Below, piece after piece: positions 1 to 64,000 of a stretch of DNA of 64,000 nucleotides. Both the position numbers and the translations under genes were made by a program. Origin of the DNA: Branchiostoma floridae (Eukaryota > Chordata > Leptocardii > Amphioxiformes > Branchiostomatidae). Where the stretch lies: NCBI RefSeq assembly GCF_000003815.2, contig NC_049994.1, positions 11,438,950 to 11,502,949 of the forward strand, read 5' to 3'. A model generated the notes under the pieces. It did not search any database and was not told the origin of the DNA. It worked only from the letters and a program-made list of their open reading frames with translations. Every line of letters starts with the position of its first letter. Positions within the stretch are counted from its first letter, which is position 1.

Positions 1-1
1 C

Positions 2-202
2 CGTTTCCACATCCAACGTGGCGTGGCCGTCATTCCAAAGAGTTCCACGCCCTCACGGATATGTGAGAATTCCCAAGTATTTGATTGGCAGCTGACTGAT
101 GAAGATATGGAAGTTCTTGGAAACTTTGAAACTACCTGGAGGATAATCCGGTATGATAGAGATGAAAAACACCCCTTTTATCCATTTCACGAACCATTTT
201 AA
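2..202 (+). CDS. Aldo-keto reductase, C-terminal exon (partial)
   Basis: This is the last coding segment of an aldo-keto reductase, an NADPH-dependent cytosolic enzyme that reduces aldehydes and ketones. The open frame enters at the window edge and stops at TAA 200-202. It encodes 66 residues containing VIPKSSTPSRICEN, the family's cofactor-binding segment, in which the Lys-Ser pair contacts the NADPH phosphate. The chain continues with FDWQLTDEDM and ends in HPFYPFHEPF, which resembles the HP-x-YPF tail of the AKR1 family. The rest of the gene lies to the left of the window. AATAAA at 917-922 and 1107-1112 are candidate polyadenylation signals. The family is certain from the motif; the subfamily cannot be decided from this exon. 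Confidence 0.88.
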   Translation, partial: RFHIQRGVAVIPKSSTPSRICENSQVFDWQLTDEDMEVLGNFETTWRIIRYDRDEKHPFYPFHEPF

Positions 203-2189
203 AGGTTATATAGTTATTACATAAATGTTGGCAGCATCTTGATCCAAACGATTTTTAATGCCATGAAGTACATATACCATGCATGATTGTTTTTATTGCA
301 TACCCTGTAAACACTTCATGTTGTAACACAGTGTTTGTACTTCACAAATTTACAACATGTATTTGATCTACTGACACTGGAAAGGACCCCTATTCTAACT
401 TCTAAAAAAAGTGTGGTGGGTTATTCTACATGCCTGAGATGTGGCTCTCCATTTAATGTCCTATGGCAGGGATATCTCTAACTAAAGCTAGGTACATTAC
501 TCGTTTTCACCATAAGAACAGGCAAACATTGAAACAGCTGTATGTCATTCATGTTTAATACAGTATATACTTAGAGAATGGACCAAAATCAGATCTACAG
601 TTATTTACAAACTATCAGCTTTGTCATCTCGGTAAAGAAAAGTATGTTTTATGTTGAAAGATATATCGGATGTCCGGTGCCCTTGTTGGTAGTTAAAATA
701 TCAACTTACACATGTACTTACAAAGTGTCATGAAGTTTCAGAACTGGGGCACTACTATGGCACCATATATTTTGTAAGAACGATACACATGTAGCTACCC
801 GATTAGCAGAACTTCAACAAATTACTTATCTTTTTTAATCTTTTTCACAAGCTTAGACAACATAAAGATAGTATAGATGACATAATATGGGAATCATTTC
901 CATTGTCAAGACATAGAATAAATTTTCATTAAAAGGCAAACTATCATACATTGGACATTACAATATATTTACCTGTTGAGATTACAAAAACTTGCTGCTT
1001 TTAACTTATTCTGTACATTCAATGTTAATTAAATGCTACCGTAGCCTTTGAATTAATCAAGCATAATGACTTCCCTTTGGTCGTTAAAGGCACATGATCA
1101 TCACCTAATAAATGTTGTATTGCAGTTTTAATGTTTGTTTTCACAGCATTTAAACACAACATTGCCCCCCCCCCAACAGTTGATTATGAGTTTTCCTGTG
1201 ATATATCTTCTATTTTACAAATCGTAAGACTCAAGACAATATTGCCAACAATACATTAAGTCACAAACACATATTTTTTGCATACTAAATTGCACTTGTA
1301 CAAAGTTGACAGTAGGTGCTACATGGCACCTTCTACCCCTAGTTAGCATACAACAATCGTTATCACATCATACATACATGTAATGTATGTTATCAGTTTG
1401 GTATGATCACAATTTTACAATACATGTACATCTGAGTCATCATAGTAGTCATTGCCTGACTGTAATAGTCTGCTAAGTGGTCCAAATCATTACACAGTAT
1501 CAATTGTACTGTTCCTTTACTACACATAAACAATCAAAGGTGTAAAACCTAAATGTAGACCATTTCTGTACACATTTTCTGCAGGCCTTTTTCAGAACTT
1601 GGTTGTCAGTTTTTTTGTGTGTGTTCATCATGCCCTAAGCATGGTCAAGTGAAAGGATCACAATTTTCAGACTGCTTTGTTTCCAACTGGCTTGACCATT
1701 GAAAATATGTCATATTTGTTATATTGTTACATTATTACTTCTCCCTCCTAACATCTGCTTGGAGACTGTCTGGCTGGAAAAATTGAAAAGATCCCAACTT
1801 GGTAGGGAATTTAACACCATGAAAAAATGGCACCACATATAATGTCAAATGGTTCGCTCTTCCCATCTAAGACCAAGCCCAAATGACTCAGTGTACGGCA
1901 TGTGCTGATGACTTGTAGTATTACATACAGCCGAGTAAGTTACATCATTCGGAAATGGAAAAACTTTGGAGCCTTTATGACAAACTTCCCAGAGTTATAT
2001 TCAATACAACCAGTCCTTATATAACCAGTTCTGACAATTGATCCAAAATGCAAACCTAAATCACATGACACATCCTGATAAAAGTGCAATCATTGTTTTT
2101 AATGATTAACCCACTCCCTGCTGCCTTAACCTGTGTCCAATACAGATTTGCCACCAAAAGGTTACATCAGGATGGAAAGGGTTCACCTA
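203..2189. other. Convergent 3' region between AKR and OSBPL genes
   Basis: AT-rich non-coding DNA that should hold the 3' UTR of the reductase (reading right) and the 3' UTR of the OSBPL gene (reading left). Forward AATAAA sites are at 917 and 1107. An ATTAAA on the minus strand at 2098-2103 is a weak candidate signal for the OSBPL transcript. A C-run lies near 1165-1174. I see no exon or RNA gene here. Confidence 0.6.
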
Positions 2190-2404
2190 GTTCACCTTTA
2201 TCCGTAGGGTAACCTTTATCCGTTCCTTTTTAAGAACAATGTATTTAGGGATGTCAAGTCGACAGATGGTGGTTTCAAACTGCAATATTTTGAAAATAGT
2301 ACAATTTGAAACTACCGTCCATCGACTTGATACCTTGATACCCTTTCTGGATACCCTAGTTAGCAACACAACGGATATAGGTTACCCCGCGGATAAAGGT
2401 GAAC
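2190..2404. mobile_element. 215-bp foldback MITE with TA target duplication
   Basis: The two halves are reverse complements. The ends read GTTCACCTTTATCCG inward from the left and the same from the right, flanked on both sides by TA (2188-2189 and 2405-2406). An inner pair (GTCAAGTCGA on the left, TCGACTTGAT on the right) continues the pairing, so nearly the whole element can fold into one hairpin. There is no transposase. TA duplication and a long inverted repeat fit a non-autonomous Tc1/mariner-like MITE. Its right end is about 20 bp beyond the OSBPL stop codon, so it should lie at the very start of that gene's 3' UTR. Confidence 0.85.
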
Positions 2405-2424
2405 TAACGTTAAGCCAGAAAACA

Positions 2425-5400
2425 TCACTGAGAGGCCTCCAGGAGGTTATTGTGGACCCAGCCCTCGCCCTTCCTGTGGAACAGCTTGGTGTGCCAGGCT
2501 ATTCTGTGCTCCTCCCGCGCTCGCTCCTCTTTCCGCTGTCGCTCTTCCAGGAACCGTTTGTGCTCGGTGGCTCGCTCAATGTCATTGGACTTCAGGGCAG
2601 CAGTCACGTTCTGCCATAGGTTCCTTTATGAGAAACATCAGAAGACAAGTTGGTAAATATATTAACTGTACGGAGAAACAATTTTTGTATCAAGTCTGAA
2701 TTCCATATGATTAATAGAAGTCTTGGAGCCTCTTGTTACGATGGATAATAATTTAACCTAAATAGCCTGATGAAACTGATACCTCTGCAAGGAGCAGAGC
2801 ATGTTTGTCTGTTGGTTTGTAAATTGTGACTAGTTAATGTTCCAGTAATACTAAAACCGATCAGGAAAATCTGACCTGGACTCGAATTCGCCCTGCATGT
2901 TGATTGGCCGAACCTTCTTCCTGATCTTGGACAGCTTGGCTGTGTCAATGACCTTGGTGTCGTTGCCCCTGTAGCCATTGCAGTAGGTGAACTCTATGGA
3001 CCCGTTCCATTCTCCCTAAAAAATCATGAAGATGTTCAAATGTTAAACATGACATAAAAATTAAGTATAACGGATGTAATACATGCTTGGCATACTTAAA
3101 TACAATGTGTGAGTATATGTACAGTACATAATCTATTCCTGGCAGTAGTTGTAGTTAGCCGCAGGTGGAGGTTTACACAAATAATGATAATTAAAAAAAA
3201 AAACTTTAAGCAAAATTTTGAGGTTAATCTGATTGACCAATTAGGATACACGAGACATGAACACAGTAAGTGTTTGCCAATTTTTATCAGTTGACCAATC
3301 TGTATACAGGAGACACAACAAATTGCACCGTACCTGTATCTTACAGATGACCCTATTGGTGGGCTGGTGTTTGACCTCTCCCGAGATGTGGTGTAGTTTT
3401 CCTCCGTAGAAGGGCTTGGTGTGGAATGTGATCCCGGCCTGCCAGCCTGTCTTGGCACACGTGATATTGATCTTCCCTCCCAACTCAACCCATGGCACAG
3501 TCAGGATCGACCTACGGAAAAAAATTACATTTCGTTCAACAACACATAAAATACAGTTTGACTGAAAAATGCTGAACACAGCTTGTCACACATTGCAAAC
3601 TCTTATTCATTAGCAAAATCAACTGTACCATACACCAATACCATAGGGGTGCAGACACTACTTGGAGTACAATGTACATGTTGCGACAGGATTACACGTA
3701 TTGGGGTTACGGACACTACTTAGGGTATGCACCTTACTGGAGCATGGACACTACTGGGGGTATGGAAGGTTGAGTAAATGACTCAACACACCTCCTTGAA
3801 CACACTTAGTATGGTATACCGAACAATAGATTCTTCATTTTTGTTTGTTCACCTCGATTTGACTTTGGCATTCTACGACATTCATTTTTCTTTTCAGATA
3901 TTACATGTATTTTGCAGTCTATTGTATACTTAGGTATACAATGTCATCAATTGTATATTTGCTTATTTTGCAGCTGTCTTGCAGGGTATCCAGTATGGTT
4001 GGAAACTCGATGTGTGCAGCAATGTCATCCATATGATTAAATCAACCTGGCTTTTTAAAGCTTCCTAAAACTTGGGAGAGGTGTTTGTCTCTGATTGGCT
4101 GTTGTTTGAGGTGGCTGTTTCTGATTGGCTATTGCAAGGCTTTTTAAAGCCAAGTGATTTAAAAATTAAGAAAAGAAATCTCATGGCTGACCTGGCATAG
4201 GCACTGGGTAGAGTGAAAGTGTACTCCTCCCCATGAGTTACGTCATGAACCACCCCCTCACCAACGTTCACCACTCCGATGGACATCCCCATGAACTTGG
4301 ATTTGGTCCATATATGGGCATTCATGGAGACATTCTTCTCTTTGCATTCAGCATAGAAGGCTGAAACTGGAGGATGGTGGGATACCTACAACACAAATAG
4401 ACTCTTAGATTGTAATACATCAATATACAGTAGAGTTGACTAGGCCGACAGGCTGAATAAAGGTTCAGAAACTTGAACTATGGGGCTCCAGATGTCTCAC
4501 TGAGGGATGACTGCGGTGCGATAGATGTCGGTTAGTTGAGGAATGAGTCCACACTACTATATACTGTAATACATTCAGGTTTATGCATTTTGAAGCAAGG
4601 AGAAAACAAAATCTTCGTATAGGTAGTGGTTTTGAGTTAAAAATTCCAGTAAAACTATTAGATAAAATTGAAGAAGAGCTGTATTGCGCGACAATTGTAA
4701 CAGGTACAATGTATGACAATCTGTATTTACATGGGAGTTGAACTACGTACCATTGCATGAATCTAACAACTAATCTAATCTAATCCAACAGTGTAGACAA
4801 TCTAGGTGATATTATACAACTTACAAAGCTTAAACTTCAGAACACTATGCCAATATAGATGCTATTGCATGCAAAGCTGTTATGTTACATTGAAGGATGG
4901 TAAGCAATTTGAAACAAAATCGTCCAGGCATAATAATAGACAAATATTCCCAACCTGTTCAGCGGTAAAGACCACTCTATGGTATCCACCATTTTCTTCT
5001 GATTGGTTGTTAGGAGAGGTGCTTGTCTCTGATTGGCTGTTACTTGAGGTGGCTGTTTCTGATTGGCTATTGCAGGGCTGAGTGGTGGGAATGTCCCAGG
5101 AACAGTGGAACACTTCTCCAATGATTGGATTGTACGGTTTTTTGGCAAGAGAACCTGCAGAAGAGAGGTTTAATATTTATCTATTTACTTCCGTACATTA
5201 AGAAATGTATAACATACTACTGTAACAGTAACTACCACATGAAAGTCATGATAACACAACTGAGATGATTTACATGTCTACAATGTATATTCAAGTCATA
5301 ACTGGGCTGTCATAACCATTACGTTCAAAGTGGGTGTTCAAAGTAGGTGTCAGTATTTTACGGTATCCCATGTGCTTCCAAAGACTTATCTAAATGCTCT

Positions 5401-8400
5401 TTCCATGCACCATGCACCCAGTTTAATGTCAAAACAGGCCAAATTTTGTCAAACTTCAGTCTGGTGCATTTCACATCAAAAGTGTGTTTTGTCAGGTGAG
5501 TTTACAACATTAAAGCAAATAAATTAGTACATCATGCCCGAAATTTTTTTCCGTCCCCTTGATTTTAACTGGAAATCCTGTCGAAGGTGCAATGATCCAA
5601 GGGGGATCTGGGGGTATGCTCCCCAAGAAAATTTTGATACCTAGACCCTCTGAAATGCTATTTCCTTTATTTTGAGGGGCATATTTTGCTGGTTCAATTC
5701 GAATCTTTACGTGCTGATTTTTGTTTGTCATAGGAGATGGAATGGGCACTGGCTAGAACCCTGGTATGGCCTGAATACACTGTGTGGTATTCTCTATGCA
5801 TGTGCTGATACCGACCTTTCCTTCCAACATGGAAGGCTGTGAGGTAGTACTCCACCATGGCCATCATCCTGTCCTCTGGGCTCTCAGCCTCCGGGATACA
5901 CAGGAACAGGTCCGGATGGGCCATAAAGTCTGCATACATCTCCAGAAGTGATCGTTTCTCCAGGATAAACGTTGGCAGCACAACCTAGGAAGCAGGAGTA
6001 AAATTTGGTCATTTGCTGTTTCCTTAAAGTTTCATTTTTCATTTTTACTCTTCTTCAATTACGAGAGAGATATTTATGCCAACTTTAATTTGCAAACCTC
6101 TTCCATTGGTATGGTAAACACAAAATAAAATAAGAGCCTGATTAAGAGCATTATTAAACATTGTAGTGACAGAAACTAGATGTGTGCCCCTAACAATCTG
6201 ACATTACAGTGTGGGTATAGTCATGAACCATATTGGCCCTCAACTAAGGCACCATTGGACCTGAGCCAAACCAAACTTCCAATTCTCCAAGTATCCTAAT
6301 ACAATGTATGTCACTTTTGGCTTTGAATTCATTTCACCACTCTGCAATATTCACCTACTGTATGCCAAGACAGTAACAAACACACCTACTGATTACAGTA
6401 TGTCTATTTCCATGGAGGTAACAACTCCACTACCAACCTCTAAATATTTTTTCAACAACACTTTTTTTGCACACACCTGCTGCCACCGTTAACATTTACT
6501 TCTGAGAACAAGTTCAAGTTTCTCAGACTGTTGAAGTTTGGTACCAAGAAGACAATTGAAAGGGAATTACAGTACTAACCCTTGTTAGATCCATGCCCAA
6601 TTTGAGCTGAGACAGTAGGTGCAAAATGATACTCTTGTGCTCCTCCACAGTTCCCCCAAAAAACAAATAAACACACAAACAAACAAACTAACCCTTGTGA
6701 GATCCATGCCCAGTTTGAGCTGAGACAGAAGGTGCAGAATAATGCTCTTATGCTCCTCCACAGTTCCTAGATCTGCCTCATCCTGATCTATGTCATCCAT
6801 GACCTCGTTGTCGTGGTTGATGTCGTAGACTTCCAGCATGCCCGACCCGAAGCAGATGTCCTGGTTTGCCGACATGTTGGACGGGAAGGAGGACGATTTG
6901 GGGAGCTTTTTCCTGGAGGAGGGAGGGGTGGCGTTTGGGGGGGACCTAGGCTCCAACCATTCTATTGTGGCACCTGTGGACATACATGTATGAAATAAAG
7001 CAGTCAGACTCAGAGGTAACTCCTATGGGCGGTAAGTTTACTTCACATTCTTACATCTATTGGTCAAAGCTTTAACATGAAATACAGGAAGACTGTTTGA
7101 GTTTCATCAGATTGAATATTTTCATGTACCAATAGTTTTGAATCTGTGGGATTCTGCTAGATTTGGTCGGGTAAACAGATTGAAACCATTTCTGTCCTAG
7201 GCATAAGCACACTCTGGCAGAACATATAGGAACTGCACTACAGACACAACTATTTTTCACTCCCTTCAGTTTTCTGAGGTGCATATTAACTCTTACGGAT
7301 ATAAGTTACAAGATATAAATCTAAGTTGCATACTATCATGAATATATCAATTAAAGAATATTCAACACATTTGGTCAGAGATATCAGTCATGATGTGTAT
7401 ACATGTACCTAGTTATTCTGATCAATCAGATATTTGAATCCCAACAAATCATCAATTAATCAATGAAATGATCAATAAGACGAACCAACCTTTTGGTAAG
7501 GATGGTGTCTTGGTCTCAGCCATGTGCGAGTGCTGTAAGATGGCAAAACACTGCCCTAGACATTGCATTGTGGTTTGTGACGTCGCTTTCAGTAACAACA
7601 GATCATGGTCCAGGCTGCGGACACCCTGAGTCGCTGTGGGCAGCCCCTCAATCACCCTGGATAGGGAAACCTGTATGTGGGAATGGTCAATATGATTAAA
7701 ACTCATTTACGTTCTAAATTTCACAGCATGGCAACAAGAAATTAATTCAAACAATTTCATCCACAGTAAATGTATATATTCAGTTTTTGTCAATTTTTTG
7801 TTTTGTTTTTATTAATACTTTTGAATTTCATGATGATTCTGCACAGAAAAATGTTTGGGTGCACAACATAATTCTACAGCTGACTTCAAACTTGTAGATA
7901 TGTGAAGTTTGTACAATGTACATGAGATAGAGTACATGTACAATAAAGGTTTTATTGCTTTTTCTGATTCATAGATTCCATGAATATTCTAAATACTGGT
8001 GTAAAATAGTACCTTTAATACTCTATGAGACCTACAAAATATGCACCCACAGCCCAGAATCAGGTGAAAGTTAAGCTCCAATTTTGGGCAGTATTTTGAG
8101 CCCTATGGAGGTAAAACATTTCAAAAAAGCTTGAGCAAAATGTTAGGACAGAAATGGGACTGAGACCTGTTGCTGCTCTGCCTGGTGGAGGACCTCCCGT
8201 ACGTTCTGGAAGGCCTGTGGTTCGTGGACAGGCGGCGCCGCAGGAGGAGTCTTCTTGTGAGGCGTGGTGTGGATGACGGGGGCGGTGTTGGGGGGCTGGG
8301 ACTGGGTCCGGCTGGAATAGGAGATCATGAATGAATGAAGAAACTACAACATTAATCAACAACAATTATACATTGTAGATTGTTATCCTAAAATTTTGCT

Positions 8401-11400
8401 AAGCTAAGATGGTTCATTATTTTTAAATATATATCAAACAAGTCATAGCTAGAGAATCAGTGGTTCAACCAGTTTTTCTAAGCTTTACTTATATTGAATT
8501 GTTCTGCCAGTTCATTCTAGTGATGCTGAAGAAGAGTGATGGGGTCACTCGAAATGGCCGGAAGTAAATCTCAGTTTTGTATCCACTGTAACAGTTGTAG
8601 AGATTGAATTGTATCTGAATGAAATTCTATTAAATCTAAACATCACCAGAGTCTAATATCAACTTCTACATACAACACTGGTCACTTTCAATCTAAAAAG
8701 TCACTTTCTAAACGAAGACCTCATCCCAAATTTTTATTTATTTCAATGTTGCTTTGGTCATCGGTCAGCCGGATCTTTGGAGTAGTTTTGGAGCATTTTA
8801 AGAGTATTTTGATAAACCTCACTAGTATGTAACAAACTGATCACAAACCAGTAAGTTCAAATATATGTCAAGATTCAGTCAATCAAACTAAGCCCTTGCA
8901 CTTACCTGACAGCCCGTTTGGAGGCAGTTGAGATGGGAGTGGTGGGAGCACTCTTGGTGGAGCTTGGGGTGGAACTGGAGTTGGATATTGAATGTGACCT
9001 TGGATGGGGTGGAGGTAAACTCTGAAGAGACAAAGGAATAGTTATCAACACAGAATCATATGCCGCAAGGGCCCAAAATCACCTTGACCTTCGTCTATAA
9101 ACCTATCTACATACCTATAGTGTCATTACAATCCATTTAGAGGTTCTAAGGTTACATGTTCATTCTCATTTATTTATCGGTAATCACAACAGACCTCAGA
9201 ATGGTTAGGGTAAAATAGAATAGAACTGCATTTTTCCCATTTCTTAGTCAGGTAGTAATTCAAAACCTAATTTGTTTAAATTATCATAATGTCATAAGTT
9301 ACGTTTGTGAAGATTATACATCCAGGAATATAATGAATAGATGAAAGTTGAATCTCTTCTTCTGGATAAATGAAATTTAATTCAGACGTTTCAAACGACA
9401 TCCGTCGTTCTTCTTCAGTGAAATAAAAATAAAAGTTTACAACTCTGCGGAATAAGGANNNNNNNNNNNNNNNNNNNNNNNNNNNNNNNNNNNNNNNNNN
9501 NNNNNNNNNNNNNNNNNNNNNNNNNNNNNNNNNNNNNNNNNNNNNNNNNNNNNNNNNNTTTCATGTATAAGTTGTTCCTATCAAATTTCATGCCATAATG
9601 ACCATAGCAGGGGCATATTTTCTCTTATTCCTATCATAACCTAGTAATAAGTTATTGCTGTCAAATTTCATGCCATAATGACTATAGCAGGGTCGTATTT
9701 TCTCCTATCAGTAATTGTAATCTGAAAACTGTTTTTGAAAATTCAGCCCTCAGTTTTTTCCACAAAGACTCTGGAAAAGGATTGATCGTATCAATGTGAC
9801 CTTCATTATGAATGAAGGATTCCGTGTTAGCTTTGATGACGTCAGGGCCAGTCACGTGGCATACAGTCACCGCGTATCTCCATCCCACATGCTAAGATTC
9901 AATTTACATGCAAATGCCCTGCCTTTAGAACATAGTTAACCCTAATTTTCCAGCACAAGCCATGAGCTTAGTGCTGTGTGTACGGGGACAATCCAGTGTA
10001 GAACTTATTGAGTCAACATTTACATTGACTGAAGTGAAAGCTGGAGATTAACTACAACGAACAACAAGGGAGGGGGGCAGGGAGTGGTCTATTGATTGTT
10101 ATTGTTTTAACCTTGAATGCTACATTTTGTAGATATCCCCTCCCATATGCACACTACCATATTCATAGCATTGTGTTCAACTTTGATCTTCCTTTTCTAC
10201 AACAAAATACTTCAGGCCATTACAAAATGTACATATTGCACAATCTAGTTAACACCCCCTGGGGTGCAATAAAACTGGTGCCATGATACTTCTAAAAATC
10301 CCACAGGTGATCATCATTATTCAAAGGTTATTTCTAAACAACTGGGTACATATCCCAAGGCTGTTTTACAAATGCATTTTCTGACAGTGAGAAAAAATTT
10401 ACGACTCAAGTGCAAAAACGTTTCCATGTACACGTGCGCTGCTTAGAAACATTAGTGCAGGCAGTCGGAACAAAATTGGGTAGTCCATTATGGTAGACTC
10501 TTTATCCATCAGTATGGTCCTAAATTGAATTCTCTTGGAGAATACATAATGAATAAGAAAGAAGAATGTTTTAGGAAAAAATACCTACTTTTTTTAACTG
10601 GATGCTACTTCAGCACCAAGGACAGATCTTGTTTGTCTATCCAGTGTAACAGTCAATTATGTGCCCCTGACCAGAATTACCCAGTGTATTCTGGCCATGG
10701 GCCTTTTGAAGGAGAAGAGTGTTTGAAGACAAAAATAACTGCTTTCTAGATCCTGTTGCCACATCAGCACCGAGGACAGATCTTGTTTGTCTACCCAGTG
10801 TAACAGTCAACTGTGGGCCCCCGATGAGAATATCCTGATGTATTCTGGCCATGGGTGTGTTCTGGGTTTTTTTTTTTTGAAGAAGAATGTTTGAGGACAA
10901 AAATATCTGCTTTCTAGATCCTGTTGCCACATCAGCACCAAGGACAGATCTTGTTTGTCTATCCAGTGTAACAGTCAATTATGTGCCCCTGACCAGAATT
11001 ACCCAGTGTATTCTGGCCATGGGCCTTTTGAAGGAGAAGAGTGTTTGAAGACAAAAATAACTGCTTTCTAGGACTGGTTGCTACTTCAGAACCAAGGACA
11101 GATCTTGTTTGTCTACCCAGTGTAACAGGCCATAATGTGCCCCTGACCAGAATTACCCAGTGTATTCTGGCCTCTTAAAGAAAAATGTTTGAAGACAAAA
11201 ATATCTGCTTTCAATATAGACCCGTTTGCCACTTCAGCACCAAGGACAGATCTTGTTTGTCTACAGAGCGTAACAGGCCATAATGGGCCCTTGATAAGAA
11301 TATTTTGATGTATTCTGGCCATAGCTGTGTTCTAGCCTTTTGAAGAAGAATATTTGAAGAAAAAACATATCTGCTTTCTAGTTCTAGTTGCTACTTCAGC

Positions 11401-14400
11401 ACCAAGGACAGTCCTTGTTTGTCTCAATAATAGAATATCCCTGGGTGTATTCTGGCCAGGAATGTGTTCTTGCCTGTTATATATATATTTCAAAATGTAC
11501 AATTTGGCGATCTTTCTTTAGGTACAATAACCTTTCTTGACTGCTCGGTTATCATTTTGCCAATTTCTGTATCATGTAATGTGACATCATCCTTTCCTTT
11601 CACTATTTGCTATATTTTGGTTCTAATAATCTCAAGAAATCACTAGGAAATATTCCATTCCCCCACTGAATTGTCCCCATGGTATGGCATCTTAAGTTGG
11701 GGTCCATTATATTTTTCCGTTCACTTTTAGATGATCTTGATTAATGTAGTACGTGGGAGTACATGTAGGTACAAAAGCCTAGATGGATAACATCAGACTG
11801 CACTTAACAGGAAGACATTTGTATCCGCTGAAATGTCGAGAAAGTAAGGAATCCCCCAAGGCAGCGTAACATAAAACTTGTTATGACAGATATATCAGAT
11901 GCATGCATTTTCAAAGTCTTTCAGAATCAGATATACATGTTTGTTTGTTTTTTACCTTTATTTATTCATGTACAGAATACATCTCTTACAATATTGATGT
12001 GCAGTCTCTACAATCTTCAAAATATGTACATTAAAGATGTGACAGACTGCACATACATATTGTAGTATGAAGTTGCAACAGACTGCACATACATATTGTA
12101 GTATGAAGACATCCCCAGGGCCTTTTCTGAGAAAAGGATTGAGAGGAAAATACTGAAGGCATAAAAGGAAAATGCAAAAGTGAGAGGGAGTGCACAGAAG
12201 GGGGGGGGGGGGGAGATATATTTAAAATGCTCCTGTTGTTTAATGTAAGAAGAGAAATTTGGTGAGTAAATATTACTACAGTAACTGCAGTTGCCTTCAT
12301 TTCTTTACACTGATGATTCTAAATAATTGTGGATTCATGTTGTGAATATTACCAATAAAAGACTGTTACCCATACATGTAGGTACATCATTTTTGTACGA
12401 TACAAATAAAAGGGGTACTTTATGTATAATGTCTCCCGATACTAGTAATAGGCACATGTGTGGGATTAGATTACAAAGGCTTTTCCAAGAATTGACGATG
12501 GATAGAGAGGGTTATCTTCCCAACATCTGTGTCTCCAGCAATCATAAGGAAGATACGGTGAGGATAAGGATGTCACAATGGTTACCATGGCAACTGATAT
12601 GACGTCTTTGACACTAGGTCACTGACCGGCCATACGGTGATATAGCAGCATGAGACAATGTTTTTTCTGGGTCGACTATTCTAGTCAAACAAGGGACACA
12701 GACTCATCAGTGATGAAATAAATGTACTGAGCTATTACACCCTTCATAATAAATATTGACCTACAAACGTACTAGAATATGAAATAGAGGTTAGATGAAT
12801 GAAACAAGCTCATTAGGGATGTTTGATATCTTACAAGCAATTAGTAAATGCTTGTATGTACAATGAAACCATCCCTTCTAGTTTACTGTACCCTCTTACC
12901 ATCAGGGTCCATTTTACTCATTTAAAAGACAAAGACAGTCAAAGGCAGATTTAGTAGTGCTTTGGGGCCATTCTAAGTCCCCCAGACAAAAAGAACAGCG
13001 ATATATAGAATTCTGCTGCCTTGGTGTAAACTAGGAAATATAGAAACATAACAGAAAAGCTCAAACATTACTTCATTCCCTTGGGTGTGATAAAAATAAT
13101 TCTGCCTACCTGAGCCAACGTTTCTGTGTGATATTGAGCAACTGAGCGCAGTCGATTCACCCACTGCTGCCGCTCTTTAGCATCAAATGCTGCAAAACAA
13201 AGGAAAGTCAGTCAACAAAAATAAAGGGCACATTTTTTGTCAAAAATTGTTGCAAACATTTGACAGAAAATGGTAATTTTTCACCATTAATACAAAAATG
13301 ACTCCTCTCTATAGTGACCACATGCCTACAATTAGACAATGATTCTAATTGAGTATCAGCCCCCTACATGGTCTTATTGAGCATGTTTGACTATACAACG
13401 GTTACCGTTTAAATATATAAAGAACAAAACAAACACATAATACTTCTTCTTACCGATACAACACCCAGAGGTTGTGCTTAATACTGGGAGGACCAGACTG
13501 TTATGCCTGCACATTTGCACGTACGTATACCCACGCATCCCAGCGCAACTCAGGGCTGATTATTAGTCATGACACTTAACGTTATGATTCGTGGCTTGTG
13601 GGTTCTCCCTGCAACTTAGCTAAATATAGTGGCAACCCACTGAGGCAGATACAAAAGTGCTATCACTTATCATGATCATAATAATTACAACAGACTACAG
13701 GTACAATTTGAGTCTCGCGGAACCAATCTACCCTCATAAATGCTTAGGAAGGATTTTTATCGTCTGAATCTGATGTGAGAGTGTAATAAAAAAAATAAAT
13801 TTGGGTCATTTCTGTAATTTCATATAATGTGACCTTTTTAAAGTTTTATAACCATTAATTATAACTTACATAAATTAGCTATTTTTTGGTATGTTAAAAA
13901 TGGAAATGCTGTTGTTTAGGGCAAGAAATAATTATGATAATAGCAGTTACGATATATGAACTTAATATACATCATAACTGGCATGAATTGTAAATATGCA
14001 GGGCTGGCTATTCCATACAATATCTAACACCAATAAAGTTCATCCATGCTTTCAGCTATCTTTGCCACAAACAACTTGTCAGTCATCGTTAATAATATCT
14101 AGAATGACTTCACCCAAAAAGAATTCTAAAAAAATTTGTAATATTCCTTAGACATATCTGAGGCAAATTTATGATGCTAAAAACTTGTCCTGTAACTATA
14201 ACTAGAAGGAGAAATTTGAGCAAAGAGCCTGGCAAATACTCAATACCAGCAAAATACATTTCCTTAGAGCCTCCTTCAGTGGCAGGATTTATAAAGATTC
14301 CTCCCTCACGACTCCCTTCTGCTGCCCTCTATACGGTGTGAAACACTTCTGCCATGGTCGTATCATCCATCATCTCCCTGGTTACCATGGTAACTAATCG

Positions 14401-17400
14401 GATTATCCAACCGAATTGCGGGATTATCATTCAATTTCAGGAGAACACGGAACGTACCCTTGCTACAGTTAATGCCACTTGCTCAAAATCGCTTTCCCCT
14501 AAAACCCGGGCAATCAAACGTTGATGCAGAATTACACATCAGGACGGCAGAAATATTGTTGCCATGGCAACAGGGATGATTGCTGGTCCATCTGATTGGA
14601 TTAAACCCATTGTGTCAACCATGAAAAATGGAATCTTATTTGTGATTTGATTTTGGCTCACCGTGAAAGGAGTGTTAGCTCGCTGGAGGTGCCTTGCTAA
14701 ATTCCTTCACTATCATCTAGATTTCCACTTTTCTAGTTATAGAATATCTAACGTTATTAGATTCTGACCAACACACCTTGCCAAAAATTAATACAATGGA
14801 GCTCTAGAAGAAATTATGAACCTAAGAATGTACTTGCCATATAATCTAAATACAAATAACCATGGATCACTTTACCCTTGGAAGTCGTCCTTGGATACTG
14901 ACAAATAACAACACTAGTTAAGGATAATCTACTTCTCAATACCCCAGTTGAAATACTACAAACAACTTAATGAAGACAGCTACATGTTTAATGTCTTTGG
15001 TACCACATGTACATGACTGTATATATTTGGAATATATCTACTAATGTCCAAAAACATCAAGCTATCACGCAAGAAATAATTTCTTCATCTCTCCTAATGT
15101 ATGGGGAACTCTTAATAAATTAGTACAAGATTCCAAAGCCTGTTTTTCCCTTTTGAACAGATCAGTCTTGTAAATGTAAGAACCTTTGTCCACCTACCTT
15201 TCAGTCTCCACATGAGTAAATGTAGGGCTTGCCATTGCTACATGTATCTAAGAGTACCCCACTAAGCAAGTTCTCCTGACATAGCAACAAGGAAGATCAT
15301 GACTGCCACATAAACTGTCAATCATGACCTCCTTATAAGGGTATCAGCCTGACCAGTTTTCAGAGGGGTAATTTTTTTCTCAAACATAATCTATTTTCTT
15401 TATAAATAAAATTATATTAAGTTTTCATATGATTGTTGTTGAGATGATATCCCACCCCATTATAATCATATTTCTATGTATGTTTCTTTTGTAAATTTGT
15501 TAGTAAAGATGATCTCACCCCTGTTTGTCTCGTGGCATAGTCCATCCCTAAAACTCCCATTATGAACAGCACAAACAAGGATCAAGGTCAAATCCATCTC
15601 TGTCCTTGCATGCCATTACCCTCTGACTAAACTGCATTTTATAATTACTTTAGATATCCAGACGGCCATTTTCAAAATGTTTTATTATCTATCGGATCCT
15701 GCTCTATTTACTGTATTTTATAAGTATCTGATAAGAAACAAAGAAACAAATTTGTGAAGCAAAAAGAGAACATGTCATGTGGTTTGGGATTTCCCTTATA
15801 ATGCAGTTGGGAAGAACATTGAAGATCAGCAGGTTTTACATCTAATATTATCATATTTTTGCCAGCAATTCCACCAAAAAGTGGTTACCAAGGCTTTACA
15901 AAAATGTGTTGAACACCTGAATATCTTAAATTTGCGTAACTCCACTGCTGCATTAGCTTATCTCCTTATATTCATTATATTCTTTCATGTTTCAGTCTCA
16001 GCATACATGGTAGAATTATGAGACTTGACATTATTTTTGACAGTAACACTTAAATCTTCAAGATTCTTAATGACATATCCACAAAAATACTCTACAACAA
16101 TTTGATTGCTGTTTTATATCACAAGCTTACACATGTAATTCCTAGAGCCTTTTCAAGTACTAGCATCCATCTGAACTTCCATGGTGCCTGGCTACACCTA
16201 CTGGTCAGAGGGGAAGTGATCTGATCTTATAAATCCCATAACCTTTTACATTAACACCTGCGGTCTACAGCACTTTTATACATGTATGTCAAACCCATTA
16301 CTATAAATCTTTTAATAGATACTTGACCTCAATGAAAAGCAGCCTGCAGGCTGATTTGAGATTCTTATGAATAAACTAAGTTTCAAATAATTTTCCACCC
16401 AGCTGTAACTGAACACAGGAATTCAGGTAGGCAGATCTTGCAGTGGTTTAACTTTTAAGACAGTAACAAGTAAGCTGGGGAAGGAGTTTAGCCGGCACAG
16501 GACTTTTATTTCACCGAGTTTTATTCTTCCACAGTGGAAGAAGAGGGATGAGCTCTGCCTTCTAGTAGCATTACCCAAGACACACTAGTACTTACACAGT
16601 TACATGGACTAACAACCCACTACCCCTACAGCCTTAAAAAGGCTAGCGCGCGCTATGGGACCTTTGCCTTTTTTCAAACACAAACCACTAATGGGTTTCG
16701 TGGGTGGTGTGTTGGTGTTATGTGGGTGCCTTACTCCTACATTATATTACGTAAGTGCATTAGATTCTGACTCCTGTAACCTTTAATTAGCACTAGGTCA
16801 TGTGCCAAGCAAATGGATTCTTAAAGTTTACATATGTACTACTATATATAGAAGTGTAGCCTTGGAGAAAAGGTGTATTCTACAAAACACTTTGAAGGAC
16901 TACAAAACATTAGTATAAAAGCATCGTCAATAGTTTTTGAAGTTTTAGTATGATCCATAAATTCAGAGTGGTGCAAGTAACATTTGTCTAGTGCAGGTAA
17001 TCTTCAATGTTACCTGCACTGCCTTGAATCATTGAGCCTTTCAGAGAAACTACAAAAAGCTGTCCTTACCACGTAACCTGTACACTTCGCCATTGGCAGC
17101 GTTGATACTGAACGTGTGAGAATCCTCGTCGCTGGGTGACATCACCGATCCCGCCAGCTGCAGCGAACCCCGCGGCCTCTGCTTCTTACTCTCCTCATTT
17201 ACATAATAGTCAAGAACACCCGAGTCTGGGTCAAGTACAAACCACCTGTAGGTCAAGGGTCAAAAGTTCAAGGGTTAAAGGTTGCTTAGGCTTGATGTGA
17301 TGAAGTTATACACGATCATGACCCAATTTCTCTAAATTAACATTATTTGTTATATACTTTTCTTGTCCTAGCAAATACCAGAATAAAAATCAAACACAGA

Positions 17401-20400
17401 AGATATGTAAAAATGGAAATTTCATGTCAGTGAAAGAATGAAGTTTTGTAATGTTCCCTCAAAATACAGGAAGTACCATGTGTTCTTGTAGCCTTTATCA
17501 AAATTGTGGACTCTTTATAATAGCAAGGGAATTACTGGGAGGCCAGAGATAAATGCTAATCTTGATCAAAAGACTTTCCTGTCTGGGCTACCACCTGAGA
17601 CCACAGGAAAGTCTGACCATCAGTGGGGCCAAAGTATCTTTATTCATTGGATGTCATCCAGGGGTTTTGTATGCTTTTGTACAGGAATTCGTGGCTTTTT
17701 CATAGTCATAAGATATGCATGAGTTTCAGAAAATCAATGAAAATGCTTCGGCACCCCTGATATCTCAAACTCACATATCACCCATCTCATAGAGACTGCA
17801 GTCAGTTTGGAGGCATGTCAATGATTGTGAAGAAATTGAGGCAACATACATTGCAAGAAAATGTTTGAAACATTGACAAGAAAATTCTGGAATCTTCAAA
17901 CTCCCTCATCTAAAAACAAAATCTTACAAAGAAAGTAAAATATGCATCTGTGTGAGCATTAATATTCATAAAGTTTAACGTAAACTTTTAAAGTTACTGA
18001 ATTATCAGTACAAACTGGGATCAGATAAGAAACGAGATCTGCAGTACTGTGCATGAATGCTAGATGGCATTCCACTATAGAAAATACAACACAAATAAAA
18101 GATAGTATATAATGTTACTCCATTTGTTGCTCTTCATCCTTGGAGACCAAACACTTTTTAATTTTAAACCTTTTCAGTCAATGAATAAATCGACTTTACT
18201 AAGCATGAATAAATTTATTTCAGCAAAATGCTTAGTAATGGAAAGGTTTAAGTAAGCATGCTACTGTAAAACTAATACGTAAAGGACTCTAATTATATAT
18301 AATTGTGTGAGTCTAAACAGAAATTATTGCAAGACAAAGTTAAACCTGAACACACAGAAATAAGGACAGAAAATGGAAGGACAGTAAGCAATCATACACA
18401 CTTATCATATACATGTAGTCGTCAATAGAATGGTACAACATTCAAGAAATACGCACAAAGACATGGACATTAAAATATGGTAGAAGAAAGAAATATATGT
18501 ATTGGAAAACAACTCCAGTGAAAAAAAAAATTGTACCTTACAATTTTTTAATAAAATAACACTTATAGAGTCCTCCTTTTGAAAAGAGACCAATAATAGA
18601 GTCATATTTGGCTTATTAAACTATGTCTTTTCATTCTGGCAAGAAAGCTTGACATGCATAGATTTCAAATTTTTCCAGAACTGTGTTTAGACTATAGACA
18701 TTTCTGTTCATAGACGTTGCCAGAAGTACAAACGTAGCTCTGGAAATGAAGCAGGAAAGTTCAGGAGAGACCAGTTCTTTACCTTACCTATATTGCCATC
18801 CAGTTATGAGGTTGGTATATTTGGCCAGCTGGCCTTGATATGGTTGCCTTGACAACACAGCAAGAGAGAAAAAAGAGAAGAAGGTTGGATATTGGTGGAC
18901 ATTCATTGCCATGATTTACCAGAACGCTGTTCTGAGACCACAGAACATTATTCTGATACCATCATTGAGTTTTTAGTGCTTTCTAACTTATGAATTGATT
19001 GTTGAACAAAGCATGACATATACACTTATATGGCTACAGACTAAGATTATGCTGCCATGGTGTTATTGTTAACTTAGTCTATGGTTGCTACCAGTCAATA
19101 TCATTTTCCTTCCTATTAAAGTTTTAACAAATCGACTAATGCCGAAAAATCCCATTTGGAAATCTGACGTTGTAACGTAATAACAACAGCCTGTTGTTAT
19201 TAAGTTAGAACATGTAATATTTAGCAACTTTAGTAACATGCCAAGCCGCGGCCATTCTAAAATGTAAATGTTCTTGCATGACAAAAATATGTATATACGC
19301 CGTCCTGTGCCTAATTGAATTTCACTGAGTCATCTTTCATACAACATGCTTTTCAAAATTCATGTTTTTTTATGAGGCTCAGAATTCATTATACTTGATA
19401 GGGAATAGGTAAACTGGTGCACTTAAAAAATTAGATGCATAGGAAAGATTTGGGTCCACAACAAGAAAATGAAAAGGTAAAATGTCAACGAACTTTGTAT
19501 GCACAAAATGACAAGGGTGCACATGCCACCCAGTATTTTGAGTCCTGTGTTGAGTCCTATGATTGCAACATTTATCTTGACTGAGTTTTCATTCCTTGGT
19601 TAAGGGCAGATAAAGGAACTGTTTTGCCCCAGCTTAAATGGAGACAGCACAAATGTACATGTGGACCTTACACTGCATTCATCACACCAAAGATTTAGCA
19701 CTACATATAGCTCTGAGGTAATCAGGTATAGGAAAGGGCCATTTGGGCTGATAGCCAACAGGTTGGCGCACAGTATGTGACAAATTTGTGACCTTGTCAC
19801 ATACTGTACATGTTAAGAGTCATTACAACCCTTGCCAGGCTGCCAAAGAACTGGTAATCGTCATGTATGTCTGGGAACAAACCAATTTCTTCAATGCTGC
19901 CAAAATACAAATGAGTCACACTCAGACTCATAGTGTACAACTTACGTGATTCTTGTAAGTTGTATTGCGATAGACCATTCCCATTACCCCGCCTACCTCT
20001 GTCACAAATTATGTAGAATACAATGTATCTGATGGACATGCAGCCACCCTCTCATTTGGTTAACTGCTAATATTATAATTTTGATGTGTAGTAAATCAGG
20101 ATCAGTCTTATTGTATACTAGGGGTGGGTACCGGTACAGAAAATTCAGGTCCAGGTCCGGTTCAGGTCCAAAGGATCAGGTCCAGGTCCGGACCTGAACC
20201 TGGACCTGATTCAGTATGACACATACCAATGGTCCATTCCACTACAAAGAAATCTGTTTGGTGGACTTTTAGACTTAAATTTGTGTACATTGGCGTTTTC
20301 AAATCCTACAACGCTAACTGCACCTGTACGATTAGCGGTAAAACTTGGTAGAAATTATTATAAACTCTACTCTACTTCACTCGTTATCTTCTTCCACCTA

Positions 20401-22764
20401 CAAGCGCCAAAACGTGTGAATGCCTGATAAAATAATCTGTTAATTTTCTAATCGGTCCAACATCCGGTCCACCTAATTTTTTCAGGTCCGGTTTTTCTGG
20501 ACCGGTCCAATAAGAAAAACCGGTTTTGTACCGGTACACTGTACCGATACCCAGCCCTACTGTATACGTACATGTAGCAACCTGCAAGTTGGCTGCAACA
20601 TGCAACTTTTGGAAAACAACCCAACATCAAGTTGGTAAACTTTGTGAACAGCTTTGCAATTTTGTAGCTATAAGATATGCTATATATTATTGCTAGCTTG
20701 GTACAACAAAGCACAGCATTTAGCAAGTAAATACTAAATAGGGTTATTAAATTCACATTAATCATGAAGACATGTTTTTTTTAGAAAGTTTCTACAAATT
20801 GAAAGTAAAATTTGCATTATTGCAGATAATGGAAAAAATTGCAATTCAGTGTCAAACTCTAGTGTATGATATAAGAACATATATCAGAGTATGTGGAGAA
20901 GGACAACCTCAAGCCAACCGTTCACACTTACGCCACATCTTCAGAAAAGATGCTGGAGCCGCATGTTCCCCATTTAGGAACTTTATTCGAACCGACACAC
21001 AACAAACATGTTTCGCCGTAGGCCTTCCTCAATGTCATGGGCTCGAATGAGCATAGTACAGCATGTCCTCGCTTTTAATTTTATAGGCCAAGTGCATAGT
21101 GCAATGACCAGGTGCAAGGTGCCCTAGGTGGCTTAACCAATCACAGTTCAGCAAGGTAGTGCAGTCTGCTCTATGACTGGTCTAGTTGGTCTGGTCGTCC
21201 TTCTCCACATACACCATGAATATATATGTAGCTCACTCCTTGAACCTGGAAGGGTCCTGTTAACGTTTGATTGAATGTGTGTGTGCATGTCAGTTAAAGA
21301 AAGAAGGAAAACAAATTGAATCGATTGGAAAGAAAATCTGCAAAAGAAAGCTAAGAGAAAAACAAGATAAAGGAAAATAGAACTGCACATGCACAAATTA
21401 TCTATATTAGAGAGTATTTCTTCATCACTTTTTAAAAACGTTGTTTTATTTTAAGGAATTTCTCATGTTCAACAGCTGAAGCCATCAAACCCCTCCTATA
21501 CCCTCCTGTGTAAATGTGACATGACCACAAGAGTAAACATGAATGAATGAAATGGCTATTTTGAAAGGGTAATTTCAAAAATTGTTCCTCCTGATCCTAT
21601 TTTAGAAACAAACAGGTGCAAGCTGTATTCTTTACATATTATCTGAGTGATTCTACTAGTCTATTTACAAACATTATCATAACTATTAGTGTTGAAAATG
21701 AATGTCAGATGAGTTGGACCATTGTTAACTCAAACCAAAGCAGCTAATTAGCTATTATGTCAGGCCATCATCTATATGTACATGTGTTCTAGTACTAGTA
21801 CTGATAATTTGATCTGTTCTATCCCCAACAGTTAAAGAATTGTCAATAGTATTGCTCTGAGTCTCAGTTTGCCAATGGCCTGACATAACCTGATCCTGTT
21901 GTAAAACATCCATTGTTATAATCAATATATGAAACACATAATGGTTAGATGTAGCATTAGATGATATCAGCATCAGACAGGGAATACTAACAGTTTAGCA
22001 AGGGTGGTTAATCAATCAACACCAAAACAGGACATAGTGTAGCTTAGGTGGGGCCCAGAAACAACAAAAAACATATAAAACTTCTAGATCTAAATCAATT
22101 TACCTTAACGGTGGTTATATTTCACAGCAGGAGGTAACATGTTTTTGCTGTGTTTTGAATTTGTGCTGGAAACAATTCTGTGTCATGATGCATCGTCATA
22201 TATGTAGTTATTGTAGAACTAGAACTAGTAGAAGGGCCTGTGACATGTCATAACATAACTGTCAGTGTAACAGTGGTCGTAGTGTCAAGAAATTGAAGCA
22301 TTCACCATTGGGAGGTCACAGTGCAAACCTTGAAAATAAAACCACAGCATTTTATTATTCTATTATTTACAGAACAAATAATGAAGCTTATTATAAAATA
22401 GATTTTCCAACATTGTACTCATTCACATAAAACATATACATACACTCATCATGTTGACAGGACTGTATACATAACATTCTCATAGTGTATATTTACTATC
22501 GAGAGATTTCTAGATGTGATATTCTTACCTGTACTGCCAGCCTTTCATAACGTTGGTGTATTTGCTTAGCTGTCCCTCGAACGGTCGCTTCAACCCTTCC
22601 TGCTCGGACAGCTCCAGCTCCTTGGCCCGCGCCATTACGGCCAGCAGCTGCTGTCGCTCGGCCTCGTTGAACTGGGAAAGGTCGACGGACGGCTGGACAG
22701 CAGCGGTGGCGGAAGTCTCACTAGCCGCAGGCGACTCACTCCGGGTCACGTCATTCGTCGCCAT
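2425..22764 (-). CDS. OSBPL11: Oxysterol-binding protein-related protein, OSBPL10/11 class
   Basis: A lipid-transfer protein that binds sterol or phospholipid through its ORD domain and membranes through its PH domain. Thirteen exons, 5' to 3': 22764-22529, 17245-17070, 13189-13110, 9021-8906, 8311-8167, 7670-7490, 6973-6693, 5984-5816, 5154-4955, 4385-4192, 3511-3334, 3015-2876, 2623-2425. All junctions are GT-AG and phases agree, giving 764 aa (family about 750). The N-terminus starts [10 protein letters not shown]. The PH domain includes [13 protein letters not shown], split after Arg, then WFVLDPDSG and [16 protein letters not shown] Ser/Pro linker and GATIEWLEP follow. The ORD has [29 protein letters not shown] and the signature EQVSHHPP across an exon junction. 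The C-terminus ends [12 protein letters not shown]. Order and linker favour OSBPL10/11 over OSBPL9. One invertebrate copy may represent both vertebrate genes. Exon-like copies at 4078, 6580 and 18788 are listed separately. Confidence 0.93.
4078..4145 (-). repeat. Intronic copy of an OSBPL coding segment
   Basis: About 67 bp nearly identical to exon sequence at 5013-5080, which encodes the Ser/Gln-rich [16 protein letters not shown] stretch of the ORD. The copy lies in the next intron, in the same orientation, just downstream of the donor of the exon ending at 4192. If that donor were read through, the copy would be translated in the same frame as [16 protein letters not shown] before a stop at about 4065. 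Both carry repeated ATTGG (CCAAT on the minus strand). Confidence 0.85.
6580..6654 (-). repeat. Tandem copy of the 3' end of an OSBPL exon, donor kept
   Basis: A 75-nt copy of exon sequence 6693-6767, 113 bp downstream in the gene. It keeps an open frame of 25 codons ([10 protein letters not shown] through LGMDLTR) and the donor GTTAGT. The two copies differ at seven positions and all seven are synonymous. No AG acceptor lies directly before the copy, so it is not a complete exon as it stands. It is either a constrained alternative exon end or two alleles placed in tandem by assembly. Confidence 0.85.
9459..9558. other. Assembly gap (100 N)
   Basis: Exactly 100 N, the usual placeholder for a gap of unknown size. 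It sits in the OSBPL intron. An 80-bp tandem repeat begins just to its right, which may be why assembly broke here. No exon appears to be lost, since the phases of the flanking exons (9021 and 13110) match. Confidence 0.98.
9571..9712. repeat. 80-bp tandem repeat beside the gap
   Basis: Two copies with an 80-bp period, anchored by TCAAATTTCATGCCATAATG at 9581 and 9661, each followed by AC(C/T)ATAGCAGGG and TATTTTCTC. A partial copy at the gap edge suggests more copies inside the N run. Confidence 0.85.
10595..11460. repeat. Minisatellite, about 150-170 bp unit, six copies
   Basis: The anchor CAGCACCAAGGACAGATCTTG recurs with small changes near 10610, 10762, 10931, 11084, 11231 and 11392, so spacing is about 148-169 bp. 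Each unit continues with TTTGTCTACCCAGTGTAACAG, a CCAGAATTACCCAGTGTATTCTGGCC-like block and TTTGAAGACAAAAATA. Open frames that span the units (10637-10978, 11113-11322 minus; 10525-10749 plus) are by-products of the repeat. It lies in an OSBPL intron. Confidence 0.9.
12039..12108. repeat. 34-bp direct tandem duplication
   Basis: CAGACTGCACATACATATTG followed by TAGTATGAAG occurs twice head to tail, at about 12041 and 12075, essentially without change. This is a recent local duplication in intron sequence. Confidence 0.9.
18788..18847 (-). CDS. OSBPL11: Alternative PH-domain exon of the OSBPL gene
   Basis: On the minus strand a pyrimidine-rich tract ending in AG is followed by 60 nt encoding [20 protein letters not shown], then the donor GTAAGG. 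Exon 1 encodes the homologous [17 protein letters not shown] and ends at the same point in the same phase (split Arg codon AG|G), so either can join exon 2 (WFVLD). The copy reads [12 protein letters not shown], closer to vertebrate OSBPL10/11 (KYTNLVTGWQYR is the remembered family pattern) than exon 1 is. At 60 nt with phase 2 at both ends, it could also be included after exon 1 without shifting the frame. An upstream exon to supply a start when it replaces exon 1 was not found. Confidence 0.68.
   Translation of the reverse strand, partial: ATISRPAGQIYQPHNWMAI
20120..20558. mobile_element. Inverted-repeat element, 3-bp target duplication
   Basis: The left end reads AGGGGTGGGTACCGGTACA and the right end, inverted, AGGGCTGGGTATCGGTACA. 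ACT flanks both sides (20117-20119 and 20559-20561), a 3-bp target duplication. The interior is rich in GGTCCAGGTCCGG and its complement. No coding capacity. A related longer element is at 48444-49785 and a fragment near 29030-29208. Confidence 0.78.
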
Positions 22765-23410
22765 ATTGGTGGGGAGGGGGGCCGCGCGCTTGATTAGAAT
22801 TTATCGATCTAAAATCCCAGTTCTCTCCTGTCACACGAATTCACAGAGAACCATTTGAATGTCCCTACAAATTCCCGGATTCCTGTAGTTTTTGCTGCTA
22901 CCATGTACAAAATCAAAGAAATTTCAAGGGGAAAATCGTATAAATTTTATATTTTTGGAAGGCGGAAGCAACACAGAGAGGATGATGGGACGACCCACGA
23001 TGTTGCAGCAATTTGGAAGCAACCATTCTAGTATAAAGGTAGAAAATCATGAAAATAGTATGATTTGTAAACGAAATGACGCTTGAATATACTATGACAT
23101 AAAAGAACCAGTAAATCAATCATATTTTATTTGAATAATCTAATAAACTTCTGAGAAAAATGTATGTGTGCTACAAAGAAAGATGATTATAATTTGCCCA
23201 TACATTGAGATAGAATAATCCAAATAACCTTTAGTGACGTGTATCTAACCTTTGACCCTTTTGCTCACCGGTTGAGCCGTGCTTGTCGAGTTGTGGCGGA
23301 ATTTTTGTTTCTCCAAGCTGTACTTTTCCGTTTCCAGACCCATCCCGCAAATTCTGAGCTCGTCTTAAGATTTCTGTTGAACACAACATCATCTTGAGTG
23401 ACTTTCCACG
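22765..23410. promoter_or_regulatory. Divergent promoter region, OSBPL / GPD1
   Basis: The start codons of OSBPL (minus, 22764) and GPD1 (plus, 23411) are about 650 bp apart and point away from each other, so this stretch must hold both 5' UTRs and probably a shared promoter. CGCCATATTGG at the OSBPL start resembles a YY1 site, and GCCGCGCGC lies at 22781-22789. No TATA box is convincing. TSS positions cannot be read from sequence. Confidence 0.6.
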
Positions 23411-26400
23411 ATGTCTGCACCGAAGAAAATAGCGATTATCGGCTCTGGAAACTGGTAAGTTTTTAAGATGAACAAATTTTGGGTTTGCCCGGCGCGCCCC
23501 CAACTTTGGCCTACTTTAACTCGCAAATGATGTAACTTCTTTTAACGTTAAAACACTCTAACTGATCAGAAGGGAAATGAGAAAGCAAAACGTTTGTATT
23601 TATTTTGTATAGAATATACTAACTGGTCAGCAGCAACGTTTTATATTTGACCTACTTTTCCATGACCTTGCAATGACACGCACTCTTAGTATTAGTCTAT
23701 AGAGCTTTAAAAGACCTCCCAAACTTTTCTTTCTTCTCTGTTTGGACGACCCACATTTCTTGACAGTTTGCCGCTCAACATTTTAAATGTTGCGCGTCTT
23801 TCTGGGCTCGAATTCTCGTTGCTTTTAAACCTATAAGGAAGGGGGAGGGGCCGGCCCAAATGCAGTTTTCTAACCTGTGACCTACGCTCAGTTTTGGCAC
23901 GCTACCCCAAGTTGGGATCACCTCCCTGCATTCTACAGGACACTGTTATCCAATTAACGCAACGGGAATAATAGTGTTAAAAATATCTCGAGGTTACGAC
24001 GAACGAACAGATCTAAAAATGCCCAGCGTTACTTGAGTAGCAGACAACCCCAGTGTTTATTCAGCATCAGATTAGACAATTGTTGCAGTCCTTTGGGGAT
24101 AACTAGACTTGAAAGATGCCCAAGCGGAGAATTTGCATAGTAGGATGTGGGCAATGGTGAGATGTCATATTTTTTAGAGGCAGATTTCTTGATTGTTTTG
24201 TAGCTGTTACTTCAAATAACTATTTTCACCCCACAATCATGGCAGTGAAATACAATTTTGTTTGAGGTATGTTTGGCTGTTGTGTGCCCCAGTGTTAAGA
24301 AGTGTCAAATCAATTTGCATGTGCATGGGAAGCCAGACAAAATGTGTGGATAATATAGTTGAGAGCCAAACTCTTAAAGCGATCTAAACATCTTAAGGCC
24401 TAGGAAAAAAAATGTTGTGTTTCCTGTAACAGTCCTGAAAAAATTAGGGTCGGTAGGTAGGGATAATCTTTTTTTTTTTTTTTTTTTTTTTAGACATGGT
24501 ACATGTACCTGGCTTGAAAACTGGCAACACATTGGCCAAAAGCATTATTTCTTAAGCTGGGAACTGTGGTGGTGTCCATGTCAATATCTATCCATACACT
24601 TTGTTACATAGAAATGTACATTTATATTGTATGCTTCTGATGTCATCTTGCCGGCTCATAATCTTCATCTTCTGCTTTAGGGAAAGCTATCACTTATACA
24701 CAGAAGCAAACTAACTCTTATACAAGGATATAAATTGCCAACAAACATTGGGCATAGGTCCCCACTAGGACCCCTTACCGAGGGCCAACAGTCTGCCTTC
24801 AGGCTCAACAAGTGGAACAGTATACACAACTCCAAGTCATGTATTTCCTGCTTGGAACTTGAGGCAAGTTACCATGAAAAATGTAGAAAACATTGGGCAA
24901 AGCATCCTAACTTAACTTTTATCATCTTGATCATGTTAGTTAGAAAAAAAATCAACAACAAATTTTATCTAAGTTTGCCTATAGAAATAAGAATAAAAAC
25001 CTTGCTGGAATTATTGGCTCTCTGAGTTAATAAAAATCTATACAGACTAAATACATTTCATGGTCAACTGGTGCAGATGGAAAAAATTACAAATACTTGC
25101 ACTCCCCCAAAAAATACATGCACAACCAAAAGTACTATACCATAAACCATATATTAATTATCTTTTTTTTGTTACATGTACAATTGTTTGTTAGCAAAAA
25201 ATTAGATGCAATTTGATAAAACCTTGGAAAAACTCACATGCAACATTATTACCAGTACAAGTGCTGTCAAGCCTGCATTTCGCCCCAAATAAGATAGGGG
25301 CGCTGCTGTACATAAAACAAAATGGCGGCTCTCGGTTTGTTTACTTCATTTCGGACGGCTTTTGGGCGGACTTTTTTGCATTTCAGGCGTACCAAAATAG
25401 GTTAATTTTGGAGGTACAATAGTGAAAAAGCATTGTTTGTTTATTGAGTTGTTTGTTTGGGTGCTGATTTCTATGTTTCAGTTGAAAATTTACTGTGTGT
25501 TTGAGCACATGCTCCTGAGCTGAGTCATGCTTCTGAACTTCTACTACGTTTATACGTGTCCATGTGTATCTCATATTTACGATGATTTATGTGTTCCTAA
25601 TTATGTTAACTGTGATGTATGAAGTAAACAGAGGTAATGCAAGTATACAAAAGTAACGGGTTCCGCACTGGTGTTCCAGTGCTGAATCAATGGGTCGAGT
25701 CGGCCTCAGCACTGGTTTTCCAGTGCTGAAGAAACATCAGCACTGGTTTTCCAGTGCTGAACGGCCTTGTTCGAGTGCTGAAGCTCCCTCAGCACTGGAA
25801 TTCCAGTGCTGAACCCAATGCAAGCACTGGATTTCCAGTGCTGAACTTCTCCGAGCACTGGTTTTCCAGTGCTGAACTGTCGTCAGCACTCGGGTACCAG
25901 TGCTGAACTCGCGGCAGAGGTCATTCAGCACTGGTTACCCAGTGCTGAAACCGCCGTCAGCACTGGAACCGAGTGCTGATATACAAAAGTAACGGGTTCA
26001 GCACTGGATTTACCAGTGCTCGGGAACTTTTCAGCACTGGAAGACCAGTGCTGTAAAAACTTCAGCTCTGGGCTTCCAGTGCTGACGTTTATAAAGCACT
26101 GGAACGTTCCAGTGCTGAACGTAATATTCGTGTACTAGTAGCATGCGTCCGTACGGCTGTCTGAGTTATTTACTTTAGACTACACTTAGGTATATCTATG
26201 CGTGTTATTTAATCTCCAAGCAGATCTTGCGTGGCACTAGCTTTTACTAGCTTTAGACTAGAGTAGACACTTGTGATATTGTTAATTGTGTATACAGTTA
26301 ATGGCACTCAAGTTTCTTTTCTTTTGGTCAATTGATACGAAAATTTTAAATCAACAAATCACATATTCTATACTTGTGGCAAAGTAGTGTCTTTTTAGTC

Positions 26401-29400
26401 AGAGGTAGTTAAACTAACAGTTGGTCTATGTGTGTGGTAAAGAGATCACTTGTTTTTTTTTTACAAAGAATAGGTAGTTACAGGTGGACGACACATTCTG
26501 CTTGTGCGGCAAAGTAGCATCATTTAAAAAACATTGTATAATACAGTTGTCCATTTATATTTTGTTACAGAATGTAAGTTCTTTTCACCAACTTTATACA
26601 TTTTATACTCGGTTTCCAGTGCAGAATATTTGTCAGCACTGGATTTCCAGAGCTGAAATGTCCTCAGCACTGGAAATCCAGTGCTGATTGTAGTCTCAGC
26701 ACTCGGTTTCCAGTGCTGACAGGAGGGCTTCGAGTGCTGAAGCTGCCTCAGCACTGGATTTCCAGTGCTGACGCCGGCTCAGCACTGGACTTCCAGTGCT
26801 GACGACCACTTCAGCACTGGTGTTCCAGTGCTGACAGAGGAGACCGTTACTTTTGTATATTTGCAGAGGTAATTGATGTTATTTTGACTTTTTCTACTGC
26901 ACTAGGAATTAGCAGAACATGTTCAAAAACCGATTTTATATCGATGCATTACTCGAAAGCTCCTTGCACAAATTCTCACATGGAAAATTCATGTCTGCCA
27001 GCCGGCCACCCAAAAAAAAGTCAAGGGTCGGCAGGTTTTTCTAGGGTCGGTCGGGTTACAGGAAACACAACATTTTTTTTCCTAGGCCTAAACTAGATAA
27101 TTGTGTCTTCATGAAGTTCATACATTGAATCCAATCTTGAGCTGGTCTAAATTTGAGACATTTTTTCTGCAGAAACTTGTTCTGAGTAAGGACACTTTGT
27201 GCCTTGGTATAGTCTTGCTGGGCCATTGTTGTATGTTCTTTGTATTTGATGACATATTTACATGACAACAATGTGTGATGAGAATTAAGATAGTTGCTTG
27301 GTGCTAAATGCCTTGTTAGGTAGGGTTTTACTTGATCTTTTAATCGTTATTCCTTTATTCATATTGTGAATTGTAGTCTGTCAATGGCTTGGTGTTTGGT
27401 TTCAAGGTAGCTCAATATCATATTTTCTGTTAAATATAAGTTCATATTAACAGTCCAAGGAGCTTTTGATAAAAGCTCCTTGATCAGTCTTAACAAAATT
27501 GTTCAGGTTTTCATATTCACAAAGATGAAGGATATAATCATATATTTAGACGGTCCTCACATTTGGTAACAATGCACCATTTATCTAGTAATGACATTGA
27601 GAACAGACATGAATTTTTCCCTCACTGAAATGATCATTTAACCTTGTTACAATGTCACTGTGTAATTATAAAGCCTAGTTGTCCCTGACACTAGTATACC
27701 AACCTGTTGCTTTTACCATTGTTGATATCAGTATGGTCATACATATGTAGTCTAGTAATTGCCCTTCTGTATGCCAGCTGTGGCACCCTTTATGTGCTTT
27801 GAATGCTAATCAACTCAGTTCTGCCCACCAGCATTCTCAGGTCATATAATATGGGGGCATGTAGCTTTCTCTCTTGAGACTTGAGACTTTACTTGAAAAT
27901 CCATTAGTGGCATGCCCATGGACTTTCAAATAAGCATGTCATGAAATCTACACATTGAAAACAATATGCTAATTGTATTGTGCATTTTGTAATTGTGCAT
28001 GTTGAATTCTCACTAATGACTCTCTCACTAAATATAGCACAATACGTGTTATAGTTAACCAGGCAATGGTTCGCACCCATTAGTAACACTAAGAGGCAAA
28101 AGGCCAAACTAATTAGAAGGTATGGACAAGGCAGTAACATATATCCCCCTTGGTATGGATGACACAAGTATTTTCAAACTTATTTGATTTCTGCTTTAAC
28201 AATACTGCATCCTGTAAAGTTTGTGAAAAGCAAAGTTTCATGCATGCTAAATAGAAACAAATTGCTACAAATGGTCCTAGAAAGACTTTTTTTCAACTGA
28301 GTGCAAGATGAGAGGATATGCACATGTTGCAAAAGTACTAAAACTGTCAAATCACCCTACATTTTGTCCTTCAATTGTTGAAAAAAATGGCTTAGAAATT
28401 GCTGTTGATAAGTTGTTGATGGAGATTTCCTGTCCCTTTCCCAGGGGTTCCGCCATCGGGAAGATTATCGGCAAGAATGCGGCCAACCTGGACCAGTTTG
28501 AGACGCAGGTGAACATGTGGGTGTTTGAGGAGATGGTCGACGGCAGGAAACTGACAGAAATCATCAACACAGACCACGAGAACGTCAAGTACCTGCCTGG
28601 ACACAAACTTCCCGAGAATATCGTACGTATGACTTTTCATCTCTCACTGTCTTACCGTTCTGTCTTTCTTTTATTTCTATGACCCTTTATTCCCTCTCTC
28701 TTTATCATTTTCCCCTCTCTCCCAGTCTCTGTATCATTTTACAATAAATATATCATTTGATATGTTGCCTTTTCTGTAGCTAATTAGTAAACTTGTAAGT
28801 TGTAGCAGCCTCACAGTTGAGCTCCTAGTTCCAATTAGTTGGAGAAAATTAACAGATTTTACCAACAGATTATCACACGTTTTGGGGCTTACAGGTCCTC
28901 GAAAATAACAAGAGATAACTAAAGGGGAGTTGGTAGTCATTTCTACTATGTTTCCACAATTAAACTTGGTCTTAGTTAACAGAGGCATTAGTGTTGTTTA
29001 CATTAAGATAGGATTTTAAACGCCAGTAGAAGTCGGATACTCCACCAAACAGATTCCTTTGTAGTGAAATGGACTATTGTTTTGACTATTGTCCATTCAC
29101 AAGTTTTCAAGTACAATTAGGTCCAGTTTCAGGTTCGGCCTGGTCCTCTGGACTTGGACTATACCTGGACCCAAATTTTCTGTACAACTACAGGTACCCA
29201 TCTCTAATCTCCATGTATCTCCCCAGGTTGCTATCCCTGACGTGGTGGAGGCGTGCATGTCCGCAGACATCCATGTGTGGGTGCTGCCTCACCAGTTTGT
29301 CAGGGGAGTGTGTCAAAAACTCAAGGGGAACATCAAACCTGATGCCGTCGCACTGTCTCTCATCAAGGTAATAAAGTTCAATGATACTGTAAATCATAGA

Positions 29401-32400
29401 ATATTTAATACGGTAGTTTTGTTTTTGCGGTGATCTCATAATTGGGAATTCATGATTTCCTGCCAACTTTATCTCCCTTGTATTATCTAATGCTTAATAA
29501 TTGATAGTTATATATTTAGGGCTAGCTCTTGATAATATCTTCTGGCTAGTTGGGTAGCCCTGGCAGTATTTCTATCTTTACAGCTGAATCAATCAATCAA
29601 TCAAATCAAATCAAATATGATATAATTACTACACTATGTTGTTTTAACTCCAAGTCAAAACACAATGACAACCTCTGTTACATGAACCTCCCAACTTAAA
29701 AAAATAACACTGCAGAAGTAAATGAATTTACAGAAAGACAAAAATTATAGTTTTTAACTCCAAGCAAGTCTCCTAGCAGCTAGTTACCGGTGCAGTACTG
29801 CAGCGGAGCTTCAACATTTTAGGTGAAATTTTCTGCAAGTACCAGGTTCAAAGCTTTTTAGTAGTGGATAGTTCTTCAAGTAGGGACATTTTGTAAGTTT
29901 GGGCCCCCTAGTGGCTTGTTTTTTTTTACTGATGGGAGCATTCGAACAATCGTTTTGTAGGGACTGGATGAGAGTCAAGCTGGCGTGGATCTCATCTCCA
30001 ATGTGATCAACCAGGAGCTGGGAGTGGAGGTCAACGTCCTGATGGGAGCAAACCTGGCTAAGGAGGTCGCAAACGGCCACTTCTGTGAGACCACAATAGG
30101 TAAGGAACACTTCAGTGGTGTTATTTTGGTGTAACGTTTGGTGTATTTGGCCCAGGAATCGAATGCTACCAATGTTGTATCCTTTGGAAAGGCACTTTCC
30201 TTACTCCACCCAGGTGTAGGGTTACACTATGTGAGTATATGGAAATGTAGTATTGTACACTATAAAATGTATGTTTATAGCATATTCTTGAAATGTTTAA
30301 AAGTGTCATTGAAAAATGATAAACCACTCTTTATATTAAAACTTTGTCATATCATTATGGAGTTATCTGTAGAATGTCTGATTCAACTTTTTCACTATTT
30401 TCTGTTGTAAGCCCAATTTTTTCTGTACTATTAGATTTTAAGATTAGGTGTACTAATGCACCTTTTCCCTACAAGGAATTTCTAGTCCTGAAAACCTATG
30501 TGTGTTTGTGTCCAGGCTGTAGGAATGAGGCTTGTGGCCAGATGTTGAAGGAGATGGTCCAGGCAGATTATTTCAGGGTGGTGGTCGTTGAGGACGCTAC
30601 CACTGTGGAGATCTGTGGGGCCCTCAAGGTGGGTACAGTAAGAACATCATGTCCCCCTCCTCCATTTGATTTGGTACAGTCCAATGTGAAGAGTTTTGGG
30701 CCGTCAATGTGGGTACAGTATATTATGCCCCCCCCCCCCTCTATTTAATTTGGTACAGTCCAATGTGAAGAATTCTGTGACCTTCAAAGTGGATACAATA
30801 CATGTATGAACGTCATGCTCCTTTCCTCATTCAATTTGGTATGGTCCAATGTGAATAGCTTTGTGTCCAATGTGAATAGCTACAGTATGTCTCTAGGGAT
30901 TTAAAGTTCCAGTCTTGGCCATTATCACTTGGTAATTGCTTGCTACTGGAAAGGGTTGCAGTGCTTAGGCCGTGGGCCACAGTTTATTGTGCTGGTCAAA
31001 AAGAGCTTGATAAATTTCTCTGTTACAATGGACCCATACATACCATACAATGTACATATCGTTTTTCCTTTTGCTGACATGTACATGTAACGCAACCAAG
31101 TCTTAAAAGTTTTTCATGTATTTATCTATTGTTGTGTTTTAGAACATTGTGGCAACAGGAGCAGGTTTTGTGGATGGGCTGGGCATGGGAGACAACACCA
31201 AGGCAGCGGTCATCCGCCTGGGACTCATGGAGATGGTCAAGTTCACAGAAACCTTCTACCAGGTACGAACATCTAATGTGGACGTCCCTGTAGCTCATTT
31301 GGTAGAAGCCTGATAAGTTGTCAGTGCCTGGTTCAAACTAGTTCTCAATGCAGATACACTTAACATTGTACATGTAGATACAGGGTCAGTTATCAGTGTC
31401 TACCCTGCAAACAAAAAGCACTTTAAAAACTTACATTTCTGTCTCTTTTTATCTGTTTTACAGAGACTTCAGCCTGGAGGGACTAAGAATCCAGACGTTT
31501 GTAAATCTTTATTAAGGGTTAACTAAAAACACATCAAGCATATTTAAGGACTCACCATGCTATGTTTAACAGGAATTAAGGTGTTTGCCGGGGTGTATAA
31601 TGGTAATGGTTCAAACCTATCAGTCCTAACTATATACTTAAACTGCTACACTAACTGTAGATATTATGTATAATACTTGCATGCTATGTAATGAAGTACA
31701 TGATTGTACAGTAGTTTATATGAGGTGATCTGAAACAGAGTCGGAAGGTGTTGTCATTCTTGTGGCTTCTATTTAACTATCTGCTTTCCTACCAGCCTGC
31801 TGACTGTGGTTCCTGGCATTCCTGGCTATCTAAGATGCTGCATTCTTGAGAAAGGCACATAACACAATTTTCCTCACCCTACCCAGGTGTAAATGAGTAC
31901 TTCTATTGGGAAGGTGCACATTCATCATTTCAGATGCTGACCTTAAGCCCCTTGTATGGGGTAGCATCAAGTGTCATCCTCTGCATGTAAAGAGCCCAGC
32001 GGGAGTAGGGGTGATCTGGTGTGCTTGGCTGAAAATGCATGCTATACACCTTTCTCACACAGCGGCCATGATAGATGAAAATGAGGCCAATGTGGCAAAC
32101 AAAAGACTGTCCATCATAATTAGCAGTTCAACCAATGATAGCATGGCAATTAGAAAATCGACCAATAAGAGAATGGCTGCATTTCTGTCAAATATATGCA
32201 CAATGCTTTTATTTTGCATCTCTAGGGACTATCGGATCAGTTTGCACTACTCTTTGCTACATCTTTTGGTGCATAGCACTAGTTATAATATTTATTATTT
32301 GATCTTATATTGTGAAAATTTGTGTGGTTTTGGGGAAAACTAAATGGGAGCTTCAAGTTAGAAATAAGTTTTGTCTGTTTGCCTCATTGACGTCATTTTC

Positions 32401-34157
32401 GATCTATCATGGCCACAGCGTGAGAAAGGTGCATGCCTTAATCCGAGATGGTACAAGTAGATAATTGATAGATAACAAGAAACCTTCTCTGTCTGCAGGG
32501 CTCTCAGACGTCCACGTTCCTGGAGAGTTGCGGGATCGCTGATCTGGTAACGACGTGCTACGGTGGGAGGAACCGCAGGGTGGCAGAAGCCTTCGTTACA
32601 AGTGGAAAGGTGGGACAATCGTAACTGCTGTAAATGCATTGCCTTACTTCGCGTTTGTTTATGATTTGTAGTAGGACAGAAAAAAGCTTCTTACTCAGCA
32701 GGGCTCGAAATACCACATGCATATGCAAGTTTGTGCATGTAAAATTGGTGTGGTGCAAGTAAGTTTGGACCAAACTTGCACCAGTGCAAGTTACTTTTAT
32801 CCACTAATACCTGACTTTAGAAAAAGCTTACACACACCAAGAATATTGTCTGCCATTGAAAGGTAAAAGAAAACAACACTGAATAAAAAAATAGCCTAAA
32901 TTTGTTATTTCTAAACTTGGTTAGACATCCAGGTAAACAAAATTTGAAGACAATTCCATCTCTATAATGCTAATAATTCCTATGGTGTTGTCTTACCTTG
33001 ATTTGCATATGAGTAAATACATTTTGCATACAATTTAGTGACTTTGATATGATCAACTGGATTTTCCAGTTATATGTGTTTGTATTGAGTTGTTCTAGCG
33101 ATGGTTAAGAATAGTGATGGAAGTCACTCGAAGAGTCCAGAAGAAATCTATTGATCTTATCAAGTAGTAGACATTGAATTGTCTTAAATTAAGCCTAAAT
33201 TCACATTTGTTGTACAATTTGAAATCCAAAATAAAATACGCTTTGGAAAACAAATATCCAAACATGTGGTCTTTATGTATCCCCATATATTTGCAAATTT
33301 TCAGAAGAAGAATAAAGGGTTAACAGTTCACTATTTTGGGTTGTGCAAGTAAGTTTCTTTTGGTGCAAGTTACCTTTGGCTTAACTTGCACTGGTGCAAG
33401 TTGACTGAAAAGTGTATTTCGAGCCCTGTACTCTGTTTTAAATGAGTGGTTGAAACAGTTCTCTTGTACATTGTACATATATCAGAAGCGCTTATGTTTT
33501 ATTTGCGGTGTCATGAATTATGGTGGAGAAGTCACCAATGAATATATTTGAAAATGCTACTCCACATATTGATATGATAAAATATGTGGTAAAGAAATGT
33601 GAAATATGATTGCAAGCTTAAGTTTCTTTCCAAAGAAAACTAATTAGAATAAAAAGATTTCAGACCTCCTTGATCTGGTGGTTGAGGGACTATTGCAGCT
33701 GTTGATGAAATGTAATTTTTATTGTTGTCTGCAATGTTCTTCAGACAATAGATGAGCTGGAGCAGGAGATGCTGAATGGACAGAAGATTCAGGGACCCCC
33801 CACCGCTAAGGAGGTCTACCATCTTCTTAAGGACAAGAAATGCGAAGATCAGTAAGTAGATGTCATGTCGTGTTACATCTTTCTGTGAGTGGCCATTGTC
33901 TTCCATCAAGCGGTTCTTAACTTATGCAGACTACAAATATTCAGGAACAGAAACACACACACACACATGCACACCCAAAACAGTACCTCCATTTTTCATG
34001 GAGGTTAAAGCATCTTTATTTGACATCTCTGTCCTAACACCATACTTTTGTCATCTGCAGGTTTCCTCTGTTTGTGGCTATTTACAAGATCTGCTATGAA
34101 GGGATGCCCGTCAAAGACTTCATCGGCTGCCTGAAAAATCACCCAGAACACATGTAA
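23411..34157 (+). CDS. GPD1: Glycerol-3-phosphate dehydrogenase (NAD+), cytosolic
   Basis: Interconverts dihydroxyacetone phosphate and glycerol 3-phosphate with NADH, linking glycolysis to lipid synthesis and the glycerol-phosphate shuttle. Nine exons: 23411-23454, 28445-28622, 29227-29367, 29961-30099, 30516-30628, 31143-31262, 32499-32609, 33745-33851, 34061-34157. All are GT-AG and in phase, giving 349 aa, the same length as human GPD1. It begins [15 protein letters not shown] and exon 2 supplies [11 protein letters not shown], completing the Rossmann glycine motif. Further signatures are VPHQF-like [26 protein letters not shown] with the catalytic Lys, [31 protein letters not shown] and the C-terminal [12 protein letters not shown]1 and GPD1L are not separable here. 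An alternative first exon lies at 24116. Intron 1 (about 5 kb) contains nested mobile elements. Confidence 0.96.
24116..24156 (+). CDS. GPD1: Alternative first coding exon of GPD1
   Basis: ATG at 24116 opens 41 nt encoding [13 protein letters not shown] plus TG, followed by the donor GTGAGA. It ends in the same phase as the first exon at 23411-23454 (Trp codon split TG|G), so joining to exon 2 gives GCGQW-GSAIGK, a proper G-x-G-x-x-G nucleotide-binding motif. The chance of an unrelated ORF ending in a donor at exactly this point and with this motif is small. It would have its own upstream promoter about 0.66 kb into the first intron of the other isoform. Confidence 0.82.
24396..27089. mobile_element. 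2.7-kb inverted-repeat-bounded insertion in GPD1 intron 1
   Basis: A 35-bp sequence beginning AGGCCTAGGAAAAAAAATG at 24396-24430 recurs as its exact reverse complement at 27055-27089. Both ends then carry AGGGTCGG-type repeats on the inner side. The arms may be the termini of one element, later invaded by the palindrome element at 25638-26865, or two copies of a short repeat in opposite orientation. No clear target duplication and no transposase were seen. A (T)n run lies at 24471-24491. Confidence 0.6.
25638..26865. mobile_element. 1.2-kb transposon with arrays of 22-bp palindromes at both ends
   Basis: The ends are inverted repeats, TGCAAGTATACAAAAGTAAC on the left and TGCAAATATACAAAAGTAAC inverted on the right, flanked by GAGGTAA at 25631-25637 and 26866-26872 (7-9 bp depending on where the end is placed). 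Inside, the left 480 bp holds about 13 and the right 220 bp about 6 palindromes with arms CAGCACTGG and CCAGTGCTG around a 4-nt centre, about every 30-42 bp. The centres (TTTT, AATT, ATTT, GGGT and others) and the 7-14-nt spacers vary. Three half-units occur. The middle, about 26125-26610, is unique. A second copy of the terminal sequence lies at 25978-25997. There is no transposase; the long duplication suggests a hAT-like non-autonomous element. Confidence 0.85.
29030..29208 (-). repeat. Fragment of the 20120-type element
   Basis: CCACCAAACAGATTCCTTTG with TAGTGAAATGGAC matches, in reverse complement, 20227-20265 inside the element at 20120. GGTCCAG-type blocks follow, and it ends in CAGGTACCCATCT, like the element's end. 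It stops about 18 bp before the acceptor of GPD1 exon 3. Confidence 0.65.
30165..30235 (+). repeat. SINE body fragment
   Basis: GGAAAGGCACTTTCCTTACT followed by CCACCCAGGTGTA resembles the sequence at 31845-31895 (GAAAGGCAC, TTTTCCTCACCCTACCCAGGTGTAA). I infer that both are pieces of the same tRNA-derived SINE family. It lies in GPD1 intron 4. Confidence 0.5.
30608..30870 (+). repeat. 79-bp tandem repeat spanning a GPD1 donor site
   Basis: Three copies: 30608 (exon 5 end and its donor), 30687 and 30766, with a short fourth. Each runs from a GAGATCTGTGGGGCC-like start through GTGGGTACAGTA to TTTGGTACAGTCCAATGT. Copy 1 contains the true CTCAAG|GTGGGT junction. Copy 2 keeps GTGGGTACAGTA as TCAAT|GTGGGT; copy 3 has lost the GT (AAAGTGGAT). 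So the duplication began in coding sequence and spread into the intron. Confidence 0.85.
31282..31350 (+). repeat. tRNA-like SINE head
   Basis: TAGCTCATTTGGTAGA at 31291-31306 matches the pol III box A, and GGTTCAAACT at 31330-31339 resembles box B, at normal tRNA spacing. There is no clean cloverleaf or matching 3' stem, so this looks like the tRNA-derived head of a SINE, not a tRNA gene. It lies just inside GPD1 intron 6. Confidence 0.6.
31464..31526 (+). CDS. GPD1: Candidate alternative terminal exon of GPD1
   Basis: A strong acceptor (TTTTTATCTGTTTTACAG) is followed by an in-phase reading frame of 20 codons, [12 protein letters not shown] and so on, ending at TAA 31524-31526. Exon 6 ends in phase 0, so splicing here gives a GPD1 truncated after TETFYQ with a new 20-residue tail, lacking the last 105 residues. 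A donor-like GTAAAT after 37 nt would break the frame. No domain evidence supports it; transcripts would decide. Confidence 0.3.
   Translation, partial: RLQPGGTKNPDVCKSLLRVN
31840..32045 (+). repeat. SINE body, same family as 30165
   Basis: Contains GAGAAAGGCAC, CTACCCAGGTGTAAATGAGT and CTCTGCATGTAAAGAGCCCA, a pattern I associate with tRNA-derived SINEs of amphioxus from memory. It may be the 3' part of the SINE whose head is at 31282. The 145-codon open frame starting at 31906 runs through it and has no other support. Confidence 0.5.
32699..33428. mobile_element. 730-bp hAT-like non-autonomous element
   Basis: The ends are CAGGGCTCGAAATA at 32699 and its complement TATTTCGAGCCCTG ending at 33428. 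CAGGG termini are typical of hAT transposons. Flanks TTACTCAG and GTACTCTG agree at 6 of 8 bases, an aged 8-bp target duplication. Sub-terminal GTGCAAGTAAGTTT and TTGCACTGGTGCAAGTT motifs occur at both ends. There is no transposase. It lies in GPD1 intron 7. Confidence 0.8.
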
Positions 34158-36127
34158 ACAGGCAACAAATACTGCACACAGCGGACGATGTGCCAACAGT
34201 TTGTAGTGAGCTTACAGGATGTTTTTAGCACAACAACAAACAATGAGCAAGTAAACAACAAAGTTTGTTCAGAACAACAGACATCAGAATTGAATAATTG
34301 ATACACATTTTTACCAACTGCAGAGCTGTCCATTGTTTAAATGTATTTAAAGAACTACGCATGAAATTCTGAGTTGCATAAAAGATTTCACAACCTTAAG
34401 TTCAAATGTGTTGTTTTACCCAATGCGTGTAGAATGAACGTATACTATGAAGGGAACATTAGTTTTAGGACCCTGGTGTTACATATCATTTTACAGTGGT
34501 GTGAGATCTATTCATGACATGTTGTTGTACATGTGGCTACGAGCAACAAGTTTTGGAGGTATACGTCTTGTGGTTACGCAAACCAGCACCTCTGTATAGA
34601 CAAGTGCTAACCTGATTTTAGATGAGGGAACACATTTTTAATTAGTATTATAGTTTACCTTGTTGATTTCATTACTTGAGCTTCCTGAATTAAATACAGT
34701 TTCCATTTCTGACACAGTCAAACTTTCCTTTGTGATTGTCATGATGTTTACAAAGTTTTGTTTCTTAACTCATGTATTATATGTGGAAAGTTCAAGTCTG
34801 CTATGCTAATGAACTATCACCAAGGCTTGTATGAAACATATGAACTCGGGAACCAAATTGTTTTGTGGGTGTCTCGGTACTATTTTCACTTTATATTTTG
34901 ATAATCTTCAGTCAAGAAGGGGCAAATTGCTTAGACATGTAAACTTAACAGCGCATCACAAACTTAAGATGATAAAGTTGCCATAGTTTGAATATTTGAA
35001 TTGAGCCTTTGTGTAGTGTGCCATTAGAATGAAATAGATTGGCTGATGTATAGTAGTGCAACGTGAAATGGTGTGGTTTGCAGTCTGGTGCAAAAGGCAA
35101 ATTGCGCAGTACTGTTCTTTTCAAGCAAGCTATTTTATTACAAACCAGTTTATGATATGAAAACGTTTACTCGCTTATGGCAGTTTTAAGGGGAAAACCC
35201 TTGGTCAATGTATAACAAACGGGTGAAAGCTCAGGGTAGATGTAGATTTAAAGATATTTGATAAGTCCTATGATGGTGCAGGGTTTGTTTCCATGTACTG
35301 GGTATTTTATTCCATTATGCACACAGCTATTGTATAGGTGATGTTGATTTAGCAAGAAATGCCATTCAGACTGTCATACCTTTATTGTGTACTTTTTTAT
35401 TCTTCCTGATAAAAGTGCATGGTCCTTGTATTTTAGCTGAGAGAAGGTTGATACCCCCCTCACATTAGGCGAAAATCGATCGGACGACGAGTCTGCGAGC
35501 TCTAAATTATGAGGACGCATGACCCTGCTGCCGACGAAGAAATGGCAGAGTTCCCCCCTTCCCATCAGGGTCATGCCTCCTCGTAATTTAGAGCTCGCAG
35601 ACTCGTCCGATCGATTTTCGCCTAATGTGAGGGGGCTATTAAGACACTGACAGATCAGAAAAGTTGCAAACAAATAATTTGACACATAAATTACCAGTTA
35701 GCATTTCTATATTGCTGTTTTTCTTACGAACTTAAATTCTGTTTGCTAAACAGGAGCAGTCAAGTAGAGAGTTCAAGGTTATGAGCAAAATAGAAATGAA
35801 AACGAGCCTGCTATTTATCTTTAACAATGTAGAGCTAGATTATTTTAAGACTCGTGATTGTATGATCTGCTATTGTTTTGCTCACTGTGGTTGTCACTGT
35901 CATTGGAAATGTTGGAAGTTTCTTGCTAACTGTGTTAAGCGATTTGATGTTGTTTGATGCATAATTTGTGATACGGGCAAATAACTCTAAGACTGAAGTG
36001 ACACATGATTTTTACCCTGGCAGACCATGAAATTACAAGAAGAAGCCTAGGTCACAATAGATCCCACGTTCAATTCTTTCACAGGGATCATGGTAGAAGA
36101 AATCCAAATGAAAATGTGAAATGGTCC
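34158..36127. other. Convergent 3' region, GPD1 / TRIM
   Basis: This is the GPD1 3' UTR on the left and the TRIM 3' UTR on the right. Minus-strand AATAAA (TTTATT on plus) at 35381-35386 and 35396-35401 are good candidates for the TRIM poly(A) signal and would give a 3' UTR of about 0.73 kb that includes the hairpin element at 35452. No coding exon seen. Confidence 0.6.
35452..35638. mobile_element. Foldback MITE with arms of about 70 bp
   Basis: The left arm starts CCCCCTCACATTAGGCGAAA and the right arm ends with its complement. The pairing continues through AATCGATCGGACGA, GAGTCTGCGAGCTCTAAATTA and GCATGACCCTG with only a few differences (a 3-nt insertion and three or four substitutions), leaving a loop of about 40 nt. 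No coding capacity. Near-perfect arms mean recent insertion or continuing gene conversion. It probably lies in the TRIM 3' UTR. Confidence 0.9.
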
Positions 36128-38347
36128 TCACATGTATCTGTACTTCCTGACACAGTGATCAGCATAGTCCACTACAAACACATGTCCATCCTCTGTCACA
36201 GCCACCCCGTGGGGCTTGTTCAGTCTGTCCCCATCACTACTAATGGTGGACACCCAAGTCCCGTCTAAGCGAAATACCTGAAGCTTTTTACCATGTTCTA
36301 CGCCACATGAGTCAGACTTATCCCCCACGTTGGCCAAAACTATGTTCCCCCTGTTGTCAGCTGACACCCCTGTAGGGCCCCACACGTTATGTGACTGTCT
36401 ACCATGCACTCCAAACTTATTTAGAAAATTCAGACAGACATCAAAGATTTGAACACAGTTCTGAAGTGTATCTGACACAACGATGTTACTCTCATTATCC
36501 ACACAGACAAAAGATATGGAGTTGAATTTCTGGGCCTTCAACAGCTCCTGGTGACCTCCCACCTGTTTCACCAGTGTCCCATCTGCTTCGGCGAACAGAA
36601 AAATGTTCTGGTCAAAATCAACTACAACAACTCCCCCGTCCGTCTGTACAGCAAGACTAATGATGCTAGTGCAATGTCCCTCCAGATCTAATTTTTTCAG
36701 CAGATCTCCTGACGGTGAAAATTTCATCACTTCACCTCCACACAGCACCACTACGGTGCCATCAGTCTGAATTACGACTGATTCTGGGTTCGAAGTTGTC
36801 AAAAATGAGGAACAAAACGTCCCATTCAGATCGAACACCTGGACACGCTTGTTGAACGTGTCAGCCACATACAGCCTATCCCCCCAGACTGCTACATCCA
36901 AAGGTCTGTCAAACTGCCCCTGTTGGCTGCCCTTTTCCCCAAACGTCAGTACAGGGTTGTTGCTGCCCACTTCTACAATTAGCGGAGACCACACACCCTT
37001 TCCTGATGTCCTACCCCACCCCCGTTTCCCCCCTTCCCTTGTAGACTCACCCCCTCCCCCCGTAGCCACCCCCACCACATGCCTCCCCGATGTCTGTGGT
37101 CTCCAGACAGCTTCGAATACCCCCTCGCTGATTTTGATGGTTTCCAGGGTGACACACTGTCCCCCAGGGGAGGTGACTTTGACTTGAGGTGTTCCCTGAA
37201 CTTGACCTTTCTGTGGCCGGAAGACTACCGTGGTCGGCAGACTTTCTACCGGTGAATCTGTGATGACAAGGGGCTTACAACTGAGTTCTAACTCACACTT
37301 CATATCAGTGTTATGCTGGTTGAACGTTATGTATTTCTTTAGTGCTTCACGCTTTACCTGCTTTGCAGTTAGGACTTTAAGCCTGTCTTCAAGTTGCTGC
37401 CCAAGGGCTATAACCTCTACATCATTGTTTCTAGCAAGGACATCTGTACAGAACTGAAGTCCATCTTCAGTACATCTTAGATTTTCTTCAAAAGTTTCCT
37501 TTTCTTTTACCAGCGGCTCTTTCTGTGTCTTCTCCATTTCCTCAAGTTTGTCCACTACGTCCATCTCTGCCTTCTCCACTTTTGACTTCAGTTGTGCAAA
37601 ATGTTCCTGGATTTTCGTCTTCTCCACTTGACAGTTTGTTGCGATGCTTGACAGTTCTTTCCCAATGGTGTAACTCGCGTTCCTCAAGGCGTCGGCGGTG
37701 TCCAAAGTTTTCTGCACCAACGTCTGTAGCTCGTCCTTATACTTCTGTGCGACATCTCCTATCTCCCGCGGGTTATGTTTGCGCCCCTGCCGGTGTTCGG
37801 TGATTGTGCACTCTCGGCACACGAGCTTTGCGCAGGGCTGGCAGTAGAACGTCATGCGCACACCTGTGTGTTTGGCACAGTACTCCGCGCCGTTTTACTT
37901 TGACCTGCTGTTGGGGTCCTCCAGATCATGCAGGGTGATGATGTAATGGTCTTTCAGGGCGGGAGAGTTACCATGTGCAGCGAAACAGTTTTCACATAAG
38001 AGAAGTTTACAGTCTACACATATGCTCTCTACCCTGGCTTCCGACTCACACATCTGGCAGCTGGTTTCTTCTCTAGTACTGTTGTTCAGTGCCCAGAAGT
38101 TCAGCAGTATCTTGATGTAGACATTAGAAGGAAGACTGTTAACCGAAAATTCACTCTTTAGCGTCACCTGGTGTTGACAGGTAGGGCAGGTGAACTGGCT
38201 ATCTCCTGTCCGTCGCCGATCAAGACACTTGGCGCAGAAGGTGTGAAGACACGGCAAGAGTCGTGGGTCGTCGTAGATGCCCTTGCAGACAAAACACTTG
38301 AGGGACTCACCGGCAAACTCTTCTTGTATACCTTCTGCAGAAGCCAT
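36128..38347 (-). CDS. TRIM-NHL E3 ubiquitin ligase with one in-frame stop
   Basis: An intronless TRIM2/TRIM3-type gene, 739 codons from ATG 38347 (family about 745). The N-terminal part has a RING finger (CFVCKGIYDDPRLLPCLHTF, CAKC, CPTC) and a first B-box (CQMC, CVDC, CENC). Then, on the same frame, TAA at 37895-37897 interrupts DPNSRSK and NGAEYC. The frame continues through the second B-box (CQPCAKLVCRECTITEHRQG), a coiled coil, a filamin-type domain (VKVTSPGGQCV) and NHL repeats (LDVAVWGDRLYVADTFNKRV, GVAVTEDGHVFVVDYADHCV), ending VRKYRYM. Because 578 codons after the stop are intact, it is either a very young null allele, a sequence error or readthrough. An upstream in-frame ATG at 38389 is possible but gives an unusual leader. 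NHL proteins often bind RNA or cargo. Confidence 0.85.
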
Positions 38348-39392
38348 GAGTGTTCTTACACTACGTTCACTGAAACTGAGAGCCAACAAACCACACAGAT
38401 TCTACACAAACACAAAGTACAGCCTAAACGGAAAGGACCAGTACTAAATTGATGTCTGTGTTCGATCTGCGATAAGAGTCTGTCAATGATTGGTTCAAAG
38501 AAAAAGTATGCAAACATTTTATTTGACTAATGATACACAGTGCGTAGGGCCTTTGACTCTATACATTGACAAGGCCAAAGACCATTTGTGAAAGGTAATT
38601 ATAAAGGTAGCGCCATCGCCTTTTTTTCGAGGCAGCAAGGGCAGAGGGCACTTTGTCTGGGGATCAATATTGGAAAGTGGAGAACATCCCTGTCCTGCCC
38701 CCCCGAAAAAAAAAAACGTTACGAAGTTAGGTATTCTTTTTACACCTAGGTTACATGAAAAAGGCCGAGGACATAATGTCTAACTGTAAAACCATTTAGC
38801 GAAGAATGCGGGCCGTTGACCAGTTTTTAATTTACTAGTTATTCCTTTACTGTTAAGCTCATGTTTTTAAATTCATAGTATGAATACGTATATCACTGCA
38901 TATCTCAAACCCCAATACATGATAAACATCATTTTGAATATTTATTTAGTTACAAAGATAATAAAGAAAACGTCGAGGCCTTATTTTGTGGTGTTTTTTT
39001 TTTGTCTGAACATGTATGTCCTTGCTTGTGTTGTTGGATAAGATGCCATAACGGTAACATCAACTCTTTTTCGACCATTTGTGCTTGACTGTTCTCGGAA
39101 AGTCCAAAATGATTTTGCATAAAAATCTCACAACGAGGTAACACCGGTGGGTAAGGGTAAATAATTGTTCCATCACAATTATCAAACGAAGGCCACAAAG
39201 GTGAAGAGTAAAGATTGTTCCATATACAAGAGTTTTCGTGATTGTCTCGTAGTGTTCTAGAACGGCATTTACACAGTGTTGTAGCGTCGCTATGGAACAG
39301 TATCCAAACACAACTACACAGCTGAGGATGCCATTAGTGCAAGTCTCAAGCGTCTCGTTGTGTACAGATAGATTTTGATCCCGTTTGACACC
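38348..39392. promoter_or_regulatory. Divergent promoter region, TRIM / C2-like gene
   Basis: The two start codons are 1.05 kb apart and point outward. The stretch contains a CCCCCC-then-A run at 38700-38715 and otherwise AT-rich sequence with no exon signal. TSSs for both genes should lie near the edges. I see no clear TATA or CRE element. Confidence 0.45.
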
Positions 39393-42300
39393 ATGGGTGT
39401 CCGAGACAGGATCGCATCAGCGTACCTGACAGTAGTGAGTGCCCTGTCAGTGCTCAGGCCTAGTAGTCAGTGGTGGACGAGCGAGTCCCAACTTAATGTG
39501 GTTGTTCATGAGGGGAAAGTTGGACGACACAGCCAGGCAAAATATTTAGTTACAATTCGTCACGGTAAAGAGAAGAAGCAGACAAAGAAGAAAAAATCAG
39601 ACAGTCTGCTTTGGGAGGAGGCTGCCGAATTCTCTCGTTGGACGCCAAAAGACCCGCTGATACTGAAGCTGCGTAAGGTGAAGCGGTGCAAAGACGCGAC
39701 CATCGCTGAGCTCTCCATCGATGTTGCGACCGTACTGGAGTCAGTGGACGGCTTACCAAACAGATGGTGGTACGCAATGAAGAGACTCGACAAAAGTGGT
39801 CGTCAGAAGGAAGATGTCTTCCTACAAATCACGGTGACTGTGGACGGTCAGCATGTGAAAAGTGGTGCAACGCAGGGTGAGGGTGCTGTTTCTGTTTTTA
39901 AAAACAGTCGATTTTGTATCATGTTTACGGCCTAGTGGTTGTAGCGTAGCTTTAAATTTACCCTTTAGGAAATGAGACATGCCAAATGGACGTCTTAATG
40001 AGCAACTAGAAACAACTTGTATATGTGGAATCATCTTTTTGTTGTTGAAAAGAAACGTGTTTTTATCAGACGTAAAAATGGCATTACTTTACTTGCAAAC
40101 AATGGCAAAGTATTTGTCAAACCGAACGGTTCACTGAACCAACGTTCGACACGTGGAAGCACCAAAGGTTCCGCCTTCTATAGAACATAACGCAAAACGG
40201 GTTACTTCCATACTTTGTCAAGTGAACATATAATAATACATAACGTTACTGTTTCATTTTGTTCAGACCCTGCCAAGCCCGCTAAGAAGGCTGCTACGAC
40301 AGCAGCACAAGAGAAGCCACAGACTCCGCCGGAGCTGAAGGCCAACTCACCGACGGCCGCGTCAACCTCAGACGAGTCCGACAAGGCTTTTACCAAACGA
40401 GAGAACAAGCCAAGCCGTGATGAACGCCGTCCCTTGGTTTCCCAGGAAGAAGAGGGGGATAACTCACCGCCGTCCGAAGCCGGCAACGTCACAGACTTCA
40501 AGGCAGACACGTCTCACCGCTCCCGTGACAAGACCGTGGAGGTTCCACAAGTTACTGCTACAGTGGACGGTCACGACGTGGACGATGACACCGGGTTGGG
40601 TACAGGTAAGAGAGATCATAATTCTGTTGCTCTCTCTGTACATAGAATCTTAATTAACGTTATCTCTTTGCACAGAGATGCCTTTTCTCAGATGTGAATA
40701 GTAGACCAAGCAATTGTAAATCATATTGGAAGTAATATAACGTTACAGAATGTAGGATAAACATTGTGAAAACAGCCACTGCAAAGTGCACTTTTGCTCT
40801 ATTCAGACCCGACCAGGCTTTCGGAGAAGATGGCGACAGGACAAGATGACCCAGAATCTTCAACCGAGGGGAACAAAGTGTTCAAGGACGCGAAGGTGAC
40901 AATGGCTGTTGACGATGGCTCCGGACGGAGCCAGGGTAAGAGGGGTCTACTATTCATTTTGCAAATTTTCACTGGGCTTTTTTCTTTGAGAACATATTTC
41001 TGAAACTTTACTGTGAAAAAAGCATGGTTTTTAGTGTTTTTGAAAGTAAACGTATGAAACGCAGTGCTAGCATGAATAATGATAAAACTTGACGCATATT
41101 GTATTGTTTCATTTAGATCCTGCAAATCCCGACAACGAGTTTGCAACGACTGCTGCACAAGAGAAGATTTCTACCAAGAAAGAAGACAAGACGACCCCTG
41201 AGCGCCGTTCCTCAGGCTCCCAGGAAGGAGAGACGGGAACGTCAGACAGCAGCCGTCGCACGAACGTCGACACCTCACCACCGTCCGCAGCCGGCGACAT
41301 TCCAGCCGACAAGCCAGCATCTTCAACCCCACCGTCCGAACCACCTGCCTCACTGGACTCACCAGATACCGGTACAAGTGGCCGTGGGGAGGGCGATGTC
41401 AAGGCGGGCCCAGAGCGTCACAAGGACAAGGCGGTGGAAGTCTCCGAAGTACCAGCTGCTGCGGACTGCCCCACCACGTGCATGGGCAACGTCGACTCCG
41501 GACGGGGTCATGGTAAGGTTCATGCTGTTCGTTCTGTTAATAAACCTTTTATTAGTGCCTTGTCTTTACATATAGATTAAGCTTCCATAAAGTTTTCTCA
41601 CATGAAAATACAAGTCGTCTTTAACAGGGCAAATACATGGTATTCATAACATACGTGTTCATAAATTTGATATTTAAATGATTTACTACAAACTAAGCAT
41701 TTTGGAAAACAACGACTAATTAGCCTCCATAGCAGGCTATCTATGTCATTTTCATGGCCGTCTGTCAGAAAAGGCCAGCAATCAGCGACCCAGTACAAAA
41801 AGAAATGGCCAGCAAAAGTGCCAAAAAAGGCCATAGAGAGCCTGCTATGGAGGCTAGACTAATAATGTTTTCCCGATCCATTCAAACGTAGCTAAGCCCC
41901 GGGAGGACTTCGACATGAAGGAAGTCGTGCCTGTATCTGATGAGAACCTGGTAGTTCCGCATCTTACAGCTATGAGCTGCCCCATGGATGACACTGACCT
42001 CGGACGGGGTCCGACAGGTAAGAGGCGTCTGCTGTTCTGTAAAAACTTGGTCTTAACGGCCATCGTACTGTATATTTTTACATCCTCCCCTCAATGGTAA
42101 ATACAAGTCGGAAAGTACTCATCCAGTTGGTAGTAAATTCTAAAGATCAACCACAGTTTTAACTTTCATTCTATTCAAACCCAGCCGAGTCCGCTTCCAC
42201 CAAGAAGACCGCCATGACGGTTGCGCAAGAGAAGCCAGAACCTCGGGTGGATCCGAAGGACGCGATGACTGAGATGTATTTGAGGAACCTGAAACGTATC

Positions 42301-42873
42301 TTAGCACGACGTGAGTTTCCTCAGCATTTGGTCCCCAAATATGCCTGGATGACTGCAGCTTTGACGGACACCGAGACTGAGCAACCGCCTGCAGACAGCA
42401 ACACGGACACAGACGGTCCTGGTGAGACGGCACAGGGAGGAGGAGAGGTTCTTCCGACAGCCAACCAACATCCCGAACACAAGGGTAAAGACGACCCCGA
42501 GTTTGAGAAGATGAGGCACGTGTGGAAAATCGAGGATCTGTGGGACGAGTTCACCACCATGAGAGAACAGGCGGATGAACTGCTCGAGTATGCAGAGTCC
42601 CTACGAGCCAAACTAGCAGCGTCCGTGCCACACGTTCTCCAGTACCCGGTGATCAAGAACCTGGCCGCCTACTTACCCGAGCGCAAACCTTATGACTTCC
42701 CCGATACAGAAGGGCTGAGCATAGATGAACTTGAAGACATTAAAGATAACCTGGCCAAGTTGTTAAAGGACGAGGAGAATCGCGCCAAGTTCCTGAAGAA
42801 GTGGTACATCGAGAAGATGCTCCGTGTGGCTATGGAAGAGGCTCCTCAAGTCCTGGGACCACAAAGTGATTAA
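39393..42873 (+). CDS. Unrecognised protein with C2-like N-terminus and duplicated exons
   Basis: Six exons: 39393-39876, 40267-40605, 40807-40935, 41117-41512, 41892-42017, 42185-42873. All are GT-AG, giving 720 aa. Exon 1 (MGVRDRIASAYLTVVSALSV) holds a C2-like beta-sandwich pattern (LNVVVHEGK, YLVTIRHGKEKKQ, LILKLRK, AELSIDV, WWYAMKR, VFLQITVTVDG) without obvious calcium-binding aspartates. Exons 2-5 are low-complexity, charged and Ser/Thr/Pro-rich, every one in phase 1-1 with length divisible by three (339, 129, 396, 126 nt). Exons 2, 4 and 6 start alike (AATTAAQEKP, ATTAAQEKI, AMTVAQEKP), and exon ends share D-x-G-x-G. The last exon has a helical, charged C-terminal domain (FTTMREQADELLEYAESLRA). 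Start: ATG 39393; an upstream TTG is not a start. I do not recognise the family. All exons are covered, but function is unknown. Confidence 0.78.
41721..41856. mobile_element. 136-bp MITE with 7-bp target duplication
   Basis: The ends are TAGCCTCCATAGCAGGCT and its exact complement, AGCCTGCTATGGAGGCTA. GACTAAT flanks both sides (41714-41720 and 41857-41863). The short interior has AAAAGGCCAGCAA and related GGCC blocks. It lies in intron 4 of the C2-like gene, 36 bp before the next acceptor. The family is not recognised; a 7-8-bp duplication fits hAT-like transposition. Confidence 0.88.
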
Positions 42874-45484
42874 AGTAAAGTACTATCTGAATCATGTACG
42901 TGTGGAGAGGAGGGGGTACAGCTCAAACTAATAATGTCAACAGATGTGACTAGATACGTTTTATTAACCTGATACAATTCTATGATGATCTGAGTTTTCA
43001 AAACCTCTATGAAGACGTCTAAATCTATATTTTGTCACCAACATCATCCGAAGACTCAGCCTCTGAATTGAGAAGGAACTGGTTTCTTGGATAGTGTTGA
43101 GAAATATTTATTCTGTTTCATTGGACATTCTAATTAGTTTTCATTGCGACTACATGTATTTTAATGCTCATCTGCCGTTACTAAAACATCACAATTCATC
43201 TTCATCCATTTTTGCATTTTTGGCTTATATTAAATTCATGTACATAATATTTCTTTCAAAAAGTATGTAACAAACTATATCATGAAACATGTTCCCTTTT
43301 CGTGAAATTAGAAGACATCCTTCGCAGAAGTAACGCATTACAATACCTTATATCTTATGATTCTGGACACGTTTTCATCTTAATTAATGATGGTTTAGCT
43401 CACATGGCCAAGTTCCTTCCACGTGCTCTGGGCAGATATTTGCACACATCTCTGGCTAGTGATGTAATTGCTAATGTTCACACTATCTGTGATTTAGCTG
43501 TCAGTGTATAATTGGTGAGCACATTGAAAGAAGCAGGAACTTCATAAAGTTTTGAGTGAATATCAATATCAAGTCGTCTTTGTAGTTTTATATTTCAAAT
43601 ATATTATCTTTCTCTATCTGTGTACGTGTATGCTCGTACGCGTGTATGTTTTTGTGCAAGTTGTTTGCGCGGTGTGTTTCTGTGTCTGTATATGAGTCTG
43701 TCTGCATGTGTGTGTGTATGTGTATGTTATTTGATATTTATTTGCTTCCAAGTTTCATCAGCCACTCGCTGTGGCGGTGGCACAAGAGATGCTGTTACAA
43801 AATGACCCAGGCCTGCATTTCCAACCCTTGCCGCTAGAACGCTCAAATTTAACTTTTTCCGAGCACAAGAGCTACCTTATACCTCAAAACCGTGACCATA
43901 CCTTGATTCAAGGAGGTTAAAAATCACTTGATACTAGTACATTTGTATCTGACCGTGAAGTTCCGCTCCAGTACCAAGGGAAGCCACTATATCAAAATCT
44001 AATCCTAACAGCTTTCGTCACACCTCACACACTACTTCACCGCTTTGGCCATTAGGAAAGCAAAACACACAAACAAGGTCCAACACCACTGTCAATGTAG
44101 GATATTTATTAACAAGAATTACATGTATCTTACATGGACAGATGAGTGTATTGAAATAGCTGATGATTACAAAGTTACACATGTAACTTTCACAGGCTTT
44201 CTTTTTTCACACCATGTTCACAACTTCATCTGGATTGAAATATCTTTTTTTTCGCATCCACAAAATATACCCTTTCCTCATTGCTTCAAATCTTTTGTCA
44301 TCGTGTTTTTAACTTTTCTATTGTCAACATGTCAGTTTTTACCATGTTTAATGACAAATGTGTACAATTGAATAGTTTAAGGGTAAACAAGCATACATTT
44401 CTTCAACTATAAGAAGAAGCTACATTCTTGCCTTTAATGCCTTAACAAGGCATTGTTATTAAGTTTAAAGAGTGCAATGTGGAGACTTCTACTGCATAGT
44501 ATTATGCATATAATAAACAAAATCACTGACAAATTAACCACCACCAACACACAGCAGTTGTTAGGTACTTGGCTAATCACTGTGGAAAACAAAAACTACT
44601 GCTGTCCAGCAGTTATGTATATTTGTCTCAAAGTAATGTGAAGTGGGTTTATGGGCACATTTCATACAAATCAGTCATTTCTGATTATAATTCATTGTAG
44701 ATTACTTAAGACTGCTTTTTTTATCACAGAAGTTACACGTGCATTGTCTTCCTTATTTCAGCGATACAATATAATAATAATTCATGACATAATGGTATAC
44801 TAATTAATGACACAGTATTTACATCAAAGTTATTTGTGAGGCTATATTGATGGGAATAAACAAATCTGTCCTATACAAAAAAAGACTGTGTTGTGGCTGT
44901 ATAGTGATTGGTTACGTCATTTATACCACAAGTCTTTGAACAAGTTGTCAGACACGTATTGTAAAAGCACAACAAGCCACATTCTTAACCCTATACTGTA
45001 TTGCTTGCAAATGTATCATAATACAGACTTCTAGCCTGACTGTGGAAAGTTTGGTTAAACTTTTTGTTCCATCTAGAAGTATACGAAATTCATTGAAACT
45101 TAGGAAATATATGTCTTGTAATAACAGAGTCATCTTAACATTTATTATAGGTGTGTGAGTGTAGTTCACACAAAAGAATGGAAACTGATTCAAATGTGAC
45201 AAAATACAAGCTGTATAAAAGTGACAGAAAAACGTGTTAAGATTTAAGTTGCTAACAGTTCACCTAAGTTTGCTTAATCAAGAAGTGTCGCCAAAATTGA
45301 AGCGCATGTCATTCAATATACGTAATATTTCATGTGTTCTTCAATACCATTTTCTTCTACAAGTAGACTGTATATAGACAGGGAAGTTTTCCAGCATGGC
45401 ATCTAGTATCAGACTCTCTGATACGGCTACAAAGGTTCGAAGGGGAGAAATTTTCTGGACCGCTCTGATTTGGAGACTGAAGGT
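42874..45484. other. Convergent 3' region, C2-like gene / TAX1BP1
   Basis: AT-rich sequence with no coding exon that I can support. ATTAAA at 43229-43234 is a possible signal for the C2-like gene. TTTATT at 45141-45146 (AATAAA on minus) is a good signal for TAX1BP1, about 340 nt after its stop. A TG-rich stretch lies at 43615-43725. Confidence 0.6.
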
Positions 45485-47052
45485 TTACCCCTCATGGTCG
45501 AAGTGGGACTGGACATGGTCGATGAATGCAGACTCAGTAGTGTTGTCGTCGAAGAAGTTGTTGCACATGGGACAGGTGCGGCCGTAGTGGCTCTGCACAT
45601 GAAGATCGTAGGTGTCCTGAAGAAAAATAAGGACCAGAAAGATGTCAGACTTTCTACTTCAGACAGAAGTATATTGTAAATTCTTCTATTTTTGTGGGAA
45701 CTCAATTTCATGGTACCGTAGATAGCTTGGGAAAGGAAGGATTTGCAGTATGAAGAAAGTGTAGCTGTTATGATAATCAGTATTACAGTTGATCAATCTG
45801 AAATTGTCAAATTGCTCTGAAATCGGAAAAAAATTCTTTGAAAACATTGTAGCTTTGCCCAATAGCCATGAAGATGCGCTTCAGTGAATCTGTTCCCAAC
45901 AGAACACTTTTAACTGACAAACTCTGCAAATGGACAACAGCATTTAAGCGTGCCTCATGTGAGGCATTAAGAGCAATCAGGTAGATTGCTGGCAATACTA
46001 TGTTTAATTCCGTCTTTGTATCATGATGCATATGTTTTGCTATGGTATTTGTGCTACATGTTTTATATAATTGAAAATGACCATCTTTTTAAAACTTAAA
46101 TTCTATGTGTGGTGAAGTTTTAATAAACAAATAAACAACTAAAAAAAAGATTCATGAAAAAGTTTGCTTACCGTATTACATCCTGGGGGGAAGTACACCT
46201 CGCACACAGGGCATTGTGGGTAGTCCGCGATGTTGGTACGGGGGCCATACTCATCGTCATGACTACACGTGAGAAAAATGCAGAAAAGTCTGGTTGAGTT
46301 CTCAACACTTAACAATCTGTATACTATCTGTGTCATGTGGCTATAGTTTGTCACAAGTGTCACATCAACTTTGATAAATTACACCAAGCTTTTAGTTTTA
46401 CAACCTATCAATTAGAGCTTTTTAAAACATTGTGTAGTACAGTCAGATCTGTACAAATGATCACCTCTACATAAGGACCACACAGTCATTGACATACAGT
46501 CCAATCTGTACAAATGACCACCTCTATACACCTGTTGCAATTCAAATAAAGTCAAAGACCACCTAGCCACTGTGACATTTTGTCTCTTGAATAATTTACA
46601 CATTATTTAGAATTCTGTCTAAAATGGGTATCTGTCTACATAGACCCAATGTTATTTTTCCCGAGCTCTCTTTTGGGGACGTTCTGACTGTAATTTGGAA
46701 CTTTGGAGTACCAAGTTTAACAGAGAAAGCTGGATGAAAAGTCAGACCTGTCAGATTCAGGAATGGAGCTCTGTGTCCTGGCTACAGCATTCTCTCCCTC
46801 CTCCTCCTCCTCCTGCTCTCCCTGTGCCAACATCCACCTCTCCTCACATTCATCCTCTGGCTCCTGGGGGAAACACAAAGTTCATCATCATTATTATCAT
46901 CAACAACATTACAAGTGTAACATCTTTATAATATCAAGCTGCAAGTTTCCAAAAAGGAACTTCAAACATAACTAGATTTCTGGCATTTATCATGCATTTG
47001 TTTGAGTGCAAAGCTATTGTCAAGTGTAAGAAGTTTAAAACTATTTCCTGGG

Positions 47053-47095
<43 letters not shown>

Positions 47096-50000
47096 GTGAG
47101 TGAGTGAGTGAGTGAGTGCAAGACTTAAGTGAACGTCTGAGAATGAGTGGATGATGAAAAATAGCATCTGACCATAAAAGTTGCCTTTATCTATCAAAAA
47201 AATCTCAATGATTAAATCCTTTTCCACCATAACCAGTTAGAGGACTCTTATTTCCTGACCTGCTGGATTGGAGAAGCCACCCGTGCAGCTTCCGTCTCAT
47301 TGGCTGTTGCCTCAGGCTCTGTGTTCCCATTGGCCATGTCATCCAAGCTTCTGGGCTCCTGATTGGTCAGGTCCTCACAGGAGCCATTTGAACTGTTGCT
47401 GCTGGAGCTGCAGGACATGTTGACAGCTTTGATGGCCGCCAGCTTGGCTTCAGCCGTGGGGGTGGGCATGAGGGGCGGGGGGAGAGGGGTGAGGGGAGGG
47501 GTGGGGTCAATGGAGGGTTCAGGGGAAGAGGGAGGGGTGCTGAACTCGGAGTAGTCCCGTGAAGCTGGCTTCTGTACCTGTTCAAGGTCAGAAATGTGTA
47601 GGTCATACACAGAGTCAAGTTTGGCACATTGATTATAAATTAGACCTTGTGATTTGGATATTCTGAAGCACTAGACAGTAATCTACAGCTGGCTTCTGAA
47701 CCTGTATAAGATGAAATGCCATGGGAATTTATCAACACACAATTTATGAACGCACGATTTGGGGGCCCAATTATATCTTGGGAAGGACTCTCTGAGAGTG
47801 TTCACTCAGAGTAATACAAGCAATGAGACATCTAATGGTTGAACAGATTTCACTGTGCTACTAACAGTAACACTGACCAGTGTCCATCCCTCTGCACTGT
47901 CCGTGCCCTTCTCTGTCCACAGTGTTCCCTTGTACTGTCTGAACACGGGGATGGGGACGGCCTCGGCGGGAGGGGGGGCCGGCTCGGGGTACTGGGGGTA
48001 CTCCGCACACGTCTTAGGGTACACCGGGGAGGGGTGGGGGTACTCCAGACTCTCCTGGGGGAACACATGCAGTCAAAATGTCAGACAGATGAATCATGCC
48101 AATGAGATCTGCAAATCTATATGGAGCATTTTGCCAATGAGACATAATCTGCAACTAAGAGCTACTTTCAGCAGGAAATTCTTTGCTACATCATATATAT
48201 ACCATTCAACATGAAGCCTGCATGACATTGCAATAAATAGCTGTTACAGTTACTGTAATAATCTAATTCTAATGCATTTTCTTGTTTAAGGTCCTAGTAG
48301 AAGATAAGCTACTCATAACTGTATGTTAGCTAATATGAACCGAATACAGCTTCCAAATCATTTGGAGTTAGAAATAGAGTGTTGACAAAGAAAAATGTGC
48401 TTAGTATAATCAGGAAATTGAAGATTGATTTATATTATTAATTAGGGCTGTGTACCGGTACACTGTACCGATACAGTACCGGTACAATCAATTAGGACCG
48501 GGTACAAAATACCGGAACTCTGGTGTACCGGTACTTGTACCGATACTTGCCTACATGAACCTAATGTTAACTATTCTCTTTTGCAATGTAAAAATACACA
48601 ATATTTCTTGGAATTATGTGCAGCCAGAGCCTCCAGAATAGTAACATTTGAAACAGGGAGTTGTGGGTACAATTTCAGCAACACTTGCCTCCTGACATGT
48701 GCCTAATTTTCACGCACCTAGTTTCCAGAGGTAACCTGAGGTCAGTACCTTCTCTGGAGGGAATTCCCGGAACAATCCACTTCAAGTTACTTAGAAGGGA
48801 AATGTAGGTCTTTTAAACTTCAAAAAAAGTTTTCAATATCATGAATGTGTGAGTGCACAATATACTTTAAGATATATTGAATTACAATAGAATAGTGGAT
48901 TGTAATTCAGGCATTTTAATTCTCAAAATATGTTACAAATAAGTATGCAAAAAATTATTTTCTGTCCCCCCTGCAAACATAATTCCAAAGCCCCCATGGC
49001 AACAGTGGAACATGTTGCACTGCCCAGTTGTAACCACGCCTCCCAGACCTCCCCAGACAGACTTCTGGCGCCAAGCCCTGGGAGTGGCCAGTATATGGCG
49101 GGAAGCACGAAAGGAACTAGAGTTTGTTTTATAAATGACAACTTTGAGGCACATATTGTTATGGATTTCTCAACAACCAAAATACAAAATAATTCATGCA
49201 TTGCCACTACCACAAAGCATTTTTTTCTTCTTTTGTACTAGACAATTTACTTGTTAATACTTGCTACAAGTGGTTGGTGACTTTGTGAGAACTGAAACTG
49301 ATACCCCTTTCAAGTTGCCGCCAAGTTGCCACCACTGTCATAGCAAGGCTAACTTAATCAGAGTGCAGCAATATGATTGGTTGAAAAAAGTTAGGGCTGT
49401 TAACGCATGCAGGTTTCTGTGATGTGATTGGCTTAAGTAGGTCAGCTATATTCTATGTTTCTGTTGCCAGTGAGTACTGTGGAGTGTGTGGAGAGAGACT
49501 GGAGACACTTAGATTGTAGACCACATTCTTCATGTAGAAAATAATTGTACTGTTGGTAGAGGTAATCTCATAATCTGTATGTACTCCCTACTAGTACTGT
49601 ACATTTAGAATCAAACATTCTATTGTTACTGCTTAAAACATGGTTCTGTGTCACTTCTGTACTTACTTAATATCGACCATTATTTGCACAAATAGTTCAG
49701 GTACATTTTCAGGTACGTACCTGTACCTAAACCCGTGTACCTGTACCTGTACCTGTACCTAAAATTTGTTTAGGTACACAGCCCTATTATTAATAATATA
49801 AGACGTTTAATGTTTTAACAAAGTATTCAATTATTACATTTAATGTTATAAATTCAAGAGTTTCTGAGAGGCTTTCTTTGACAAAACATACAAAAATACA
49901 AAAATTCCTGTCAAGTGTTTGGTTGCTTAATGTTGGTAGCCCCTAGAAGAAATGGGGGGTTGTAATTAGAACAGATATGAAAATATTGGTTCAGACCTGC

Positions 50001-53000
50001 ACACTCTGACTCAGGTACGGGTTGGGATATCTCAAGGGGGGGAAATCTGCAGGGGGTGGCGGGTCCTCGGAGGTGTCGTCATCCTCAGGCCTGGGTGAGG
50101 AGGCAGGCAGGAGGGGCTCTGTCTCCTCCCCGTCCAGAATGGGATCTTCCCAGGCATCCTTGTACTGTTTGTACTCCTCCACTTGGCTCTGCAGCTCTTC
50201 TACACGATCCTCCAGCGACTGAAAAAAATAAACAGGTTTGCCTCATTATTTCTGTAGGCAGTTTGCAAGTCGTCATTATTTCAATTCATTTCACTTTAAT
50301 CTTTAATATTTAAATAGTTTGGCAAATGTTAAGTTTAGTTGCCACTTGCTAAACAGTTGCCAAACTAGTTGCAACCGCTATAATCGACAGTCTACATAAA
50401 AAAAATTACTATCATCATAGTACCTTTTTGGAGGAAACCATATATAATACACAAGTCTCTTGGGGCACCTTCAGTCAAAAATCAAAGTGCACATCACAAA
50501 AAGTGCAAATGCATCTAATAATCGCTGTACTGTTGTCGTGTCAATAAAGATTGCTATCTAATAATCCAAGCTCCAACTTTTCTACAAACACCCTATCCAG
50601 TTTATCCTATAGACTCCATCCCTCTGTCCTAGACAGAATTTGCTTGTTGGGACGGAAAAAAGGTCTGAACTTATAAACAGGATTTATGATCTGGGGACTG
50701 CCTTGTCTCAAAACCCATCTGTATTTTTGATGACTTACTCTCCTGTAGGACTTCATGTCCTCCACATGTTCTGTCTGGCACCTGATCCTCTCCCGCAGGT
50801 GGTCCAGCTTCTGCGACCATCTCTGGATGTTGGCGTCGTACGCAGACTTCTCCTCCTGCCGCTGGCGACGCTCCTCCTCCAGCTGTCTCTCCAAGGTCGT
50901 GACTTTCTCCTGCTGTTCCTGGACCAGGTCTAAGTTACGCTGTCTCTCTTCCTGTTGAAACACAAAGCAGAAAACTTAGAGGTCATGCCAAAGTCTTTTT
51001 GCTGGTCTACTGGTCTGCGTAACTTTTCTTTCTTCCATGATCAACCAATCAAAACTCAGTATGGCTGAAGATGTTGAAAGCTAATTATCTATAATTTGCT
51101 TCTTTCAGATGACATTGAAAAAGGGATCCTGAGTTTAAAAAACATGTGCATTACTAGTATACAGTACTTGCACTTGTAAGTTGTTTACTTATCAATATAT
51201 CAAAATTCAAAATAAAGCATAATTCTGCATGCAAATTATTCCTATGTGTGTGCCTTGAATTTGAAAATAGCAGACCAAATTATAATACTAATAGTTAAGC
51301 CTAAGCAGCCTTTCCCTGTGTTCTACCCACCATGTAGAGCTGCTTGTACTTCCGAACTTTGACATAACGGTTCTGCAGCTCGTGATGCAGGTCCGTAAGC
51401 TGTGTCTGCAGTTCTGTCATGTCGAACTCCGGAGACGACTTCTCCGCCTCTTCCGTGCCCGGATCTGATTGGCCGACGCTGACCGTTTCTTCCACCCGTG
51501 TCTCCTTGGGTTCGGCCGTTGTTCCTTCCTCCTTGGTTTCCTTGGTGACCTCTTCTGTACACTCCTCCTTTGTGACCTTTATGGTTGGCTCAGTAGAGTT
51601 GGACCGTTCACGTTTCACCTAACAAATTGTCAACACACATTGGTTATCCAAATGTACCCTGAGTATCGGCCTGGTTAGTTTACCAGGGCTCCCATACTGT
51701 ATGTATGTAAACTAACCAGGCTAATCCAAATGTATTTTGATAAATGTTTTACTTGATTATAAAGCTTGTCCTTTACTGGATATTACAAAAATGACAGTCA
51801 ATAGTGGCAACCTGTTTTCTGTGTTTCCATATTTCAGGTTTGTCTAAAAGAAACCGTGTGTACCAAGGAATTCGAACAACACTTCTTACTGGTTTGATTC
51901 AATTCGGATCGCCATGCATTTCAGTGACCGATATGTTTATTCTATGCCTGGTAGTAAATTAACTTCATGACGAATGATAAGATGCTGTCTTCCTCACCTT
52001 GCCTCCGCTGAGTTTCTTGATGGATTTCTCCAGTTTGTGGCACTCCCTGTACTTCTCTCTGTACGCCTCTGCCCCCATCTCAAGTCTGACCTTAAGGTCA
52101 TCGACCTGGTGCTTCAAGTCATCTTCCGACTGTACCAAGGATTCCTGAGAGATAACCAGAGATTCCATAAATCAGCAATCTATCAAGCAACACTACCCGA
52201 AATGCAAATATCATCCAGCAAACGCAGAATATTTCCCTCCATCTTTTCCAAAGATGTTTTTCCTCCATCACTGTAGTCAACAGCAATTCCCCTTGTAGAT
52301 AAGACAGTATCAAAGTAGCTTAAATGTAGGCACATTCAAGCTGCTGATTACATCAGAACACTATGTAATAAAGTAATCAATATCAATGATTCATAAAAAA
52401 CGCAAAAGTTATCATCATTAGGTAGGGCTTTTTACCAATCTGCCCTCCAAGCAACTTTTACATACAAAAAAAAGTCTCTATCAAGATTTCTTGCAAAAAA
52501 GGAGGTTAATGGCTCAGCAATACAGAACATAATATTCTAAGTACCTTCTCTCTCTCTATCTGTAGTTTCTCTCTCTGCAGCTGTTCATACTCCTTCTGAA
52601 GGTCCTTGTACCTTTCCTCAAGGTTATGGTGGGCTGTCTCAAGGAAGAACAACGCTTGGTCCTCCTTAGCGGCCTTCGGTTTTCCTTCAGATGTTTGTGT
52701 GGACTCCGAGGTGGTAGCAACTTCTTCCTTGAACTTCTTAAGTTCAGCTTCAATTTTGTCCTTGTCCTAGATGGAAAATTGCACTTAAGAGTAAGACTTT
52801 TATGAAGGAACTTGGAAGTAAGACACTTGAAATTACATTTGGAAAGAATACTTCACAGATACAATGTAGAATTGATTTGTTATGGCATTGTATGGTCCAT
52901 TTGCAACTATTTTCTTCAATTTCAAGGAAGGAAACACAAACTTTTCTCTTTTTTTAAACATTTAGAGAAAATAAGTATCAGATGAATTGTATAAAATATC

Positions 53001-56000
53001 AAATATAAACAGATGCCTTGTTCCTGACTATATGTATAAATACGCTGATGAGGGTTGGTCTAATAGATATTCCGGTTATAAGATTTGCCTAATAGCAGTT
53101 ACCAGCAATAGGATAGACTTAATATTTACAATGACTCTTTGCTTATGATAAACTTTAAAATCAATGTATGACGGACAAAAGTCAACACTTGATAATTTTA
53201 CCTGGAGAATTTCATCCAGGCCTCCCCTCAGCACACTCATCTCATCCAGCAGATCTTTCTCCTTCTTAGCGTAGGACTCCTCAGCCTTCTTCAGCCGCAT
53301 CTTTAAGGTGTCCACCTGCAGGACAGCTGTCTCCAGGTCAGAGTGCACCTTGTGGCGTACGTCCGACACCGTGGACAGCTCCTCCGCCAGCAGGAGTTTA
53401 GACTGTTCTGCTGCGGCAAGCTTGTCCTCCGTGTTTCTCACGCGCTCCTCCAGCCCCTTCATGTGCTCCTGAAACACAGGTTAATCTTGTCAGCCAAATT
53501 GTTGTCATATACAATCTAATACAACTGTAAATGCATTAAGTTCACGGGGATTTAATTTTGCGGTAGCGGGACAAAGGACTTTTCGCAGTGGTTCGCGGTA
53601 ACACCATGCACTGTAGTCTCTTACTGCCATGGAAAAATGTTCTCTGTTGTTTTAAGTTTGCGGTGAAGCGGTCACTGCAAAAACTGCGAAGATGAAACCA
53701 CCACAAAAGTTTCTGCATTTACAGTATCCTGCACTACGGGACAAGTGTTGACATGGAACCAATAGAGGGTGAAACTTATAATAGCTAGAAATGTACAATG
53801 TTTACCTTCACATGGTCTGGCATAACAAACTACTGCTCTGTTTGATCAAACACATTCGTTATCTTTGATGACCAGCCCCTCTAATTTTGTCCTGCCACTT
53901 GCTACACAATGCAGTTTTAAAACACAGTGTCTGTAACCATGGTGACAGCCATCTGATTTAGGTCATCTGTTACTAGTAACCAAAGTGGCAGCTGTCTGCT
54001 CCAGGTCATTGACCTTGTGGTTTTTATTTGAAGAAGTAGAAGAAATTGAGTAAAAACAATGTTTCACATCCATGAAGGTAAACATAACAAAAACGAAGTT
54101 CTATCCACCTTGTCTGCCTGACTGATGGACTCCTGTCGCTGGAGTTTCTTGCTGCCTTCCTTGATGTTCTGGTTCAGCTTGGTGATCTCCAACTTGAACT
54201 TCTCGATGGAGAACTCCTTCTCCCTCACCAGGTTCTTCAGCTCACGGATCTCACGGCTGCGCTCCTTGTTCTCCAGCTCGGAGGCTGTGAAGTGGCTCTG
54301 AAGATGAGGAACAGACATTCATGTAGAACTCATCATCATTGGTCCTCAAGCTCCTACCACATTTGCTCTTAGTTTCAGATTGTCATTGGCTCAAATGTTG
54401 GATATGGACTTTTACCTGTATCTCTGTTATATTTTATCTGACCCTTACCTCCTTCATAACCTGCTGGCCAATTTTAGCTTCTAATGAATAAATACAGGTT
54501 TAAACAAACAAACAAACAAACATGTCATTGTATGTTTTTTGTTGTGTTTGTTTACATTTGTCTGCATGTATCTATTCATGCTGGGATGGTGTCTTACTTA
54601 GGTCCATTAAAGCTACCCAATGGAAGACTAGTATGGAAACGTACAAAAGTGTAGAAAACAACGCTATCTTCGAACACTTGAGATTAGAGAATTTTTTCAT
54701 ACCTTGAAGAGTTCCTTTTCTTCCTGTTCGTTCCTCAGCTTCACACCCATCTGGTCTCTCTCCACCCTGACCGCGCGGATCTCCGAGCGCAGTTTCTCGA
54801 TCTCCGTGGCCTTCTCCACGAGCTTGCGGTTCACGTCTTCCAGCATGACGCGCATCAGGCCCAGCTCGTTGTTGGCCTTGTCTGCAGACTGCTTGTGTTC
54901 CTGGCTGAGCTGCTGCTCTGATGCCAGCTGTTCCTGGCATTCCTAAATTAGCAAAAAGAATAGGTTAACCCTATTCAGCCCGGGGGGGGGGGGGGGGGGC
55001 TTTTGAGGCCCGCGCTAACTTCGATGTCCTATAACGCCAGAACGGCTTACGCTAGAGCCACCAAATTTGGTGAGTTTTCCTAAAATATTGTTGGCAACAA
55101 TTTTACGAAGTTTGACAAATTTTCCATTTTTTCTTGTTGCCATGACAACCGTTTGTTGACAGGCAGTTTTGTCAAAAATCACTATTTTTTGTTCTAACTA
55201 TGTATTTTTCACATTTATTTGCTATATTACTGCGATTTTGTTACATAAATAAAATCTTATATTATTCAGCATATCTTTCATAATTATATATGCATAAATT
55301 ATGCTAATTTGATGACGTCATCACCCCAAAATCCAAGATGGCGGACCGAATGGCCAGATCAAGAATAACAAGCTAATTATCTCTTAAAATTTGTAACTAC
55401 CTGGTATTTTTTCATCAAAAATCATCTAAATGAATGAATTTAGTCTATTTCTATTGCCCTTTGTGATTATTTGTTGCAAAAAAAGTATTTTTAAAAATTC
55501 AAGGTGATGGATATAATATGGCGGAGCCCAACTCGTATCTTAGATGTGCATGACGTCATTTTATGACGTCATTGATGTTGCTATTGGCAACGCAAGTCGT
55601 AATAAACATTATAATTCTGTTATCTGCACTTGTTGTTACATTTTTGCAGCATAACTTGAAGTTTTCTGAGAATACCCATTTTATATGGGTTTGGCCAATG
55701 TAATCAAATTGATGACGTCATAATTACGTCATCTTACGTCAACGTAACGTCAAACGTCACATACTTGTCAGATATTATGTCGAAATCATGTCCTAAAAAT
55801 TTGGTGGCCTTACAGCACGTCGTTTTAGAGTTATAGGACTTAGAAGTGGAGGGCCTCAAAAGCTCATGAGTTTTCATGAATAAACAGAGGTTCAAACAAA
55901 TAATGTACTTACCAGAGTTAAAAACTTGAAAGCATTTAATAAAAGATCACCTTATACTCATTCTCCAGAGTCTCTCTCTTGTCTGATTCCTCAGCAAGAG

Positions 56001-58853
56001 TGCCCTCTAGCTCCTGGATGTTGCGCTGCAGGCTGTGCACCTTCTCTTCAAAGGTTTCCTTGTCGTTCAGCAGGGCTTCTTTGTCCGCCAGGGCCTTCTG
56101 CAGGTTTTCCTCCAGGACAGTTGTACGTTCCTTGATCACAAGCATCTCTCCTGTTTCATCAGGGACCTCCACATAATCTATACTCCTCCGAGGCTTGAAC
56201 TGTAAACAGAAAGCTTGTCGGTCAATCTAGAAAGTTTTATGATCGATACTTGTCATTGAACAAAATATGAGGTAGCTTTGATGTTCAATCTTTGTCTGAG
56301 GGCCAAAGGTGATAATTGTCTACCACAGACCTTGGGACTTTGGCATGGGTTTGGTGTNNNNNNNNNNNNNNNNNNNNNNNNNNNNNNNNNNNNNNNNNNN
56401 NNNNNNNNNNNNNNNNNNNNNNNNNNNNNNNNNNNNNNNNNNNNNNNNNNNNNNNNNGAGAGTCATGTTTCATGGTATATCAATATTAGACAGTAGATTA
56501 AAGAATCATGGTCACTGAACATAGAAAACCGTACCTGGAATGGCGTGCTGGCCCCTCGTACCTCCCCACTACTGGTGACATAGCAGAACTGGTAGAACTC
56601 TCCATCATCATTGGGCAGGTAGTAGGCTGGGGAACATGATAAAGATGATGATTGGTTTATTGAAGATGATAATACCTAGCAGTCAAATGGCTGAATTACA
56701 TATTATCTAACAGACAATCATAACATACAGTTATATTACTTATTAGTACAATTCATTCAACAGCACCCAAGTGGTTTCAAACTAAGCAGCTCATGTAATG
56801 TTTTATAAAACCATGCAAAAGTGAAAGAACATGTTTTGAATTTGAAACAATCCAAACAGAATGTTTTTTAAAATCATACTGTTAAACAAGAAATTCTTAG
56901 CAATGTAACATCCGGATGGAATAAGCAAAAAGATTGAAAAGTCTTTGTGCTATTGGATCAGATGTAGGTCTACAAAGGATGCTATCCAGATAATCATGTT
57001 TCTGTGGCCTTTTTTCTGTATGTGTTACCTTTGAAAACCACACAATTCTCTCTGTCCTTCCCTTCTTCAGTCTCTGCTGGTAAGGGCGACCATGCAAAGG
57101 TGGTATAGTTTCGCGGTGAGCTCCAGCCAATCTGAAAGGAAAGACAAACATAGATTTGGTTATGAAAAAGCTATTTTGTAATGGAGAAGTTCAATAAAAA
57201 ATCATAGAAAGATTCCTTCACTACCGGTACCTTTCTTTGTATTACATTCCTGTTTGACCATATATTTTATATAGTACAGTAGAAGTCGCTTATTAGGGAA
57301 GGCCATTTGCCAGCTAAATTTTCCCGACTAACCGGCGTTCCCGATTAAAAGATGTTGCTCGAAATGACCCGAGTGGGGATGGGGGAGGGGGCATCGGTGA
57401 ACGCATCGCACGCATTGACACAAAGAATACAACACAATCATTTCTACCACAAATAATCAAGTCCATAATTTCATTAAACTCCACAAATATACTTATTAGC
57501 CACTTTCAGTTTCAAATTTATCTTTTATCGGTAGTTGTGATATTGTTATCACATTTTAGTGTCGAAGAACGAATCGCGATGCATCAAAAGATCTGTTACG
57601 TTTCGTCTATAGTATCGGCTTGAAGAAAACAAAGAAATTAACACTGCTAAAACACGTTAAGCTACCGAAAAAAAACGAGGTACATATGCAAACGTATTCT
57701 AAATTTGCCAAATGAACAATTGTTTTGATTAATAGAGGACTGATCAAGGGTACAGTGCACGCGCTTACTACGTAAGATTTGTCGACATGTGATACACAGA
57801 CGAAAAACATCGCTACGTTGTAGGACGAAAACGCTCTTGGTTTTCAGACAAACTTTATGTACTAGGCGAAAATACTCATGACTAACGCATAAATAAACTG
57901 TTAATCTTCATATCTACAAATTTTCCAGTTACGATGTCCACAGATTACACTGAAATTTTGCCACAGCCGACAGCGTCATTTTCAAAACATTTCCATCACG
58001 AAAACAAAGATGGCGGACGCGGCGTCATGTGTAGTATCCCATGATTCCCTGCGGCAACCGCCGGGCCGCGCGCTAGCGACGTAAATTGAATAGAAATCGC
58101 GGCCTTTTCGGACTCAAAACAGGCAGTTTTGATGCTTTTGGCGATCTGATATCTTTATACGGGAAAATTTTGGTTCATTCCTGCTGATTCTGGTGATTTG
58201 TTTGGCATATTTCGGGGTTAACATGCGTTGTAACTTGAATTTTTTTCCCGATTAGCCGATTTGGGCTTTGCAAATATGGGGTGCTGTAAACAATAGCGCC
58301 AATGGGAAATGGTTTTGGATTTCAAAATTCTTTGCAACTAACCGATTTTTGCGACTAAGCGTATTGCAAATAGCTGGCTTCCACTGTATCTACTTAAGTT
58401 ATTAATCTATAAAAGTATCTATGATATTCCACATTCCATTTTCATTATTTTGTTCTGTTCAATGTTTGCAGTGTCTAAGTGTGTAATTCAGTGTTTTTAA
58501 ATGCTGCCATATATATACTCCTTGACTAAAATTTGCAAAATCACTAAACTAAGAATCTAAACTACATGATTACATCATGCTTTCAATGCTGATCTCCTAC
58601 CAATGTTTTAGAAAAATGCCTGAAACTAGAAACGTCTGCTTGATACCTTGAAGAGTCCGACCCAGTCCCTGCTGCGGGGGGTCATGAGCGGGGTCAGCGT
58701 GTAGCGACATGGGATGTCCACCCCGGGGACGTAGCTGTCCGCCACGTTGTGAAACAGGACCTGGGCAAAGTCCGAGTGGCTCATGCTCTTGTTGGGGGGG
58801 TTTGGCCGATCTTCAAAGGATGGCACCTCGGGAAGTGGCTCAGCTGAAGCCAT
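45485..58853 (-). CDS. TAX1BP1: TAX1BP1/CALCOCO-family autophagy receptor
   Basis: An adaptor that links ubiquitinated cargo to autophagosomes and restrains NF-kB signalling in vertebrates. Seventeen exons, 5' to 3': 58853-58647, 57131-57029, 56626-56535, 56199-55951, 54942-54703, 54297-54109, 53468-53202, 52766-52545, 52144-51998, 51618-51331, 50951-50739, 50218-49997, 48054-47878, 47577-47260, 46863-46748, 46262-46172, 45616-45485, giving 1090 aa in frame. Residues 25-145 form a SKICH domain (FAQVLFHNVADSYVPG, YTLTP, DWVGLFK, YYLPNDDGEFYQFCYV, GASTPFQF). GEMLVIKE follows, at the position of the vertebrate LC3C-binding MLVV motif. Then comes a long coiled coil, acidic and proline-rich inserts, and two zinc fingers, CPVC and CPMC, each closing with HVQSH. 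Human TAX1BP1 is 789 aa; the extra length is in the coil and proline-rich part. CALCOCO1 is the alternative, but the two C-terminal fingers favour TAX1BP1. Confidence 0.94.
46438..46532. repeat. About 57-bp tandem repeat
   Basis: TACAGTCAGATCTGTACAAATG ATCACCTCTA at 46438 recurs as TACAGTCCAATCTGTACAAA TGACCACCTCTA at about 46496. Two copies in a TAX1BP1 intron. Confidence 0.8.
47054..47118. repeat. Compound tetranucleotide microsatellite
   Basis: About eleven GATT/TGAT units run directly into five or six GTGA units. It lies in a TAX1BP1 intron. Confidence 0.97.
48444..49785. mobile_element. 1.34-kb inverted-repeat element, 3-bp target duplication
   Basis: The left end is AGGGCTGTGTACCGGTACA, and the right end is TTTAGGTACACAGCCCT. 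ATT flanks both (48441-48443 and 49786-49788). Terminal zones are packed with GTACCGGTAC or GTACCTGTACC blocks. It is the same family as the element at 20120 (AGGGSTGKGTA ends, 3-bp duplication). Three-base duplications are seen in PIF/Harbinger elements, but the usual TWA target is not matched exactly here. No transposase. Confidence 0.72.
53522..53727. mobile_element. Short MITE, ACTGTAAATGCA ends
   Basis: CTGTAAATGCA at 53525 and TGCATTTACAG ending about 53724 are complementary ends of a 200-bp insertion rich in CGCGGT and TTTTGCGGT blocks. One side is flanked by TA and the other by AA. Similar TACTGTAAAT plus TTTTTGCGGTGA sequence at about 29383-29435 in a GPD1 intron suggests a dispersed family. 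Confidence 0.6.
54999..55863. mobile_element. 865-bp inverted-repeat element in a TAX1BP1 intron
   Basis: The ends are GCTTTTGAGGCCC and its complement GGGCCTCAAAAGC. The repeat continues imperfectly for about 70 bp (TCCTATAACGCCAGAACGGC against TCCTATAACTCTAAAACGAC, then GCCACCAAATTT on both sides). The inside is AT-rich with several GACGTCA palindromes and CAAGATGGCGGACC at 55334, a YY1-like core. A run of 18 G precedes it. No coding capacity and no clear target duplication. Confidence 0.72.
56358..56457. other. Assembly gap (100 N)
   Basis: Exactly 100 N in the TAX1BP1 intron between the exons ending at 56535 and starting at 56199. Those exons are adjacent in the expected protein (STPFQ then FKPRR), so no coding exon need be missing. 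Confidence 0.98.
57277..58386. mobile_element. 1.1-kb pogo/Tigger-like non-autonomous element
   Basis: The left end is CAGTAGAAGTCGCTTATT and the right end, inverted, CAGTGGAAGCCAGCTATTTG, with TA on both sides (57275-57276 and 58387-58388). This matches the terminal pattern of pogo/Tigger transposons. Sub-terminal motifs CCGACTAACCGG, CCCGATTAGCCGATTTGGG and CGACTAAGCG repeat near both ends. There is no transposase ORF. AAAGATGGCGGACGCGG at 58006 is a YY1-like core. Confidence 0.85.
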
Positions 58854-61599
58854 GTTTTACAACTTGTTTCTGTAATGGCAGAAGACACCATGTACATTGT
58901 ATAAGTCAATGATTGTGTTAAATCTTCTATCATCATTTTCTCTAATCTTTTTTTCAAACTTGTGTACTTTCAGAACCAATCAGAAGTGCATAATATACTA
59001 CATCATGTTATGTCATCATCATCATCCTCAATTCATCTTCGCCGCATATCACATTATCAGTCATTGTTACTGGGGCGTAATGTTATGTTATGCACAATTG
59101 ACAAAACAGGCTGAAACCTAATATTATTGAAAAAAATCATGCCATTCCTAAGTAACTGATATAAAATATCAAGTAAAATGAGAAATCACAATGAAAATGT
59201 ACATTTAAGTGATCACATAAATACATATTCAATTACAAACACATTGTCCTCTATATTTCTGCCAATGCTCAGCAAACTAATAATTCCCCCTCCCCCACCC
59301 TCCTATAAAAAAGCACAAACAATTGATTGAACACAACACAAAACATCAGTCAAAACAACCCTAGACTTCCATGAAGTTCCAGCACAGGTTTTGTCTATCC
59401 TATTGTCTAGGCAAAATTGGGACACTTCTGGAATGACTAATTACCAAAATTTCAATGTAAAACTGTGTATCTCACCTCTCTAGACAAGCAGACTCTTTTC
59501 TACATAATCAAATGCAAGTCATAACACATTTACAAGGACTATTGTGCAATCTTCATGTGACATATGACTCATGAGAGGTCAAGAGTTCAAAGGTCAGTGT
59601 GACATCACTTGTTGTTTAAAACACAAATATACAAACCTTGCAGGACAAGTTCTAATTATAACTTTGTGCAGGGTTCCAAAACAATGAAACAAAGCATTTT
59701 ACAGTGCATTATTACAGACAGTCACAAGTCACAGAGATGATTATTTTGGCATGTTGTCTTTTGACTAGTAACTAAAATTCCTCAGCTGTTTTCTTGAACA
59801 CTACTGTCACTGACAGTAACACTTGGAGAAGCATTGACCAAACTAATATTCAGAATAGGTCAACATGTCTACAGTACATAATCTGATATGAGAGATATTC
59901 TCAGTGTCACATTTTCTTTGTCCCATTGGATATAGAACCTATATATAGTGACATAATATATAGTCTTGATCTATAAATGGACAGAGTGTACAGATATGGC
60001 CTCATCAAAAAACGGAAATGCTCAGAAAAACGCAGTAGAAGACAATTTTTCAGCAATACAAATGAACTGATACATGCACATGTCATATGTCTCCATTGAT
60101 ATGCACTAGGAATGCCTACAAATTTTCAAACAATGTTGTTCATAAACATCTGGTTGGAAAAATGATACACGGCACACTTCTTTAGATTATGAAATTCTTA
60201 AAAAACAACATATTTTGACTGTTCAATGGTGTTTTCTATCAACAATTTCATATGCATATGTATATGTTATGGTATACTCAAGGCAAATATTCAGTCACAA
60301 TTCTATATGCAATTGTATTTACCATACATATATGGATACGGTCTCATATGTGGCTACAAACGAAACGAAACCAAGTCACTTGATAAACAGCTGTTAACGT
60401 TCCACCACCTCATTGTTATCTCTACTACTAGACATACACTTGATACAGACTGTATCTGTTTTTTATCTTTTGAGATCGCTTGGTTTGAATTAAAATCAAC
60501 AGCAGCAAATAAGGGGTGACAGATGGAATTCTATCTCTTATGGTTCTCCAAATGTGTCAGCCTGAATGATGTCATAGTCCTAATATGTCAGTGTAACAGT
60601 TGGCAACAGTGCCAAGCAGACATATACTGCAAAATCTCTAATCTAGCAAGGGAAGGGGTTTTACTTGCCCCCAATAAATACTGTAATAAATGCCTTTAAC
60701 TCTTTAAGTTTAAGGTGATTTAATTTACTGTAACCAAGGAGGTTAAAGAAAGAGAGGAGAGCGTTCCTATTGTTCCGATCTTTGCCGCGAGTGTGAATCA
60801 CATCGAAGTGCTAATTACCCCAATCTGCATCTCGCCAGGCTAGCATGGGCCTTTGTTTACGAGTCAGTTTCAACATCACTCGTCCAGGAACATCGATTTG
60901 GGGCCGGGATTTCAGCGATTTTGAGGATGATTCTCATTAAATACAGCGCTACTTTTACTAAGGAAACAGATATCAATAGTGACGATACTTCGCCTGAGGC
61001 AAGTGCGAGCATAGTTCCCCACGGGCCACAGAAATGTGTGTAACAACAAGTCACGCGGTGTAGAAGAACGCTGGGTCGGCTTTCATAGCCCAGGACACAC
61101 GGAGCTATTTCATAGTATTTGTAAGAAGCTTGAGAAACGCTATGCAACTTTATTTTCAAGTCTGTCAAATCAAGATATCAAGCCATCTGTGTAAAAAAAA
61201 TGCGTTCCTCGTGAGGCAAAAATTCCCTCAATACCGACAAAATAAATTTCCTCGGAAATATCATCTTGCTTCCCATCATTGCCATGAACATCCACGGAGC
61301 CCTCAGAGTACAAAATTCATGCATCACGAACAGCAAAAATCGATCGCAAACAGCAACAACAAATACTTATTTGGCACACCCAAGCCCACTACTATCGTTG
61401 AAAAAAAGTCTCTTTTGCGGGGCAAGCGTAATAATTTTTTAATAGACACATGAAGTAGAGAATATTGTTCATAATTCTGAGACAAAAAAATCGGGGATAC
61501 AGCGACAAAAATGCCTGTAAATTCACTCAACTTGGTCGCACAGCGCCGAAACAAGTATCGACATGATCGCCATCTTGGTCTCTCCACAACAGTACTGTT
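58854..61599 (-). other. TAX1BP1 5' UTR piece and probable 5' intron
   Basis: Sixteen bases upstream of the ATG (58854-58869) a good acceptor (CATTACAG) occurs on the minus strand, so the start codon lies in exon 2 and a non-coding first exon lies further right. The rest is AT-rich with no coding exon. A region near 60.7-61.1 kb is richer in CpG but shows no frame. Confidence 0.6.
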
Positions 61600-61810
61600 T
61601 GCACACGTCACCTTCGCTTCCCAAATAAGGAAATCTGCGGAAACTGCGCTCATCTCGCTCACAGTTCGGCAACCCTCGGTCGTCCTCGGCCGGGATCGCG
61701 GTGCATGACGTCATGGCTGGGCTCATGTGATTGGCTGACACGTCCGGGCTCATCAGAAATGGCGGGAAACCCCGCGGCCATGATGGTCATCAGAGACGCG
61801 CCGCCGGATA
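61600..61810 (-). promoter_or_regulatory. Probable TAX1BP1 promoter (CRE, CCAAT, CpG-rich)
   Basis: A CpG-dense block holds a perfect CRE palindrome TGACGTCA at 61706-61713, an inverted CCAAT box (TGATTGGCTGA, 61728-61738) and an E2F-like GGCGGGAAA at 61758-61766, followed by a CGCGCCGCCGG stretch. It lies in the right place for the non-coding first exon of TAX1BP1. A minus-strand GAAG|GTGACG at about 61607-61617 could be that exon's donor. Assignment to TAX1BP1 is by position; an unseen plus-strand gene could share it. Confidence 0.55.
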
Positions 61811-62039
61811 GCGGAAACAATGGGCCCGGAGGGTCTGAACAATAGCCCGCAGTGGGGTGTTAATGACTGAGCTCTCTCCTGTGATTCTTTAACCTCCTTG
61901 CTGTAACGGTGTAAGGAGAAAATGTAGTGTTTTGCAGTGGTTTTAAGTTCACAGAAGCACTTAATAATACATGCAGTATGCAAGTTTTATATGTCATTAT
62001 TACAGGTTTGCGATAGCACAACCTGTTTTGTTTTCGTTA

Positions 62040-62235
62040 GCGGAGTAGGGCGCCGCCATGTTGTATTATAGGGCGCCGCCATGTTGGATGATGTCAAGGG
62101 AGTGAGGCATGCTGGGAGTGAGGCATGCTGGGAGTGAGGCATGCCGGGAAAGTTGGTGCCATGTTGTGTGAGGCATGTTGGGAAATGTGTCGTCATGTTT
62201 GGTGTGGGGCATGCTGGGATTGAGGCATCTTGGGG
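62040..62235. repeat. YY1-like pair and GCATGCTGGGA repeats
   Basis: GGCGCCGCCATGTTG occurs twice, 24 bp apart (62050 and 62074), matching the YY1 consensus GCCGCCATNTTG. Then a 16-bp unit, GAGTGAGGCATGCTGG, repeats three times (62100-62150) and looser copies of GGCATG(C/T)TGGGA follow to 62230. GCATGCTGGGA resembles part of the ZNF143/SBS promoter motif (CCCAGCATGC). Confidence 0.65.
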
Positions 62236-62244
62236 AAGCTGTGG

Positions 62245-63060
62245 TTATGTTTTGAGCTTGTTGTTGCGGGCTTGTCGGAAGATATAGGCACCACAGTTTC
62301 ACGGTTTGTTTGTAACAAGGACAACAAAACAACAACAATGAGATGGTTGTTTATTATGCGATTTTGATGTGTTAACGGTGCTGTGGCATATTGTGAACTT
62401 GTTGTGACGGACTTGTCGGAAAGACATGTAGGGACGACAGCCGCACAACAGATGATTAGTCGGTTTTAAGGAAGGACAACAAAAGAACAACAACAATGGC
62501 CATGGGATGGTGGTTTTATATGCGATTTTGATGTGTTAACGATGCTGTGGAATATGTGAACTTGCTGTGACGGACTTGTCGGAAAGACATGTAGGGACGA
62601 CAGCCGCACAACAGATGATTAGTCTGTTTTAAACAAGGACAATAAAACAACAACAATGGGATGGTGGTAACGATGCTGTGGAACGTTGTGAACTTGTTGT
62701 GACGGACTTGTCGGAAAGACCAGTAGGGACGACAGCCGCACAGCAGATGATTAGTCTGTTTTAAACAAGGACAACAAAACAACAACAATGGGATGGTGGT
62801 AACGATGCTGTGGAACGTTGTGAACTTGTTGTGACGGACTTGTCGGAAAGACATGTAGGGACGACAGCCGCACAACAGATGATTAGTCTGTTTTAAACAA
62901 AGACAACAAAACAACAACAATGGGATGGTGGTTTTATATGCGATCTTGATGTGTTAACGATGCTGTTTAATGTTGTGAGCTTTGTGGACTTGTGGACTTG
63001 TCGGAAAGACATTCCATAGTAGCGACGACAGCCGCACAACAATGATGGTCAGTCAGTGTT
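62245..63060. repeat. Minisatellite, 132-163 bp unit, about six copies
   Basis: The unit runs GACGGACTTGTCGGAAAGAC, GGGACGACAGCCGCACAACA, GATGATTAGTCTGTTTTAAA, then CAAAACAACAACAATGGGAT. GATGATTAGT recurs at about 62451, 62614, 62746 and 62878, with degenerate copies at both ends (62245 and 63000). Some units carry an extra 31-bp GGTTTTATATGCGATTTTGA block, explaining the 163 versus 132 bp periods. Minus-strand frames across it (62299-62920) are repeat by-products. Confidence 0.9.
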
Positions 63061-64000
63061 GTGGTGAAGTAGTGGTTTTGCATGAGATTAAAATGTTATA
63101 TGAGCCATAGCTGTTCATTTTTGTATATTAAGTTTTGCTTCTTACAATTTGTAATGATATGCCTTGACAGGGCGGCTTTGGAATTCAACAAAGTAGAATT
63201 TGATATGGTAAATAATTCAGAATTAAAAGAAATGTTTACCGATGTTTCTGACAACGATTTTCTTCCTCTGATAAACAATGGTATTCTTGGACATGTAACT
63301 AATTCTTTTGGATTCTGATTTGAAGACAACCACGTTAACGATAAAGAAATGACACAGAGATAGGGATTTCCGTACACTGGGCACGGGAGACTTTGAACGT
63401 ATACTAACTGCGACGTCATAATGCTATGTCACTCGGTCTGTTGCTCTGCTGAATTGCCTTAGAAATAAATCTCTCGTCTTTATATTCTGTCTTACCTGAC
63501 AGACAGTTACACAGCTGTCCGCTCACATCACACAACATTGTTACTAGTACTTTATCTCGGTCTGTTGCAGTTCACATTATCAAATTTAACGAATTACCGG
63601 AAACCGTCTGAGAATAATAATCATGGCACAATATAGACTAATACATGCCGGTACATACAGCAACCATTGCGTTGTATCTAGCTTGTTGCAAGTGACGGAC
63701 TGAAATGCAACATCAGCTTGCATACATAATATTTGTAAGGTCCCGTTGATGTATTACTCCAAATTACGGCCCAAAAAAGTAAGCGGCTGCACGGAGGTGT
63801 TTTTTTAGCGATGAGAATTTTCCTTTTATCCAGCCCAACTGATCTCTAACGTTAGATTGGTGAAAGTTTCTTTCTACTTCAAGAAATTAGCAGGCAATGT
63901 TCGGTAGCTGCGGTCTGGGTCGGAGGCACACAGTTCTGAGTTGTGCAGTCCCCGTTGCGGTGTGTACTAACTTCAGCCATGTTCTAATTGTCATATAAGA
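63061..64000. other. Right-end sequence, no supported gene
   Basis: After an acceptor-like TGCCTTGACAG (63161-63171), a plus frame of about 48 codons (AALEFNKVEFDMVNNSELKE and so on) ends at TGA 63316-63318. It could be a terminal exon of an upstream gene, but no partner exon is visible. The rest to the window end is unique AT-rich sequence with no recognisable element. Confidence 0.35.

Follow-up and report, generated by a model that had tools for sequence, protein, structure and literature searches.

The element identified in the 64-kb window (the whole stretch of amphioxus DNA analysed here) is one copy of a young, multi-copy transposon family, the copies of which are close to one another in sequence. 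We interpret it, with a probability of approximately 0.7, as a non-autonomous, cut-and-paste transposon of the Foldback type that would be mobilized in trans by a transposase, probably a Mutator-like one, and whose palindromes are candidate sites for a protein dimer. We infer that these palindromes act as transposase docking sites.

Palindrome arrays and terminal repeats

Allowing up to three mismatches, the pattern CAGCACTGG-4-CCAGTGCTG was found 16 times in the window, always within the interval 25638..26865 proposed in the first-pass annotation, with an expectation of 0.01 matches and a maximum of one in 100 shuffles. The element is located there, but the proposed interval is one base too wide on each side (Table 1). 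With one mismatch allowed per 9-bp arm, we counted 19 left-type and 22 right-type half-sites, which pair into 19 palindromes and leave three lone half-sites, in agreement with the dense arrays of about 19 copies annotated at both ends. The centre is 4 nt long, as annotated, in 16 of the 19 palindromes, and 3, 5 and 6 nt long in one palindrome each. The spacers, previously given as 7–14 nt, are usually 9–10 nt, with 20–22 nt at three places; at two places, a lone half-site lies 12 nt after the preceding arm. All half-sites are confined to two arrays that adjoin the terminal repeats, and the middle is indeed free of palindromes, with a length of 498 bp instead of the 480 bp reported for it; several other copies have middles similar to that of the window copy.

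In the window copy, the mean identity across the 16 units with a 4-nt centre is 95% for the arms and 48% for the centres, and that of the nine regular spacers is 32%, which bears out the earlier description of near-invariant arms with variable centres and spacers. A third terminal core had been overlooked, and the 9-bp target duplication AGAGGTAAT had gone unmentioned. A stretch of the right array is 86% identical to the left array when both are read in the same direction, as would suit a symmetric site; the arrays also show long, imperfect inverted matches (e.g., 74 nt at 77%), and the exact terminal repeat is 21 bp. Separately, one stretch containing the palindrome was observed in viral contigs.

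Table 1. Features of the element in window numbering, oriented with the end that carries two terminal cores on the left.
Feature	Position	Strand	Remarks
Whole element, non-autonomous DNA transposon, 1,226 bp	25639..26864	+	Ends inverted; target sites duplicated over 9 bp; core found 209 times in exact form in the genome
Left target-site duplication AGAGGTAAT	25630..25638	.	Same letters as 26865-26873
Right target-site duplication AGAGGTAAT	26865..26873	.	Same letters as 25630-25638
Left terminal inverted repeat GCAAGTATACAAAAGTAACGG, 21 bp	25639..25659	+	
Right terminal inverted repeat GCAAATATACAAAAGTAACGG (- strand reading)	26844..26864	-	One difference from left
Inner terminal-core copy TATACAAAAGTAACGG	25980..25995	+	336 bp inward of outer core, inside left array
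Left array	25663..26117	.	13 palindromes and lone half-site 25772-25780
Right array	26616..26833	.	6 palindromes and lone half-sites 26616-26624 and 26731-26739
Palindrome-free middle, 498 bp	26118..26615	.	Between outermost half-sites of both arrays

Genomic copies, arm conservation and helical phasing

The first-pass annotation had made its transposon-end reading depend on the presence of the termini elsewhere. The 513-Mb genome contains 209 exact matches to the terminal core, which we estimate to represent some 70 elements, and two to the reversed control. Together with the window copy, 39 retrieved stretches (two of which were joined) gave 40 sequences after merging, and we left out 10 without one end. 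In 26 of the resulting 30 two-ended copies, a second, inner terminal core is present at the left, with palindrome arrays in the same layout. Target duplications at unrelated sequences, coincident at 9/9 positions in 20 copies and at 8/9 in one, additionally support the transposon-end reading; the remaining nine copies have no clear duplication. A 314-bp copy interrupts a reverse-transcriptase-like gene; once this copy and one of the two duplications are taken out, 134 aa can be read through in a frame limited to 56 aa with the copy in place.

The number of palindromes differs among copies by whole units at both ends. Target duplications accompany a short copy of 190 bp (9/9), short copies of a sister family with core AGTAGCGG, of 159 bp (9/9) and 107 bp (8/9), and further very short copies of 141 bp (8/9) and 77 bp (7/9). 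Since the very short copies have target duplications although each end holds no more than a few palindromes, sometimes a single one, long arrays may enhance movement rather than be required for it; alternatively, these copies may be post-insertion deletions.

For the analysis of arm conservation, we used 25 of the 30 copies (L040, L046, L063 and L067, which have no inner core, and L051j were omitted) and skipped columns filled in less than 85% of the rows. The 244 arm columns include 5 with shared and 66 with private variation, versus 53 and 91, respectively, among the 257 columns of spacers and centres (Fisher p = 1.3e-6, with linked columns treated as independent). When restricted to the left 130 bp, the contrast is not significant (p = 0.23), and private variants per column are slightly rarer in the arms (p = 0.054). 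The arms have thus been retained across subfamilies that differ in their spacers and centres, and because private mutations are nearly as frequent in them as in spacers while subfamily-shared ones are few, we attribute this to selection, in line with the earlier suggestion that the palindrome is being kept. In a previous version of the analysis, eight left ends of one class had 16 variable columns of 243 in the arms and 20 of 224 in the spacers, those common to at least two copies being 0 and 1, respectively; in 26 right ends, shared columns amounted to 4/100 in the arms and 21/73 in the spacers.

The recurrent half-site spacings are near whole turns of B-DNA. Considering the 26 copies with an inner core (i.e., without L040, L046, L063 and L067), the intervals that recur in at least three copies are 21, 31–33, 41–44, 52 and 62–63 bp, which lie near two, three, four, five and six helical turns at 10.5 bp per turn. 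In 51 of 52 site sets from the left and 49 of 51 from the right, the best period was 10.4–10.6 bp. Duplication of whole units would itself perpetuate an existing lattice, so independent evidence of phasing comes from the odd spacings only; the window copy has four of these (p ~0.006 under a uniform null). An interval of 21 bp that starts at a lone half-site is present in 25 of the 26 copies.

Proposed mechanism and alternative explanations

Each 22-bp palindrome would bind a protein dimer, with one 9-bp arm per subunit. Because the sites are spaced in whole turns, usually three apart with variants of two, four, five and six, the dimers would all face the same side of the DNA, where they could stack into a multimer at each end. 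Such a multimer would confer specificity and affinity and join the terminal cores in a paired-end complex; this complex would then be cut and inserted, the stagger being 9 bp. The inner terminal core may be an extra binding site or the retained trace of a functional end duplication, and the arrays would expand and contract by whole units, probably via unequal exchange between arms. More speculatively, and in our opinion rather doubtfully, the array could work as a helical ruler, in which whole-turn dimer sites seat a one-sided filament of transposase or a dedicated accessory protein, extending to the terminal cores and bringing them together. If so, activity would be adjusted through the length of the array, and Foldback (FB), a Drosophila melanogaster element with 9-bp duplications and end repeats that have a period of 31 bp, would represent the same solution reached independently; to our knowledge, FB units are not palindromes.

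The palindromes could instead bind a host factor or regulator, as parts of an enhancer, silencer or chromatin anchor, so that bound copies would be more accessible or better transcribed and move more. Selection and phasing would appear alike for any protein, and target duplications are present in short copies with few palindromes. Nevertheless, we consider this explanation unlikely: the copies are non-coding, so that their own transcription should have no bearing on movement in trans; 26 of 30 copies share one layout, with arrays adjoining the terminal repeats at either end; and outside the element, the 64-kb window holds a single palindrome match with up to five mismatches, at exactly five.

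Much less probable still is that the units are kept as hairpins of RNA or single-stranded DNA, e.g., small-RNA precursors. Each palindrome is foldable, the left array as RNA reaches -288.9 kcal/mol (z = -21), and Rfam gave 21 matches at E ≤ 1, nearly all of them to microRNA families (best E, 1.9e-5). However, folding is expected of any perfect palindrome, and all these matches are under the gathering score of their family (best, 35.9 bits vs 89). Hairpins also offer no role for whole-turn spacing, and 25 of 26 copies have a partnerless half-site at the 21-bp interval. In a count of compensatory changes among 84 imperfect distinct arm pairs, poor units included, 67 are changed on one side and 17 have a position changed on both sides, nine of the latter having stayed complementary. 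Protein binding is favoured over RNA hairpins by the selection on the arms, the helical phasing and the recurrent lone half-sites. We likewise give very little credence to an ordinary minisatellite grown by slippage and unequal exchange, with arm conservation due to recent copying or homogenization. The variation by whole units and the three 31-bp arrays reported by Tandem Repeats Finder at the element would agree with it, but the units have arms in common (95%) and not spacers (32%), and conversion restricted to 9-bp arms is implausible. Moreover, the contrast between shared and private variation is unexpected without selection, and palindromes are still recognisable at several loci of the sister family.

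Class assignment and related elements

No transposase, such as the MULE-type DDE transposase of autonomous Mutator-like elements, was recognised among the ORFs of at least 90 aa in the 30 two-ended elements or among the longest ORFs of 39 interior 801-bp pieces from further left ends; Pfam gave no significant match for 14 distinct short ORFs, and a 9.9-kb copy contains no ORF longer than 139 aa. Of the candidates considered, the long ORFs in L050 (828 aa) and in the C191 copy (957 and 464 aa) were LINE-like by eye, those in L084, L087, L105 and L102 were RT pieces by eye, and L044, a possible long copy, has no right end within 3 kb.

The literature searched gave no description of this family, although an earlier entry may exist in Repbase or in work on amphioxus MITEs (LanceleTn). 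The 9-bp duplication does not fit Helitrons and Helentrons, which make none, or the P superfamily and hAT, which duplicate 8 bp (7 bp in Galileo). CACTA (En/Spm) elements have 3-bp duplications and CACTA termini, where our element has 9 bp and GCAA termini; En/Spm-type elements do resemble it in having short motifs arrayed subterminally in either orientation, which in their case are bound by a transposon protein. The duplication length is compatible with Merlin (8–9 bp), which has its own transposase. The element shares with Foldback-type elements ends that are composite and repetitive, with repeats that vary in number; Foldback-type elements also have long inverted repeats, for which our element has its 21-bp termini and the imperfect array matches given above. 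Its 9-bp duplication (at least 8/9 in 21 of 30 copies) falls within the 8–11 bp of Mutator-like elements (MULEs) (PMC6446971). According to the same account, Rehavkus combines a 9-bp duplication with a minisatellite before the 3′ end and a PHD-finger transposase (PMC6446971); here, the duplication is also 9 bp and repeats adjoin both ends. That account poses the significance of long, variable MULE ends as a question and states that MULE transposases were not detected in Branchiostoma floridae (PMC6446971). Our results point to a probable Mutator-like system in amphioxus. The family also represents a natural experiment, with many young copies, a symmetric site, varied array lengths and preservation of arms but not spacers, in which the idea of a face-of-helix multimer is directly testable.

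The first-pass annotation knew of no described element with this structure, a statement that was too strong given Muta1, Tm1 and Galileo. Muta1 and Muta5 of Aedes aegypti are Mutator-like elements with a known transposase that, as here, have 8–9-bp duplications and subterminal repeats at both ends, i.e., nine tandem copies of 12 bp in Muta1 and 15 bp in Muta5; their many non-autonomous derivatives have variable repeat numbers and unrelated middles (PMC5225508). As described there, however, their units are short tandem repeats with 3–4-bp linkers and their inverted repeats are long and symmetric (PMC5225508), whereas our element has 22-bp palindromes at ~31 bp, 21-bp inverted repeats, unequal arrays and a one-sided inner core. 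Tm1 of root-knot nematodes (Mutator/Foldback) shares the composite ends, variable repeat number and mostly 9-bp duplications, which lack a consensus, and includes MITE-like and coding members with a Phantom-like transposase; its repeat motif is ~14 bp, and the available account mentions neither a palindromic unit nor phasing (PMC3169594). Galileo, a Foldback-like Drosophila element, also has repetitive ends, which hold several sites for the transposase DNA-binding domain, but it belongs to the P superfamily and has few sites per end, with no palindromes mentioned in the available account (PMC3688188). Tetris of Drosophila virilis is likewise a non-autonomous Foldback element with 8–10-bp duplications for which no transposase was found, and it was placed in Mutator by duplication length; unlike the palindromes here, its repeats are 220-bp units (PMC4079207). 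Finally, extra copies of the terminal repeat lie inward in amplified, non-autonomous plant MULEs with tandem terminal repeats, but these repeats are long and usually duplicated at both ends (PMC3310237), while in our element the core alone is duplicated, at one end. Palindromic units combined with turn-quantised spacing look like a new arrangement among Foldback-type Mutator-like elements.

Structure of the element and its family in the genome

The window copy consists of two arrays of a palindrome, in which two 9-bp arms (half-sites) surround a short centre, and of a middle that separates them (Table). At most one mismatch allowed, it contains 19 half-sites of type CAGCACTGG and 22 of type CCAGTGCTG, which pair into 19 palindromes (16 with a 4-nt centre) and leave three half-sites lone. 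The palindrome, around which the first-pass annotation had proposed a transposon, is real and was well described: at up to three mismatches, it has 16 matches in the window versus 0.01 expected by chance. A segment of the right array, read in the same direction, is 86% identical to sequence of the left array, which would suit a symmetric site. The arm TTCAGCAC(TGG) shows a resemblance, probably coincidental, to the left half of the RE1/NRSF site of vertebrates (TTCAGCACC).

Table. Features of the element and other repeats and frames of the window
Feature	Window positions	Length	Remarks
Whole element	25639-26864	1,226 bp	
Target duplication			AGAGGTAAT on both sides of the element
Terminal repeats			Left, GCAAGTATACAAAAGTAACGG; right end, inverted near-copy with one difference
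Left array	25663-26117		
Inner terminal core	25980		Within the left array; overlooked by the first-pass annotation
Middle between arrays		498 bp	
Pair of related 35-mers	26361-26525		In the middle, 130 bp apart
Right array	26616-26833		
Long-unit tandem repeat	10559-11424		154/322-bp units; no relation to the element seen
Adjoining frames, - strand	36128-38401	588 + 168 aa	By eye, resembles a TRIM-type gene with NHL repeats
Long-unit tandem repeat	62338-62932		163/132-bp units; no relation to the element seen

In the window's own genome (513.4 Mb, 431 contigs), the 16-bp core of the terminal repeats has 209 exact matches, 100 of which were listed by place, versus two for the same pattern read backwards as a control; a 25-base left-end pattern has at least 100 matches at up to two mismatches, versus none for its control. 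Forty stretches were fetched, two of them joining into one copy, which together with the window copy gave 40 sequences. Both ends are present in 30 of these, with lengths from 190 bp to 9.9 kb. The inner core occurs in 26 of the 30, 302-464 bp from the end except in one (209 bp), and the four copies lacking it are 190-650 bp long. Since there are two cores at the left and one at the right, the element has a direction. The window element belongs to an apparently young, non-autonomous transposon family.

Several variants accompany the family. Among the 100 left-end matches listed, 14 (L044 included) start with the left-like GCAAG and continue with the right-like GGTCTC, and two such ends lie 205 bp apart on contig C229; this class may have arisen by hybridisation or rearrangement of ends. 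In sister families, met as two-mismatch matches, the core AGTAGCGG replaces AGTAACGG (loci L072, L074 and L075 on contigs C1, C6 and C7; L073, L076 and L077 on C15, C14 and C152), and the palindromes are good in some loci and decayed in others. The middles of many copies (L034, L035, L042, L053, L055, L068) carry, in variable copy number, a further tandem repeat of about 140 bp, seen as repeated BLAST offsets. Those of L036 and L056 share an antisense open stretch, which may be a captured host fragment; its sole Pfam match, FANCE, is not significant (E = 0.22).

Conservation of the arms and spacing of the half-sites

Within the window copy, mean identity is 95% for the arms versus 48% for the centres (16 units with a 4-nt centre) and 32% for nine regular spacers. 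In 25 of the 30 two-ended elements, three regions were aligned: the left 130 bp, the right 240 bp and the sequence surrounding the inner core. Minor letters were classed as private (one or two copies), which should mostly reflect change after insertion, or shared (at least three copies), which separate subfamilies. The arms have 66 private and five shared differences among 244 columns, versus 91 and 53 among 257 columns of spacers and centres (Fisher's test on the shared-to-private ratio, p = 1.3e-6; per column, p = 9e-12 for shared and 0.054 for private; linked columns make all these values optimistic). Taken separately, the surroundings of the inner core show a strong contrast (p = 7e-5), the right end a moderate one (p = 0.027) and the left 130 bp a weak one (p = 0.23); the terminal cores have three private and no shared differences among 48 columns. 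These alignments show that arms in settled copies mutate nearly like spacers, but that successful lineages retain them.

In both arrays of the window copy, half-sites of the same type recur periodically, with a best period of 10.4-10.5 bp and a mean vector length of 0.92-0.98 (scan 8-60 bp). Across 26 elements (scan 8-20 bp), 51 of the 52 site sets at the left and 49 of the 51 at the right have their best period at 10.4-10.6 bp, and the other three peak at 15.6 bp. Interval classes found in at least three elements (21, 31-33, 41-44, 52 and 62-63 bp) correspond to about 2, 3, 4, 5 and 6 helical turns, with a mean deviation from a whole turn of 0.7 bp, versus 2.0 bp for the scattered classes of one or two elements. 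Because the copying of entire 31-bp units would by itself reproduce their lattice, independent evidence of phasing comes only from the odd intervals; the four of the window copy (44, 21, 42 and 43 bp) fit 10.5 bp with p of about 0.006 under a uniform null. The half-sites are likely phased to the helix, with a putative functional role.

Target duplications, age and short copies

Target duplications of 9 bp, at sequences unrelated to each other, are perfect in 20 of the 30 two-ended copies, although that of the 9.9-kb copy means less because it sits in a simple repeat; one copy matches at 8/9, and nine have no duplication at 8/9 or better. Further copies of 2,582 bp (TTATTAGAC), 7,773 bp (CTAGGTGTT), 360, 444 and 314 bp all have 9/9 duplications. 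The 314-bp copy is inserted in a reverse-transcriptase-like gene, and gene and copy are found together at three places; removing the copy and one duplication gives a 134-aa open stretch in a frame previously open for 56 aa, while in the filled sequence a different frame is open for 154 aa. At C191:83850-92350 (L135, L102, L125), a 7.8-kb copy contains, by eye, a LINE-like nested insert whose open frames (957 and 464 aa) run in the opposite orientation. The left 560 bp of eight copies of the 336-bp class (336 bp separate the inner core from the outer one in the window copy) differ by 0-2.0% (mean about 1%) from their majority sequence; with this divergence and duplications mostly still perfect, the family looks young.

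Some copies are very short, with one or few palindromes per end: one of 190 bp (9/9 duplication), sister-family copies of 159 bp (9/9) and 107 bp (8/9), the latter the shortest there, and others of 141 bp (8/9) and 77 bp (7/9). The long array may therefore be an enhancer of movement, not a requirement; alternatively, such copies may be deletions after insertion.

Putative mechanism and relation to known elements

Most likely, a putative protein would bind as one dimer per palindrome, neighbouring dimers would stack on the same side of the helix, and the element ends would be brought together, with cleavage at the terminal cores and staggered insertion to follow. The sequences themselves show the ends, the target duplications and selection on the arms, and make phasing likely; the protein, its dimeric form, the stacking and the end pairing are inferred from them. 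The palindromes might instead be kept as RNA hairpins, and the left array does fold strongly as RNA (z = -21), but so would any palindrome array, and the fold does not decide. Lone half-sites located two turns from a neighbour (21 bp, an interval present in 25 of the 26 elements) would suit protein binding better than hairpins. Galileo, whose repetitive ends contain several transposase-domain sites (PMC3688188), is a precedent for such an arrangement. No transposase was found in the copies read.

In the literature examined on similar elements, no case was met in which the repeat unit is a palindrome, is spaced in whole helical turns and has been tested for selection from sequence. Nine-base duplications together with composite ends typify Mutator-type Foldback elements such as Muta1 (PMC5225508), Tm1 (PMC3169594) and Tetris (PMC4079207); the authors of the last likewise found no transposase and assigned it from duplication length. 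The inner core can be compared with the duplicated terminal repeats described in plant MULEs (PMC3310237). Rehavkus elements have duplications of 9 bp along with a minisatellite that precedes one of the ends (PMC6446971). The same study could not detect MULE transposases in B. floridae, so that much could be learnt from an autonomous element in this genome. Given its likenesses to Mutator-type Foldback elements, plant MULEs and Rehavkus, we consider it moderately probable, from the duplications and composite ends, that the element is a MULE.
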